Shown here: positions 1-64,000 of the stretch, one piece after another
Position numbering within the stretch: the first letter of the stretch is position 1
Layout: each line of letters opens with the position of its first letter
From: Pseudomonadota bacterium
GTDB lineage: Bacteria; Desulfobacterota; Desulfobacteria; Desulfobacterales; RPRI01
DNA: 64,000 bases
NCBI GenBank assembly: GCA_018901125.1
Contig: JAHIFE010000136.1
Coordinates: forward strand, 1 to 64,000
Reading direction: 5' to 3'
Notes under the pieces: generated by a model
Told to the model about the DNA's origin: nothing
What the model saw: only the letters and a program-made list of their open reading frames with translations
The model's database searches: none
Translations under genes and position numbers: made by a program

Positions 1-2376
1 ATCCGCTTCAAAATAATTCTCATAAGAAAAGCCATAAAACATCTGCGAAACAATTTCCAATTTTTCCAGCATCATTTTTACTGCTTTTTCCTGAGTAATG
101 GCCGGATCACCCTTGCCGCCGCTGTCCGAGTAAAAAGACAACGCCTTCTTCAAATCCGAAGCAATCCCAAGATAATCCACCACTAACCCGCCGGGTTTGT
201 CCTTATAAACCCTGTTTACACGGGCGATGGCCTGCATAAGGTTATGGCCTTTCATGGGTTTGTCTATGTAAAGCGTATGCATGGAAGGTACATCAAAGCC
301 GGTAAGCCACATATCACGCACAATAACCAACCTGAGCCCATCTTCAGGATCTTTCATCCGGTCTGCCAACACTCTCCGCTGCTCTTTTGTCGTATGATGT
401 TTGGCTATTTCAGGGCCGTCAGAGGATGCTGATGTCATAACCACTTTTATGGCGCCTTTTTTCAGATCGCCACTATGCCACGTTGGCCTGATATCTATTA
501 TTTGCTTATATAAATCGGCTGCAATACGGCGGGACATGGCAACAATCATTGCCTTGCCTTCAAAAAATATTTCCTGCCGCTGTTCAAAATGATCGATAAT
601 ATCTTGTGCAATCTGTTTTATCCGGTTTTTACTTCCTACAAGCGCTTCCAGTTGCGTCCATTTTGCCTTCGCTTTTTGCGTATCGGTAGGGGTTGATTCA
701 GAACCTACCCCTTCATATTCAAGCTCAGTATCAAGTTCGGCAACAAGCTTTTTGCCTTCTTCGCTCAGGTTTATTTTAGCCAGTCTGCTTTCATAATATA
801 TTTTGACCGTTGCGCCGTCTTCCACTGCCTGGACAATATCATAAACATCAACATAATTCCCAAATACTGCCGGGGTATTCACATCATCGCTTTCAATAGG
901 AGTTCCGGTAAAACCAAGATAGGTTGCTTTGGGCAGGGCATCCCGCAAATACTTTGCAAATCCGTACACAATCTTTTTACCGATCACATTCCCGTTCTTG
1001 TCCTTGTCATCTATCGTTTTGGCCTTAAAGCCGTACTGTGTCCTATGGGCTTCATCTGCAATGACAATAATATTTTCCCGTTCAGAAAGTGTTTCATAAA
1101 CATTGCCTTCCTCAGGCTGAAATTTTTGAATAGTAGTAAAAACTACTCCGCCCGAAGCTACCTTGAGAAGCTCTTTCAAGTGACCCCTGTTTTCTGCCTG
1201 TACAGGCTCCTGCCTCAAAAGCTGCTTTGATGCGGCAAAGGTATCAAACAGTTGGTCGTCCAGATCGTTTCTGTCGGTAATAACAACGACTGTGGGATTA
1301 TCCATTACAAGCACAATTTTACCGGTATAAAATACCATAGACAGTGATTTGCCGCTTCCCTGTGTGTGCCAGACCACCCCGCCTTTTCTGTCGTTCACGG
1401 GTTGAGAGCCCACTCCCACAAGTCCATAACTTGCGGGCGATTCCTTTATCTCAAGCCTGTCCAATATTTCTTTTTTGGTTCTATGGTAACCGGATGCCCG
1501 AAGTGTTGATTCAACAGCCCTGTTGACAGCATAATACTGGTGATACGAAGCAAGCTTCTTCACAGTTTGAATGGCGATAATCCCGGTTTCTCTATCTTCT
1601 TTTTTGGTTTTTTCAAAAACAATGAAATGGCGGATAAGATCCAGCAGCGTTTTCTTATCAAGCATTCCCTTGATCAGAGTTTCCAACTGGCCTATTAACG
1701 GTGAAGCTTCAACCTTGCCATCTGCTGTTTTCCAGAACATAAAACGGGTGAGTCCTGCGGAAACAGAACCTGCTTTGGCTTCCAGACCATCGGAAATAAC
1801 CATAATGCCGTTATATGTAAATAGGCTGGGGATTGCCTGTTTGTATGTTTGGAACTGCCTGAAGGCCGATTTGATCGTTGCATTTTCATCAGCAGGGTTT
1901 TTTAGTTCGATAACAACCAGTGGCAAGCCGTTTACAAACAGAACCACATCAGGACGTTTGTTGACATTGTTTTCAATTACCGTGAACTGGTTAGCTACAA
2001 GAAAATCATTGTTTTCCGGATTTTCGAAATCAACAAGCCAGACAAGATCACCCCGACTGTGGCCGCCTTTTCTAATGGTTACATTGATGCCCTCAGTGAG
2101 CAGTCGATGAAACGCTTCATTGTTGGCAATAAGTTCGGGAGAATGAATCCGTTGAATTTGCTTGATAGCATCTTCTCTGATATCTGCCGGGATTGATGGG
2201 TTGATCCTGCCAACCGCTGCCCGTATGCGTTCTAAAAGCAGTACATCTTCAAAAGATTCACGTTCCGGGGTTTCGCTATCAGGGGCGATAGACGGAGCGT
2301 AGAGATACTGATAACCTGATTTTTCAAGTAGTTCTATGGCGAATTTTTCGATTTCAGATTCGGTAATTTTATTCAT
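1..2376 (-). CDS. hsdR: Type I restriction endonuclease subunit R (HsdR), 3' end beyond the window
   Basis: Not in ORF track because open at window edge. Reverse-strand reading starts MNKITESEIEKFAIELLEKSGYQYLYAP at 2376 and contains VVWHTQGSGKSLSM (Walker A) and IADEAHRTQYG (DEAH box). Confidence 0.93.
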   Translation of the reverse strand, partial: MNKITESEIEKFAIELLEKSGYQYLYAPSIAPDSETPERESFEDVLLLERIRAAVGRINPSIPADIREDAIKQIQRIHSPELIANNEAFHRLLTEGINVTIRKGGHSRGDLVWLVDFENPENNDFLVANQFTVIENNVNKRPDVVLFVNGLPLVVIELKNPADENATIKSAFRQFQTYKQAIPSLFTYNGIMVISDGLEAKAGSVSAGLTRFMFWKTADGKVEASPLIGQLETLIKGMLDKKTLLDLIRHFIVFEKTKKEDRETGIIAIQTVKKLASYHQYYAVNRAVESTLRASGYHRTKKEILDRLEIKESPASYGLVGVGSQPVNDRKGGVVWHTQGSGKSLSMVFYTGKIVLVMDNPTVVVITDRNDLDDQLFDTFAASKQLLRQEPVQAENRGHLKELLKVASGGVVFTTIQKFQPEEGNVYETLSERENIIVIADEAHRTQYGFKAKTIDDKDKNGNVIGKKIVYGFAKYLRDALPKATYLGFTGTPIESDDVNTPAVFGNYVDVYDIVQAVEDGATVKIYYESRLAKINLSEEGKKLVAELDTELEYEGVGSESTPTDTQKAKAKWTQLEALVGSKNRIKQIAQDIIDHFEQRQEIFFEGKAMIVAMSRRIAADLYKQIIDIRPTWHSGDLKKGAIKVVMTSASSDGPEIAKHHTTKEQRRVLADRMKDPEDGLRLVIVRDMWLTGFDVPSMHTLYIDKPMKGHNLMQAIARVNRVYKDKPGGLVVDYLGIASDLKKALSFYSDSGGKGDPAITQEKAVKMMLEKLEIVSQMFYGFSYENYFEAD

Positions 2377-3076
2377 AGTATTTATCAGTTTGCCATTTCA
2401 ATGGATTGGTTCGTATATATTCGGAAATTTGGTGGTAAGATTTTTCATCACGGATAATGTGTTCGTAATAATTGCGTTGCCAGACGGAAACGCCGGGAGT
2501 ATTTCGCAATTTATTAATACGTTTTGCGGAAAATGTTTTTAATTGCCGCACAATTTCAGAAATTGCCACCCGTTTCTCCACCGTCGTAATCGTCGTATCC
2601 ACACCCACATCCATACCCGTAGGGGCAGGTTCCAAACCTGCCCTTTCTGATTCCAACCCCACCCTTTGCAATTCCAACCCCGTTCGCTGATTCAATAACC
2701 GTTCATCATCAATAATTTCAATAATGCCATGAATATGATTCGGCATTACAACAAATTCATGCAAAAAAATATTTTTAACATGATTAATCAGGTCAAACCA
2801 TGTTTGTTCGACTATACGTCCATAATCATTTAACACCATTTTGTCCGGGATATTATTTTGGGCGGGTTTGGAACCCGTTTCTGTGGTGGCCTCCGGCGTT
2901 TTGTTTTGGGCGGGTTTGGAACCCGCCCCTACGATTTTGCCAAAAATACACAACCGGTCTTGTGCGCATATGGTTATGAAATATAAACCGGCCTTTGAAT
3001 AATCATATCCCTTTAACCGGATGGAACAACGATTATGTATATCAGGATCGTATTTCATGTTGTTTACCATTATATG
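2369..3076 (-). CDS. REP-associated tyrosine transposase (RAYT / Y1 HUH-like, IS200-like TnpA_REP)
   Basis: MPNHIHGI motif (HxH), RLKGYDYSKAGLYFITICAQDR N-terminus and C-terminal VWQRNYYEHIIRDEKSYHQISEYIRTNPLKW typical of RAYTs; true start probably an internal Met (MVNNMKYDPDIHNR), ORF track gives 2369..3205. Confidence 0.88.
   Translation of the reverse strand, partial: HIMVNNMKYDPDIHNRCSIRLKGYDYSKAGLYFITICAQDRLCIFGKIVGAGSKPAQNKTPEATTETGSKPAQNNIPDKMVLNDYGRIVEQTWFDLINHVKNIFLHEFVVMPNHIHGIIEIIDDERLLNQRTGLELQRVGLESERAGLEPAPTGMDVGVDTTITTVEKRVAISEIVRQLKTFSAKRINKLRNTPGVSVWQRNYYEHIIRDEKSYHQISEYIRTNPLKWQTDKYYE
2619..2643. repeat. REP-like palindrome GTAGGGGCAGGTTCCAAACCTGCCC inside the RAYT gene
   Basis: GGGCAGGTT/AACCTGCCC-type inverted repeat read directly; flanked by two diverged 21-bp tandem units (protein TGLELQR/VGLESER/AGLEPAP). 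Confidence 0.75.
2857..2932. repeat. Two direct copies of REP-like GGGCGGGTTTGGAACCCG 48 bp apart inside the RAYT gene
   Basis: ttttgggcgggtttggaacccg occurs twice; protein shows GAGSKPAQNK...TGSKPAQNN. Confidence 0.75.
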
Positions 3077-3101
3077 CCCCATTTGTGGGAACATGGTACG
3101 C

Positions 3102-3356
3102 CTATCTACCTTTACCGTCTTTTGCAGTATGTGCAAAATTTGCACATACTGAATTCTCCTGTAACTCATTGGATGAAAAAATATTACGAAGATGTTTGGT
3201 AACAACGCTGCGGTCTATATCAAACAGGTCCGCCATCCGTTTTTGAGGAAGCCAGATATTTTCATTAGCATAAAGCACTTCGATATTGATTTTTCCGTCT
3301 GGTGTTTGATAGACGGTGATTTGATTGTCGGGAAGTTTTATGTTTTTTTTGGCCAT
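3102..3356 (-). pseudogene. Truncated RhuM-family protein (N-terminal 84 aa only)
   Basis: MAKKNIKLPDNQITVYQTPDGKINIEVLYANENIWLPQKRMADLF almost identical to start of the full-length RhuM at 46700..47722; stops after NSVCANFAHTAKDGKGR. Confidence 0.75.
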
Positions 3357-3365
3357 AAATCTTTC

Positions 3366-3617
3366 TTATCTGTTATAAGTGTAATTGGCAGAATGTTTCA
3401 AAATGCAACCAACCGAATTCTTCTGCAATTCTCTGGATTCAAAAAAGTTTTTCAGGTGTTTCGTGATTGCCGGATGCTGCACATGGAATAGCTCACCCAT
3501 GGACTTTGGGGTGAGCCAAACAGGTTCATGCTTTAGGAAAACCTCGATCTTTATCTTGCCAGCGGCAGTGTAGAGAAGGAAGTTGCTTGTGTTGGCGGGT
3601 AGTGCTCTATTATCCAC
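3366..3617 (-). pseudogene. Second truncated RhuM-like N-terminal fragment
   Basis: FLLYTAAGKIKIEVFLKHEPVWLTPKSMGELFHVQHPAITKHLKNFFESRELQKNSV aligns in pattern with the RhuM N-terminus, then degenerates. Confidence 0.6.
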
Positions 3618-3620
3618 TTG

Positions 3621-5354
3621 TTATTTCTTCCACTCCTCAACAATTTTATTAAAAACGACATCTTTCCATTTTTCTTTCCATATTTCCACATAGTTGATAT
3701 CATTTGAAGATGGACAATATTCTTTGCATTCATCGACTTTCACTATTGATGGCATTACAATTGAATCGCCGATGAGCAACGCTTCACCTGTTTTTAAAGC
3801 AGGTAATGTATCCGTTAAATTGCCAAGTGAATCAGGTAATAATCGTTTGACATAATTTTGGTCATCAGGGTTTGTTAATCTCATTGCTATAAAATTATTG
3901 CATTGAGAAAAGATTGTTTCTGAAATCTCTGCCGGTCTTTGACTTACTATACCCAGTGTGATACCGTATTTTCTACCTTCTTTTGCTATTCTTTCGATTG
4001 CAGTTTTCGAAGCACGGTACTTAACCAAATCACTCTTTGGGACATATTTGTGTGCCTCTTCGTAAACCAGCAACAACGGTGTTTCACATGCAGCATTACC
4101 GGTTAATAATCTTTTGTAATAGTATCCATACTCAAACAATATTCTTGAAATGAGAGAAACTGTAATACTTAGAACTTCAAATGGGATGCCCGACAAATCA
4201 AAGACCGTAACATTTGCTTTTCTTTCATCAGTGTATCCAAGAAATTGTTTTAAAATAGATTCAAGCTCAATTTCATTTCTATTATCGAATAGAAATTTCA
4301 GCCTTGGGTTATTTCTGATTGTTTCCAAACGAAGAATAAACCGCTCAAAGTCGCCTGAATATGGGCCATTAACAAAGTCGGCGGAAGTTTTTTCAAATTC
4401 CAAATCTGATTCAAAATATTTTGGTATTCTATTTGCAATTATCTCATTAGCCTTGGTGGTAGGGCATCTATTATTTTTTTTATTAATTAACTCGTTGTTA
4501 ATATTTTTGATATATCTAATAACTTCATCAATATCAAATTTCAAAGGTGAATCGAAATAGATTTTATCCTGCGGCAAATTTGGATTAAATTTTTTCTTGT
4601 TTCCAGTAACAGCAAACCGAAATTGCGAGACCTGGTTGTGTGAATTATCTTCATTGCTCTCAATAAAAAGATCGCCTAATTCATCGCTATCGAATAACCA
4701 GTATGGGATATTAATATTCGTTGAATCAACATGGTTTGCATTTGGAAAAGCACTTTTATATTCACCATGGATATCAAATAAAACAATATGAGAATTATTT
4801 AATCCGTCGTAGCCACTATTTTTAGCATTGATAGCATTTTGTAAAATTTTTGCAACAGTATGCGATTTACCTGATCCAGTAGAACCAACAATAGCAAAAT
4901 GTTTGTTAAAAAATCTATTGCCATTTACGGGAGTATCTATTTTAATATTTTGTGCTAATTTCGAAAAACAGAATCTCTCTTTGTCTTTTAAGCCACTACA
5001 GAAAATGGCCTTAATGTCGCTTTGCTTTGCCGGTAATACTTTAGTTGGTGGTATCGTTAAGGCATCACCGCCGCGGGTGAAATTATTACCTTCGATTATG
5101 CCAAGAGGGTTGGCATCAATGACATAAGACCTTCCTGACGCTTTCTTTTCATCAACTACAATTGCGTAACTTTCTATAATTGCAATTAGTTTGTGATTAT
5201 CATCATCTGCTATTTCCAAATATGAACCAACTTTAAGTTTTTCTAACTGTTCATCCGCTGAAATAAACTTACTCAAATCATCAACAGAAAGCTTAACTTT
5301 ATTAGGAAATACGGCAATCACTTCAGCATTAATATTTTTATTTGGGTCTGTCAT
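3621..5354 (-). CDS. HerA/DUF87-like ATPase (ATP-binding protein)
   Basis: N-terminal HAS-barrel-like region; GSTGSGKSHTVAKILQNAI Walker A; LLLVYEEAHKYVPK Walker B; GRKYGITLGIVSQRPAEISETIFSQCNNFIAMRLTNPDD typical of HerA-family DNA translocases. Confidence 0.88.
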   Translation of the reverse strand: MTDPNKNINAEVIAVFPNKVKLSVDDLSKFISADEQLEKLKVGSYLEIADDDNHKLIAIIESYAIVVDEKKASGRSYVIDANPLGIIEGNNFTRGGDALTIPPTKVLPAKQSDIKAIFCSGLKDKERFCFSKLAQNIKIDTPVNGNRFFNKHFAIVGSTGSGKSHTVAKILQNAINAKNSGYDGLNNSHIVLFDIHGEYKSAFPNANHVDSTNINIPYWLFDSDELGDLFIESNEDNSHNQVSQFRFAVTGNKKKFNPNLPQDKIYFDSPLKFDIDEVIRYIKNINNELINKKNNRCPTTKANEIIANRIPKYFESDLEFEKTSADFVNGPYSGDFERFILRLETIRNNPRLKFLFDNRNEIELESILKQFLGYTDERKANVTVFDLSGIPFEVLSITVSLISRILFEYGYYYKRLLTGNAACETPLLLVYEEAHKYVPKSDLVKYRASKTAIERIAKEGRKYGITLGIVSQRPAEISETIFSQCNNFIAMRLTNPDDQNYVKRLLPDSLGNLTDTLPALKTGEALLIGDSIVMPSIVKVDECKEYCPSSNDINYVEIWKEKWKDVVFNKIVEEWKK

Positions 5355-5366
5355 AAAATAAACCTC

Positions 5367-6509
5367 CTAACTTACAATCTGTTGTATCTCATTAAGCGTT
5401 TTGATTTCAATGTTTACCTCGTCAATATCCGTTGCAATAGCTAAAGGTGCTGACAAATAAAACTGATAGACCTTTTTAGCGGATTTTAAATCACATGCAA
5501 TGATTTGTGATAGTATCTCATCATTGTTGATGATTTTAATTGAAATGCCATTTTCCAATGTTGATTTAGTGCGAAAAGCCTCTAAGTTGAAGTCAGAATC
5601 CATATAATTGTAACCATCCATCAAGACAACGCCATCACTAACTAACGAAGCTTTTAATTGTTTCAGTTTCTTTCTCGAAATATTACGAATGTAAATATAT
5701 GGTGCCCCTGACTTGATTACTTTAGCTTGCCTTCTATAAAACTTGTGTTTAATCTGATGCACAGTTGTTTTGATGGATGAAAGGTTTTCATTTTCTTTTA
5801 CTTCTATGATTATAAACCGTTCCCAATTATCTATGTTACAGTAAGTGAAATGTTTTTTCTTAATAGCAGTTAAATATTGCTGCTCGCCTTTATAAATTCG
5901 GTATGCAGAATCGAATACGATTTTGCGGTTATTGGTAATCAATTGAATGAGTTCACTTTTTGTGCACGTTCTATTTGCAACTACTGGGTTATTTACTACT
6001 AATTTTCTCAAATGATTGGTTATATTACCGTAATGAATTAATGCCTCATCAAAATCAAAACATTGTGCATTTTCTTTAATTATCTCGATTACCTGCATGA
6101 AATGATCTTGGAAATTCTTAGCAAAATGTAGCTCAAAGTTCGTAAGAAAACCATCTTTTAAATGTTGTGTAAAACTTGAATTCTTGTTGCCTAAAATCCT
6201 ATCTAGTTCAACGCTGGTAAGAGTCTTATTACCTTCCTGCATCTCATTGAAATAACAATAAAGGTAATATTTTATATGTGGCGATGATTGGTATTCATTA
6301 ATCAGTTGAATTACTGGTTCTTTGATTTTTCCGGGAGTGTATTGTTGTGTCTCTTTGTATTTTACTTGTGTTACAAAACTACTTGAATTGATGTCTTGAA
6401 TTTGTTCGATAGAAATTGGCGTGTTATTATCAGCCTTGAACAATTCAAGAATGGTTTTGTCAATCTGAAATTCAAACCCCTTGATTGCATAATAGCCACC
6501 ATCACACAT
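5367..6509 (-). CDS. DUF4297/Cap4-like dsDNA nuclease-domain protein (candidate)
   Basis: N-terminus GGYYAIKGFEFQIDKTILELF...IEQIQDINSSSFVTQVKYKET resembles the PD-(D/E)XK core of Cap4/DUF4297 effectors; immediately upstream of the HerA-like gene. Confidence 0.65.
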   Translation of the reverse strand: MCDGGYYAIKGFEFQIDKTILELFKADNNTPISIEQIQDINSSSFVTQVKYKETQQYTPGKIKEPVIQLINEYQSSPHIKYYLYCYFNEMQEGNKTLTSVELDRILGNKNSSFTQHLKDGFLTNFELHFAKNFQDHFMQVIEIIKENAQCFDFDEALIHYGNITNHLRKLVVNNPVVANRTCTKSELIQLITNNRKIVFDSAYRIYKGEQQYLTAIKKKHFTYCNIDNWERFIIIEVKENENLSSIKTTVHQIKHKFYRRQAKVIKSGAPYIYIRNISRKKLKQLKASLVSDGVVLMDGYNYMDSDFNLEAFRTKSTLENGISIKIINNDEILSQIIACDLKSAKKVYQFYLSAPLAIATDIDEVNIEIKTLNEIQQIVS

Positions 6510-6519
6510 TTTGGCACTC

Positions 6520-7614
6520 CTACGGTATTCTTACTTCACCGCTCATTAACTTCGGCAGTAATGTATCCCGCAGTTTAATGAGCGTTCGGATTTGCTCGAA
6601 ATTAGCATGCAGTTTTGGTTCGGTTGAAGAAATGACTTCATTAAATAATTGAATAATATTATCAGGAGGAATAATAATCTCATAATTGGCAAGGTGGTCA
6701 ACATTCACACGCTGTCGCCCGCTTGTCCCCTCAAGGCACCCTTCAGCGTAATCTCTAAAATCAGTGTTCTTTGCCAAGGTGTATGTAAAAAAGGGATGTA
6801 AATCCAATTTAGAGCGCATCACGATAAATTCAGTCGAACCCCAGCCTACTTGCCCATCTTCAAGGAAAGTCACATAGGATGATTTGCCGTTTTCCAAACA
6901 TGGTGTTATTCGGGCAAGCAGCGTATCACCGTTAATAAACTTTGTTCCCGAATTGAATTCTCGTTCATACCAATTTTTAGGATGAAAAACCGAGGTGCTG
7001 ACGTTTGCCATATCGAGATATGGCGCAGTAGCACCTTTCGACAGTTGTCTTTTAGGATTTAATTCAACTTGTTGTGTTATTTTCCCGATTTTTGGCTTCT
7101 CCTGCGCTTCCTCCACAAACCACTGCCTGAAAAGTGTTTCGGCCATGGCTTCGAGGGTTTTATTCTGGCGGTGGAGCAGGTCTAATTTGTCATCGAGACT
7201 GGAAAGGACGGAGGCGATGGCTTTTTGTTCGGGGAGAGAGGGAATTTTAACCGGTATTTCATGAATGTGGTTTCTGTTTAGAGTAGGTACTGCACTACCA
7301 GCATTGAATCCAGCAAAGTCAAAAGTATGCAAGAAATAAAATACGAACTTTTCATAATTCCCCTTGAAGTCCTTTACATATAATACTGTATTGTGTGCCC
7401 AGAAATCCGTTATATAAAACTTTGGTGTCCCAATGTTTCCACTGCGCCCAATAGTAATTCCTGGGCCTTTTGTGGTTGTCGCATTATGATAGCCAATGAT
7501 TCCGTTAGAACCAGCAACAGGAATACTTCCAGCATTCATATCTGTCTTTGGGAGGTCATGCCCTCTTTGAAAAGTAACCACATCCCCCAACTTGCATTCC
7601 TTCCACTCGCTCAT
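6520..7614 (-). CDS. hsdS: Type I restriction-modification specificity subunit HsdS
   Basis: MSEWKECKLGDVVTFQRGHDLPK... two target recognition domains, LPEQKAIASVLSSLDDKLDLLHRQNKTLEAMAETLFRQWF conserved region. Confidence 0.94.
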   Translation of the reverse strand: MSEWKECKLGDVVTFQRGHDLPKTDMNAGSIPVAGSNGIIGYHNATTTKGPGITIGRSGNIGTPKFYITDFWAHNTVLYVKDFKGNYEKFVFYFLHTFDFAGFNAGSAVPTLNRNHIHEIPVKIPSLPEQKAIASVLSSLDDKLDLLHRQNKTLEAMAETLFRQWFVEEAQEKPKIGKITQQVELNPKRQLSKGATAPYLDMANVSTSVFHPKNWYEREFNSGTKFINGDTLLARITPCLENGKSSYVTFLEDGQVGWGSTEFIVMRSKLDLHPFFTYTLAKNTDFRDYAEGCLEGTSGRQRVNVDHLANYEIIIPPDNIIQLFNEVISSTEPKLHANFEQIRTLIKLRDTLLPKLMSGEVRIP

Positions 7615-7859
7615 AAAGGATTATCTCTCCGGTTTCTGAAAATCACGACAGCTTTAATTGTTTGAATATCATCATTCTCCTTCATCTGAAATTCACCGCT
7701 GTAATATGGGTTTTCAGGTTTATGGCTAACTTCCATCATTTCAGGGGCAAGTATATGTTCATATCCATCCTCGTAACCATCCGTTAAAACCAGCATATCT
7801 TCAGGAAAAGATTTCAAGTTATTTATCAATTCCAGAACTGTCCTTTTGTTCTTAATCAC
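7611..7859 (-). CDS. Small hypothetical protein in hsd operon (4-bp overlap with hsdS)
   Basis: 82-aa ORF; ATGA overlap with hsdS start. Confidence 0.6.
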   Translation of the reverse strand: MIKNKRTVLELINNLKSFPEDMLVLTDGYEDGYEHILAPEMMEVSHKPENPYYSGEFQMKENDDIQTIKAVVIFRNRRDNPL

Positions 7860-7878
7860 CTAAACCTCCTATCTCCCA

Positions 7879-8688
7879 TCATTCCTCCTCCAGCATTTTC
7901 ATCCCTGAATCACCCGTCAATATCCGCATCTGCTGGATAGCGATTTTGTTCAAACGTTCAAGCCGTATATCCTGAGAAAGACCGTCATTGATAAAAAGAG
8001 CGTTCAGGTTTTCAAGATTCGACAAACAAACCAACTGCGAGACATCGGCATAATCCCGGATATTTCCTTTTTTATAGGGGTTTGCTTCCCGCCATTGTGT
8101 GGCGGTCATGCCGAAAAGGGTCATGTTCAGAATGTCTGCTTCTGTTGCGTAAATCTGGTTGATCTGGGCTTTGCTCAGTTCTGGGGGAATAAGATTTTCT
8201 TTAATGGCATCGGTATGAATCCGGTAATTGATTTTAGCCAAATTTCGGCGGATGTCCCAGCCAAGTTGTTTTCTCTCTTCATCCTTCAGTCGTTGAAATT
8301 CTTTTATCAGATAAAGTTTAAATTGCGGAGAGATCCATGAGGCAAACTCGAAGGCGATATCCTTATGAGCATAGGTGCCGCCATATCTTCCAGCTTTGGC
8401 GATAATCCCCTTTGAATTTGTTTTATCTACCCATTGTTTTACAGAAAGTATAAACCGGTTCAAACCAGCCTGATTTTTAATTCCCTCGAATTCGGGGGAA
8501 TTAAAATCCGGGTTATATATTTCTTCCCAGATACCCAGAAATTCTATGGTATTTTTGTTTCTCAGCCATTTTTCTATCAAGGATAGGCCATTCTCAATAT
8601 TTCTTACCATATCCGTTAAAGATATATAGTCCTGCTGGTCGTTTGAAATAATGGTAATTTCTTTTCCCTGCACCTCAATTTTGGCCAT
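7879..8688 (-). CDS. KilA-N domain-containing protein
   Basis: ISLTDMVRNIENGLSLIEKWLRNKNTIEFLGIWE...GRYGGTYAHKDIAFEFASWISPQFKLYLIKEFQRLK. Confidence 0.88.
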   Translation of the reverse strand: MAKIEVQGKEITIISNDQQDYISLTDMVRNIENGLSLIEKWLRNKNTIEFLGIWEEIYNPDFNSPEFEGIKNQAGLNRFILSVKQWVDKTNSKGIIAKAGRYGGTYAHKDIAFEFASWISPQFKLYLIKEFQRLKDEERKQLGWDIRRNLAKINYRIHTDAIKENLIPPELSKAQINQIYATEADILNMTLFGMTATQWREANPYKKGNIRDYADVSQLVCLSNLENLNALFINDGLSQDIRLERLNKIAIQQMRILTGDSGMKMLEEE

Positions 8689-8835
8689 TTACCACCTCGA
8701 TTTTCCCAAGATTTTTCTTTGTATTCCGGACTTAAAATCTTTAATGTTCATTTTAGACTCCAAGGTAAAATAAAACATTTCTTATTTTACTTTAAGCCAT
8801 TAAGATAAAATAAGAGAAAATTTACCATTACCTTT

Positions 8836-10389
8836 TCATGTTTTGATTTCTATCTTTTTTAAATTTTCTTTAATCAAAGCATTCAATCCTTCTTCTTCCT
8901 TCAACTGCTCCTCAAACTCGGCTTTGAGCCTGGCAAATCTCTCATTGAAATCAAAATCATCTTCGTCATCGGCCAAACCTACATACCGGCCGGGTGTCAG
9001 TACATAATCCAGTTCCTTCACCCGTTCAATGGAAGCGGAATTACAGAAGCCCTTTATATCCTCATAATCGCCGTTCGGATTGCGCCAGTTATGATAAGTT
9101 TTCGAGATGGTGTTGATATCCTCCGCCGAAAGTTCCCGTGTTCTGCGGTTGATCAGATGGCCCATATTCCGGGCATCCATAAATAGTATCTCATTGGTGC
9201 GGTTGCGAAATCTGCCGTTTGCCCTGTTGCGGCTCAAAAACCATAAACAGGCCGGAATCTGTGTGTTTAAGAACAACTTGGCGGGAAGATTAACGATACA
9301 GTCCACCAGCCGATCCTCAATCAGTGCTTTGCGGATATCCCCCTCGCCGGAAGTCTTGGATGTCAAAGAACCTTTTGCCAGAACAAAACCGGCTTGACCG
9401 CTTGGGCTTAGATGGTAGAAAAAGTGTAGTATCCATGCATAGTTGGCATTTCCGGGAGGGGGAGTGCCGTAATTTTTCCATCTGCCGTCATTCTTAAGCA
9501 GTTCACCGCTCCAGTCGCTGTCGTTAAAGGGCGGATTGGCAATCACATAGTCGGCCTTTAGATCTTTATGGCAGTCATTTAAAAAAGATCCCTCATTGTT
9601 CCATTTCACCTGGGAGCTGTCGATACCCCGAATCGCAAGGTTCATTCTGGCCAGCCGCCAGGTGGTGTGGTTGCTCTCCTGTCCGTAAATGGAAATATCG
9701 CTAAACCTGCCCTGATGATCGGCCACAAATTTTTCTGACTGCACAAACATGCCGCCGGAACCGCAGCATGGGTCAAAAACCCGGCCCTTGTATGGCTCCA
9801 GCATTTTCACCAAAAGTTCAACAACACTTCGCGGAGTATAAAACTGGCCTCCCTTTTTGCCTTCAGCCAGTGCGAATTCACCGAGAAAGTATTCAAAAAC
9901 ATGACCTAAGATATCGGCACTGCGGGCCTTGGCGGCACCCATGGCAATATTGCCAACCAGGTCTATCAAACCGCCAAGATTGGTGGGGTCAAGATTACTT
10001 CTTGCAAACACCTTGGGCAACACATCCTTAAGAGAAGGGTTATCCTTTTCAATGGCATCCATAGCCTCGTCAACCACCTTGCCGATTTCAGGAAGTTTGG
10101 CTTTTGCCAGCAGATATGACCAGCGTGATTTTTCAGGCACAAAGAAGATATTTTCCGCCTTGTATTCATCTTTATCTTCGGGGTCTGCCCCGGCATAATC
10201 GCCATCACCACTTTTCAGCTTGTTGTATAAATCTTCAAAAGCATCGGAGATATATCTAAGAAACATCAACCCTAAAACGATGTGTTTATATTCCGCCGCA
10301 TCAATGTTTTTCCTGAGCTTATCCGCAGCTTTCCAGAGTTGCTTTTCTATAGGCTCTTCTTTGTTATTGTTTTTCTCGGCTTTTGCCAT
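8836..10389 (-). CDS. hsdM: Type I restriction-modification DNA methyltransferase HsdM
   Basis: FYTPRSVVELLVKMLEPYKGRVFDPCCGSGGMFVQSE, NPPFNDSDW catalytic motif. Confidence 0.96.
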   Translation of the reverse strand: MAKAEKNNNKEEPIEKQLWKAADKLRKNIDAAEYKHIVLGLMFLRYISDAFEDLYNKLKSGDGDYAGADPEDKDEYKAENIFFVPEKSRWSYLLAKAKLPEIGKVVDEAMDAIEKDNPSLKDVLPKVFARSNLDPTNLGGLIDLVGNIAMGAAKARSADILGHVFEYFLGEFALAEGKKGGQFYTPRSVVELLVKMLEPYKGRVFDPCCGSGGMFVQSEKFVADHQGRFSDISIYGQESNHTTWRLARMNLAIRGIDSSQVKWNNEGSFLNDCHKDLKADYVIANPPFNDSDWSGELLKNDGRWKNYGTPPPGNANYAWILHFFYHLSPSGQAGFVLAKGSLTSKTSGEGDIRKALIEDRLVDCIVNLPAKLFLNTQIPACLWFLSRNRANGRFRNRTNEILFMDARNMGHLINRRTRELSAEDINTISKTYHNWRNPNGDYEDIKGFCNSASIERVKELDYVLTPGRYVGLADDEDDFDFNERFARLKAEFEEQLKEEEGLNALIKENLKKIEIKT

Positions 10390-10904
10390 TTATTGCTCCG
10401 GTTCTTAATTTACACTTTCTGGCTGTTATGGAGGTCAAACGCTCTTCTGTTTCCTGACAATCTGTTTGTCTTGTAGATCCGAAAAAAGTAATTATTCGAT
10501 TCTGAATATCTCAGCATCCCGGAAAATGTTCAGAAAGGATTATTAAATTATTTTGATGATTTAATAGATATTGGTTTAAATTTCAACAAAAATTGTAATT
10601 AAAATAAGATTTATAAGAAAGCATATTCGGTTTGCAAATTTACAACAAATTATCTTTACAGATATCTATCAATAATCACAGAATATCTGCCGACCAGAAA
10701 ACCTTTGATAAGTCTGTACTATATGTACTCTTAAATTTTTATCCGCGGACAGAAAATCTTCACATTGTTGAGGTTAAAAGGATAAACGGCTTTTACTGAA
10801 TATATAAAGGCATACTCTAAATAGTTATGACAAACATATTGATATTACTTAAAAAGAATTATTACTGAAAATCAAGCAGGAAAGATCCTGTCCCTGTTCT
10901 GTTT

Positions 10905-11339
10905 TCATATCCCAACTATAGTAATGGTATCACCTTTTTTCTCAGCAAGAGACATTTTGTTAATTATAAATTCCAAAGTTTCTAAAACATCTCTCTTGAT
11001 TGTCATAAATGAAGTGTTTGTATTTTCGCTATCTTCATACAAACTATCAAATGCTTTTATGATCTCTTCTTGAGTTTTATTGGCAATTATCGAAATCCAA
11101 TTTTCAAAAGTGGTTCTGACTGATTGGATGGCTTTTGCATCTGAAAGATTTATCAAATCATAAGGATCGAAAGGACAATGTTGATTAGTGATTGAGCATA
11201 GTTGTCCCAGTAGATCGTCGGCCAGATCAAAGAAAATATCTTTATTGTACTCATCAGTTGATGGCCAAAGATTTTTCGGAATAAGCGGCGAATCACGGTA
11301 AACCATGTTTAGAAATGGTCCATGTTCTGACATGGTCAA
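10905..11339 (-). CDS. Hypothetical protein (start possibly downstream at MVYRDSPL)
   Basis: 144-aa ORF; no family recognised. Confidence 0.4.
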   Translation of the reverse strand: MTMSEHGPFLNMVYRDSPLIPKNLWPSTDEYNKDIFFDLADDLLGQLCSITNQHCPFDPYDLINLSDAKAIQSVRTTFENWISIIANKTQEEIIKAFDSLYEDSENTNTSFMTIKRDVLETLEFIINKMSLAEKKGDTITIVGI

Positions 11340-11534
11340 CCTGATATATTACCCGGTAATCTCCGACTCTCAATCTATAGCTCGATTCGGAGTGTTTTAA
11401 TTTTTTGGATTGGGGAGGAAAGGGGTTTTCCGCAAGACTTTCAATTGCTTCAACAATTTTTTGGATGTATTGTTTGTCAATTTTTATAGATAGTGTTCTA
11501 TCGAGCCTTTTGTATCAATTTTAAATGCCCCCAT
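11293..11534 (-). pseudogene. RelE/ParE-like toxin, frameshifted
   Basis: MGAFKIDTKGSIE then frame change to IDKQYIQKIVEAIESLAENPFPPQSKKLKHSESSYRLRVGDYRVIYQVDHV (RelE pattern); no single open frame. Confidence 0.65.
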
Positions 11535-11703
11535 CGGCCATCAACCTTTTTTTAAGTTCGACAAAGCTTATCGAAGGTTCATTCTTTCGTTCTGCAATGA
11601 TTGCAAGATCGTGAATATCTTCCAAGAGCCCTTCATACTCTTGAACCGGCAGAATCACCGCCGTTTTATTGCCTAATTCATCAATAATAAACTGAGTATT
11701 CAT
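11521..11703 (-). CDS. RelB/Phd-type antitoxin
   Basis: MNTQFIIDELGNKTAVILPVQEYEGLLEDIHDLAIIAERKNEPSISFVELKKRL; directly upstream of RelE-like remnant. Confidence 0.75.
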   Translation of the reverse strand: MNTQFIIDELGNKTAVILPVQEYEGLLEDIHDLAIIAERKNEPSISFVELKKRLMADGGI

Positions 11704-11736
11704 TTAATGTATCTCCTTTGTAGCAAATGGTATTTT

Positions 11737-12918
11737 CTAAAATACTTTGCCACGATGCAGTTGTTCAAGAAATTCTTTTACAGGAAGGACATCCACACCA
11801 TCATAATGGTAGACCCTCGTGCCATTGTAGATACCGATCATACGATCTACATGAATTCCTTTATATTCATTGAGCGAACGCATAGGTTTTTCCCAACTAC
11901 TGTTCCATTTTTCCGCCATCTTGACTTCAATGCACACAATATGAGGATTGGACGACTGCTGCCGTTTTTTTGTCTCAACTACAAAATCAATTTCAACTCC
12001 GCTTCCGGTTCTGTAGAAATAGATCCCTCGATGTTTTTCCTGAGTTTGGTTGTAAACTTTCAACTCATGCAAAATCAAAGTTTCAAGACTTGAACCTTTC
12101 CATATCCGGTCGACCGGATCAAAAAGCAGACCCGCTGCCGCTCTGGCAACGCCAGGGTCAAACCAAAAGAATTTCGGGTGTGTCTGTTCCCGTACTTTTG
12201 CCCCCGGTTTATAGGCAGGAAGAAAGTGCCCAAGCAAGGTGTCTTCTAAAATAGAAAAATATACATCTACACTGCTTCGTGCTACCCCAGCCTCACGCGC
12301 AATATTCTGCCCATTAACCATTTGACCGTTCAACTGTCCGGCAATACTTAGAAATCGCAAAAATGGAGGTAAGCTGCGAACAATACTTTCCTCTTTAATT
12401 TCCTCTTTAATATAAGTATCTACATACGCACTCAGAAAATCTGTCGGATTATCACGATGCATCTGAATCCAAGGCAAAAGTCCCCATTCCAGAGAAAACT
12501 CAATATCAAAAGCTTGTCCCAATTCCCCAAAAGAGAAGGTGTCAAGACTTCGCGTAACCGCTCGTCCGGCTAAAAGATTGACACCACCGCGTCGAAGCTT
12601 CCTGGCAGACGAGCCACATAAGGCAAACTTCCAGCCTTTGTTTTCTATCAGGCGATGAACTTCGTCCAAAAGGGCGGGAATTTTTTGAATCTCATCAATG
12701 ACTACCCAGGAATCTTTAGGGCGTGTTCCAATCATGGCTTCCAAACGCCCGGGGTTTATAGAAAGTTCAAGGTTTAAAGACGCTTCAAGCAAATCAAAAA
12801 AGATGGCGCCAGGCATAACTTCCCGTAAGTATGTAGTTTTACCAACGCCACGGGGTCCGAAAAGAAAAAAAGAATATTCTGGGACATGAAGCAATCTATA
12901 TATCAGGTTCTTTTCCAT
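11737..12918 (-). CDS. AAA+ ATPase with C-terminal DUF4143
   Basis: FFLFGPRGVGKTTYLREVMPG Walker A, VVIDEIQKIPALLDEVHRLIE, ALCGSSARKLRRGGVNLLAGR signature, DUF4143-like C-terminus. Confidence 0.9.
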   Translation of the reverse strand: MEKNLIYRLLHVPEYSFFLFGPRGVGKTTYLREVMPGAIFFDLLEASLNLELSINPGRLEAMIGTRPKDSWVVIDEIQKIPALLDEVHRLIENKGWKFALCGSSARKLRRGGVNLLAGRAVTRSLDTFSFGELGQAFDIEFSLEWGLLPWIQMHRDNPTDFLSAYVDTYIKEEIKEESIVRSLPPFLRFLSIAGQLNGQMVNGQNIAREAGVARSSVDVYFSILEDTLLGHFLPAYKPGAKVREQTHPKFFWFDPGVARAAAGLLFDPVDRIWKGSSLETLILHELKVYNQTQEKHRGIYFYRTGSGVEIDFVVETKKRQQSSNPHIVCIEVKMAEKWNSSWEKPMRSLNEYKGIHVDRMIGIYNGTRVYHYDGVDVLPVKEFLEQLHRGKVF

Positions 12919-13424
12919 AAGCTAAATATACAACTATTTTGTAAGAATGCAACGCAATTTTACAATTCTATTGTAATTTTTGGGTCAATATTGAATGTAA
13001 AGGGGAAAAAGCTGGAAATAATCACAAGCGGCTTGCATAGCATGAGGGTATTTATGGGGGTATGGTAATTATTTATAGTTATAAATAGTTACCGTGTAAT
13101 TTTGATAGACGCCACCTCATCATAATAGTAACAACCGCTGGCATTTCCCACCTGTCACAGTACATAATAATTTAGCATTCCGGCTGAATTTACCAATATA
13201 TTGCAGGACCCTTCAAGCTCTTTCCTCACCAAATTATTTCATTTGACCACATAAAACATCCCATCTATAGTCCTTCATCATAACAAAGGTATAGTTTCGG
13301 GTTAGCAAAGATTGATTCGGGCTATGTCAGATAAGCCAAAAAATATTCATAAAGAATTATCAAGAACTTGTAAATAAACCCGGCGATGCTTTTTTAATCG
13401 GAAAGGACATAAAAAGTAACCACA

Positions 13425-14282
13425 ATGCTGAAGAACTCTTTTTTGCACATACCCGGCATCGGAGCAGCCTTTGAAAGAAAGCTATGGGACTTGGGAATCC
13501 TTGATTGGGATTGCATCGTTTGTGGAAGGCAATTCAAATCTTCCCCCCAAAAAAAAGAAGCCATAACCCGTTATGCACAGGAATCCATTGAACAACTTTT
13601 TTGTAACAACCCAAAGTATTTTGCCGACCATCTCCCGGCAAACCAGCAATGGCGAATTTTTCCTGAATTCCGAAATTCAACTGCTTACATAGATATAGAA
13701 ACAACCGGTTTGGATATGTGGGATTTTGAAATTACTACCATCGCCTTATACGATGGCAAATCCATCAGGCATTATGTTCAGAGGGATAACCTTGAAAATT
13801 TCATCCATGACATTCAACAATACAATGTAATAGTCACATATAATGGCAAAAGCTTTGATGTACCGTTTATCGAAAATCATTTCGGAACAAAACTAAACCA
13901 TGCTCACATTGACCTGAGATATGTTTTAAAAAGTCTGGGTTACTCTGGCGGTTTGAAGTCGTGTGAAAAGGCCTTGGGAATAGATCGCGGTGATCTGGAT
14001 GGGGTTGATGGGTATTTTGCTGTTCTGCTATGGCTTGATTACCAACAAAACAACAATAAAAAGGCTCTGGAAACCCTGCTGGCATATAATATCGAGGACG
14101 TTGTCAATCTGGAAACACTTATGTTAATGGCGTATAATATGAAAATCAAGGATACGCCTTTCTGTAATACTCATGAATTGCCATTACCACAGGTTCCTGA
14201 GATACCGTTTAAAGCTGATCATGAAACCATTGAGAGGATAAAAGGTAAAATCTTTGCCTCTTCATCACCTTACCAATACTGA
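13425..14282 (+). CDS. Ribonuclease H-like / YprB-type 3'-5' exonuclease domain protein
   Basis: FRNSTAYIDIETTGLDMWDFEITTIALYDG, YNGKSFDVPFIE, AYNIEDVVNLETL. Confidence 0.85.
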   Translation: MLKNSFLHIPGIGAAFERKLWDLGILDWDCIVCGRQFKSSPQKKEAITRYAQESIEQLFCNNPKYFADHLPANQQWRIFPEFRNSTAYIDIETTGLDMWDFEITTIALYDGKSIRHYVQRDNLENFIHDIQQYNVIVTYNGKSFDVPFIENHFGTKLNHAHIDLRYVLKSLGYSGGLKSCEKALGIDRGDLDGVDGYFAVLLWLDYQQNNNKKALETLLAYNIEDVVNLETLMLMAYNMKIKDTPFCNTHELPLPQVPEIPFKADHETIERIKGKIFASSSPYQY

Positions 14283-14312
14283 TTCGCCGGTCAAAGGAAC
14301 GGTTAACCCATA

Positions 14313-14640
14313 ATGAATGATAGACGGACAATTGACTATTTTAAAGGCTGCCTCATTGGAGGGGCCATAGGAGATGCTTTAGGTGCACCTGTTGAATTCA
14401 TGTCTTTAAACCGGATACGATCTGCTTACGGTAAACAGGGCTTAACAGATTATGCTCCGGGATATGGCAGGAAAGGCGCTATTACCGATGACACTCAAAT
14501 GCTGCTATTCACTGCTGAAGGTCTGATGCAGTTAATCATTCAGGAGACAGCGATTCCACCGGTTCTATTACAGGCAATATTTCAGGTGCATTAAATGGAA
14601 TAGATGCAATTCCGAACAGCTGGCTGGATGATAATTTTTG
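14313..14640 (+). pseudogene. ADP-ribosylglycohydrolase remnant with internal deletion
   Basis: N-terminus [22 protein letters not shown]...GAITDDTQM; then in another frame [29 protein letters not shown], the family C-terminal motif; the middle of the protein is missing. Confidence 0.8.
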
Positions 14641-14938
14641 AAAACCATCATCAGGCAAAATAACCTCGATAACAAAACAAAAAATAAACGAAGAAGTAAA
14701 AGGTTAATGAAAAAACTTACCTCAATATCTACCTCCACATCCATATCCTGAAAATAATCGTAAAATCGTCGGATTTCTTTACAAAAAGCAAATCTAATGT
14801 AATACATTGTATTATATAATATATTTTAGTTATTAATGCTCCTTGCAGTCCATTAAAACTGTCGGATTTCTTTACAATTACGGGACTGTTTTACAGAACT
14901 GCATTCATTATACTCTATTATCTCTTTATGTTATAACT

Positions 14939-14955
14939 TTGGCACGAAACTTGAT
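14939..14955 (+). promoter_or_regulatory. Sigma-54 (-24/-12) promoter candidate TTGGCACGAAACTTGAT
   Basis: Matches TGGCACG-N4-TTGC with one mismatch (TTGA), about 50 bp upstream of PEP-CTERM gene. Confidence 0.6.
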
Positions 14956-15002
14956 TGTACAAATCTATAAGTGATTTTATCAAATCGAGGAGGATGCTTT
15001 TT

Positions 15003-15647
15003 ATGAAATATAGATTTTTGGCATTATTTACTACAACCTTTTTATGTCTCATTATTTACAACAGCATGTCTGACGGTGTGAGAACTGTTAGTTCCATGGG
15101 TAATAATAGGCAATGGTCAGCACCTGCCAAGGCAACATTGGCACCGGGAGATTATGTTGCCAAGTCTGTTTATGGACGCTTATCCGGCGATGGTTTCCAC
15201 AACTCCGGTCAAGAGGGCCAACTCGATGAATATGTTCCCTTGCTAAACAGAGGGGTTGTATATCCGGCAATGGGGTTCAACGATGGTAATACTGACCCCA
15301 CTCGCAATAATCCTGACAACGCTTGGCAGCATATGGTCGATGAATGGGTAGATACATCGCAAGAGGTCGGAAGCAGGGTTATTCCCACAGACGACACTTT
15401 TGTTGCAAACCCAGAGCAGCCCATGAGTCTCTATCAACCCACCCCCTATACCAAAAACAACTTAGGCGGTGACCCTCCTCCTGTTAAACTTTTGCAGACG
15501 CCAGATGCCCCTATTCTCGATCTCATCCCGGCAGATGAATATAGCCCAACACCTACACCCACCCCGACACCTGAACCCACTACCTTGCTTCTCCTTGGTC
15601 TTGGGCTGATTGGTCTGGCAAAAATAAGGAAGGGGTTTGAAGAGTAA
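15003..15647 (+). CDS. PEP-CTERM sorting domain-containing secreted protein
   Basis: Signal peptide MKYRFLALFTTTFLCLIIY; C-terminus TPTPTPEPTTLLLLGLGLIGLAKIRKGFEE; RBS gaggagg before ATG 15003. Confidence 0.9.
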   Translation: MKYRFLALFTTTFLCLIIYNSMSDGVRTVSSMGNNRQWSAPAKATLAPGDYVAKSVYGRLSGDGFHNSGQEGQLDEYVPLLNRGVVYPAMGFNDGNTDPTRNNPDNAWQHMVDEWVDTSQEVGSRVIPTDDTFVANPEQPMSLYQPTPYTKNNLGGDPPPVKLLQTPDAPILDLIPADEYSPTPTPTPTPEPTTLLLLGLGLIGLAKIRKGFEE

Positions 15648-15664
15648 ACCGAGTTTTAGTTTTT

Positions 15665-15707
15665 AAACACAAAAAGCAGGGTCAGATTGGCTCTGCTTTT
15701 TGTGTTT
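15665..15707. terminator. Long hairpin terminator after PEP-CTERM gene
   Basis: aaacacaaaaagcag / ctgctttttgtgttt perfect 15-bp stem, 13-nt loop. Confidence 0.8.
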
Positions 15708-15868
15708 ACAGCTATAAAAATAGCTATTTGAAGTATTTTATGAATGTTCTTCTTATCTTCTGAAAGGTGAAATCAGAACAAATTAACAGCCATTGAGAAG
15801 CCAACAATATCCATAGAATAAACAAACACTTGCTGTTGATTATCTGAAGCTTAAGAGCAATAATTCGT

Positions 15869-16216
15869 TTATTTAATAATGTTTATGACACTTCCAAGCA
15901 TTTCATCATAAACTGATATCATCTTTAAGTTCGCTTCATATCCATTTTGAGTTGGAATAGTTTGAACAATTTCTTGCCCAATATCAACATTAGACATTTC
16001 TCTGATTGCTGGATCTCCCGGTTCGGAATACAACGAGCCGGGTGTGTCTACTCTGCTTATTTCGGCCTCTACGCTTCCATGAGATGTTTCAACAATATCG
16101 GCCCTGCTTTTTTTAAATTCATCTGAATTAACATTAGCAAGATTATTGGCACTCACGCCCATTTTGGTGCCAAACGCATAAAGAGCAGAAACATTATTAT
16201 ATACTGATGATATCAT
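15869..16216 (-). CDS. Flagellar basal-body rod-like protein (FlgC/FlgG family N- and C-terminal motifs), orphan
   Basis: SALYAFGTKMGVSANNLANVNSDEFKKSRADI and C-term NGYEANLKMISVYDEMLGSVINI; start likely MISSVYN. Confidence 0.75.
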   Translation of the reverse strand: MISSVYNNVSALYAFGTKMGVSANNLANVNSDEFKKSRADIVETSHGSVEAEISRVDTPGSLYSEPGDPAIREMSNVDIGQEIVQTIPTQNGYEANLKMISVYDEMLGSVINIIK

Positions 16217-16592
16217 AACAGCCTCCAAAATTAAATTTCTCTCATTACCTGTTATCGGCATAATTTTATTAAACTTTAACAGAAAAATTTTCCCAATCAG
16301 CTGAGAAAAACAGGTCGGGAAATTCTATGATTCAGGATTTGAAGATTCTCTGCCATGGTCAGCGGAAAATGCACTCTCTGTTCGGTATCAATTAAATCAT
16401 CAAAATGATTGTTGATTATTCAAGAAAAATAGTTTAGATTATCAATATAATTTTACAATCTATCTGGATATATCTGAATATCTCCATGGATGAGGAGATA
16501 TTCAATACCTCATAATTACTTGTTAACATTGCCATATCTAATATCTGACCATATCAAACTATCATCCGGTTTAAGTTTATAGGAGGAGGGTT

Positions 16593-17081
16593 ATGGAAAA
16601 GTCAGTAACTAGCTGGGATGATATTCCTTCTTTAGAATTGGAAATGGAGGATTCTTCTAAAAAAGAGGAAAAACCCATAGAACATCGTCACCATGTCAGG
16701 ATTGATTCCAATGTATTGAAGGATTTATTACACAAAAAGGCAGATTCTATTCCTATTAAGATATCTACACAGAACGGAGTCTTCGATGGTAAGATAGAAG
16801 ATCTGAGCCAACGCGGTGTTCGGGTTTCCGTTCCTAATCTTCTTAAAAAAGGTGAGCCTGTTAAATTAGGGTTTGTTATCAATTCCTATAATATCCTTGC
16901 CAAAGGAATAGTCATATGGGTAAGTGAAAACGAATCAGGTTCTACCGGAGGCCTAAAATTTGTAGATCCTAATCAAAAGGATATTGATTTCATTGGAAGC
17001 TTAACTTATGCGAGTAGCTTTAACAAAGTCGGCGAAGTCGAAGCAAGCAAAAAAGATCATATTAAAGACTTCCCGGAATAA
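16593..17081 (+). CDS. PilZ domain protein
   Basis: IEDLSQRGVRVSVPNLLKKGEPVKLGFVINSYNILAKGIVIWVSENESGSTGGLKFVD. Confidence 0.75.
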   Translation: MEKSVTSWDDIPSLELEMEDSSKKEEKPIEHRHHVRIDSNVLKDLLHKKADSIPIKISTQNGVFDGKIEDLSQRGVRVSVPNLLKKGEPVKLGFVINSYNILAKGIVIWVSENESGSTGGLKFVDPNQKDIDFIGSLTYASSFNKVGEVEASKKDHIKDFPE

Positions 17082-17275
17082 GCATTCCGGAAACTATCTT
17101 AAGGAATAAAAAAACACTTATTCGTGCTCGGCAACTACAAAAGATGGATCGTAATTTAATCAGAGGGAATTTTCGGAAAGTTACGTGCTTTATTGTCTTA
17201 ATTAATAGATAGTTATATAATATACTCCAAATCAAAGGATTAAAGAACCGGCAATAAAGCTTCAGCTCTGTCTTT

Positions 17276-18910
17276 CTACTCCTTCATTTCTCCCCCCCGG
17301 CAATATGAGCTTGTGCTTATTATCTCAGTTACGGAAATAGTGGCAATATCCATGAATTTTGAATAGTTGGAATCATTATGAGGCAACATGTCAACAACCC
17401 TGGCAAATAGATTTTCTCCGATAATTTCCTTGCCTTGATCCATACGCCTGATCCCGAAATGCAGTGTTTTGCGCTGCTCTATATCGAGCCTGTTCATAAG
17501 ATTTTTTGTGGTCCATATTGATCCGAAACGAGCCATATCCGAAAGACGACTGGCATAGTTTACAGTATCACCAAGCGCGGTAAATTCCATATTTGGAAAA
17601 TAAGGCGTATTTCCAAAATATTCCTGACCTTCATTTATTCCAATATTGAGATAAAGGTCATTCATCCAGCCTTTTCGTGTTTTCCATTCCATGCTTAATT
17701 GCTTCATCTTTTCCTTCAACTCAAGAGCGCAATTAATGGAATTAAGGATATAATTGCTGTTTTTTTCTTTAAGAAAATAAAAAACCATGCCATCGCCAGC
17801 ATGCTTGCCATAAGTACCATAATATTTCTTAAAAATATCATCCATACACTTCCATATATCACGGATCAATTCGAAATATTCCTCAGGAGGCAATTCCGCA
17901 CAAATACGGCTGGAATCCTGCAGATCTGCAACAAGTACGCAAAAAGAAATAAGAGAAGGCACGCGTTGTTTATTCAATTCATGAATTATTTTTCGGCGGC
18001 TTATAGCCAGATCAACTATACCGTAAAAAATATCATCCATAGGCGCGAGTAAAATCAAAATACCCTCCCGGAAAACTACATGATATCCATGATGGGGAGA
18101 TAAACCATTTCCATTATTTCCGTCCAATTTTAAATATGTTGCATATCTTGATTCATTACAAACCGGTTTGATGCTGTCATATACCTTTTGGAGAAAAAGA
18201 ACTTCATTTTCTCTGATACCGTTATAAAGATTATGAAGAGAATCTTTTGGAATTTTATTTTTAACAAATTTCATCAGATAAGATACAAGATCATTTATAT
18301 CTCTATCAGTTGAAAGTAACCCAATTCTTGAGAATAACCTGAAAATATTTCTTTCTGATGCCTCCTTGATCAATTTTAAATCGAGACCGAATATCATTTT
18401 CTCAGCCTCGTTATTTATCCAATCAATTTCAAAATTATTATTTATGAGAAACGCAGGGCACTTGATATCGCTGATACTCAAGTTCAATAATAAGCCTTCC
18501 TGCATTTTATTCTCGGAATTATCACGGTGTACGTTATTATCGCTTGCGGTTGAATGGTCCGGGCCTTGGTTTGTTAATATAGATTCTTTCCCAACATGTT
18601 CATCATTTCTTAATTTCCCGGATTGTGCAGGAGCATCCTTTTGGGTTAAAATACTAACTATGCTCTCCATGGATATTCCTTCTTTTTTCATTCGTTGTAC
18701 ATTCGAAATGGAATCAACAACACCTGGCGGAAAATGGCCTATTTTCTTCGCACGTGAGTCCGGATCATCAGGCCTTCTCACAACTGGTTTTGGAATTATT
18801 CCCATTTTAATATAATTGTTGAGTGTAGCACGTGATATGCCGGTTGTCTCGAAAAGCTCAACACTCGTTAACCATTTGTTATCAGTATGTTCAGAAGAAA
18901 TCATGGCCAT
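17276..18910 (-). CDS. MerR-type HTH + class III adenylate/guanylate cyclase domain protein
   Basis: N-term TSVELFETTGISRATLNNYIKMGIIPKPVVRRP (MerR-like HTH); C-term VLVADLQDSSRICAEL...GKHAGDGMVFYF...FTALGDTVNYASRLSDMA (class III cyclase). Confidence 0.85.
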   Translation of the reverse strand: MAMISSEHTDNKWLTSVELFETTGISRATLNNYIKMGIIPKPVVRRPDDPDSRAKKIGHFPPGVVDSISNVQRMKKEGISMESIVSILTQKDAPAQSGKLRNDEHVGKESILTNQGPDHSTASDNNVHRDNSENKMQEGLLLNLSISDIKCPAFLINNNFEIDWINNEAEKMIFGLDLKLIKEASERNIFRLFSRIGLLSTDRDINDLVSYLMKFVKNKIPKDSLHNLYNGIRENEVLFLQKVYDSIKPVCNESRYATYLKLDGNNGNGLSPHHGYHVVFREGILILLAPMDDIFYGIVDLAISRRKIIHELNKQRVPSLISFCVLVADLQDSSRICAELPPEEYFELIRDIWKCMDDIFKKYYGTYGKHAGDGMVFYFLKEKNSNYILNSINCALELKEKMKQLSMEWKTRKGWMNDLYLNIGINEGQEYFGNTPYFPNMEFTALGDTVNYASRLSDMARFGSIWTTKNLMNRLDIEQRKTLHFGIRRMDQGKEIIGENLFARVVDMLPHNDSNYSKFMDIATISVTEIISTSSYCRGGEMKE

Positions 18911-18980
18911 ACTCTCCTTAGTTTAAGCATCGATTTCAAAAAACTGCGCAAAGACCAATCCCTGTATTTATAATACATAA

Positions 18981-19246
18981 TTATACAGTATAACTAAATA
19001 TTTCATTTAGTCAATGTTTTTATACTGTATAATTATAATGCGCAATATCTATTTAAGCTTATGTATTATACTGTACAATACAATTGAACAACAATGCGTA
19101 TGAACATTAATATATACAATATATTATTAGATAGTTGTGCCTGCTATAGTGTGGCAGCTATTTAATATATTAGGAGTTATATAATGTTTATTTAGGCTGT
19201 ATAATTTATCTTACAATCAATTGCTATTTATACTGTATAAATAGCT
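18981..19246. promoter_or_regulatory. Array of TTATACWGTATAA palindromes (candidate operators)
   Basis: TTATACAGTATAA 18981-18993; TTATACTGTATAA 19020-19032; TTATACTGTACAA 19066-19078; GCTATTTATACTGTATAAATAGC 19224-19246. Confidence 0.7.
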
Positions 19247-19723
19247 TCGACAGGAATTATATGCATCTACCGCACTGCATAAGGAAAGAATTTATAACTC
19301 ATTATAATGACAGTAACTATACTGTTATCACAGATAACTGAACCAATTTTATTGCTTAATTATAGCGTTATCCTAAAATTTTGCTGCCAAATTAATTATG
19401 ACGTCTTTAGGTATGTTAAATGTTTTGCACAACGATATTCACGCAAAAAAATCGTTAATCATGGCAACCTGATATTATAAATTACAGTATTAAGGTTTAT
19501 AAATATAATTTAATTTTTATGATCAAAAAACCGATAAATTAGATAATTATAAGGGAGTTGAGTTAAATTCCACTATATTTATAATAATTCAGGTTATTAT
19601 AAATATAGCACTTACACTTTTTATTATTTACATTCAGTATATTCAAAGCTATCTATTACAGCTTTTATTTAAGATCTTGCTGCTTATTTTTTTTAGAGAA
19701 GGGTTCAAGAGCATAAAGGTATT

Positions 19724-20326
19724 ATGCAGTTTCAAAAGAAAAACCTACAAAAACTGGAAACAAAAAGAAAGCTTTTTCGGCTGATTACCCGCCTTTTTTT
19801 ATACCTTACCTTATTATGCTGCTTTTTTCTGAAGCAGCCAACGGCTTTGGCCAAAGAAATATTTTCACAGGAATATATGATCAAGGCAGCATTTATTTAT
19901 AATTTCGCAAAATTTATTGAATGGCCCTCTTCAACTTCACTCTCCCCTAATTTTAATGTTTGCATACTCGGAGCAGACCCTTTCGGAAAGGAAGTTGAAA
20001 CAATTAAAGGGAAAAAAATCGGGATGAGTAAAATCAGTGTCAGCTATATCAAATCTATTGAGGAATTCCCAAAGATTAAAGATTGTCAAATTCTTTTTAT
20101 CAGCTACTCTGAAAAACATAATATCGCTGCAATACTGAATAAAACTGATCGACTACCTATTCTAACGATAGCTGACCAGAAAAACGCAGCTCAATCGGGT
20201 GTTATTATAAACTTTATAGTCGAAGATAAAAAAGTGCGTTTTGAAATAAACAACAGAGAGGCTTTAAAGGCTGGGATTAAAATACGCTCTGATCTCTTGA
20301 ACCTGGCAATGAAAATAGTGGACTAA
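19724..20326 (+). CDS. YfiR family (DUF4154) periplasmic protein
   Basis: EYMIKAAFIYNFAKFIEWPSS...CILGADPFG...ILTIADQKNAAQSGVIINFIVEDKKVRFEIN. Confidence 0.9.
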   Translation: MQFQKKNLQKLETKRKLFRLITRLFLYLTLLCCFFLKQPTALAKEIFSQEYMIKAAFIYNFAKFIEWPSSTSLSPNFNVCILGADPFGKEVETIKGKKIGMSKISVSYIKSIEEFPKIKDCQILFISYSEKHNIAAILNKTDRLPILTIADQKNAAQSGVIINFIVEDKKVRFEINNREALKAGIKIRSDLLNLAMKIVD

Positions 20327-20329
20327 CAT

Positions 20330-22384
20330 ATGATGAAATTTTTTCCGAAAATATATCATTCAGCAAATGCATTGGAGATAAATAGACGCTTTCTCCTTAT
20401 CCTGGTAACATTTATTTTAAGCTCCATGCTTCTGATCCCGATATTTTCTTTTACCATCGCTAATGCACAGGATATCGACCTTACCGAGATGTCTCTCGAA
20501 GAGTTAATGGAAGTCAGGATTAAACCTGTGGTAAGCGCCTCAAAATACGAACAGAAAACTACTGATGCGCCTGCGTCGGTATCGATCATCACTGCTGATG
20601 ACATCAAGCAATATGGTTATCGTACCTTGGCTGAGGTTTTGCAAAGTGTACGTGGTTTTTATATAACATACGATCGTAATTATAATAATATAGGATTCAG
20701 GGGTTTTAATCGCCCAGGGGACTTCTCGTCGCGAACTCTTCTTCTATTGGACGGCATAAGAGTCAATGATAATATTTTTGACCAGGCGCCTGTGGGCACT
20801 GATTTCATACTTGATATTGATCTCATTGAACGCATTGAAATTATCCGCGGTCCCAGTTACGCACTTTATGGAAACAATGCCTTTTTGGTGGTAATAAATG
20901 TTATCACCAAAAACGGTGGGGAGATAAGCGGCGTTGAGGCAGGGGCTGACATCGGCAGCTTTGGAACATACAGTTCCCGCCTAACTTATGGAAAGAAATT
21001 CGAGAATGAAGGTCAACTGCTACTTTCCGGTTCTCTGTTCAACAGTGACGGCCAATCCCACTATTACAGAGAATTCGATACACCGGATCAAAACAACGGC
21101 GTTGCCGATAATTGTGATAGCGACAAATCCGGAAGTTTTTTTGCTAAATATTCACAGCAAGGCGTTACCTTTGAAACCTCCTATAATAAACGCAGCAAGC
21201 AGATTCCTACATCGCCCTGGGGGATATCTTTTAACGATCCCCGGAACAAAACCTGGGATGAAAGAGCCTTAATGGACATCAAACTGGAGCGTAGTATAGA
21301 TAATGAGGTAACTGTTATGGCCAGGCTCACCTACGGATACTATAAATATTTAGGCGATTATATCTTTTCAGATAGCGGAGATAAAACAACCAATAGTGAT
21401 AACGATAATGGCCAATGGTGGGGCGCTGATTTACACTTTACCAGAAAATTCGGAAAACATATGCTTATCGCCGGTGGAGAATACCATGATAATTTTACCC
21501 AGTATCAGAAGAATTTCGATGTGCCAAACATTGTATATCTTGACGATAACAGAAACAGCACAAACTGGGCTGTATTTATCCAGGACGAATATTCCCTGCT
21601 GACAAACCTGAAGCTAAATGCCGGTTTGCGATATGATCACTTCAGCACCTTCGGCGGAATCACTAATCCTCGTTTTGCCATTATTTACAAACCCTTCGCC
21701 GATACTTCTCTCAAATACCTTTTTGGTAAGGCCTTCCGGGCGCCCAATGTATATGAGACATATTATAATGATGGTAATGTATCGCAAAAGGCAAACCCAG
21801 AACTGAAGGAAGAAACTATAACCTCTCATGAGCTGGTGTGGGAACAGCTCATAGGCAAACATTTGACCGGCACGGCAACAGCTTATCGGTATAAAATCAA
21901 TGATTTGATTTCACAGACAACCGATACCGACGATCTTTTGATCTATAAAAACCATGATGTTGTTGAAGCTTACGGTATCGAAGCAGAACTGTCCGCCTCT
22001 TTTTCAAACGGATTTTCAGGAAAGCTTAGCTATGCATTCCAGGAATCTGATTATAAAGGCGGCAACAATGTCTGGTCAAATTCCCCACGCCATCTGGCAA
22101 AATTAAATATTTCCATCCCGTTGATTCAAAACCGCCTGTTTCTCGGTATTGAGGAACAATATACAGGACAACTTGAAACCCTCTCAGGATCCTCAACCGG
22201 TGACTATTTCATAACCAATATGACATTATACGATCGAAAGCTTTTTGAAAATATGGATATATCTGCCAGCGTTTACAATCTCTTTGATAAGAAATACGGT
22301 TTTCCAGGCTGCGCAGAGCACGCACAGGATGTAATAGAACAAGACGGTATCAGTTTCAGGGCAAAACTGATATACAGATTTTAA
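20330..22384 (+). CDS. TonB-dependent receptor
   Basis: Plug domain ASVSIITADDIKQYGYRTLAEVLQSVRGF..., beta-barrel C-terminus ...SFRAKLIYRF. Confidence 0.93.
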   Translation: MMKFFPKIYHSANALEINRRFLLILVTFILSSMLLIPIFSFTIANAQDIDLTEMSLEELMEVRIKPVVSASKYEQKTTDAPASVSIITADDIKQYGYRTLAEVLQSVRGFYITYDRNYNNIGFRGFNRPGDFSSRTLLLLDGIRVNDNIFDQAPVGTDFILDIDLIERIEIIRGPSYALYGNNAFLVVINVITKNGGEISGVEAGADIGSFGTYSSRLTYGKKFENEGQLLLSGSLFNSDGQSHYYREFDTPDQNNGVADNCDSDKSGSFFAKYSQQGVTFETSYNKRSKQIPTSPWGISFNDPRNKTWDERALMDIKLERSIDNEVTVMARLTYGYYKYLGDYIFSDSGDKTTNSDNDNGQWWGADLHFTRKFGKHMLIAGGEYHDNFTQYQKNFDVPNIVYLDDNRNSTNWAVFIQDEYSLLTNLKLNAGLRYDHFSTFGGITNPRFAIIYKPFADTSLKYLFGKAFRAPNVYETYYNDGNVSQKANPELKEETITSHELVWEQLIGKHLTGTATAYRYKINDLISQTTDTDDLLIYKNHDVVEAYGIEAELSASFSNGFSGKLSYAFQESDYKGGNNVWSNSPRHLAKLNISIPLIQNRLFLGIEEQYTGQLETLSGSSTGDYFITNMTLYDRKLFENMDISASVYNLFDKKYGFPGCAEHAQDVIEQDGISFRAKLIYRF

Positions 22385-22397
22385 AGAGCGGATACCG

Positions 22398-24170
22398 CTA
22401 TAAGAAATAAGCATTTGTAACATATTGCTGCAGCATTCTCTGGGTATTAAAAAACGAACCGTTAAGAGCAATTGCATGCCTCATAATTTCGATAAACCGG
22501 TCCCGGTTATTATAAAATGTCGGAACTACAGAATGCTCCAGTTTTTCATACAGCGACAAAGCATCATTTTCCACACCGGCCGTCTTTTCCACCCCCTCGC
22601 CTCCTATTGCCCAACCGGTAACTCCTTCAATGCAACCTTCAATCCACCACCCGTCAAGGATGCTAAAGCTCGGCACACCGTTTAAAGCTGCCTTCATACC
22701 ACTGGTCCCCGAAGCCTCCATAGGCGGCAGGGGCGTATTTAACCACAGATCTCCTCCGGAAACCAGCATCCTGGCAAGCCGCATATCATAATTTGAAAGA
22801 TAACTAATCCTGATCTCGTTTTTCAATGATTCCTTCATATCCAGAATCCGCTTTATGATTTCCTTGCCATTCTGATCCTTAGGATGAGCTTTACCGGCAA
22901 AAATAATCTGTAATGGTCCGACATTTTTAGAAATATTTCTCAATCGTTCGATATCACTAAATATAAGATCGGCCCGCTTGTAAGCGGTCATCCTCCTTGC
23001 AAAGCATAATGTCAACAAATCCTTATCCATACCTGCATTTTCTTCCCTGTTCACATAAGAAATTAATTCCTTCTTGACCTTCATGTGTGCCACCCATATC
23101 TCCTGGGGAGAAATACCCAAAGCAGAGCGCAGACTGAAATTATCCTGACCCCAGCCGGCGATATACCTGTCATAGAGATTTCTAAAAGGCCAGCTTATCC
23201 AGGTGGCGGCATGCACACCATTTGTGATGGCATCAATCACATGCCCCGGAAATATGGATCTGGATACTTCCCCATGCTTTTTTGCCACCCCGTTCACATA
23301 ATGGCTCAGATTGAGAGCCAGATAGGTCATATTGATGGTATTACCCTGTATAAGATTCGGGGTTGGCTGTCCCGGCTCCGCCTTTTGCTGGTTTATATTA
23401 TTGGCAAGCTCTACACATAAACAATCTTTCATATCTAAATAATCCTGCCGGTCCTGAAAAACCCTGCTGAACAGCTCAAAAGGGAACTGATCGTGCCCTG
23501 CCGGAACCGGAGTATGCGTAGTAAATACACATTTACTTTTGACTGTTTTAATATCCGATTCACTTACAAAATTTCTACCGGCCTTTCCTGCCTCTTCATC
23601 TAACAATTCAAGCGAAAGAAAGGCTGCGTGCCCTTCATTCATATGAAACCGCTTAATATCATTATAACCAATAGCCCGAAGTATCCTTACCCCACCTATT
23701 CCGAGAATTACTTCCTGACAAAAGCGGTATTTCTCGTCTCCGCCATAAAGAAAATGGGTAAGCGTCCGGTCCCATTCGGAATTGCCGGCAAGATCCGAAT
23801 CCAGCAAATATACAGGAATTTTATAACCGCTGATTCCCGTTATGTCATATCTCCAGGCCCGTATACGCACTTTACGGTTTTCAATAGAAATGGATATTTC
23901 GGACGCTTCTTCACTTAAAAAGTCATTGACAACCCATTCTGCAGGTTGCTCTGTCTGCCAGCCGTTTTGATCGATTTTTTGGAAAAAATATCCTTTCCGG
24001 TGAAGAAGTGAAATCCCGACCATGGGTATTTTAAGATCGGCTGCGGAACGCAAAGTATCACCTGCAAGAATCCCCAGGCCGCCGCTGTACGTAGGAATCC
24101 CCTCTCCTATGGCAATTTCCATAGAAAAATATGCTATTAATCTGTCATCCAAGATATCCTCCTCTCGCAT
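22398..24170 (-). CDS. glgP: Alpha-glucan family phosphorylase
   Basis: [78 protein letters not shown]. Confidence 0.93.
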
Positions 24171-24467
24171 GCTTGCTGTTTTTGGTCTGTTTACGCAGAC
24201 GGAAATATCGCTCGAAAGTTGCTGCTGCCTGTATCCGGAACTATATTATCTGCTCTGAACCGGTGTTTATTCTCGATTTCATATTGGATGGGCATCTTCA
24301 AAGCTTCGGAACAGAATAACAGGTTTTATTTTAAAGCATCCGTTAATTATTGCAACTTACAAAATAATGCCGATAGCGTACAGTGCACATCTATTTCCGC
24401 TATTGGGGCTATTTGATATTTGTTATTAAAGTATGGAAACGGATCTGCCGACACTAATAATTGATCA

Positions 24468-24608
24468 GAGCCACTTTCAAAACGTTTCAGTTTGTTCAAG
24501 GTCAAGGCGGGAAAAAATATAACCACAGGAATACATGTAGTATTTCGAGGATAGCGCTAAAGCTTCACTAAAGAGATCGGCCAAAATGGGACGTTTTGGA
24601 ATTGGCTC
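24468..24608. repeat. MITE-like dispersed repeat, copy 1
   Basis: gagccactttcaaaacgtttcag...aatgggacgttttggaattggctc, similar to copies at 60766 and 61387. Confidence 0.85.
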
Positions 24609-24789
24609 GAATGTTAAGCTTTTTATATCCTTAAATGGATGTCATGCAAAGCTCTAAGCATCCAAAGATAAAAAATCCGTAGAGAAACAAGTTATACATT
24701 GACTTTGCTACGGCATTTAATTATGGTACTTATTTAATAAAACATACTAAAACCTTCTACTTGTCAATGATAATGGGTTAACGATTACG

Positions 24790-26277
24790 ATGTCAAACCA
24801 ACGAATCGATAGCACACAAATACCACATGAAGGTATATACATAGATTTTTTCCAGTTCCACGAGGCTCCCTTTTCCATCACTCCTGATCCTGGATTTCTT
24901 TTTCTTTCAGCCACACACCAGAGCGTTATTGAAAAAATTATCTATGGTATCAAAAACCGCTTGGGGTTTGTTCTTCTCACCGGTGAGGTAGGAACCGGCA
25001 AAACTACTATTTGCAGATCAGTTTTAGACAAGCTCGAGAAAGATGCTGAAACGGTTTATATAATTAACCCTTCTCTATCCGGAATCGAAATCCTGGCTAC
25101 AATCTTAGACGATCTGGGCGCAACATACTCTGCCGGTGCAGGGAAAAAAGAACTGGTGGACAGCCTGAATTCTTTTCTTCTTACAACCGACCCTGCGAAA
25201 CCGGTTGTTATAATAATCGATGACGCCCAGACTATGCCAGTAGAAGCCTTAGAAGACCTGCGCCTGTTGTCCAACCTGGAAACAGACAAGGAAAAGCTGC
25301 TTCAGATGGTTCTTGTGGGACAGCCCGAATTGCTCGCCACCATTTCCAAACCCGAATTAAGACAGCTGCACCAAAGAATAGCCATAAACTGCAATCTGGA
25401 TTATCTTAAAAAAGAAGAAATATCGGGCTATATCGAAAGAAGACTTTTCATCGCAGGAAACAATGGGCAGGTACGTTTTGCTGCTTCAGCCATAAATGCT
25501 ATTTATAATGCCTCTAAAGGCATCCCGCGGCTTATAAACAGAATTTGCGACTATTCCCTGATCGCCTGCTATTTGGCAAACGAACACACAATTAATAAAC
25601 AGCATGTTAAACAAGCCCTTAATGAAATCGGCAATACTGAATATACCAAAATAGAATCCTTTATTAAAAAGCCATATTACCGCTATGTAATTGCAGGTAT
25701 TTTAATAGCTTTTGCCTTTTTTGCCGGTTATATAAAATTCTGGGTATATGGGAAACCTGCGATTACTCACACAATAAATAATACAACTACACCTGAAGTA
25801 AATAATAAAAGCAGTCTCCAAAAACCTGAAATAAGACAGCCTTCGTTTACAATATTACTTGCATCGCATCGTTATTCTGAACGGGTATCTGAAGAAGCTT
25901 CGATCTTTAGGGATAAAGGCATTGATTCACACTGGGCAGAAGTAGATCTGGGTAAAGGCGGAATCTGGCACAGGCATTTTGCAGAACGTTTTGACGACAA
26001 AGCCGCTGCCCAGAGCTACATTACCGAGCATGGGCTCACCGATGCGATTATTCTTGCGGCGCCATGGGCAATCCAGGCAGGTGAAGGGGTATCTCCGGAA
26101 GCCATGAACGGAATAATTGATATTCTTAAAGCCAGCCATTTTGACAGCTATATGCAGAAAATGGAAAACGGCAGTTACCGGCTTCTTATAGGCGCCTTTG
26201 TCACAAGAAAAGGAGCAGAACATGCGGCAGATAAAATCGCTATTCCAGGAATAATTCCGATGGTTGTATCACGATAA
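24790..26277 (+). CDS. ExeA/GspA/MshM-like AAA ATPase with C-terminal SPOR-like domain
   Basis: FHEAPFSITPDPGFLFLSATHQ, LLTGEVGTGKTTICRSVL; C-terminal repeat-type region. Confidence 0.88.
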   Translation: MSNQRIDSTQIPHEGIYIDFFQFHEAPFSITPDPGFLFLSATHQSVIEKIIYGIKNRLGFVLLTGEVGTGKTTICRSVLDKLEKDAETVYIINPSLSGIEILATILDDLGATYSAGAGKKELVDSLNSFLLTTDPAKPVVIIIDDAQTMPVEALEDLRLLSNLETDKEKLLQMVLVGQPELLATISKPELRQLHQRIAINCNLDYLKKEEISGYIERRLFIAGNNGQVRFAASAINAIYNASKGIPRLINRICDYSLIACYLANEHTINKQHVKQALNEIGNTEYTKIESFIKKPYYRYVIAGILIAFAFFAGYIKFWVYGKPAITHTINNTTTPEVNNKSSLQKPEIRQPSFTILLASHRYSERVSEEASIFRDKGIDSHWAEVDLGKGGIWHRHFAERFDDKAAAQSYITEHGLTDAIILAAPWAIQAGEGVSPEAMNGIIDILKASHFDSYMQKMENGSYRLLIGAFVTRKGAEHAADKIAIPGIIPMVVSR

Positions 26278-26311
26278 ATAAAGCAGTTGTTAAAGTTTAT
26301 GGGGGAAAAAG

Positions 26312-27442
26312 ATGAGCCTGCTTAATGCAGCCTTAAGAAAAAAAGACAAGGAAAACCAGCGCGTCAATGCTCCGGCTTTGTTTAATAAAATCGGCAAAAC
26401 TCCGGCAAAAACAAAACTTTTAATTTACGGATTAATAGCGTGCCTTGCTATAGCCATAGGCCTTGCGATTCCATATTTAACGAACATGTTTTTGCCAAAA
26501 AGAATAAGCCCTCCCCTGCCCCAGCCTCCCGATATTATAGTAACTGCGAAACAGGAAAACACTAAAACTGCCAACTCTTCTCAGCCCGCTGATATTTCGC
26601 ACAAACAAGAGTTGAAAGGAAATGAAGCTGATAATGATTCGGCACAAAAACCAAGCTCTATTATCCCTGCACAAACAAAAGAAACTTCCGTAGAAGAAAA
26701 AATTGAAATAAAAGCGGAAAACAAGCTGATCAAGCCATCAAAGCCTAAATTATTGAATGGACCTGCACAAAATACAAGTTCTGCCCTGCCATCTCAGTCC
26801 GGAATTTCCCCATTTCAAAAAACTGTAAGGCCTGAATTAATAAAACCGTTTTATGAAAAGGCAGTTAGATATCACAGACAAAACAGATTCAAAGAAGCTA
26901 TAATGATGTATAAGCAAGTTCTTGATAAAGACCCTCAGGACAGGGATACGCTGTTTAACTTAGCTTGTGCATATCTGGACAACCGCGAGTTTTCCGCTGC
27001 ATCGCCTATTCTTTATAGCTTATATGAAAAAGAGCCACACAATCCACTTGTAATGATTAATCTGGCCATAGCCCAGATAGAAACGGGCGAACCGGCCATG
27101 GCCATAGCCCTGCTTGATGCAGCACAAAAAATTACAAATGCTCCATTGTTTGATATATATTTTCACAAAGCCACAGCTTTAAGCAGTCTCGGACAGTTAG
27201 ATGAAGCAAAGCAATTCTACGAAATGGCCGAAAAAAATAACCCGGGAAATACCAAGCTTATATTTAACATGGCAGTACTTTATGACAAAATGAAGAACTA
27301 TAAAGACGCACTCCGATATTACCGGGCATTTCTTGCAAAAAACAGCTTGTTGTCAGATATAGAAAAAAAATCCGTTGAAGACCGTATTTTGATTTTAAAC
27401 GTATTTGTTGAAAGAGAAAAAAATCAAATTCCTTTAAGATAG
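26312..27442 (+). CDS. TPR protein (MshN-like)
   Basis: N-term MSLLNAALRKKDKENQ, TM helix, TPR units in C-terminal half. Confidence 0.75.
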   Translation: MSLLNAALRKKDKENQRVNAPALFNKIGKTPAKTKLLIYGLIACLAIAIGLAIPYLTNMFLPKRISPPLPQPPDIIVTAKQENTKTANSSQPADISHKQELKGNEADNDSAQKPSSIIPAQTKETSVEEKIEIKAENKLIKPSKPKLLNGPAQNTSSALPSQSGISPFQKTVRPELIKPFYEKAVRYHRQNRFKEAIMMYKQVLDKDPQDRDTLFNLACAYLDNREFSAASPILYSLYEKEPHNPLVMINLAIAQIETGEPAMAIALLDAAQKITNAPLFDIYFHKATALSSLGQLDEAKQFYEMAEKNNPGNTKLIFNMAVLYDKMKNYKDALRYYRAFLAKNSLLSDIEKKSVEDRILILNVFVEREKNQIPLR

Positions 27443-27469
27443 ATCAACATCAACCTGGAATAATATTAA

Positions 27470-29917
27470 ATGAAAAAACTTGGCGACATAATACTGGAAA
27501 TGGGATTTATAGAAAAGAGCCAACTCGATACGGCACTTGCAGAAACCACTAAAAGCGGAGCGATGCTGGGAGATGTTTTGCTTCAGCTGGGATTTATCAG
27601 CAAAGAAAAAATGCAGATAGCTATGGCTGTACAAAGCGGGGCAAACATTTTGAATATATCAGACGTGATTATAGATTACGCTTTGATTGCAAGAATTCCC
27701 GAATCCTTCGTTACAACTCACAAGATATTTCCTTTTGCACAGGATGGACAGAAAATCAAAATCGCCACATCCAATCCTTTTGATGTCATAGTTCGGGACA
27801 ATCTTGAGCGTATGACAGGCAGCCAGATAGAGTTTTACATTGCTCCCGGAGAGTGGATAACAAACGCCATAGAGAAGCATTATAAAACAGCATCCACAAT
27901 TGACAAAGATATAGCAGAAATCACCGGTTCGGGATCTGCTGAAAAGCAGCTTGACGAAAACACAAATATAAAACTGGCTGATCTGCTCATCGAAAAAGGA
28001 CGGACGCTCAATGCAAGCGATATCCATTTGGTTTCAGACGCCAATATGGTAAAAATCTCTTACAGTATAGATAACGAAATGTGCCAGGAATACACTTTCC
28101 CCAAATATTTTCAACAGAGGCTGATCACGCGACTTAAAATCATGGGGAACATAAATATCGAAAAACCCGATCTTCCTCTTGAAGGCCGCATCAAGTTTTC
28201 CGGTAAAGGAGGCGGCATAAATATCCATATATCCTCCTCACCGGCACAGGCTGGCGATAAAGCTATTGCTAAGAAGCGGATAGGCGACATATTGCTTGAG
28301 ATGGGTTTTATAGGAAACGACCAGCTGGAAATGGCTCTCATGGAAACAAAAAGAACCAAAGCAATGCTGGGAAGTGTATTGGTACGCCTCGACTGGATAA
28401 GCGAAGAGCAGATGCAGATGGCTCTTGCAGTCCAAAGCGGTGCAAAAATTGTGGATATATCAAGCATAAAAATTGATTTCGATCTGATCGCAAGCATCCC
28501 TGAAAAATTTGTAACAACCCATAACATATTCCCGTTTGCTAAGGATGGGCAAACCATCAAGATTGCCACATCCAATCCTTTTGATGTCATAGTAAATGAC
28601 AATCTAGCCAGAATGACAAGCTGCCGGGTTGAATCTTACATTGCACCCAAAGAATGGATTCGAAACTCCATTGAACTATATTACAAGATAGCGGCCGTCA
28701 TCGATGAAGAAATCGATAGTATAATCAGAGCCAGTATTTCAGGAGCCGGGTTTGACGAAAATCAAAACGTAAAGCTGGCCGATCTTATTATCGAAAAAGG
28801 AAGAGTTCTCAATGCAAGCGATATACATGTTGTAGCGGACACCAATCTGGTAAGAGTCTATTACCGGGTCGACGGTGTTTTGCATCAGAAATATCTTTTC
28901 CCCAAGCAATTTCAACAGAGCCTGGTTACACGTTTTAAAATTATGGGAGATATGGATATTTCAAATCCAAATATCCCGCTTGACGGCAGGTTCAAATTTT
29001 CCGGTAAAGGCGAAGATATCAATATCCGTATTTCCACTTTTCCCACACACCTTGGCGAAACGGTTGTTATGAGACTTTTAATATACAGCGGGGTTGTGGG
29101 AAACCTGGAAAGGCTTGGTTTTGAAAAGGAGGATAAGGAGCGCTTCTCAAGGGGTATTTATCGCCCTTACGGATTGATACTTGTTACCGGCCCCACAGGT
29201 TCCGGCAAAACCACAACTTTATATTCAGCCCTGATGACCATCAACAGCCCTCATATCAATGTTATGACAGTAGAAGATCCTATTGAATATGTTATTCCAA
29301 CGATAAGACAAACTGCAGTTAATCCCAAGGCCGGTCTAACCTTTGCAAGTGCGCTTCGTTCGGCAATGCGTCAGGATCCTGATGTTATACTGGTGGGTGA
29401 AATCAGGGATCAGGAAACCGCAGAACTTGCCATCCGCGCGTCAATTACCGGTCATCTTGTTTTATCGACCCTGCATACAAATGATGCCGCATCCGCTATA
29501 AACAGGCTGACCGATCTTGGCGTAAATACCAGCATGCTTGCATCATCTTTATCAATGATAGCAGCTCAGAGGCTCCTGAGAAAGTTATGCCCACACTGCG
29601 CTATCGCAACTGTTACCAAAGAGGAAGATAAAGAAATTTTTATCAAAAACGGCCTTGAGCCTCCTGCCGAAATGCTAAAGGCCGTTGGATGTGATATCTG
29701 TAACAATTCAGGATACAGCGGCAGGATAGCCGTTTATGAGATCATCACTATAAACCGTGAAATTCTGGAACTAATCTTTTCAGGAGCTAACCAGAGCGCA
29801 TTAGAAGACGCCGCCGTTAAATCGGGAACAAGCCTGCTGCTCAAACAGGCTTTAAGAAAGATTCATTACAGAATAACATCGTTAGAAGAGGTGCTGCGCG
29901 TGGTGGCATATGCCTAA
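27470..29917 (+). CDS. GspE/PilB/MshE-type ATPase with internally duplicated N-terminal domains
   Basis: GPTGSGKTTTLYSALM Walker A, VEDPIEYVIPTIRQTAVNPKAGLTFASALRSAMRQDPDVILVGEIRDQETAELAIRASITGHLVLSTLHTND; CPHC...CDIC. Confidence 0.95.
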   Translation: MKKLGDIILEMGFIEKSQLDTALAETTKSGAMLGDVLLQLGFISKEKMQIAMAVQSGANILNISDVIIDYALIARIPESFVTTHKIFPFAQDGQKIKIATSNPFDVIVRDNLERMTGSQIEFYIAPGEWITNAIEKHYKTASTIDKDIAEITGSGSAEKQLDENTNIKLADLLIEKGRTLNASDIHLVSDANMVKISYSIDNEMCQEYTFPKYFQQRLITRLKIMGNINIEKPDLPLEGRIKFSGKGGGINIHISSSPAQAGDKAIAKKRIGDILLEMGFIGNDQLEMALMETKRTKAMLGSVLVRLDWISEEQMQMALAVQSGAKIVDISSIKIDFDLIASIPEKFVTTHNIFPFAKDGQTIKIATSNPFDVIVNDNLARMTSCRVESYIAPKEWIRNSIELYYKIAAVIDEEIDSIIRASISGAGFDENQNVKLADLIIEKGRVLNASDIHVVADTNLVRVYYRVDGVLHQKYLFPKQFQQSLVTRFKIMGDMDISNPNIPLDGRFKFSGKGEDINIRISTFPTHLGETVVMRLLIYSGVVGNLERLGFEKEDKERFSRGIYRPYGLILVTGPTGSGKTTTLYSALMTINSPHINVMTVEDPIEYVIPTIRQTAVNPKAGLTFASALRSAMRQDPDVILVGEIRDQETAELAIRASITGHLVLSTLHTNDAASAINRLTDLGVNTSMLASSLSMIAAQRLLRKLCPHCAIATVTKEEDKEIFIKNGLEPPAEMLKAVGCDICNNSGYSGRIAVYEIITINREILELIFSGANQSALEDAAVKSGTSLLLKQALRKIHYRITSLEEVLRVVAYA

Positions 29918-31112
29918 CTATAAATATAAGGCGGTTGACAATAAAGGAGCTCTGCAAAAAGGGACTGTATTTGCCAATTCCGATAAGGAGCTTGAAAAAC
30001 GATTAAGTGAAACCGGACTCACGCTGATTAACAGTCGCCGCGAAGGCATGGGCTCAAAGATACTGCTTTCCGAATCTATCAAACCGCGCATATTGATAGA
30101 ATTCTATTACCGGCTTTCCCAAACTCTTGAGCTCGGCCTTCCGGTAATTTCGGCTCTGGAGGAAAATGAAAAAATTATTCCAAGCAAGTACCTGCGCAAA
30201 ATAGTCGGCGAATTAAAGACAGCCATAGAAGGAGGCAACTCTATACATGAAGGCATGAGCCGTTTCCCAAAGGTATTTCAAAAGCTTGATATTGGCATCA
30301 TTCGCATGGGAGAACAAACCGGCACACTGCCTGTCAGCATGAAAAGGCTGGCTGAATTTCTGGAATGGAAAGAAGATATCCGCTCCACTACAAAACGGGC
30401 TACTATATATCCAACGTTTGTAATTCTTTCCCTTGTTGGAGTGATCGCAGTGTGGGTAGGCTATGTACTGCCCAGAATGGCCGGTCTGCTTAATGAGATG
30501 GGTGTTCCTCTGCCTGCGGTAACCCGGGCTGTTCTGAGTATAAGTATTTTTTTCAAAGATAACTGGCTTTATATTCTCGCCTGTTTTGCCCTTTTTGTAA
30601 TTTCATTTCTGGCCTTCGGTAAAACAAAACAAGGAAAAATATATATCCATCAGTATATGCTGAAGGTTCCCGTTCTCGGACTTGTTGCCACCAATATTGC
30701 AATGGCCAGATTGAGCCAGAATTTTGCTACCATGTATTCTGCAGGCATGAGCCTTCACAATGTCTTCGAAATTTTAACCGACAATATTCTGGGAAACCGT
30801 TATATTGAAGGCCAGCTGAAGATAGCCTATGAGAACATTATGAAAGGCCAGACAATTTCCGATGGTTTTGAAAAAGCCAGAGGGTTTCCTCCTCTTTTGC
30901 TTGGTTCTATAAGAAATGGTGAAACCACCGGTACACTTGATGTAACTTTTGCCAGGCTTGGCAATTATTATAACAACGAAGTAAAACGGTCAGTTCAAAC
31001 TTTGATAAATCTTATGGAACCACTTTCTATCGTATTTCTGGGCGGAGCGTTCGGTCTTATCGCCCTTTCCATTATGCTGCCTTTGTATGATGTTATAAGC
31101 CAGTTCAAGTAA
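29910..31112 (+). CDS. Type II secretion / type IV pilus inner membrane protein (GspF/MshG)
   Basis: YKYKAVDNKGALQKGTVFA, FYYRLSQTLELGLPV, NGETTGTLDVTFARLGNYY. Confidence 0.93.
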   Translation: MPNYKYKAVDNKGALQKGTVFANSDKELEKRLSETGLTLINSRREGMGSKILLSESIKPRILIEFYYRLSQTLELGLPVISALEENEKIIPSKYLRKIVGELKTAIEGGNSIHEGMSRFPKVFQKLDIGIIRMGEQTGTLPVSMKRLAEFLEWKEDIRSTTKRATIYPTFVILSLVGVIAVWVGYVLPRMAGLLNEMGVPLPAVTRAVLSISIFFKDNWLYILACFALFVISFLAFGKTKQGKIYIHQYMLKVPVLGLVATNIAMARLSQNFATMYSAGMSLHNVFEILTDNILGNRYIEGQLKIAYENIMKGQTISDGFEKARGFPPLLLGSIRNGETTGTLDVTFARLGNYYNNEVKRSVQTLINLMEPLSIVFLGGAFGLIALSIMLPLYDVISQFK

Positions 31113-31141
31113 AACCGGGAACGGTTGGCCGATATAGCAGA

Positions 31142-31915
31142 TCAGGATACTTTGAGAGTATAAGTCCGGGTTGTTGTGCCGCCATTGGCATCGGTCACCT
31201 TTAAAGTCACAGAAAAAGAACCTGCGATGGCCGGTGTTCCGGTCAAAGTGGCGGTAGCAGGATTAAATGCGAGCCAGACAGGTAAAACAGTTGTATTCCA
31301 TGCATAGGGCGGCACTCCACCATCTGCAAATAAGCTGCCGGTATAAGGTGTACCTGAAACCCCTTCAGGCAACTCATTATTAAGTATTTTAAGCACACCA
31401 GAGGTAAAGCCAAAGCAGCCGGCCTGATTTTTCAGGTTTTCAAGAGATACAAAACGCACAATATCAGCGGTTGCCGGAGCAACGGTTCCTGCGTATGCTC
31501 CTGAAACGGAAGGTGTTGTGTTAACGGTAAGGTCTTCGGCTCCGCTTACAATAATAAAAGCAGTATTGGCAACAGCACCATATAACAGGCCGGTACTTTG
31601 ACGGCCGCATATGCCGCCTGTGGCGGAACTTGTCAGGTTATTATCATAGATATAAACAAGAGCCCTGCCCCAGTCGTCAACACTGCTTGGCAAAAGCGAT
31701 GGAAAAGTAGCAGCATCAGGCAACCGGCCGTTTATAACAGACCAGGAAATTACCGACTGCGTTGCCGCTGTAAGGATTTCTCCTGACCGATCGTATTTTG
31801 CCTTTCTGACCCTTGGCCCGATCATGGTTATCCCGGCGCCGATAAGGGCGCTGATAACCAGAAAAACCGCAATCAGAAAAAACAGGGCAAAACCTTTATT
31901 ATCAGATTTTTTCAT
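31142..31915 (-). CDS. Pseudopilin-like protein with C-terminal putative Ig (He_PIG) domain
   Basis: NKGFALFFLIAVFLVISALIGAG N-term; NNELPEGVSGTPYTGSLFADGGVPPYAWNTT..LTGTPAIAGSFSVTLKVTDANGGTTTRTYTL. Confidence 0.8.
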   Translation of the reverse strand: MKKSDNKGFALFFLIAVFLVISALIGAGITMIGPRVRKAKYDRSGEILTAATQSVISWSVINGRLPDAATFPSLLPSSVDDWGRALVYIYDNNLTSSATGGICGRQSTGLLYGAVANTAFIIVSGAEDLTVNTTPSVSGAYAGTVAPATADIVRFVSLENLKNQAGCFGFTSGVLKILNNELPEGVSGTPYTGSLFADGGVPPYAWNTTVLPVWLAFNPATATLTGTPAIAGSFSVTLKVTDANGGTTTRTYTLKVS

Positions 31916-31957
31916 TTTTTAAGGATTGATGCCTTCGTATGTCAGTAAACATCTTTT

Positions 31958-32056
31958 CTCGTCATTCCGGCCCCCGTCTCCACGAGGGTAAACTCCGGCC
32001 AGAACCCAGTAATTTAAATATGTTCCGGATACCGGCTTTCGCCGGTACGACGATTT
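31958..32056. repeat. CGTCATTCCGGC...GCCGGTACGACG dispersed-type palindromic repeat
   Basis: Ends are imperfect inverted repeats (cgtcattccggc / gccggtacgacg); partial relative at 36073-36110 (cgtcattccggtgcaggccggaatccgg). Confidence 0.5.
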
Positions 32057-32076
32057 GTGGAGTTTTTACAAATCCA

Positions 32077-33093
32077 TCAAGGATTGATTGTTATGACAAA
32101 ATCTTTTACAGCGCAATTGTCATTCGGCCCTGAAGGATCGTTGTTGTCACAAACCTGTATTTTAACCAAGTACGCACCCCTAGTAGTAGGCGTACCTGAG
32201 ATTGTTGCTGTAGCGGCTGTGAATGCAAGTCCGGGGGCAGGAGGAGGAGACGTAACAAGAGTCCATGTATAGGGAGAAACTCCACCATCAGCGTAAATAA
32301 CTGCGCTGTATGGAGAGCTTTCCTTGCCGGACGGCAGATCATTGTTTATTATCCGAAGCGGAGGCCCCTGGCATCCTGTTTTTACTTTAAGCTCATTTAA
32401 TGTAACCCACTGCACAAGATCGTCATATTCCTCGGTTCTATTCAGCCTGGCAGAAGGATAATTTGGGCAATTTACTGCATTTGTACAATCATCTACATTA
32501 GGTTCGCCTGTTTGATAAACTCCAATACAAGTTTGTCCTGCAGGACAACCGGCAGTTATAATGCCTGTCTGAGGGTTGGCGTTCTCCGAACCTGTTGCCA
32601 CAACAAAAGCAACATCGGATACTCTGATAGTACAGGCCGGATCTCGGCATACGGTAAGATTTGTGGTTCTGCGCCCGCAGATAGAGCCGGCAGTTTGAAG
32701 CTGGTTGGCGGCATCTGCCGGAAAATAGTAAACAGGCTGACTAAAAGTGTCTATTGGGTTTGTTATAACCTCGCAAACCTCGTCAAGAATTGCATCCGGA
32801 GCATTGTTTCCCCATATTGGCAGCCTGGCATGTACAGCCGCAAAACCGATAATAGACTCGGAGGCAGCTTTTAAAATATCCTTGCTTTCAGTGCGCTTGG
32901 CTCTTACGGTAAGAGATACTACCATAGAGGCTCCAAATCCTATGATCGTTCCGATGATGATCATAACAATGGCCAGCTCGATAATAGTAAAGCCTTTCTG
33001 ACCTGACGACATCTGCACCACCTTTGTTTCATCTATAAACAGAGTGTTAATGCAAAACACAAACGACACAAAGTCATTACCGCTGTTTAACAA
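32077..33093 (-). CDS. Prepilin-type protein with He_PIG-like C-terminal domain
   Basis: QKGFTIIELAIVMIIIGTIIGFGASMV prepilin signal (start possibly MSSGQKGF); C-term NNDLPSGKESSPYSAVIYADGGVSPYTW...ISGTPTTRGAYLVKIQVCD. Confidence 0.85.
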   Translation of the reverse strand: MLNSGNDFVSFVFCINTLFIDETKVVQMSSGQKGFTIIELAIVMIIIGTIIGFGASMVVSLTVRAKRTESKDILKAASESIIGFAAVHARLPIWGNNAPDAILDEVCEVITNPIDTFSQPVYYFPADAANQLQTAGSICGRRTTNLTVCRDPACTIRVSDVAFVVATGSENANPQTGIITAGCPAGQTCIGVYQTGEPNVDDCTNAVNCPNYPSARLNRTEEYDDLVQWVTLNELKVKTGCQGPPLRIINNDLPSGKESSPYSAVIYADGGVSPYTWTLVTSPPPAPGLAFTAATATISGTPTTRGAYLVKIQVCDNNDPSGPNDNCAVKDFVITINP

Positions 33094-33141
33094 CGGTAAT
33101 GACTTTGTTTAACTAAAAGTACTACTTCAGTTTAACTATAT

Positions 33142-33717
33142 CTATAACGGCAAATAAAGTATACCTACAGGACTGGTAGCTTCGGCATATGCTTCGCTTG
33201 CACGGATCTGGCCGGTATTATAGACACCGTCATCATACTTGGTGTCTATTTCCCGTGCTACATCCCAGGGAAGGTTAAGGAATTCAATATAATGATCTGC
33301 TCCAGAACCCGGATTCACCCAGGCAATAAAAACATCATCTCCAAATGCATGCTTGGGACGAGGGTTAGCTGCAGTATAATTGCCTGAAATCAACTTTGCA
33401 TTCATTAAATCTATAAATACATCATTCCGTTCAGCGGCAGTATTAATCTGTCCACTGGAATCGCCATTTGCATCTCCCGCTGCCGGAATATCTACAAGAT
33501 TTTCATCTCCGGGGTATTGGCCGTATTTATCATAAAAGCCCATGGTCGCTGCCCGAATCTCATCGGCAAGCTTAACTACCCTTTTTACCTTGGCGTTTTG
33601 TATCATTGCCTGACCTTTCAGCACTCCGCCTATCAGCAAACCAATAATAACCAACACAATTGCAATTTCAACCAATGTAAAACCTTTCTGATTGCCGTGG
33701 AACCTCAATTTCTGCAT
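33142..33717 (-). CDS. Prepilin-type N-terminal cleavage/methylation domain protein
   Basis: NQKGFTLVEIAIVLVIIGLLIGGVLKGQAMIQNAKVKRVV. Confidence 0.92.
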   Translation of the reverse strand: MQKLRFHGNQKGFTLVEIAIVLVIIGLLIGGVLKGQAMIQNAKVKRVVKLADEIRAATMGFYDKYGQYPGDENLVDIPAAGDANGDSSGQINTAAERNDVFIDLMNAKLISGNYTAANPRPKHAFGDDVFIAWVNPGSGADHYIEFLNLPWDVAREIDTKYDDGVYNTGQIRASEAYAEATSPVGILYLPL

Positions 33718-33820
33718 TTTTCCCTCCCTTTGTTGATTGTTAAATTTCAGTCTGTATTGAAACTACTATAATGCATTCACAAAAGTCCAAAAACGCAATA
33801 ATTATCATGCCGGACCTTCA

Positions 33821-33871
33821 CGAATAGCGAAGCGCTAATATCGCCATACGTTGTTCGTTGTTCGCTATTCG
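33821..33871. other. Inverted repeat between prepilin and secretin genes
   Basis: cgaatagcgaa (33821-33831) and ttcgctattcg (33861-33871), perfect 11-bp arms. Confidence 0.6.
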
Positions 33872-33889
33872 AAACATATCGGCATTACA

Positions 33890-35413
33890 TCAGATTTTCT
33901 TAATATATGGCGTAATAAATATCACCAGCTCCTGGTTGTCCTGAAGATTTTTCGTGCTGCGAAATAAATTTTTCAAATATGGCAGAGCGCCGAACCCTGG
34001 AAGGCCTACATCATTTAGTTGCTTTATCTGGCTTATGAGGCCCGCCAGAACCACTGTATTGCCTTCTCTTACTCTTACGGTAGTGGCAAGTTCGCGAAGA
34101 TCAATAATAGGATTTGAAATACTTTGCACCGAAGTTGCTCCTGTCGGAATCTCAACGCGCTCGGTTCCCTGAATCCTTGTAATTGTGGGAACTATATGAA
34201 GTGTAACAATACCGTCTTTTGATATTTGTGGAGTAAGCCCAAGCTGCAGGCCTAAAATAGCACGCTTTATTTTAGCGCCTATGGTTAAAGTATTTGTCTC
34301 CTCATCTCTATCTATACTGTCTATATCGCCATATGGAAACTGGTATCCAACAGTAAGCACTGCAGACTGATGGTTGAGAACAGAGATATGAGGGTTGGAT
34401 ATTACCGAAACATCACCCTGGGTTTTTAAAAAATCAAGCACACCGGCAAACATGGATTGTTCCGATAAAACCAATGCACCGCTGCCGTTAAATGTGAGGC
34501 CAAAAGCATCGGGCAAATTTTTTGCAATAATTCCACCGCCATTTGACGTAAATCCAATACCAAGTTTGGACCAGTCCAAACCATAGCGACTGTCATCTGA
34601 TAAGTGAACTTCCAATATCTTTGCCTCAATAAAAACCTGGCGATGTAAAGATTCCGATAACGAATCGAGCAAATTTACCATAGCAGCAATTTTGTCAGGT
34701 GTATCAAGCATATAAATTATGCCTGCATTAGAATTGACTTTTAAAACACCGCCTTCGGACTTGATTCCTTCAAGGATTGCGGCAATACTTGCCCAGACAT
34801 CTGTGCTTTTACCTTCCCGCTTGGCTTTGACCTGGTATTTACCCTTCACACCAGCACCTTCCACGCCCGAAGCCAGCATATCGCCACCGACATCGATATC
34901 GGTTTCACCCACCATATCAAGGTAGTCCATTTGATATATATGCTCTTTAAAACGGCCTATATTTAATACGCCATTCTTTAACGACCATGTATATCCGGCC
35001 CCTTTTTCAACTATCATATCAAGGGCTTCTTCCATGGTTGCGTTTTTAAGCCGGACAGTAACAAGCCTTGCAAGATCGATATCCGAATCTACAGACATAT
35101 TAATATCTGCCTCACTTGCAATAGTCGCCAGAGTTTCGCCCAGCTTGGCCTGATTCAAAACCATGGAAAAAAGCTTGATCTCTTTTTCAAGTCCTTTTGA
35201 AACGGGAAGATATGTTTCGGAAAAAGGCGGAGGGCCCGGAAGTTGAGATATCTTTTCCTGCTCTATAATTTTAGCCGGATTATCGATATTTTCAAGAGCC
35301 GGAGTAGTAACATGCCGAACTTCCTGTATGCTAGCGCAACCGGTAAAAAACAGGATAAAGAAAATTGCAACCCATAAACAGTAAGGCCGGGATAAAACAA
35401 ACTGCATACTCAC
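33890..35413 (-). CDS. Secretin (MshL/PilQ/GspD family) lipoprotein
   Basis: Lipobox FFTGCASIQ; secretin domain VFIEAKILEVHLSDDSRYGLDWS...VREGNTVVLAGLISQ...PFLKNLF-like C-term. Confidence 0.93.
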   Translation of the reverse strand: MSMQFVLSRPYCLWVAIFFILFFTGCASIQEVRHVTTPALENIDNPAKIIEQEKISQLPGPPPFSETYLPVSKGLEKEIKLFSMVLNQAKLGETLATIASEADINMSVDSDIDLARLVTVRLKNATMEEALDMIVEKGAGYTWSLKNGVLNIGRFKEHIYQMDYLDMVGETDIDVGGDMLASGVEGAGVKGKYQVKAKREGKSTDVWASIAAILEGIKSEGGVLKVNSNAGIIYMLDTPDKIAAMVNLLDSLSESLHRQVFIEAKILEVHLSDDSRYGLDWSKLGIGFTSNGGGIIAKNLPDAFGLTFNGSGALVLSEQSMFAGVLDFLKTQGDVSVISNPHISVLNHQSAVLTVGYQFPYGDIDSIDRDEETNTLTIGAKIKRAILGLQLGLTPQISKDGIVTLHIVPTITRIQGTERVEIPTGATSVQSISNPIIDLRELATTVRVREGNTVVLAGLISQIKQLNDVGLPGFGALPYLKNLFRSTKNLQDNQELVIFITPYIKKI

Positions 35414-35967
35414 CTCGATTTAGCCACGTTAGGCGTTAGTTCCCCGCCAAGGGAAAAATAGACTTCAGGCGCAGGTATAAACTTTGTCTGCCCTTTTTGG
35501 GATAGTAAAACTCCCTTTGACGTTATATTTTTTATGGTAAAATTCATGATTTTATCATTTTCATACAGTCTCTTGCCCTCCATAAGGGCAATAAACCTCG
35601 AGCGTTCGCCAGCTCCTGCAATCTGAAGAATCCCTGAAAGAACAGGCAGGCCGGATGCCTTCTGACCTTCGCCCTGATTCTCCTGAGAGCTTGCTGTCAA
35701 TTCTGTCTTTTCAGGTTCTGCACGTCGTCCCATCCTGGCAATAGCTATTAACTCCTCCGCACTTTTTACCAGGTCGTCTAATGTCTGATCCTGTATTTGT
35801 TTATACTGGTTCCATTTAGAACTTGCCATTTTGAATGCTTCGGATTTTTGCGCTATCGTAGATCCTATAAGATCTGTAAGCAGATAGATGTTTATAGCGA
35901 CAACAGCAATGGCCGCAATTATAAAAGCATCAATTAACAATCGTTTTCTGGTGCCGACCTGTATCAT
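35410..35967 (-). CDS. Hypothetical pilus-assembly protein (MshK-like position)
   Basis: Single TM, C-terminal MEGKRLYENDKIMNFTIKNITSKGVLLSQKG resembles GspC/MshK-type homology region; 4-bp overlap with secretin gene. Confidence 0.6.
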   Translation of the reverse strand: MIQVGTRKRLLIDAFIIAAIAVVAINIYLLTDLIGSTIAQKSEAFKMASSKWNQYKQIQDQTLDDLVKSAEELIAIARMGRRAEPEKTELTASSQENQGEGQKASGLPVLSGILQIAGAGERSRFIALMEGKRLYENDKIMNFTIKNITSKGVLLSQKGQTKFIPAPEVYFSLGGELTPNVAKSR

Positions 35968-36154
35968 TTGTCACCAACAAAAATATCCGAATATCGAATA
36001 TCGAACATCGAATATCGATATGTTTTATACGTTATCATTAATGAACTCGCAAAAAGTCATATAATACCCTTTTCGTCATTCCGGTGCAGGCCGGAATCCG
36101 GCAACCTCAATGTGGTATGGATGCGGTATCGGATTCGCGGGCATTATAAATTCG

Positions 36155-36670
36155 TTATTCACCTGCGCTGTTCGCTGTTTTAATCCTGTACCTGAAAAAA
36201 AATAATCCTTTTAAATCGGCCACATTTGATATCGGATTCAAGGTTATTTTTAAACTTTTAGCTTTCAGAAACGGCATTTCCTGCTTAACAGATTTAAACC
36301 ATTTAAAAATGTCTTCGTAACTTCCTTCAAAAGATAAATCTACAGTCACATAACCGTCTGCATCGCTTGACTGCTGCTGCTTTCCAATTTTGAGATTTTG
36401 TATGTTATATTTGGATGAAAAATTCTTAATCCGTCCATCGACTGTCAAAAAACCCAGATCTACAGATTCTATGTCAAGAAAGAGCTTTTCGCCTTCAGCC
36501 AGGATGAAGCTAATATTTTTTGAATTCTGCTGCCAGAATTCTTCATCCATACGCAGACTTTCAATTTTTTCAGATTCCTGTTTCAAACGTTTAATCTCAG
36601 ACGCATTATAAAAAGTCAGCAAAATAACCGCAACCCACAATACGCCTGTGATAATCCATTTATTTTTCAT
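36155..36670 (-). CDS. Pilus-assembly protein (PilO/MshJ-like)
   Basis: N-terminal TM, coiled coil, VTVDLSFEGSYEDIFKWFKSVKQEMPFLKAKSLKI. Confidence 0.65.
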   Translation of the reverse strand: MKNKWIITGVLWVAVILLTFYNASEIKRLKQESEKIESLRMDEEFWQQNSKNISFILAEGEKLFLDIESVDLGFLTVDGRIKNFSSKYNIQNLKIGKQQQSSDADGYVTVDLSFEGSYEDIFKWFKSVKQEMPFLKAKSLKITLNPISNVADLKGLFFFRYRIKTANSAGE

Positions 36671-36671
36671 A

Positions 36672-38081
36672 TCATTTCAAATCCAGCTGAATATGAAACT
36701 TATAACCTGCAGATCCTAAATCACCACCACCCTGCTCCATATCAAAGCCTATATCTCCTATTACAGCCGGTTTGCTGAGTTTAAGATTGCGCGTCAAACC
36801 TTCGACCATTGCAGAAAGATCAGGCTTGATACCGCCAGGATTGTTCGTTTTAACCCTGCCGCTTATTATAGCCTGAAATGGAGATTCAAGATTAAAAGTA
36901 AGTTCCTCCATTGCCACGCTTCCGGGAAGGCTGAGAGCAATACCACCAAGTATGGATGCAGGATCAGGACGCTGCATCTCATTTGTAATCAAATCGATGG
37001 TTTCATTATGTTTTTCAATAACCTGGCGATTGGTCATCATACTATTTGAAAGTGCGGCCATCTGGGATTTGGAATAGCTTCCCGATAAAAAATTAAGATA
37101 AAACGACTCAAAGCCGAGAAGAAAAACGAGAAGTGCTCCAGTAATGATTCCGGCTCGGGTAACGGAATGCCAGGCTTTTTCCATAACAACAAGGCGGTGA
37201 CTGATAGTCGGCACCATTTTATGATCGATATCGGATAAGGAAAATGCCGATAAAGGAGCGGGCATGAAATCTTCTTTTTTTGCCTCAAGGCCTTCTTTAC
37301 TGTCAATCTCAATCCGAACAATATCCTTTCCAAGTCTATCCGAAAGCTCGGTTTCTTTTATCTGTGTGGAAGATACAAAAAAGAACTTGTTTACTTCGGA
37401 TTTTGCTTTCTGTGAAAAAAGACGAAGAGACTGGCTTATTTCAAAGGCAAGAACATCGAGTTTACCACTGCCGGTTTCCCCTGATCCGGGCAACATAATA
37501 CTTCTTGAAAAAATAAAATTTCCATTGGCAAAAAAGTACAGGTAGCTTTCATCCGGCAAAACATGAATTAGACAAAAGTTTTCAGCAGACGAATCGTCAA
37601 CCAGTTTGCCTAATTTATGCTGCCAAATAAAGGCCGGAGTAGTTATATAGTCGGGACGCATGTCTGCGTCCTTAAGATGATTGTACAAATTAAAAAAGAG
37701 AGGATCCTGCAAGCAAAAAGCATAAATACTGCCGGCTTGCTGGTCGTTTTTTGAATACGTATAACTATAAAAATCGGTTATTTCGGAAACAGACGGAAAG
37801 GACTCCGAAAGCTTTCTGCGGATAAATGCAGATGCTATGGATTTTTTCCCTGTAGCAAAGGGATAAGTTTCAATACCTACAACATAGTCAGGCATTACCA
37901 ATAAAGGGTTTTTTATCTTTTTTGCTTCTTCGGGGATATTGCCGGACAATTCGTCCTGCGAATATTCTTCCTGAATCGGAATAGTGCCGATAACCCTGCC
38001 ATCAGGTTCCTTTCGCCCATAAACTATAAGCTGCAATTCATTGTTATGGGCTATCATTATCAGCTTATTATTTTTTCTCAT
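36672..38081 (-). CDS. PilM/MshI-like protein
   Basis: ATPase-fold actin-like region then TM + PilN-like domain; operon position. Confidence 0.65.
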   Translation of the reverse strand: MRKNNKLIMIAHNNELQLIVYGRKEPDGRVIGTIPIQEEYSQDELSGNIPEEAKKIKNPLLVMPDYVVGIETYPFATGKKSIASAFIRRKLSESFPSVSEITDFYSYTYSKNDQQAGSIYAFCLQDPLFFNLYNHLKDADMRPDYITTPAFIWQHKLGKLVDDSSAENFCLIHVLPDESYLYFFANGNFIFSRSIMLPGSGETGSGKLDVLAFEISQSLRLFSQKAKSEVNKFFFVSSTQIKETELSDRLGKDIVRIEIDSKEGLEAKKEDFMPAPLSAFSLSDIDHKMVPTISHRLVVMEKAWHSVTRAGIITGALLVFLLGFESFYLNFLSGSYSKSQMAALSNSMMTNRQVIEKHNETIDLITNEMQRPDPASILGGIALSLPGSVAMEELTFNLESPFQAIISGRVKTNNPGGIKPDLSAMVEGLTRNLKLSKPAVIGDIGFDMEQGGGDLGSAGYKFHIQLDLK

Positions 38082-38129
38082 GCTATCGTTTTCGGCATAT
38101 TTTCGCTTTTACTAAAATATTTTCTGATA

Positions 38130-39215
38130 TTATCCCTTTACTATCCCTTGAATAACTCCTGAATCATTGGGTGTTTGAACGGGAATACGGCGTATTTCCA
38201 TAACTCCGGCCGCAGCAAGCATTTCAACGATCTGCTTTTCAGAATAAGACTGGCCTTTTTCGGTGCCAAGAAGCATATTAAGAGAAAAAAGAGCCGGAAA
38301 CATCGGTCCGTCCATATCATTATTTAAAACAAATTCGTGGATCAGAATCATGCCTTGCGGCTCAAGAGCGGAAACCGCTTTTTGTATAATCTTCTGAGCA
38401 TCTTCAGGTCCTTCTCCGTGAAGAATATGTGACAGCCATGCAACATCATAGGTTCCTGTAATATCTTTTTCCACATAATCACCATCCTGAAAGCCTATCC
38501 TCTCTGAAAGGCCGAATTTAGCAATGGTTTTTTCAGCAAAAGGCCTGGTTGTTTTTTGATCATATATGGTAGCCAGAAGTGATGGATTGTTTAAACAAAA
38601 ATGAATAGCATAAGTCCCAGGGCCACCACCCAGATCTAAAAGATGCCTCTTTTTTGAAAGATCGATTTTGCCTGCAATTTGTGGGGCAATATTCATGGCA
38701 AGATTAAACATGCCCATAAGAAAATTTTCACGCACTTCCGGATTGTCAAAAGAAGCCCTGCTACGCACGGCTTTTCCGGTAATAACGCCCTTATCCAGCT
38801 CGTTCCAGGATGCCATAAGATGATGATGGTGCATTATAATATATCCGAGATACTGCGGGGATTCTTTGGAAAGAAAAGAGTTACTGAAAGCTGTATTGGA
38901 ATAGCCCTCATTTTTTTTAATTAACAGACTCATAGAGGCAAGAGCATTAAGGAGCATAATTACTCCCCTTGCGTCACCACCCAGTTTTTCGGCAATCTTT
39001 TGACCGGTAAGCAACCGATCGCTAATAACAGTAAAAATGTCCAGCTTTACTCCGGCATGGAGCGCACAGGTCGCCCAGTAATTGCCTGATAAGGATAAAA
39101 GTTTTCCCGGATTCCATTCTTCTGTATTCATGCCATTTTCCTTTAGAAAAAATTGGCCTGCAAATAATACATTTTTTGAGATGCAATTGATACACCAAGA
39201 TTTAAAAAAACGCAA
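38130..39215 (-). CDS. SAM-dependent O-methyltransferase (winged-helix dimerisation domain)
   Basis: HLLDLGGGPGTYAIHFCLNNPSLLATIYDQKTT...YDVAWLSHILHGEGPEDAQKIIQKAVSALEPQGMILIHEFVL; start likely MNTEEWNPGK. Confidence 0.88.
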   Translation of the reverse strand: MRFFKSWCINCISKNVLFAGQFFLKENGMNTEEWNPGKLLSLSGNYWATCALHAGVKLDIFTVISDRLLTGQKIAEKLGGDARGVIMLLNALASMSLLIKKNEGYSNTAFSNSFLSKESPQYLGYIIMHHHHLMASWNELDKGVITGKAVRSRASFDNPEVRENFLMGMFNLAMNIAPQIAGKIDLSKKRHLLDLGGGPGTYAIHFCLNNPSLLATIYDQKTTRPFAEKTIAKFGLSERIGFQDGDYVEKDITGTYDVAWLSHILHGEGPEDAQKIIQKAVSALEPQGMILIHEFVLNNDMDGPMFPALFSLNMLLGTEKGQSYSEKQIVEMLAAAGVMEIRRIPVQTPNDSGVIQGIVKG

Positions 39216-39442
39216 TAATTATTTATGTTCTATGCAAAAATTGAGATTATAATTCTTCTTAAGGGTTATAAAAAATCCCGCAGGTTGCGGGACAGACATG
39301 GCTGTAGATCTTGCCGGGTAGAGTGGTATCTTTATCGCGCAAAATATATGAAGAAGAATGTTTTTGGGGTATGAATGTTTCTGACAAGCTTATAAAAAGG
39401 CTTCATGGTGTTGACAAGAAGAATTAGAATGCCTGGATCTGA

Positions 39443-40021
39443 CTAAGTATAAGGTGATTTACCCTGGCAGCTTAAACATATTGATCCGTCTTTAACAGGA
39501 TAGGCTTCTCCACACTTGCTACACGATAAAATATTACCTTTGCTGTGTTTTCCTAAATATTGAGAAGCTATACAGATTTTTTGCATTCCACAAATATCCC
39601 GGCCTGCCTCCTTAATTTGTTCCAAAAGCAAGTCCTTGTTCTGTTCACCTTTTGGTTTCAGTTTAAAAAGCCAGCTATTAATCTCCGGATAATTTTCCAA
39701 TCTGCCAGAATCTAAAAAAACACGTACTCCATTTCCCTTGTATTTATCATAAAGGCTTAAGGCAAACAAACCAAGACCGCGTACTGTGAGCCAGCCATTT
39801 CCTATGGTACAGGGTGTAAGCAATTGAATGGCATCAGGAAGACAGCTGGAAGTCTCACAAAGGGCATTAAAAAGCACACCTTCCGGCATATGTTCCATAG
39901 CAAAATCGACCATTATTCCTCCAATAATAACTCCCGGCGCTGCATAGCCATGAAAAGATTTGGCAGCAGCCAGGTATTCTTCAAAGGAATAACGGCCTAT
40001 TTTGATATTATTATTTTTCAT
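39443..40021 (-). CDS. FmdE family protein (formylmethanofuran dehydrogenase subunit E-like)
   Basis: AAKSFHGYAAPGVIIGGIMVDFAMEHMPEGVLFNALCETSSCLPDAIQLLTPCTIGNGWL; C-terminal zinc ribbon. Confidence 0.88.
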   Translation of the reverse strand: MKNNNIKIGRYSFEEYLAAAKSFHGYAAPGVIIGGIMVDFAMEHMPEGVLFNALCETSSCLPDAIQLLTPCTIGNGWLTVRGLGLFALSLYDKYKGNGVRVFLDSGRLENYPEINSWLFKLKPKGEQNKDLLLEQIKEAGRDICGMQKICIASQYLGKHSKGNILSCSKCGEAYPVKDGSICLSCQGKSPYT

Positions 40022-43000
40022 ATTTTCTCAACAGTTACAGCACAGGCTTTGTATTCAGCAGTCAAACTGACCGGGTCAAATGCAGGATTGGTCAGCCAGT
40101 TGGCATTGCCTTCCCTGAAGTGAAAGGCCATCCACACCATACCGGCAGGAACCTGATCCGTAACCTTTGCTTTTACTACCACTTCCCCACGCCTTGATTT
40201 AACCCGAACCTTCTCACCGTCTTTGATGTCCAACCTTTCGGCATCCGCATAAGAAATGTCTGCGGTTTCTTCGCCTAAAAGTTCATTAAGACCCTTGGTA
40301 TGGCCGGTTTGTGTACGGGTGTGATAATGGTAAAGCCTGCGTCCAGTACTTAATACGAAAGGATATTGTGCATCCGCCACCTCAGCCGGTGGAGTCCATT
40401 CCACAGGAGTAAGGTTTCCGAGACCGCATGTAAAACAGCCGTCCTTGTGTAAAGTCATAGTTCCTGTATGCTCCAATGTCGGTACTGGCCATTGGAGACC
40501 GTCTTCTTCAATGCGTGAGTACTTGATACCTGTTAATTGAGGCGCCAGAACAGATATTTCATTGTCCCAGAGTTCCTGAGCGCTGTCTGATTCCCAGTCT
40601 TGCCCCATCCGCTTTGCGATCTCTTTGAATATCCACCAGTTCGGCTTGGATTCTCCCGGCGGCTCTTTAACAGTGCGAACACGGCTCACTCTGCGTTCAC
40701 TGTTTGTAAATGTTCCGTCATTTTCGCTCCAGGCCGCAGCAGGTAATATCACATGGGCAAACCGGGTTGTTTCGGTCGGGAAAATATCCTGGCAAACCAT
40801 AAATTCGGCGGAAGAAAGGCAATGTTCAACATGATGTATATCAGGTTCTGTGTTGGCAAGATTCTCACCAAAAACATAGAAGAATTTTATTTTACCATCA
40901 ACAAGACCATCCATCATGTGCGGCATCATCATTCCATTTTTCTCAGGAAGTTTCACTTTCCAGGCAGCTTCATATTTAGCCCTCATCTCCGGGCTTTCCA
41001 CTTTCTGGTATCCCGGAAAAACATTCGGTAATGCACCCATATCACAAGCGCCCTGAACATTATTCTGGCCTCTTAACGGGTTTACTCCTCCGCATTCAAA
41101 GCCCACATTGCCAAGAAGCATCTGAAGGTTGGCGCAGCTTAAAACATTATTTACACCGCATGTGTGCTCAGTAATGCCAAGGGTATACATCAGCATAGCA
41201 GGTTTTACAGAGGCAATACCCCTTGCCACCTTTCTGATCATTTCAGGATCTATACCGCATATTTGCGCCGCACGTTCGGGAGAATACTCCATTACTTTTT
41301 CTTTAAGTTCCTCAAATCCAACGCAGCATGAGTTAACATAGTTTTTATCATAAAGATCTTCTGTTATAAGAACATTCATAATCCCGTTAATAAGAGCTAT
41401 ATCACTTCCTACCTTAAGAGGCAAATGAACTTTTGCCAACTTGGCCAGATCGGTTCGCCGCGGATCAAAAACGTAGAGCTGTGCACCGTTTAATACCGCC
41501 CTTTTTACCCCGGCAGCGGCAACCGGATGAGCTTCTGTCATATTTGAACCGATTACAAGAATCATTTTAGCTTTGGCAAAGTCTGAAAAAGAATTTGTCA
41601 TTGCACCTGAACCAAAAGCAATCGCCAGACCGGCGACGGTAGGAGCATGTCACGTACGCGCGCAGTGATCGATGTTATTTGTGCCGATCACCGCGCGAAA
41701 TAGTTTTTGCATCTGGTAAGAGTCTTCGTTGATGCTGCGGGCGCAACTGACACCCGCAACGGCATCAGGCCCGTGTTTGGCAATAGTCTCTTTTAGTTTG
41801 CTTACTATAAGATCAAATGCTACATCCCATGTAGCTTCTTTAAACTTGTCTCCTTCTCTTATCAGCGGTACTTTAAGTCTCTCATCGGAATAAATGAAAT
41901 TAAATCCGAATCTGCCCTTCACACACAGATGTCCGTAATTGGGAGGAGCATTCACACCGTTTACCTTGACAACCCTGTCGCCGACCTTTTCAAGAGAAAG
42001 CTGGCATCCCACTCCGCAGTAAGGACATGTAGTTCTAACCTTCTCCAGCTTCCATGGGCCGGGAAGGCCCTCGCTCTTTTCGGAAAGTGCTCCGGTGGGA
42101 CAGTTTGCCAGGCAATAACCGCAGGAAACGCAGCGGTCGTTAATACTTGGGGTATAAACAGGCGGTCCGATCTTTTCTGCGTCTTCGGTTTTTAGCAGAT
42201 CGAAGGCATATTGAACCTGATATTGAGAACAGCCGTTTAAACATTTGCGGCAGGTGATGCATTTGTTGGGATCTATGGTTATCAAAGGATGTTTATCTAT
42301 AATGTCATATTTTCTTTTCTTCCATGACTGCAAATTATCCTGATCTACCCCATATATCGTAGCATATTCGCGTAACCTGCATTCAAAAGCATCCTGACAA
42401 CCGCAGGAAAGACATCTTGCAGCTTCGTCTTTGGCCTGAACCTCGGTAAACACCAATTCAGCTTCTTCAAAACTTTTAATTCTTTGGGCAGCCGGAAGAA
42501 TGGGTGTTTCGTAGCGCGGACGGCTTAGTATGCCTTCAAAATCAACCTGATCAACATCTTTTAGTTTGCCTTTTGTTATATTAAACGTTCTGACTTCAGA
42601 AGAAACAACTCCTTGACTCATATATTTGTGCATGGATAAAGCGGCCTCACGCCCGTCAGCGCTTGCCTGAATAACTGTTCTCGGGCCTCTTAAGAGATCT
42701 CCGCCTAAAAACAGATACGGAATACATGATTGAAAGGTGTTTATATCCGTTTCGGGAATTCCTTTTTTCGTAAAAGTTGCGTTTTTAAGTTCCGTTTCCT
42801 GTTTCAAAAAATCAACATCGGAAAATTGTCCGATGGATACAATCGCCTGATCCGCTTCAAGAATTGTCTCGGAACCTTCAATAGGAACCGGTCTCGGACG
42901 ACCGCTGCTGTCTGCGGCTTTCAGTTCATTTTGAAGATATTCAACTCCGGCAAAAACTCCTTCTTTTGATATAATCCTTGTAGGTGTTGCCAGGATATGT

Positions 43001-44136
43001 ATTTTTATACCTTCTTCCTCGGCATCATGAATTTCCTGCGGATTAGCCGGCATCTCGGCTTTGGTCCGGCGATAAAGCATTATTACTTCCCGGGCACCCA
43101 TACGAAGGCAGCTTCTGGCGGCATCCATGCCTGTATTTCCATTTCCGATTACTACCACCTTTTTACCTACAGGCGGCGTATCTCCTGAGGCGTTTCGAAT
43201 CAGAAATTCTATGGCGGGCATTACTCCGCGAATTTCTTCTCCGGAAATACCAAGCTTATAAGAGCTCCATGCTCCTATGGCCAGAAATATCGCATCATAA
43301 CCCTCGTTTCTTAATGATGCCAGAGTAAAATCTTTTCCGAATTTCTTGTTTATATTCACATTAACGCCAAGATCCAGAATCTCCTGTATTTCCTGGTCAA
43401 GTACGGCTTTTGGCAGACGATACTCTGGAATACCGTATCTTAACATACCTCCAAGTTTGGGCATGGCATCATATATTGTAGCAGAGTGGCCTTTAAGACG
43501 CAGATAATAAGCGGCTGCAAGTCCTGCAGGACCGCCTCCTATTATGGCCACTTTTTTGCCGGTATCAGGCGGGGGCACCGGTGTTACCCTGATTCCGCGC
43601 TCGGCTGCATAATCGGCCGCAAATCTTTTCAGATCCTTGATGTTTATAGCATTTTCCGCACGATTACGGCGGCATTCGATCTCACAGGGATGCGGGCACA
43701 CCCTTCCGAGTGTTGCTGCAAAAGGAGTCTTTTCTTTTATCAGCCTAAGGGCTTCTATGGGATCGCCTCTTTCAATATGAGCAATATAACCCTGAATGTC
43801 CAGGTTTCCGGGACAGGTCATATGACATGGCGATACACAATCACCATAATGCTGCTCAAGCATTAATGTTAAGAGGCCCTTGCGGGTTTCCAGAACAAGG
43901 GGAGAATCAGTATGTACGACCATTCCCTCTTTAACCTTGGTGGAACAGGACGCAATAAGCTTATCTTCTCCCTCCACCTCAACCACACAAATCCTGCAAG
44001 CCTCTTCGGGTTTTAATAAAGGATTATGACAAAGAGTCGGAATGAAAATTCCTTCCTGGGCGGCAGCCTGCAACAGGGTATTTTCAGATTCCGTTGTAAC
44101 AGTTTGACCATTAATAGTTAAAGATACTTTAGACAT
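40018..44136 (-). CDS. fdhA: Selenocysteine-containing formate dehydrogenase alpha subunit fused to GltD-like FAD/NAD(P) module (UGA=Sec at 41650-41652)
   Basis: ORF track splits it in two (41650..44136 and 40018..41601). Junction reads [37 protein letters not shown], matching the formate dehydrogenase Sec site; N-term 2Fe-2S, GltD-like, 4Fe-4S, then molybdopterin domain. Confidence 0.95.
41615..41652 (-). promoter_or_regulatory. Bacterial SECIS element
   Basis: UGACAUGCUCCUACCGUCGCCGGUCUGGCGAUUGC: GUCGCC/GGCGAU stem with GGUCU loop starting at nt 22 from the UGA. Confidence 0.9.
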
Positions 44137-44307
44137 ACATCGCTCCGCTTTCGATATTTTTTGTTATTTATTGAAGCTTACCGCAATAAAACGCAGGGAA
44201 TGCCCCTGCCTTTGCGGTGCAACAGTTTTTAATATTATTTATCAAAATGTTATATGTCAAAATTGTCATAAACAAGTCAAGAAAAAATAAACCGCTTTTT
44301 AAAAAAT

Positions 44308-44367
44308 ATTGTAACTATTCACAGGATCGGGCAAAAAATTCCACCCGATCATGTGAATAGTTACAAT
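44308..44367. repeat. Long inverted repeat upstream of fdhA
   Basis: attgtaactattcacaggatcggg / cccgatcatgtgaatagttacaat, 24-bp arms with one mismatch, 12-nt loop. Confidence 0.85.
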
Positions 44368-44433
44368 TAGTTGAGCAACGATAAGGATTTGAGTGAGATG
44401 ATTTAAAATTACAAAGGATTATGGTTGGAATAA

Positions 44434-44491
44434 AAGTAACGGGCTTTAAGCAGCCGCGACTTTTTGCGGTCTGCTGAAAAAGGTTTATTGG
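44434..44491 (-). other. attC site 1 (leftmost)
   Basis: RC: CCAATAAACCTTTTTCAGCAGACCGCAAAAAGTCGCGGCTGCTTAAAGCCCGTTAC. Confidence 0.8.
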
Positions 44492-44494
44492 GCG

Positions 44495-44929
44495 CTATTT
44501 GGTATCCTTGCCATTTTGAGCTGGACCTGACAGATCGCTACCCTGCCCCTTTTTTCGAGCTTCAATGAAAGCAGAGGAACCGAAGTAGAATGCAACGACT
44601 ACTCCAACTACAGCGGTGAAACTTCCGATGAGGGTTTCGGCAATCTGTGGAAGCTTCACGGAGTCCTTAGTGAAGTAGGCGACAATACCCACAAGAACGA
44701 GGTATTAAACGACGACTGCGCCTGCGATCGCGGCACGTAATCGAGCATCCTTGCCTGACGATCCATTGGCAGGATCGTCAGGATCCGCCATAAAATGAAA
44801 GAAGGTGATTACGCCCGCCGCCACTGTGCAAAAACTCAGCGGTACTGGGTTGTCAAATGCATATACGAGCCCAAGTCCCGCACCAATAACTGCCATGATC
44901 CAGATTGCTGCACGATAGTTTTTGTTCAT
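44495..44929 (-). pseudogene. Small membrane protein with in-frame TAA (44705-44707)
   Basis: MNKNYRAAIWIMAVIGAGLG...AAIAGAVVV*YLVLVGIVAYFTKDSVKLPQIAETLIGSF; both halves in the same frame. Confidence 0.65.
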
Positions 44930-45053
44930 ATAGCCTCTCGTTGTTTCGTTGACGATGATGCGCCCAACGGGCGCGAGATGAGCGGAATTTTTATGCAGCG
45001 CCTCAGAGACATGAAGCGAAGCATAATGGCTCTGAGATGCGGAGTAAAAGTTT

Positions 45054-45114
45054 CCGCCCCACAGATAGGCGTTCGTGCCGCCTACGGCGGCACGAACGCC
45101 TATCTGTGGGGCGG
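45054..45114. repeat. Perfect 29-bp inverted repeat with 3-nt loop adjoining attC 2
   Basis: ccgccccacagataggcgttcgtgccgcc-TAC-ggcggcacgaacgcctatctgtggggcgg. Confidence 0.95.
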
Positions 45115-45151
45115 CATGCTGTTTGCCATCCACACAAGCGACAGGTTATAA
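45088..45151 (-). other. attC-like site 2
   Basis: RC: TTATAACCTGTCGCTTGTGTGGATGGCAAACAGCATGCCGCCCCACAGATAGGCGTTCGTGCC. Confidence 0.65.
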
Positions 45152-45404
45152 AATCTTTGCTTTTCTAAATTTCAAAAAAACCAATGACCTACGTAATACA
45201 TAGATTGAATAAGCTAATAATATCATATAGGTAATGTTATCTTTTAAGCCTAAATCAAAAAAACAATCAGCGCCTACAAAAATGACTAAGAGAATCTTCC
45301 ACTTAGGATAAATGCTTGAATCTTGTGCATCATCACAAAAATTGATTTCATGGTGGTCAGAAACATCAAAAATGTATGTTGGACCGTTTCCGGAATATTT
45401 TCCA
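45152..45404 (-). CDS. Possible small membrane protein cassette ORF lacking an obvious ATG start
   Basis: Reverse frame reads GKYSGNGPTYIFDVSDHHEINFCDDAQDSSIYPKWKILLVIFVGADCFFDLGLKDNITYMILLAYSIYVLRRSLVFLKFRKAKIL*. Confidence 0.35.
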
Positions 45405-45406
45405 TT

Positions 45407-45473
45407 TTATAACGATTTGATAAGCTGCAAAAATGCGGTTTCTATTTTTATCAGCTTAATTAATTGGTTATGC
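45407..45473 (-). other. attC-like site 3
   Basis: RC: GCATAACCAATTAATTAAGCTGATAAAAATAGAAACCGCATTTTTGCAGCTTATCAAATCGTTATAA. Confidence 0.75.
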
Positions 45474-45550
45474 GCTGCCGTTCCATTGATCATCAACTTT
45501 TCAAGGATGTCTTTCCCACGGACTATCCATAGGGTGCACACACCCTCTGC

Positions 45551-46534
45551 TTACAAGTCGTTGATAGTCCATGCATCAACGAAAAACACGGAACCATCGT
45601 CCAAGGGAGAGGCCCCAAACAGATAATAGTCACAGTTGGTGCCCAACGTAGTAGCTTCATCATCCCAATCGTCATACAACGAACAGACAAGAAACTCAGT
45701 AAACAAGCGGGAATCAATTGCTTTTCTAAAAGACTCATGGGTTGATATCGGTATTCTTATGTCCGATTCTGGATTTGAGTGAAAGGTATTTCCCTTCATT
45801 TCTCCGATTGTCTCCCAAATATCAAGAAACCCTCCGCTTTCACAAGTCAAGTTGAAAAGAAATCTATCCCATCTATCGAAGCCAGCATCAATAATTACGT
45901 TTCTTATTTTGCAAATGTCAATTCTTGAGAGAATCTTGTTGACCTCAGCTTCTACTGATTTTACTGACCCGGAAAGGCCAAGCGACACGGCAGATTCCTT
46001 TTCTTCTTGCAGTTGGTTTAGTTTATCCGACAAGTAGGCTAATTCTTTCTGTATTTCTCGTGTAGAGTTTGTGATGTAGTCGATCGCGGAATTGCCCGTT
46101 GAATAGTCCCCCTCAACATAATAGGCAAGATTAGCCTCATTTCCTGCCTGAGGCGTCTTACTGATTTTCTTTGCTATTGAAAACTCTCCTGGCTTGGATG
46201 GATAACAGTCTTCGGAGGGTTTGAGAATCGGCGGTGGCATGGTGGATGATGAATTGTTTCCGATGAAGCGATAAAGACTGTTTCTATATTGCTGTAGCTC
46301 CAATTTTGTAAAGCCTTTGCTTTGGCTCGGTCTGCTGTCATATCGGTCATGATGTTCAAGGCACAGGAAGGCCAAATTGTCCATCTTACTATTTGAAGAA
46401 TTATGATCAATATGTGCTAATTGTCCGGCTTTCGTATCAGAGTCATAATTCAAACCGAAACACAAACAGCAACGGCGACCGCTTTTCAGCAAAACCTCGG
46501 CCTCTGTCTTTTCTGATGTTTTTTTTCTCGCCAT
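45551..46534 (-). CDS. HNH endonuclease-like protein
   Basis: CCLCFGLNYDSDTKAGQLAHIDHNSSNSKMDNLAFLCLEHHDRYDSR. Confidence 0.75.
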   Translation of the reverse strand: MARKKTSEKTEAEVLLKSGRRCCLCFGLNYDSDTKAGQLAHIDHNSSNSKMDNLAFLCLEHHDRYDSRPSQSKGFTKLELQQYRNSLYRFIGNNSSSTMPPPILKPSEDCYPSKPGEFSIAKKISKTPQAGNEANLAYYVEGDYSTGNSAIDYITNSTREIQKELAYLSDKLNQLQEEKESAVSLGLSGSVKSVEAEVNKILSRIDICKIRNVIIDAGFDRWDRFLFNLTCESGGFLDIWETIGEMKGNTFHSNPESDIRIPISTHESFRKAIDSRLFTEFLVCSLYDDWDDEATTLGTNCDYYLFGASPLDDGSVFFVDAWTINDL

Positions 46535-46565
46535 CTGTTTTTCACCAGTTAATGATTATCGCCAC

Positions 46566-46617
46566 GCATAACTTTTAGTTCAGCGGTTTACCCGCTGTAA
46601 CGACTGGTTGGTTAAAA
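46566..46617 (-). other. attC-like site 4 (short)
   Basis: RC: TTTTAACCAACCAGTCGTTACAGCGGGTAAACCGCTGAACTAAAAGTTATGC. Confidence 0.7.
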
Positions 46618-46699
46618 TAAGAAACTGATAATTTGAAGAACGCCCTGAATTCATATCATATTCACAATTCAAGGTATACCCCCCTTCTCTTCGGTGATT

Positions 46700-47722
46700 T
46701 TATCGCTCATCATCCTCTTTCCCGGTAAGCCTTTTTACTTCTCGGTCAAAGTCGGAGATATATTCCCTGTCTTGAACAACCCGGAATTTTTCATATTCCT
46801 TAGTGGCCAGCGTCTGGGCGACTTCATGGCTGATGCTGCCTGAATTGGTAAGAATTTCGTATTCGCTGAACTTTAAAAAGGCATTAAGCTTCTCTATCCA
46901 GTCTTTCATATACATGGGCTTGTTCCGCACTGCCTGCAATTCCGCAAAATCGAGGTACATGGTCACGATGCGGTTCAAGTGGTCAAGTTCCGGTTTGTCC
47001 AGATAATTCTTGGCAATAGAAACATCGCTCGGCATGATCTTTCCTGCCGGCCCCTTACGCCATGAAGTCAACCCCAGATTGGGTTTTGTGCTGTCGGCCC
47101 GTTTAGCAATGATTTCGGCTGCGGTTTGCCCGGTAATAGCAAAATGCAGTTTGTTTTGAACAGTCGCAAAGAATTTTTTGGTGTCTGCCACTTTTGGCGA
47201 ATAGTCAATTGACGTTGCGTAAATATCGGTAATTTTCTGATAGGCCATCCGCTCGCTGGATCGGATGTCCCGGATTTCTTCAAGCAAGTCATCAAAAAAT
47301 CGCGTACTGAAACGGGAGCCGTACTTAAAGCGGTCGCTGTCAATGGCAAAGCCTTTGTGGATATATTGCTGGAGGATAGAAATAGCCCATTGGCGAAACT
47401 GCGTACCCCGCTCGGAATTGACCCGGTAACCAACGGCAATGATGGCTTCCAGGGAATAACATTTGACCGTTCGGGACACTTCCCGGCTGCCTTCCATCTG
47501 AACTACCGAGAAATCCTCGGCAGTTGCCGATTCGTCCAGTTCCTTCTCCTTATAGATATTTTTAAGGTGCAACGAAACATTGTCGGCACTGCATCCAAAC
47601 AACTCCGCCATCCTCTTTTGCGGTAACCAGATATTTTCATTGGCATACAGTACTTCGATATTGATTTTTCCGTCGGCTGTTTGATAGACGGTAATCTGAT
47701 TGTCCGGGAGTTTTTTCTTCAT
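46700..47722 (-). CDS. RhuM family protein
   Basis: LPDNQITVYQTADGKINIEVLYANENIWLPQKRMAELFGCSADNVSLHLKNIYKEKELDESATAEDFSVVQMEGSREVSRTVKCYSLEAIIAVGYRVNSERGTQFRQWA. Confidence 0.95.
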   Translation of the reverse strand: MKKKLPDNQITVYQTADGKINIEVLYANENIWLPQKRMAELFGCSADNVSLHLKNIYKEKELDESATAEDFSVVQMEGSREVSRTVKCYSLEAIIAVGYRVNSERGTQFRQWAISILQQYIHKGFAIDSDRFKYGSRFSTRFFDDLLEEIRDIRSSERMAYQKITDIYATSIDYSPKVADTKKFFATVQNKLHFAITGQTAAEIIAKRADSTKPNLGLTSWRKGPAGKIMPSDVSIAKNYLDKPELDHLNRIVTMYLDFAELQAVRNKPMYMKDWIEKLNAFLKFSEYEILTNSGSISHEVAQTLATKEYEKFRVVQDREYISDFDREVKRLTGKEDDER

Positions 47723-47825
47723 TCAACACCTTCCGCAAAAGTATGAGGCTCTATTGTATACGATCCTATCAAATCCTTCATATTCAAAATACAAGGTTTG
47801 AGCCCATTATGCTCTTTTTTCCCAG

Positions 47826-48917
47826 TCAATCTTCCTGTTCTGCTTTTGAAGGTATGGATTCGTCAATCGGAGTTTTCCTTATCGCTCGTAACTGAACCAT
47901 TTTGGTATCGCCATATGGAGTCAACTTCCAATATGTGCCCGTATCTTTAACGCTTCGTTGTTTAACATTTTCCCGAATTAGCCCCAGTGCCCTCAATTGA
48001 ACAATGCAGGTATCGATATCGTTGTCCTTGAATTTAAAATCATACAATTCTTTTCCTTTCAGTTGCTTTCCCTGGGCAAATTCTCTTCGAGCAACTTCAG
48101 AAAAGAATCTGTTGAAAGATACGCGCAATGAATGGTCTGATGCTTCATTTATCATGCTCGGTGCTATGGCAGCAAAGATTTGATTCCACGTTGGTAGTAA
48201 TTGGCCCTCATATTTTGAATCATCATATGAATGGAATGAGCCAGTTCCCGCCTTGAATTTGCACTTGATTTCAAATTGTTCATCGCCTTGGACTAAATCT
48301 TCAGTTCCATCAGGGGGATTGTGGAGAGATTCCGCAGCCTCTGCCTCTAATTGGGCAACACGTTTCTTGAGAGTCAGTATTTCTGAAATTGTGGCATCTG
48401 AAGGGATTTGATCAGCCCGGACCCATCCAACGGTAGGCTTCCGTTTAACCGTACTCGTCAATCCAACAATAACCCGGGCCTTCAGTTCCTCTGATGAATT
48501 CCAGTAGACACAGGTATGTTTTTTTTCCACCTTTGCCCTGAATGCTTTAAGTTTATTCCAAGCACTATCAATAGTTTCTGTTTTCTCACGGGGCAAATTG
48601 TCAGGATTCTGATGCAAGAAAGGGATTACAGGTTTCCTTGTCTGCACGGCATAATCATATTCTTTTTCCGTATAGCCAATTCCAGCTTCATCCAGCGAAC
48701 CATATCTGCCGGCTATGATCAAGACATAATAATCAGAACCATCAATAACATCTTTGATTAGCTGCCAAGCAGTCTCATCTGCGGCAGGAAATAATTCCAT
48801 CCCTGCGGGCATATGATTTAATTCGAGCACTGCCTTAAGCACTGCTTGTCTTTCGTCAATCAAATCACGAAACGTTGAACTTATAAAAACCTGATATCTC
48901 TTTTCCATCGTAGTCAT
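47826..48917 (-). CDS. DUF4062 domain-containing protein
   Basis: RYQVFISSTFRDLIDERQAVLKAVLELNHMPAGMELFPAADETAWQLIKDVIDGSDYYVLIIAGRYGSLDE. Confidence 0.93.
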   Translation of the reverse strand: MTTMEKRYQVFISSTFRDLIDERQAVLKAVLELNHMPAGMELFPAADETAWQLIKDVIDGSDYYVLIIAGRYGSLDEAGIGYTEKEYDYAVQTRKPVIPFLHQNPDNLPREKTETIDSAWNKLKAFRAKVEKKHTCVYWNSSEELKARVIVGLTSTVKRKPTVGWVRADQIPSDATISEILTLKKRVAQLEAEAAESLHNPPDGTEDLVQGDEQFEIKCKFKAGTGSFHSYDDSKYEGQLLPTWNQIFAAIAPSMINEASDHSLRVSFNRFFSEVARREFAQGKQLKGKELYDFKFKDNDIDTCIVQLRALGLIRENVKQRSVKDTGTYWKLTPYGDTKMVQLRAIRKTPIDESIPSKAEQED

Positions 48918-48939
48918 CCTTAAATACTTTTTTACCTTC

Positions 48940-48995
48940 GATCAACGCAAAAATCAGCCGTAGCGTAGCGATTGGCTGTATTGATTTTGTTAGAC
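48940..48995 (-). other. attC-like site 5
   Basis: RC: GTCTAACAAAATCAATACAGCCAATCGCTACGCTACGGCTGATTTTTGCGTTGATC. Confidence 0.85.
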
Positions 48996-49008
48996 CATAA
49001 TTAAATAA

Positions 49009-50034
49009 TTACTGTTTTGCCCCTGCCTTAACTAAGAGTTCGATCAGGTATTTAGTCTTCGCCTCAAATTCCGGATTTGTACCCGGGCTAAACTGCTTTC
49101 CCATCTCTTTCACGATATCGAGTGCAGTTTGTCCCTTGTCATTCCATTTATATTTATTTGGGTTGGCACGAATATTTGGATCTGCTTTCCAGTCGAGCAA
49201 AAGCTTAACTATCTCCACTTTACCGCTCAACGCTGCCGAGATTAACGGCGGGGAGTCCTTTGACACCCCGTCTACCGACGCACCATGCTCAAGGAAAAAC
49301 TGTGCACTTTTTGTGTTCCCTCTAAAGGCTGCAGTTGCAAGCGGAGTTCTTCCTTCAGCATCTGTTATGTCCACTTTGGCGCCATGTTTCAGTAAAAAAC
49401 TGGCAAGCTCAATATTGTCCGACTCCGCAATGCTATGAAGTGCTGTGCACCATTCTATATCGTGCGAATTTATATCAGCACCCTTAGCCAGCAGTTCACT
49501 GGCTTCGGCAACTGTCGTAGCCTTCACCAGCGCGGGCGTATTCTTTCTTTCCAAATTATATTGATAACACGACTCAACACCGTTTTTGTTTTCCCTTCCG
49601 CATTCTATCCATATACCTTTAGTCGAAGATTTCAATATGTACAAAGAGTCTGAGAATCTGTATTCAGTAACCCCAAGACCATCGACAATTATAGTTTTGT
49701 CCTCGGTGATTGTTAATTTTCCATTTTTAGCCTGGACATAAATCACGCGTGTCTTGGTATTGCAAGTCTGCTGAATACCTAGGCTTAATGTCTTTCTATC
49801 GAATGCATAGAAGGTATCATAGCCGTTTCTCAGTTTGTTGTGTGCGCTAGCTATTTCTCCGCTAAATTCTGAGTAACGTGAGTTGCCGTCGTTCCATGCA
49901 ACGAAAGGCTCAACACTAAACTCCCCGTTTATGGAATCACAGGTAACACGTAGGCTTGAAATTCCCCAATCCGCGAAAGCGGTACTTGAGAAAAAAGCCA
50001 TGATGAGTATAGTTGTGATAGCTCTCACACGCAT
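49009..50034 (-). CDS. Secreted ankyrin-repeat protein
   Basis: Signal peptide MRVRAITTILIMAFFSSTAFA; ankyrin repeats DIEWCTALHSIAESDNIELASFLLKHGAKVDITDAEGRTPLATAAFRGNTKSAQFFLEHGA. Confidence 0.88.
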   Translation of the reverse strand: MRVRAITTILIMAFFSSTAFADWGISSLRVTCDSINGEFSVEPFVAWNDGNSRYSEFSGEIASAHNKLRNGYDTFYAFDRKTLSLGIQQTCNTKTRVIYVQAKNGKLTITEDKTIIVDGLGVTEYRFSDSLYILKSSTKGIWIECGRENKNGVESCYQYNLERKNTPALVKATTVAEASELLAKGADINSHDIEWCTALHSIAESDNIELASFLLKHGAKVDITDAEGRTPLATAAFRGNTKSAQFFLEHGASVDGVSKDSPPLISAALSGKVEIVKLLLDWKADPNIRANPNKYKWNDKGQTALDIVKEMGKQFSPGTNPEFEAKTKYLIELLVKAGAKQ

Positions 50035-50063
50035 TTTGAATTACCTCTTTATCTTTATGTGAT

Positions 50064-50120
50064 GTCTAACGCTGAAATCAGCCGCGCGTTTTTTGCGTCG
50101 GCTGAATTTTGTGGTTATAC
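50064..50120 (-). other. attC-like site 6
   Basis: RC: GTATAACCACAAAATTCAGCCGACGCAAAAAACGCGCGGCTGATTTCAGCGTTAGAC. Confidence 0.9.
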
Positions 50121-52031
50121 CGTTTCTCCCTTATCATGAAGTTTTATAGTATATGACTTTTCTTTAATGCTATTTATTATTTCCAAGCTCTTTAATTTAT
50201 CTAATTCCTTAATTGTCATGAATCTTGGAATAGATTCATATATAAATAATTCTTCATTGTTTTCCCAAATGAATTCTGGATATGATGTAGAAACGATAGG
50301 AACAATGTATTTAACTTTTTCTGGAATTTGCTTAGATAATGATTTACTATTCTTAATAAACCTTGCCTTACTCTCAATTTCTTTTAAAAATTCGAGCAGT
50401 TTCTTTTTTCTGAACTCGATTGCGCCGTATTCCCCAAGGATTGAACCTTGAGATACGCTTAATGATTTGCATTCTATTAAAAACAAAACATCGTCAATTA
50501 TGAACGAAGCATCGATTTCTTTCTTTTCCCCTTTTTCATTTGTTAATTCACCTTTATGAAAATGGGATTCTTTTCCAAATATCGAAATAATTTTCTCATT
50601 GATAATTCTCTCGTAAGATTCTGATATCTTATTGGCATATTCACCATCTAAAGATTTAAAACCTTCAAGAAAAGATGTCAGTATCATGTTAAGTGAAGTG
50701 CAATCTACAAGAATCTTGTCTTTTGTTATTCTCATAAAAAGAGAATGATTTAACAATTCATTCTCAAGATTTTGGTAATTCCCAGTTTGATAAAACAAAA
50801 AGTCATATGCTGCTTTAAACTTCTTATAGGTAGGTTTCCCACAATCAGGAAAAAATTCATTATAAGTATTATTAAAGCAGTCAAAATATCCTCGAATATT
50901 TTGAGCATCATTATCTATAAGTAGATAGCCTCGTTGGAGTATCTGAATTGCGGTTTTTAATTCGTAGCCATCATCAAGTTCATTAATCAAGTAATTAAAA
51001 GAAGATCCCATGCTACTTGAAAAGTATAATATAATAGACAAAAACTCTTCAATATGAAATCCGTATTTTATCATTATAATAGGGTTTAATTCTTTCATAT
51101 ACAGGTAATAATCCGAAAAGCCAAAAGCATATGCAAAGAAATTGGTGGTATCTTCTTCATTTTCAAACTTTAATTGTTTAAACATATCTTGCTTATTGTT
51201 ATCAAAGTTTGGTTGTAGAGAAATAAGAATAAATTTATCGTGATCTTTTTTACCTTCATCTGAATAACCACCTATTGTTGTCAACAATGTTTGAGAATGA
51301 CTTCTGTCATCAAATAAGTTTATTAAATATTCTAAATTAGGATCGTCTACTTTTGTCGTAAATCCAAACTGATGATCAGGGATAATTGTTCCTCCCTTTA
51401 ACACCACTCTTTTATTATTTCGAATGTATACAAAAAAAAGACATAAACCTTCAAGTTTATAAATATCGTTGAGGACTTGGATTACAGTCTCAGGTATTTT
51501 TTCAACAAACACATTTTGATAGTTTAAATGTTTGATATAGTTAGGGACAAAGAAAGATAATGAATTATGCTCTATAGATGTGAAAATATCTCTTTTCGTT
51601 CCGAACATCAATATTACTTTTTTTAATAACTCATAACGACTAAAAAAAGTATTTGAACTAAAATTATAATCTTTCACTGGATGGATTCGGCGGTGCCAGA
51701 AAAATAATTCATAAGATGTATATTTGGAACAAATATTGATGATAATCTCTTCAAGGTTCTCCTCAAGGATTTTAAAAAACACATCATTGTCATCTATATT
51801 TTGAATGTCGATTTTATTGCTTTTGCATATTTCGTTGAAAAGGGATAAAAAATTCACCATAGTGGAACTGTTGCTAAGTAATCTTTCTTTAATACACCGC
51901 ATGTGAAGAATGCTAGCTAATTCTGGTAGAATAATGGATTCATTATTCCCCTGATTTTTATCAAGGCAGCATTTCTTATATTTTTTCCCACTTCCACATG
52001 GGCATTTATCATTTCTTCCAATTTTACGCAT
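50115..52031 (-). CDS. SEC-C motif protein with C-terminal PD-(D/E)XK nuclease-like region
   Basis: MRKIGRNDKCPCGSGKKYKKCC; C-term KKEIDASFIIDDVLFLIECKSLSVSQGS. Confidence 0.8.
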   Translation of the reverse strand: MRKIGRNDKCPCGSGKKYKKCCLDKNQGNNESIILPELASILHMRCIKERLLSNSSTMVNFLSLFNEICKSNKIDIQNIDDNDVFFKILEENLEEIIINICSKYTSYELFFWHRRIHPVKDYNFSSNTFFSRYELLKKVILMFGTKRDIFTSIEHNSLSFFVPNYIKHLNYQNVFVEKIPETVIQVLNDIYKLEGLCLFFVYIRNNKRVVLKGGTIIPDHQFGFTTKVDDPNLEYLINLFDDRSHSQTLLTTIGGYSDEGKKDHDKFILISLQPNFDNNKQDMFKQLKFENEEDTTNFFAYAFGFSDYYLYMKELNPIIMIKYGFHIEEFLSIILYFSSSMGSSFNYLINELDDGYELKTAIQILQRGYLLIDNDAQNIRGYFDCFNNTYNEFFPDCGKPTYKKFKAAYDFLFYQTGNYQNLENELLNHSLFMRITKDKILVDCTSLNMILTSFLEGFKSLDGEYANKISESYERIINEKIISIFGKESHFHKGELTNEKGEKKEIDASFIIDDVLFLIECKSLSVSQGSILGEYGAIEFRKKKLLEFLKEIESKARFIKNSKSLSKQIPEKVKYIVPIVSTSYPEFIWENNEELFIYESIPRFMTIKELDKLKSLEIINSIKEKSYTIKLHDKGETV

Positions 52032-52050
52032 TTTGCCTACTTTTATTACT

Positions 52051-52111
52051 GTATAACGGACTCTTCAGCGGGCGCGGTTTTTTGCGCTCCGCTGCAAGAG
52101 CATGGTTGGCT
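52051..52111 (-). other. attC-like site 7
   Basis: RC: AGCCAACCATGCTCTTGCAGCGGAGCGCAAAAAACCGCGCCCGCTGAAGAGTCCGTTATAC. Confidence 0.9.
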
Positions 52112-52144
52112 CCTTTCCTGTCTTATCATAGAGTTCTGTCATAG

Positions 52145-53023
52145 CTAAATCGGTGGTAAAACCTTATACGCAATATCAATCTGATCATCACAGGACCCAA
52201 GCTTATGCCAGTTCTGGTTTGATATCACTCGGCAGACAACACAGAAGCGCGTAGATACGTAAAGGTCACTCAAAACCATATGTAACCTCTCACCAGTTGT
52301 ACGCGATCCACCTACGTTTGCTATTAACCACTCAATTTCATACTGGTCTGGCCTGAAAGTAGGATCAACCTCAGCTGTGATGGAAATGGAATCTCCACAC
52401 CGAAGGTAGCTATTCTTGTCTCGAGAGTAGTCAACTATTGCAGGACCATCGGGATTCCGGTTGGAAGATGAAAGGTAGACAACATGTCCAAGCGAGTCCA
52501 AAATTCTTACAACAGTCGGCACGTTGTAAAGGCTTGCCATATTAACACGAGCGTAGTAGGTCTTCAGGCCCTCTACCACGTCCATCGAGTAACAAAGAAC
52601 TCGATAGGCATCGTGCACAGAAACCGGATTTGCGTGAGATAGTGCGTTTCGCGGTGTAACGAGACGGCTGAGAAATGTTCGCGCAGAATCATTGCCTTGG
52701 GGGAAAATATCACTTAACGCATCTGCGAAGAGGTCTCTGTACAAAGTAGGATTGCATATTATCTTAATCTGGTCTGCCAAGAAGGCGGCATCAATCGGAC
52801 GGACAAATCGTGCGGGCTCTTGTGATCTACGCTCGGAAAGTGCTCTATGAAGGCTTGAGTTGATCACTCTGTTTCCATCTGCTTTCTGAGCGTCGAGATA
52901 GTCCTGCCCATATGCCTCAGTCAGTTTGGTATCAATGAGTCTCCTAAGCCAGAGTTCAAGCCCTTCGATTGCACGCTTGCAGCCATCCCGGATTTGGGCT
53001 TCAGATATTGTGTAAAGTGGCAT
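52145..53023 (-). CDS. Swt1-like HEPN domain-containing protein
   Basis: MPLYTISEAQIRDGCKRAIEGLELWLRRLI...LSRLVTPRNALSHANPVSVHDAYRVLCYSMDVVEGL (R-x4-H HEPN motif). Confidence 0.7.
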   Translation of the reverse strand: MPLYTISEAQIRDGCKRAIEGLELWLRRLIDTKLTEAYGQDYLDAQKADGNRVINSSLHRALSERRSQEPARFVRPIDAAFLADQIKIICNPTLYRDLFADALSDIFPQGNDSARTFLSRLVTPRNALSHANPVSVHDAYRVLCYSMDVVEGLKTYYARVNMASLYNVPTVVRILDSLGHVVYLSSSNRNPDGPAIVDYSRDKNSYLRCGDSISITAEVDPTFRPDQYEIEWLIANVGGSRTTGERLHMVLSDLYVSTRFCVVCRVISNQNWHKLGSCDDQIDIAYKVLPPI

Positions 53024-53091
53024 GTTTATTCCCCTTAAAAAGCACAATTACATCCCCATGCTTATGAACCCAAATAGGCCCAGTCAATTCG

Positions 53092-53165
53092 GGCCAACGT
53101 TGCAAATAACCGGTGCAAATGGAGCGCAGCGGAATTTGCACCCGTGTTAATTTGTCTTGTTAGCT
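53092..53165 (-). other. attC-like site 8
   Basis: RC: AGCTAACAAGACAAATTAACACGGGTGCAAATTCCGCTGCGCTCCATTTGCACCGGTTATTTGCAACGTTGGCC. Confidence 0.85.
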
Positions 53166-53732
53166 CTTTTGTTGCGCCCGAAGTTGATTGTAAACTTCTT
53201 TGGCATTTTCTATTAATTCAAATTTCGTTGCATTAGATCCGCCCATTCCTGGAAAGCTGTTCCCACCGAAGAAAGCCATTATTTGATTTTCTTGACCGAA
53301 ATTAATTGTGCCACTTTTATCTGATTTTTCAGAGAGAGAAACATCGCTAAGGCTTTTCAAATTTAGGCTTTTGACGCTCTTACTAAATAGACCGGAAACA
53401 ATAATTGCCCTTTGGTCCGTGAGACCATAAAATGTTTTTGCTCGCTTTTTTGAATCGAAAACAAACCGACCAAAAATCATATATAGGCCGACCAAAACGA
53501 AAGGAATGCCGAATAGAGGGAACACAATCCCCGCCGCTCCGGCTTTATCTTTTGGGATTGCCAGAGCCATTGTTTCCCAGAAAATTGCAAATCCACCCCA
53601 AAGCAGACTGAACGGAATCATGAATACATCAGAACCACGGAATACCGTCCCTTGTCTTGGCATTCCGGCCCACAATAATTTCTCACCTGAATCCAATTCT
53701 CTTTGTACTACTTCTTTTGCTTCGTAATTCAT
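53160..53732 (-). CDS. PH (bPH-like) domain membrane protein
   Basis: LDSGEKLLWAGMPRQGTVF, two TM helices, KTFYGLTDQRAIIVSGLFSKSVKSLNLKSL. Confidence 0.75.
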   Translation of the reverse strand: MNYEAKEVVQRELDSGEKLLWAGMPRQGTVFRGSDVFMIPFSLLWGGFAIFWETMALAIPKDKAGAAGIVFPLFGIPFVLVGLYMIFGRFVFDSKKRAKTFYGLTDQRAIIVSGLFSKSVKSLNLKSLSDVSLSEKSDKSGTINFGQENQIMAFFGGNSFPGMGGSNATKFELIENAKEVYNQLRAQQKS

Positions 53733-53745
53733 TATTCTCCTTGAG

Positions 53746-53805
53746 GGCTAACTAAAAATTAAGCGGGCGCGGCTGTTTGCGCTCCGCTTGAATCATGGGT
53801 TAGGT
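53746..53805 (-). other. attC-like site 9
   Basis: RC: ACCTAACCCATGATTCAAGCGGAGCGCAAACAGCCGCGCCCGCTTAATTTTTAGTTAGCC. Confidence 0.92.
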
Positions 53806-55050
53806 CGCATTCCCACCTACTTTTGTTTGCATGGCATTCAATGTTTCGCGATGATGATCAACTATCGCTGCGTCACCCGCACTTGAGAGTGGAACGAACT
53901 CAAAACCAGCTGCAAGCATGCTGATATCGGTACGATTGACGATCTTAGCATAAACCGCCGTCAGGCAATTCACGCGCCGACCCTCGACTTGAGTGTCAGT
54001 ATCTTCGCGGTGCACTTCAATGAATGGAGAATCATTAAAAGCACCGCGAAGGAGCGACTTCATGGTTTCATCGGATGCAATCTCTTCAAGCAGCCGTTCT
54101 TGGGCTTGCACGAGGGAGTCAAACGGCCGAATAGCTACACCGGCAATTGTCAATTTGCCATGCCACCCCTGATCTTCGATATCGCGCCGCTTTAGCGCCA
54201 CACCGGTCACGACACCGGAATTGTCGCAGACCCACAACACTAACTCGATACAGGCATAGCAGAGACCCAGTTCGAGGCACTGAACAAACAACTCGTGTGG
54301 AGTGAACCCTTGTTTTGCACGCCGATGCTCGTCAATCCGGTCTGCTACGACGCGAAGGTGTGGAGAAATATCCGTAAGCGGCGCCCCCTTCAAGTATTCC
54401 AGTGTGATGTGTTCGATGTTGTCACCAAAAGCAGCTTGATTGGCCACGGGTGCTCTCTTTGGGAACGCTTTTGCCACCGCTGGCCTAAGCATCGCTATGT
54501 CTGCATCGAATAGCAGCGCGGTCTCCATTTTTTCAACGCGCCGATCCAGTCGGAAGCCAACGAAAGCCGCCAAAATTGAGATTGCAAGAAACGCCGCTAT
54601 TTTATCGTAATTCCCTAACGCGAGCGCTATTGTCGCAAAGATTCCTGCGAGGAATGAAGACATATACATAAAATGGATTCCGGACGTATAGACCACCAAG
54701 TCCGGAACGTCCTTCCAGCCGAACTTATTTCGCAGAACCGAAACATAGAGATACTCAGCCTCGAGAGAGGTTAGCCGATACTCTGGAAACATTCTCTTCA
54801 GCCGTATCCTATAACTTTCCTCAGGGCCACAGCTGAGATCCTTCAGCCTATGGATTATCGGAAGTACGAGAGCATCATATAAAAAGAAAAATGCCGCGCC
54901 CCCGGACAATGCACAACCTGTCAGGGGTATTGCGCCAATGTCTTTGATGACCTTTGCAGACGTCTCTGGAAAAAGAAACGAGAAATAGAAAAAACCCACA
55001 AACCCGATGAGAATAAAGCGAATGGCGTCTGAGACGCTTGTTTGTTCCAT
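53800..55050 (-). CDS. Hypothetical membrane protein (cassette gene)
   Basis: Start likely MEQTSVSDAIRFILIGFVGFFYF; several TM segments; no family recognised. Confidence 0.65.
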   Translation of the reverse strand: MEQTSVSDAIRFILIGFVGFFYFSFLFPETSAKVIKDIGAIPLTGCALSGGAAFFFLYDALVLPIIHRLKDLSCGPEESYRIRLKRMFPEYRLTSLEAEYLYVSVLRNKFGWKDVPDLVVYTSGIHFMYMSSFLAGIFATIALALGNYDKIAAFLAISILAAFVGFRLDRRVEKMETALLFDADIAMLRPAVAKAFPKRAPVANQAAFGDNIEHITLEYLKGAPLTDISPHLRVVADRIDEHRRAKQGFTPHELFVQCLELGLCYACIELVLWVCDNSGVVTGVALKRRDIEDQGWHGKLTIAGVAIRPFDSLVQAQERLLEEIASDETMKSLLRGAFNDSPFIEVHREDTDTQVEGRRVNCLTAVYAKIVNRTDISMLAAGFEFVPLSSAGDAAIVDHHRETLNAMQTKVGGNAT

Positions 55051-55101
55051 TGCAGTCCTCCTGGAAAACGCTTGCCACAATTACTGACCTGAACCTGTGC
55101 G

Positions 55102-55163
55102 GCCTAACGCGGCTGGTCTGGGGCCGTGAGGTACGAGCGGACCCTATCACCAGCATGTTATAC
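55102..55163 (-). other. attC-like site 10
   Basis: RC: GTATAACATGCTGGTGATAGGGTCCGCTCGTACCTCACGGCCCCAGACCAGCCGCGTTAGGC. Confidence 0.8.
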
Positions 55164-55622
55164 GTCATACTTGTCATTATCTCCGTGACAATCAATAGAG
55201 TGAACTCTCGTCAAGAACTTGCCCTTTGGGACTATTTCATGGGCAGTACCTGGGAGGACAACAATTTCATCTCCTTGTTTCATAGTTTTCACAGTACCGT
55301 CCACTTTGATATTCATCTCACCTTCGAGCACAGTGTAGATTTCTGTGGCGAGTAAATGTTTGTGAGCCTCTTGCTGTGTGTTTTCATTGCAGGTTGCAAC
55401 CTCCAAGCCGCCGCATCCTGTTTCAAGAATTGTCGACTTACCATCAGGCCCAGGTGGATTCCAATCGAGATTCTGTAACGGTAGCGACTTGTCTGGACGC
55501 ATTTTATTTGCCAGTATCTTGCGTCCTCGATTGTTCGGCTTTGCAAGTCTTTCGTCTGATGCTGCCTTATCTTTGCGTATGATCACATACGAAACAGAGT
55601 GTTTGCTATCAATAGCATTCAT
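55158..55622 (-). CDS. Cupin domain-containing protein
   Basis: HKHLLATEIYTVLEGEMNIKVDGTVKTMKQGDEIVVLPGTAHEIVPKG; start likely MNAIDSKHS. Confidence 0.85.
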   Translation of the reverse strand: MNAIDSKHSVSYVIIRKDKAASDERLAKPNNRGRKILANKMRPDKSLPLQNLDWNPPGPDGKSTILETGCGGLEVATCNENTQQEAHKHLLATEIYTVLEGEMNIKVDGTVKTMKQGDEIVVLPGTAHEIVPKGKFLTRVHSIDCHGDNDKYDV

Positions 55623-55648
55623 AAAAACCTCTCCTAATTGAATCGTAT

Positions 55649-55815
55649 AATGTGCGAGTTGACCGGCGAATTTTAGCCGAATAATGGGCACGAAGTGGCC
55701 GATTATTCGGGAAAATTTGCCGGTCGAACGATTGGTTCGCGACGCGAAGCGGAGCGGACAAAGCGTTCGACGCAGGCAACTCGCACATTCGCGCCGCGTA
55801 GCGGCGCGAATGTGC
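55649..55815. repeat. Nested inverted repeats next to attC 11
   Basis: aatgtgcgagttg/caactcgcacatt (55649/55777); gaccggcgaattttagccgaataat/attattcgggaaaatttgccggtc; gcacattcgcgccgc-GTA-gcggcgcgaatgtgc (55783-55815). Confidence 0.9.
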
Positions 55816-55865
55816 TTTTCAGCGGCCGCGGTTTTTTGCGGTCCGCTGAAAAAGACTTGTTATTT
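55774..55865 (-). other. attC-like site 11 (with extra palindrome on the R' side)
   Basis: RC: AAATAACAAGTCTTTTTCAGCGGACCGCAAAAAACCGCGGCCGCTGAAAAGCACATTCGCGCCGCTACGCGGCGCGAATGTGCGAGTTGCC. Confidence 0.7.
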
Positions 55866-56354
55866 GCGGACAACGGAAAACCCCTTGATCGCCGAAAAGA
55901 CTGAACCCCACTCTTTGTCTGGTAATTCTGAACCGCATTTAGCACAAACAGAGTCGTCCTTTTCTGGCACACCATCAGGGTAAACTGATAGCCAGGTAAC
56001 CACCTTAGCCTCGTAATCAACTGAATAATATTCGTCGCAAAATCCAGAAGTACCAAAACCAATATTAGTAAGTTTACACACAGGGCAACGCTTTTGCCAT
56101 CCAGCTTCAGCCGAACCAATACAGGAACGAATAGAAGCCCATTCTGGCGCATTGAACACCTGCATGGTATCGTCTTTATTGTCAAGCTGATCGACCAAGT
56201 CAAGCAACCTCAAAATCAATGGCGCTCCCCATTCAGCAGCCTCAGGATCAGCAAGCATCGCATTCCATTGTTCGATAACTTGATAGTAGCCATAGTTACC
56301 AGGTCCAATCTTCAGTTCAACCGATTGACGTTTATTTACGGCATCTTGATACAT
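55860..56354 (-). CDS. Hypothetical Zn-binding-like protein (cassette gene)
   Basis: 164 aa, CPVC...CDEYYS...CAKCGSELPD cysteine pairs; stop codon inside attC 11 core. Confidence 0.6.
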   Translation of the reverse strand: MYQDAVNKRQSVELKIGPGNYGYYQVIEQWNAMLADPEAAEWGAPLILRLLDLVDQLDNKDDTMQVFNAPEWASIRSCIGSAEAGWQKRCPVCKLTNIGFGTSGFCDEYYSVDYEAKVVTWLSVYPDGVPEKDDSVCAKCGSELPDKEWGSVFSAIKGFSVVRK

Positions 56355-56367
56355 GATCTACCTATAC

Positions 56368-56429
56368 AAATAACGGTGAGTTCACTTAGCCGCATGCTGT
56401 TTGCGGTCAAGTGAAACGATTTGTTAACG
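56368..56429 (-). other. attC-like site 12 (rightmost)
   Basis: RC: CGTTAACAAATCGTTTCACTTGACCGCAAACAGCATGCGGCTAAGTGAACTCACCGTTATTT. Confidence 0.9.
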
Positions 56430-56440
56430 AAAGGTATTTA

Positions 56441-56944
56441 TTATGTTTTATCGTTTTCTTTCTTTTTTACTACAAGTGAAGCAGTGTTTTCAAGTACGCG
56501 AAGAAATTCCTTCTGAATCTTGTTTTGCAATTCATATTGATCACCAAAGGCTTGGGGAACATAGAACTTATCCATATCGGTTTGCTTCAATGTCGGATAA
56601 CTTAAATCCTTCGCAATTTCGGTTAGGAGTTCCAGCCATGTATGATCCCTCTCCTGAGTATATGGCTGAGCAAGTAGAGCATAATACTTGTGCCAAAGTT
56701 CCACTATCCTCAAATTATTTGAAAACACAATATCAAGCGTATTCAACACTTCAACCATTGCATAATTTGGAGGTATTGATTTTCGGTGAGCCATAAGCAA
56801 TAAGAACGCCCGGTGTTTTGCGTCACGTTTTTCTTTGCGACTTTGATACCACAAGGTAATAATAACGGCAGCAATTGGGCCAATAATCACAGCAAGAATA
56901 TTCATGATTTTAATATCCATTATTATATTTTTAATAGTTAACAA
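56441..56944 (-). CDS. Hypothetical membrane-anchored protein (DUF6680-like), first cassette gene
   Basis: MNILAVIIGPIAAVIITLWYQSRKEKRDAKHRAFLLLMAHRKSIPPNYAMVEVLNTLDIVF. Confidence 0.6.
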   Translation of the reverse strand: MLTIKNIIMDIKIMNILAVIIGPIAAVIITLWYQSRKEKRDAKHRAFLLLMAHRKSIPPNYAMVEVLNTLDIVFSNNLRIVELWHKYYALLAQPYTQERDHTWLELLTEIAKDLSYPTLKQTDMDKFYVPQAFGDQYELQNKIQKEFLRVLENTASLVVKKKENDKT

Positions 56945-57390
56945 GTGATTCTACGGATCTGGAGATCTTAACATTTTGTATGATCACCGGAAAGGTTTAG
57001 AAATAAATTTTTAATCTTTAAGTTAAATTACAAAATGACTATGGTTTGTTTTATCTTAAATTTGAACTATATATATCCTATTGACGATGTTTTTGCAATA
57101 ATAAATATATTTCTAACCTTCCAGATATCATGATAGTTATCAAAATATTAGGAAAGAGGAGATATTCTTTATAACGTTATATTGATTACCGGATAAAACC
57201 TTTTAAAAGTATGAAATCTTTTATATTGATGATTTAAGGAAGTTATCTTATATCTGAAAGAATTCAATTTACCTGCAATAATTCTGGTTTGATAATCTCA
57301 GCCAGGCTGGCTATTCTGAAATGGTTTCTGAAATACTTGCCGGATGATTTTCCCTGCATGGGAAATGCCGATGTGAATAATGAGCTATTA

Positions 57391-58746
57391 TTACTGCCCG
57401 TTTTTTTTCTCTTTCTTAAGTTTGCGCCATTTCTCAAGTCTTTGCCTGATAGTTTTTTCATAACCTCTTTCGGTTGGAAAATAAAAAAGAACTCCATCAA
57501 GTTTATCAGGAAGGTATTCCTGGAAAACATAATCTTCTTTATAGTCATGAGCATATTTATAGTCTTTGCCATAGCCCAGCTCTTTCATAAGAGAAGTAGG
57601 AGCGTTTCTGATATGGAAAGGTACCGGAAGCGCTCCTTCGCTTCTTACGGCTTTCTGAACACGGCCATACGCGGTGTAAATGCTGCTGCTCTTGGGAGCG
57701 GTTGAAAGGTAAATTGCGGCCTGTGCGAGAGCAAGCTCGCCTTCGGGTTGTCCGATAAATTTAAAAGCTTCCATTGCGCTTACTGCAATGCTTAAAGCAT
57801 ATGGATCGGCATTTCCGATATCTTCCGATGCAAATCTTATCATTCTTCGTGCTATAAAAAGCGGATCTTCACCACCAGACAGCATGCGGGCAAGCCAGTA
57901 TATGGCAGCATCCGGATCACTTCCTCTCATGCTCTTATGAAGCGCCGATATCAGGTTATAATGTTCCTCACCTTTTTTGTCATACAACAAAGCTTTCTTC
58001 TGAAGGGCTTTCTCCAGATCTTTGAGCGTTATACAGACTTGTTCATTATCTTGTGTCTTCTTATTTCCTGTTGCTATTTTAGCGGCTATTTCAAGGCTGT
58101 TTAAAGCCATCCTGGCATCGCCGTCCGATATTCTTACAAGATGGGATAATACTTCTTCTGAAAGCGAAAGATTTAATTCTCCAAGCCCTCTTTCTTTATC
58201 TTTTAAGGCACTATCAATTATCCGGGCGATATCATCATCGGAAAGGGTTTTTAGAGTAATGACTCTGCATCGTGAAAGAAGAGGAGCAATAACCTCGAAA
58301 GAAGGATTTTCGGTTGTTGCGCCTATTAATGTTATCAGACCGCTTTCAACATGGTACAGGAATGCATCCTGCTGGGCTTTATTGAATCTGTGAATTTCGT
58401 CAACAAAAAGAATTGTTTTTTTTCTGAAAAGTTTAAGCTGGTTTTTTGCCTCTTCAATAACCGCTCTTATTTCCTTAACCCCGGAAAGGACTGCTGAAAA
58501 ATGCATAAAATAAGAGCTTGTTTCACGGGCAATAATTCTTGCAAGAGTTGTTTTCCCACAACCCGGAGGACCCCAAAGAATCATTGAAAAAACCTGGTCT
58601 TTTTCAAATGCATGCCTGATCAATGTGCCTTCGGCAACAACATGCTCCTGGCCTGCAAACTCATCCAGATTTATTGGGCGCATCTTCTCGGCAAGAGGCT
58701 TTGAGTCGTTTCCAGTTTTTTCAGCGCCGTATTCAAAAAGATCCAA
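57391..58746 (-). CDS. rarA: Replication-associated recombination protein A (RarA/MgsA AAA ATPase)
   Basis: MRPINLDEFAGQEHVV, ILWGPPGCGKTTLARIIA, FVDEIHRFNKAQQDAFL. Confidence 0.95.
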   Translation of the reverse strand: MDLFEYGAEKTGNDSKPLAEKMRPINLDEFAGQEHVVAEGTLIRHAFEKDQVFSMILWGPPGCGKTTLARIIARETSSYFMHFSAVLSGVKEIRAVIEEAKNQLKLFRKKTILFVDEIHRFNKAQQDAFLYHVESGLITLIGATTENPSFEVIAPLLSRCRVITLKTLSDDDIARIIDSALKDKERGLGELNLSLSEEVLSHLVRISDGDARMALNSLEIAAKIATGNKKTQDNEQVCITLKDLEKALQKKALLYDKKGEEHYNLISALHKSMRGSDPDAAIYWLARMLSGGEDPLFIARRMIRFASEDIGNADPYALSIAVSAMEAFKFIGQPEGELALAQAAIYLSTAPKSSSIYTAYGRVQKAVRSEGALPVPFHIRNAPTSLMKELGYGKDYKYAHDYKEDYVFQEYLPDKLDGVLFYFPTERGYEKTIRQRLEKWRKLKKEKKNGQ

Positions 58747-58793
58747 ATTGTCCTCAAAAATATTTTTAGTTAAGCCCTAAGCATTCCCGAAAA

Positions 58794-60122
58794 CTATTTT
58801 TTTTTATGCCTGTCACCATCTCTTGTTTTAAAAACAAGCTTTATCGGTGTCTTATCAAGTCCTGCACCCGACCTGATCTGATTTACAAGATACCTTTTAT
58901 AGGAAAAATGAAGCGCATCAGCATAATTCACAAAGAAAACAAATGTTGGGGGTTTAATTGAAACCTGGGTAGTATAGTAGAATTTAATCCTTTTTCCTCT
59001 GCAAAGCGATGGTTCCGTCTTGGTAACGGCAGACTCTAAAATTCTGTTCAGTTCTCCGGTGCCGACGCGAAACTCATACTGCTTGTACACTTCGTCTACA
59101 ACATCAAATATTTTCGCAACCCCAAGCCCTGTTTTTGCCGAGATTGTCATTGCAGGCGCATAATTTAAATATTTGGCTTCATATCTTAACTGCTCCATGA
59201 ATTTTTTCTTTATTTTATCCCCTTTTTCAACAGTATCCCACTTGTTTAAAAGAAAGATACAGCCGCATTCACGCTCATACGCATATCCGGCAATACTTAT
59301 ATCCTGATCCGTTATACCTTCTGAAGCATCTATGATTATAAGAGCAACATCACATCTATCAAGGCTTTTTAAGGCTTTTATAATTGAAAATTTCTCAATT
59401 TTTTTTGATACTCTGCTCTTTCTCCTAATACCTGCTGTGTCTATAATAAGATACTGCTTGCCTTTTATTTCACAAATAGAATCCACGGCATCACGGGTCG
59501 TACCCGGCACATCGCTAACTATATGCCGGTCTTTACCCAGAATGCGGTTTATAAGTGATGATTTCCCGGCATTTGGTCTTCCGATAACCGCAACCTTTAT
59601 CATATCCTGATATTGGCCGGAAACAGTTTTTGGGAATATACTTACAAGTTCATCAAGAAAGCTCCCAACACCATAGCCATGCTCGGATGATAAGGAGTAT
59701 ATTTTTTCTATTCCAAGAGAATAAAATTCATAAAGATTGATCTCTTTTTCATCACCATCAATCTTGTTAACAACATAGAAAACAGGCTTGGTAACCGATC
59801 TTAATAATTGCACAATGTCTGAATCAAAAGGAGAAACGCCACCCTTACCGTCCAGCATCATTATGATCGCATCGGCGTCATCTATTGATTGCTTTACCTG
59901 CATGCGGACCTTAGTATTAATATCGTCTTCATCACCGTATGCAAAACCGCCAGTATCAACAAGAGTAAACTCGACATCATTCCATATGGCGTCTCTATGT
60001 ATACAATCTCTTGTAACTCCAGGGAAATCATCAACTATAGCATCTTTGGTTTTTGTAACCCGGTTAAAAAACGTCGACTTGCCAACATTTGGTCTTCCGA
60101 CTATAGTGATAATAGGTTTCAT
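58794..60122 (-). CDS. der: Ribosome biogenesis GTPase Der (EngA)
   Basis: Two G domains: IVGRPNVGKSTFFNRV and VIGRPNAGKSSLINRILG; KH-like C-terminus. Confidence 0.97.
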   Translation of the reverse strand: MKPIITIVGRPNVGKSTFFNRVTKTKDAIVDDFPGVTRDCIHRDAIWNDVEFTLVDTGGFAYGDEDDINTKVRMQVKQSIDDADAIIMMLDGKGGVSPFDSDIVQLLRSVTKPVFYVVNKIDGDEKEINLYEFYSLGIEKIYSLSSEHGYGVGSFLDELVSIFPKTVSGQYQDMIKVAVIGRPNAGKSSLINRILGKDRHIVSDVPGTTRDAVDSICEIKGKQYLIIDTAGIRRKSRVSKKIEKFSIIKALKSLDRCDVALIIIDASEGITDQDISIAGYAYERECGCIFLLNKWDTVEKGDKIKKKFMEQLRYEAKYLNYAPAMTISAKTGLGVAKIFDVVDEVYKQYEFRVGTGELNRILESAVTKTEPSLCRGKRIKFYYTTQVSIKPPTFVFFVNYADALHFSYKRYLVNQIRSGAGLDKTPIKLVFKTRDGDRHKKK

Positions 60123-60558
60123 TTTATTTTATGGGAATCCTTTCAAAAATAAATAAATCCGGTTGATTGAACTACCGGTGATTTCAAATGGTTCAAGAGC
60201 TTAAGAGGGTTCCTGAAACCTACCAATAAACAATTAAAGGGAAAGCTTCCAATTTATATATCAAATATTAACAGGATGTCAAAATACAGGGTACTACGTA
60301 CATTAATTTTTTGGAACTTATTATTTTAACTATTTGCAAAAACAGCAAACTTATGAGTTTATAGTATAGTTTATACAATTTGAAATTAAATACAAAATAA
60401 TATTTTCACTTGACGTATCATAAAACTGATATTATTATTTCCGATATTTTTTTAACGGCCGCAGTCAGTATAGTAGTATTGCTCTTTAAGGAACGGTTCC
60501 TTTTAAGGCGTCTGTCTTGAGCCGGAATTTTGTAACATTTTTTAAGGAGAAAAGAATT

Positions 60559-60759
60559 TTGGCAAACGGAATTGTAAAATGGTTCAGTAACAAAAAAGGT
60601 TATGGATTTATTGAACAGGAAAACGGCGAGGATGTATTCGTTCATCATTCTGCAATAAATGGAGCCGGTTTTAAAACTCTTTCCGAAGGTGAAAAGGTTA
60701 CCTTTGATATCGAACAGGGCGAAAAAGGGCCAGCGGCTGTTAATGTCACAAAAATTTAA
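60559..60759 (+). CDS. Cold shock domain protein
   Basis: [32 protein letters not shown]; likely TTG start at 60559 after aaggagaaa. Confidence 0.93.
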
Positions 60760-60765
60760 TCTTTT

Positions 60766-60907
60766 GAGCCACTTTCAAAATGTTTCAGTTTGGTCAAGGT
60801 CAAGGCGGGTGAAAATTTTAACCGCAGGAATACATGGAGTATTTCGAGGATTAAAATTTTCACCTAACGCAGAGATTGGCCAAAATGGGACGTTTTGAAA
60901 CTGGCTC
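60766..60907. repeat. MITE-like dispersed repeat, copy 2
   Basis: gagccactttcaaaatgtttcag...gggacgttttgaaactggctc with inner gtgaaaattttaa/ttaaaattttcac inverted repeat. Confidence 0.9.
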
Positions 60908-61386
60908 TTTTTTAAAAAAAATCGAAGGGCATCTCCTAAGGTTGCTGTTTTATACAAAACATTTGAAAAGCCTCCAAACTTGCCCGGGTACATATAAGGC
61001 GTCTGCCTCAGTTGTTTAAACAGCAGGAATACAGCTCATCAGTATTTTACTGATAAATTTTACTGATAAAGTCCATTTTTATGCTGAGGATATGTTTTGT
61101 GCCACATTAGCGCAATACGCCGGATATTTAGATTCATGGTAACCGGGCAATATTGGTTAAGCTTATTCAGATGTCTATAAGCTACAACTGATAATGAGAT
61201 GCCTTTTTTGTTTTTTCAACCCATAATGAATTAGAAACGAATATCGAATAGCATACATCAATTTCTGCTATTCGCTATAAGTTGAGGCATATATGATGGA
61301 GGCGAATCTGCCTCCGCAAACAAAGGGTCGGTTAAGATTCCTGCTGTTCGCACACTCTTTTACCCGTCACAGCTTTATATTCGGGT

Positions 61387-61528
61387 GAGCCACTTTCAAA
61401 ACGTTTCAGTTTGGTCAAGGTCAAGGCGGATGAAAATTTTAACCGCAGGAATACATGGAGTATTTCGAGGATTAAAATTTTCGCCCAACGCAGAGATCGG
61501 CCAAAATGGGACGTTTTGAAACTGGCTC
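61387..61528. repeat. MITE-like dispersed repeat, copy 3
   Basis: Near-identical to copy 2; flanked by gggt on both sides. Confidence 0.9.
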
Positions 61529-61641
61529 GGGTATTATGCTAAGGTCTTCCTGCGGTAAATATCATAAAAGCCCTCCTCCATCAAGTTCAACGATAGTGAA
61601 CAAAATCTTTAAAAGGCTACATAAGGTTATAAAATATTTAT

Positions 61642-63228
61642 ATGAGCAGACAGCATAAAAGAGAAGTGGAAAAACGCCGCACCTTTGGCATTATAAGCCA
61701 TCCGGATGCGGGAAAAACAACTCTTACTGAAAAACTCCTTCTTTTCGGAGGCGCAATACAACTGGCAGGAGCAGTCAAAGCGCGCAAAGCAGCCCGTCAT
61801 GCTACAAGCGACTGGATGTCTATCGAAAAAGAAAGGGGGATATCAGTAACAACTTCCGTAATGAAGTTTAACTACAATGATTTCGAAATAAATTTGCTTG
61901 ATACACCCGGGCATCAGGATTTTTCTGAAGATACATACAGAGTACTGACCGCTGTAGACAGTGCGCTGATGGTTATTGACAGCGCAAAAGGTGTTGAGCC
62001 CCAGACAATAAAGCTGATGGAAGTTTGCAGAATGCGCAATACTCCCATAATTACTTTCATAAACAAACTGGACAGAGACGGCCTTGAGCCCCTTGACCTT
62101 CTTGCCGATATTGAAGACAGACTCCAGATAGAATGTACCCCCTTATCATGGCCTATAGGTATGGGGAAAAATTTTAAGGGAGTATATAATATATTTAAAA
62201 AAGAGCTTAACCTGTTTACCCCGGGAAAAACAACCAGAGCCATGGAAGGAATAACAATAACAGACCTCTTTGACTCAAGACTTGATAAAATTCTTGGAAG
62301 TGCCGCAAACAGGCTGAGAGAAGATATTGACCTGCTAAACGTAGCATCCACTCCTTTTGATTATGAACATTATCTGAGGGCAAATCAGACTCCGGTCTTT
62401 TTTGGAAGCGCCGTAAATAATTTTGGAGTTAAAGAACTTCTTGACGCATTTGTTGAAATGGCACCCGCACCACAGCCCAGGAATGCTGTTTCGCGAACCG
62501 TATCACCGTACGAAGAATCTTTTTCAGGGTTTGTTTTCAAAATTCAGGCAAATATGGACCCGGCTCACAGAGACCGTATTTCTTTTGTCAGGATATGTTC
62601 CGGAAAATTCACACGCGGAATGAAGGTAATTCATCAGCATTCGGGCAAAGAAATGACTCTCTCGAATGCTACTATATTCATGGCACAGGACAGGTCAAAT
62701 GTTGAAGAGGCATATCCCGGAGATATAATAGGCTTGCATAACCACGGTAAAATCAAAATCGGAGACACCTTCACCGATAAAGAGCCTCTTCAATTCACAG
62801 GTATACCCAACTTCGCTCCTGAACACTTCCGGCGTGTCCGCCTCTTAAATCCCATCAAAAACAAGCAGCTTCAAAAAGGACTGATCCAGCTCTCCGAAGA
62901 AGGAGCTGTTCAGTTTTTCAAACCTCTGTCAGGAAGCGGGTATATTCTTGGAGCGGTTGGAGTGCTGCAGTTTGACGTTACAATGGCCCGTCTGAAAAAT
63001 GAATACGGGGCTGATGCGATCACAGAACCCATAGAATATACAAGAGCCCGCTGGATTGAGTGCGATGATAAAATAAAGATTGAACAATTTGAAAAAGAGA
63101 ACAGAAACAACCTTGCTGTTGATGCCGGTGGTCATCTGACATATCTTGCCCGCAACGAATGGAGTTTAAATTACGAAATGGAACAATGGCCCGACATCTC
63201 ATTTTTAAATACAAGAGAGCAGGATTGA
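61642..63228 (+). CDS. prfC: Peptide chain release factor 3
   Basis: [63 protein letters not shown]. Confidence 0.97.
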
Positions 63229-63235
63229 TATAGAT

Positions 63236-63940
63236 ATGACCGATAAACCGGATAACAATAAGGCAGGAAATATACGTGCAATGTTTAAAAATATTTCTGG
63301 CCGCTATGATCTGCTAAATACTATTATGACATTCGGCAGAGACAAATCATGGAGAAGATTTGTTATAAAGGAAGCATCTCTTGGACCAAATGCACTTATT
63401 CTTGATGTAGGAACCGGAACCGGCAAAATTCTGCACGAAGCACTTCTCTTAAATAATGGCATTAAAGCTTTCGGGGTTGATTTTACTTTGGAAATGATGC
63501 TTGCCGGAAAAGAGCAGAAAAAGGATATTTCATGGTGCTGTGCGGATGCCTTAGTCCTTCCTTTTCCGGATTCCGTTTTTGATGCTGTCACATCAGGCTA
63601 TCTAATCAGAAATGTCACGGATATACACCGCGCATTTGCGGAACAGATGCGCACCGCAAAGCCTGGTGGGAAAATCGTATGCCTGGATACATCACCCCCG
63701 GCGCAAAATCTCCTGCGTCCTTTTATTCTTCTTTATTTAAAGCTTGTAATTCCTCTGCTTGGGCTTATTTTTGCCGGGAATAAAAATGCTTATAGATACC
63801 TTACTTCGAGCACCCAGGCGTTTAAATCTCCAGAGGAGCTTGCTTTGATAATGAAAGATGCCGGGCTGGTAAATATAAGATTTCGCAAATTTATGTTTGG
63901 GACAATTTCAATATTATGCGGTACCCGCCCCTCTTTATAA
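63236..63940 (+). CDS. Ubiquinone/menaquinone biosynthesis methyltransferase (UbiE family)
   Basis: VRAMFKNISGRYDLLNTIMTFG-like N-term, LDVGTGTGKILHEALL, DAVTSGYLIRNVTDIHRAFAEQMRTAKPGGKIVCLDTSPP. Confidence 0.88.
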   Translation: MTDKPDNNKAGNIRAMFKNISGRYDLLNTIMTFGRDKSWRRFVIKEASLGPNALILDVGTGTGKILHEALLLNNGIKAFGVDFTLEMMLAGKEQKKDISWCCADALVLPFPDSVFDAVTSGYLIRNVTDIHRAFAEQMRTAKPGGKIVCLDTSPPAQNLLRPFILLYLKLVIPLLGLIFAGNKNAYRYLTSSTQAFKSPEELALIMKDAGLVNIRFRKFMFGTISILCGTRPSL

Positions 63941-64000
63941 CACTACTTGCCTTCAGTAATTCCGGAGTTATTCGGAGTTTAAAAATTACAATTTTATCAG

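Follow-up and report, generated by a model that had tools for sequence, protein, structure and literature searches.

A chromosomal cassette array without an integrase in cis (CALIN) between fdhA and rarA, in a genome with an intact integron integrase on another contig

IntegronFinder defines a CALIN as a group of two or more attC sites that point the same way and lack a neighbouring integrase; CALINs occur in many clades, hold almost 6 attCs on average and have been proposed to be degraded integrons (PMC9024848). Gene-less cassettes are known from the superintegrons of the Vibrionaceae, and in Vibrio most of them have promoter activity (PMC11014356). The window that we analysed, a stretch of 64,000 nucleotides, belongs to a 74-kb contig (C192) of a draft genome and carries, between fdhA and rarA, about 13 minus-strand open reading frames, most of which are followed by a short imperfect hairpin (Table 1). 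We conclude that this locus is almost certainly a CALIN: about 13 cassettes form a chromosomal array that stems from the lineage's own integrons and has been cut off from the integrase. It is made up of about 11 cassettes with genes or gene remnants and two gene-less ones.

To avoid circularity in the detection of attC sites, we built a covariance model, R1, from 15 aligned attCs that all come from other organisms (class 1 integrons, an array on a Gemmatirosa megaplasmid, a Kovacikia plasmid and one attC from a member of the same order). With filters off, R1 gave nine matches with E<0.2 in the window, all on the minus strand at 45407–56426 and clustered within 11 kb, attC 7 being the best of them. 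The sole further match at this level lies on the plus strand at 55.7 kb, inside the attC of a gene-less cassette; the rest of the window, outside the array, had none. The attC cluster that the earlier note had proposed (with about 12 sites) was thus confirmed by an independent model and withstood the covariance-model check by which that note would have had it judged. The coordinates of the array, the orientation of its genes, the RYYYAAC...GTTRRRY-type cores at its sites and its two flanking genes are likewise as the note described them.

Table 1. Features of the array and its flanks, in the order of minus-strand reading (positions in the window)
Feature	Position	Strand	Evidence or remark
rarA	57391-58746	-	array flank
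Leader before cassette 1, candidate relic attI	56930-57058	-	crossover CACTT^GTTAA, about 56945
Cassette 1 gene, DUF6680	56441-56911	-	Pfam PF20385 E 1.9e-34
attC 1	56368-56434	-	R1 E 0.016; 96.6% over 59 bp to G005:C24 attC
Cassette 2 gene, small zinc-ribbon-like protein (weak)	55860-56354	-	ORF; Pfam only below cut-off
attC 2	55811-55870	-	92.6% to G005:C24 attC; partial R1 match 12.5 bits
Gene-less cassette A	55645-55811	-	23-bp palindrome, then ~135-nt hairpin attC, AAT...ATT cores
Cassette 3 gene, cupin	55158-55622	-	PF07883 E 1.6e-8
attC 3	55102-55163	-	R1 E 0.16
Cassette 4 gene, 416 aa	53800-55050	-	Pfam: no family
attC 4	53746-53805	-	R1 E 3.2e-4
Cassette 5 gene, bPH_2-like (weak)	53160-53732	-	Pfam
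attC 5	53092-53165	-	R1 E 6.1e-4
Cassette 6 gene, Swt1-like HEPN	52145-53023	-	Pfam, below cut-off
attC 6	52051-52111	-	R1 E 0.0064
Cassette 7 gene, SEC-C motif	50115-52031	-	PF02810
attC 7	50064-50120	-	R1 42.2 bits, E 4.2e-8
Cassette 8 gene, ankyrin repeats	49009-50034	-	PF12796
attC 8	48940-48995	-	R1 E 0.10; 80-90% to DNA on C12, C231, G008:C194
Cassette 9 first gene, DUF4062	47826-48917	-	PF13271
Cassette 9 second gene, RhuM family	46700-47722	-	PF13310; PADLOC candidate PDC-S05 E 3e-146
attC 9	46566-46617	-	R1 E 0.027
Cassette 10 gene	45551-46534	-	HNH-like N-terminus inferred from weak PADLOC nuclease matches
attC 10	45407-45473	-	R1 E 0.016
attC 11	45092-45151	-	88% over 59 bp to attC at C70:4260-4320
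Gene-less cassette B	44962-45096	-	palindrome + hairpin attC ending GTTGGGC
Cassette 12 gene, membrane protein	44495-44989	-	broken: in-frame TAA at 44705-44707
attC 12, degenerate, terminal	44437-44490	-	85% to G005:C24 attC; hairpin z -4.1
fdhA	41650-44136	-	array flank

Sites 3, 8 and 9 are weak in R1, and sites 2, 11 and 12 lie below its reach or are only partly seen by it; support for the latter three comes from DNA identity to other attCs. As a group, attCs 1, 2, 8, 11 and 12 match sites of other arrays at 80–97%. The attC on contig C70 that is matched by attC 11 was found by R1 at E 0.0016, and attC 12 matches the same site as attC 2, located on contig C24 of G005, the closest relative. 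At the crossover of attC 2, ATT replaces GTT (GCAC^ATTCGCG, compared with the intact GCAC^GTTAAC of G005:C24). By eye, several of the array attCs have a GA.CGCAAA-type stem in common, and the remaining ones differ. A strict box-plus-fold scan recovered the class 1, Gemmatirosa and Kovacikia attCs yet just three of the window sites, and was too strict; an Rfam search of the window gave no match. The stem arms covary in an alignment of 33 sites drawn from both the window and the rest of the genome, with 86.6% pairing compared with 66.5% after shuffling and about 30% when slid, and, for the same set, with covariation of 0.481 compared with 0.160; because the alignment was fitted to R1, these figures lean towards the structure.

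Several genes of the array are defence-like, which would suit a hypervariable or defence island whose unrelated genes are separated by chance GC-rich hairpins (terminators). We regard such an island as scarcely credible: the core boxes, their spacing and the covariation fit attC, the same hairpins adjoin other genes elsewhere, and R1, run with default filters on 132 kb of control rarA/fdhA loci of relatives, found nothing at E<=2. For most of the sites, the R1 matches in the window refute it. The earlier note had also placed a hairpin between every pair of genes. This is correct for most of them but not for the DUF4062 and RhuM genes, which no attC separates and which we therefore count as one cassette.

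The flanking genes fdhA and rarA are chromosomal, which sets the locus apart from transposon- or plasmid-borne integrons of the class 1 type. DNA similarity to G005, a genome of the same genus (RarA 90% and FdhA 89% identical in protein sequence), breaks off towards fdhA at 44302 and towards rarA at 57376. The two genes reside on separate contigs in G005, with neighbours unlike those in the window, and in G001, G002 and G006 another gene follows rarA. To judge from these assemblies, therefore, the gene order at the locus is not conserved, contrary to the outcome that the earlier note had named as a refutation, and more than a simple insertion separates the window from its relatives. The genome is a draft with 1.2% contamination, and contigs of another organism could have been binned into it; this is very improbable for the array, which lies inside the 74-kb contig between genes so close to those of the congener and shares attCs with this same relative. 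In the fdhA frame itself, a stop follows NIDHCART at 41601–41652 and the frame then stays open, which would fit a candidate selenocysteine formate dehydrogenase.

The absence of IntI that the earlier note had reported holds for the 74-kb contig, on which the IntI profile TIGR02249 found no match and both flanks of the array lack convincing intI remnants, but not for the genome. Contig C29 encodes an intact IntI (450 bits against a cut-off of 265), 50% identical to IntI1, that keeps the catalytic residues R137, H268, R271, H294 and Y303 together with the integron-specific patch, and the array is therefore integrase-less in cis only. C97 and C184 carry broken intI copies, C181 has a fragment at its end, and R1 detected at least 18 further attCs on about 16 other contigs. 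The assembly consists of 241 contigs, so the intact intI may lie near the array or far from it. Beside the intact IntI gene (C29, 5027–6742), the end of a group II intron (RF00029, 44.8 bits) lies in the gene-less cassette upstream. The regions C97 10971–11784 and C184 4503–6850 are decayed platforms with broken intI, cassette genes and attCs, and have a common leader with TTGA(C/T)CTGATAATCA. IntI proteins of another size class, about 395–540 aa long, are encoded at L079 (1928–3286) and other loci; in the one that we inspected, a normal IntI is preceded by an N-terminal extension of about 115 residues with no Pfam match. Among named relatives, Desulfobacteraceae bacterium Eth-SRB1 has an IntI homolog that is 80% identical and contains a stop codon within the matched stretch, with no attC within 10 kb of it.

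The cassettes are preceded by a 129-bp leader, which aligns with a score of 82 to the 140 bp that precede cassette 1 in the G005:C24 array (maximum of 60 in 1000 shuffles; 70 for the best unrelated locus). Both leaders end in the same CACTT^GTTAA crossover, and the G005:C24 array is without intI. When the window leader was sought in the other fetched loci, including those with intI, only G005:C24 matched. The leader is probably a relic attI, a reading that has to be inferred because no intact intI was seen next to the motif. A complete integron would have intI, attI and cassettes together; here intI is only on other contigs, and the attI is at most a relic.

The two gene-less cassettes are the only surprise of an otherwise known kind of element. 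The DNA after sites 2 and 11 begins exactly at the crossover with a palindrome of 23–25 bp (TTCGCGCCGC..GCGGCGCGAA or TTCGTGCCGC..GCGGCACGAA). Cassette A, with attC 2 included, folds with a z of −9.2 over 231 nt, and copies of it are found on C154 (95%), on C170 (87%, partial), where the copy directly follows an attI-like leader, and on G002:C206 (71%). On C154, a PIN toxin gene and a likely antitoxin gene directly follow the copy (1234–1982). Cassette B can be aligned to the C34 cassette that follows the leader (score 178, compared with 45 when shuffled), and this C34 cassette is nearly identical to the one beside intI on C29; the C29 copy is split by the group II intron, and C34 has the same leader and cassette minus the intron. 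The occurrence of the same cassettes in several arrays of one genome is strong sequence evidence for past cassette exchange. The palindrome pattern is present at six places in this genome, five of them in established integron contexts and the sixth (C34) behind the same leader as on C29, and is absent from nine congeners. Judged by their ends, the gene-less pieces would be whole cassettes whose attCs work. Such pieces are placed immediately behind attI-like leaders (C29, C34, C170 and G002) and at boundaries between cassettes, begin right at the crossover and have giant attCs, in some cases with compensatory AAT...ATT cores. They might form a specialised, self-spreading class that serves as movable regulatory units (promoter or terminator) or is favoured in the first cassette position; we consider this unlikely.

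These shared attCs and gene-less cassettes are also what would be expected if the array were the far end of a complete sedentary chromosomal integron, displaced from its integrase when attC-attC or homologous recombination rearranged the genome, and not an old array that lost its own intI, and the separation of fdhA and rarA in the closest relative points the same way. The leader argues against such a displacement: the array has its own, also present in the intI-less array of G005, which suggests a former attI of its own, and beside none of the intI genes examined was it found. We hold the displacement to be possible, if somewhat doubtful.

The cassette genes are largely uncharacterised, as the earlier note had said: several of the proteins have no known family, and others gave weak or below-cut-off matches. 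The protein of cassette 7 is possibly a PD-(D/E)XK nuclease, given a weak PADLOC match at residues 497–528; for that of cassette 10, Pfam gave no family and a PDB search was empty. Among 193 other genomes of the order, the DUF6680 protein occurs in none, and the bPH_2 protein has distant matches in three. The cassettes thus appear to encode patchy, partly defence-like proteins, the patchiness being that of DUF6680 and bPH_2, the two tested. Plasmid homologs of three cassette proteins were absent or distant. Phage defence genes are often found in integron cassettes. Elsewhere in the genome, adjoining genes for an EcoRI-type methylase and a GmrSD/HNH protein lie just before an attC (C41, 117–2242), a possible restriction-modification-like cassette, and the intI-less congener array has a TIR-domain gene between attCs (G005:C24, 4294–4983). 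The window array is partly decaying, because its last cassette gene has an in-frame TAA, with ORFs 44705–45133 and 44495–44692 occupying one frame split by this codon. By eye, the ~300-bp cassette at 45410–45150 looks frameshifted. With site 2 lacking GTT, with the weak sites and with the decayed cassette genes, part of the array may be inert.

Taking the locus as a CALIN cut off from its integrase, we propose that IntI would have captured each cassette by recombining the folded bottom strand of the cassette's attC, and that the array was separated from the integrase probably by loss of intI and/or by rearrangement. The attC bottom strands are probably still substrates for IntI in trans, and the cassettes could probably still be excised or shuffled by the intact IntI of another contig. 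The C29 IntI is the presumptive enzyme acting on the array, and the order of loss is likewise presumed.

The 'undescribed mobile system' of the earlier note does not stand, CALINs being a defined, common class and the genome having an intact IntI, decayed platforms and arrays that share attCs and gene-less cassettes; the concept of the integron is unchanged. What the locus adds, in a Desulfobacterales-like (sulfate-reducer-like) lineage that is uncultured, is a well-delimited CALIN with shared cassettes, an intact integrase in trans and a candidate relic attI. It offers a natural case for asking whether an orphan array can still be recombined in trans, and yields a few genes that are patchy and in part defence-like.

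Like other CALINs, the window array has co-oriented attCs and no integrase nearby; it differs in holding about 14 sites against a mean of almost 6 (PMC9024848) and in belonging to a clade that surveys cover poorly. With the sedentary chromosomal integrons of Vibrio and Xanthomonas it has in common chromosomal cassettes, mostly of unknown function, and attC families repeated within the genome, whereas intI and attI are absent in cis, the array is of moderate size, and several platforms and relics coexist in one genome. Its gene-less cassettes resemble those of the Vibrionaceae in having an attC and no gene (PMC11014356), but differ from them in the 23–25-bp palindrome at their start and in their very long attCs.
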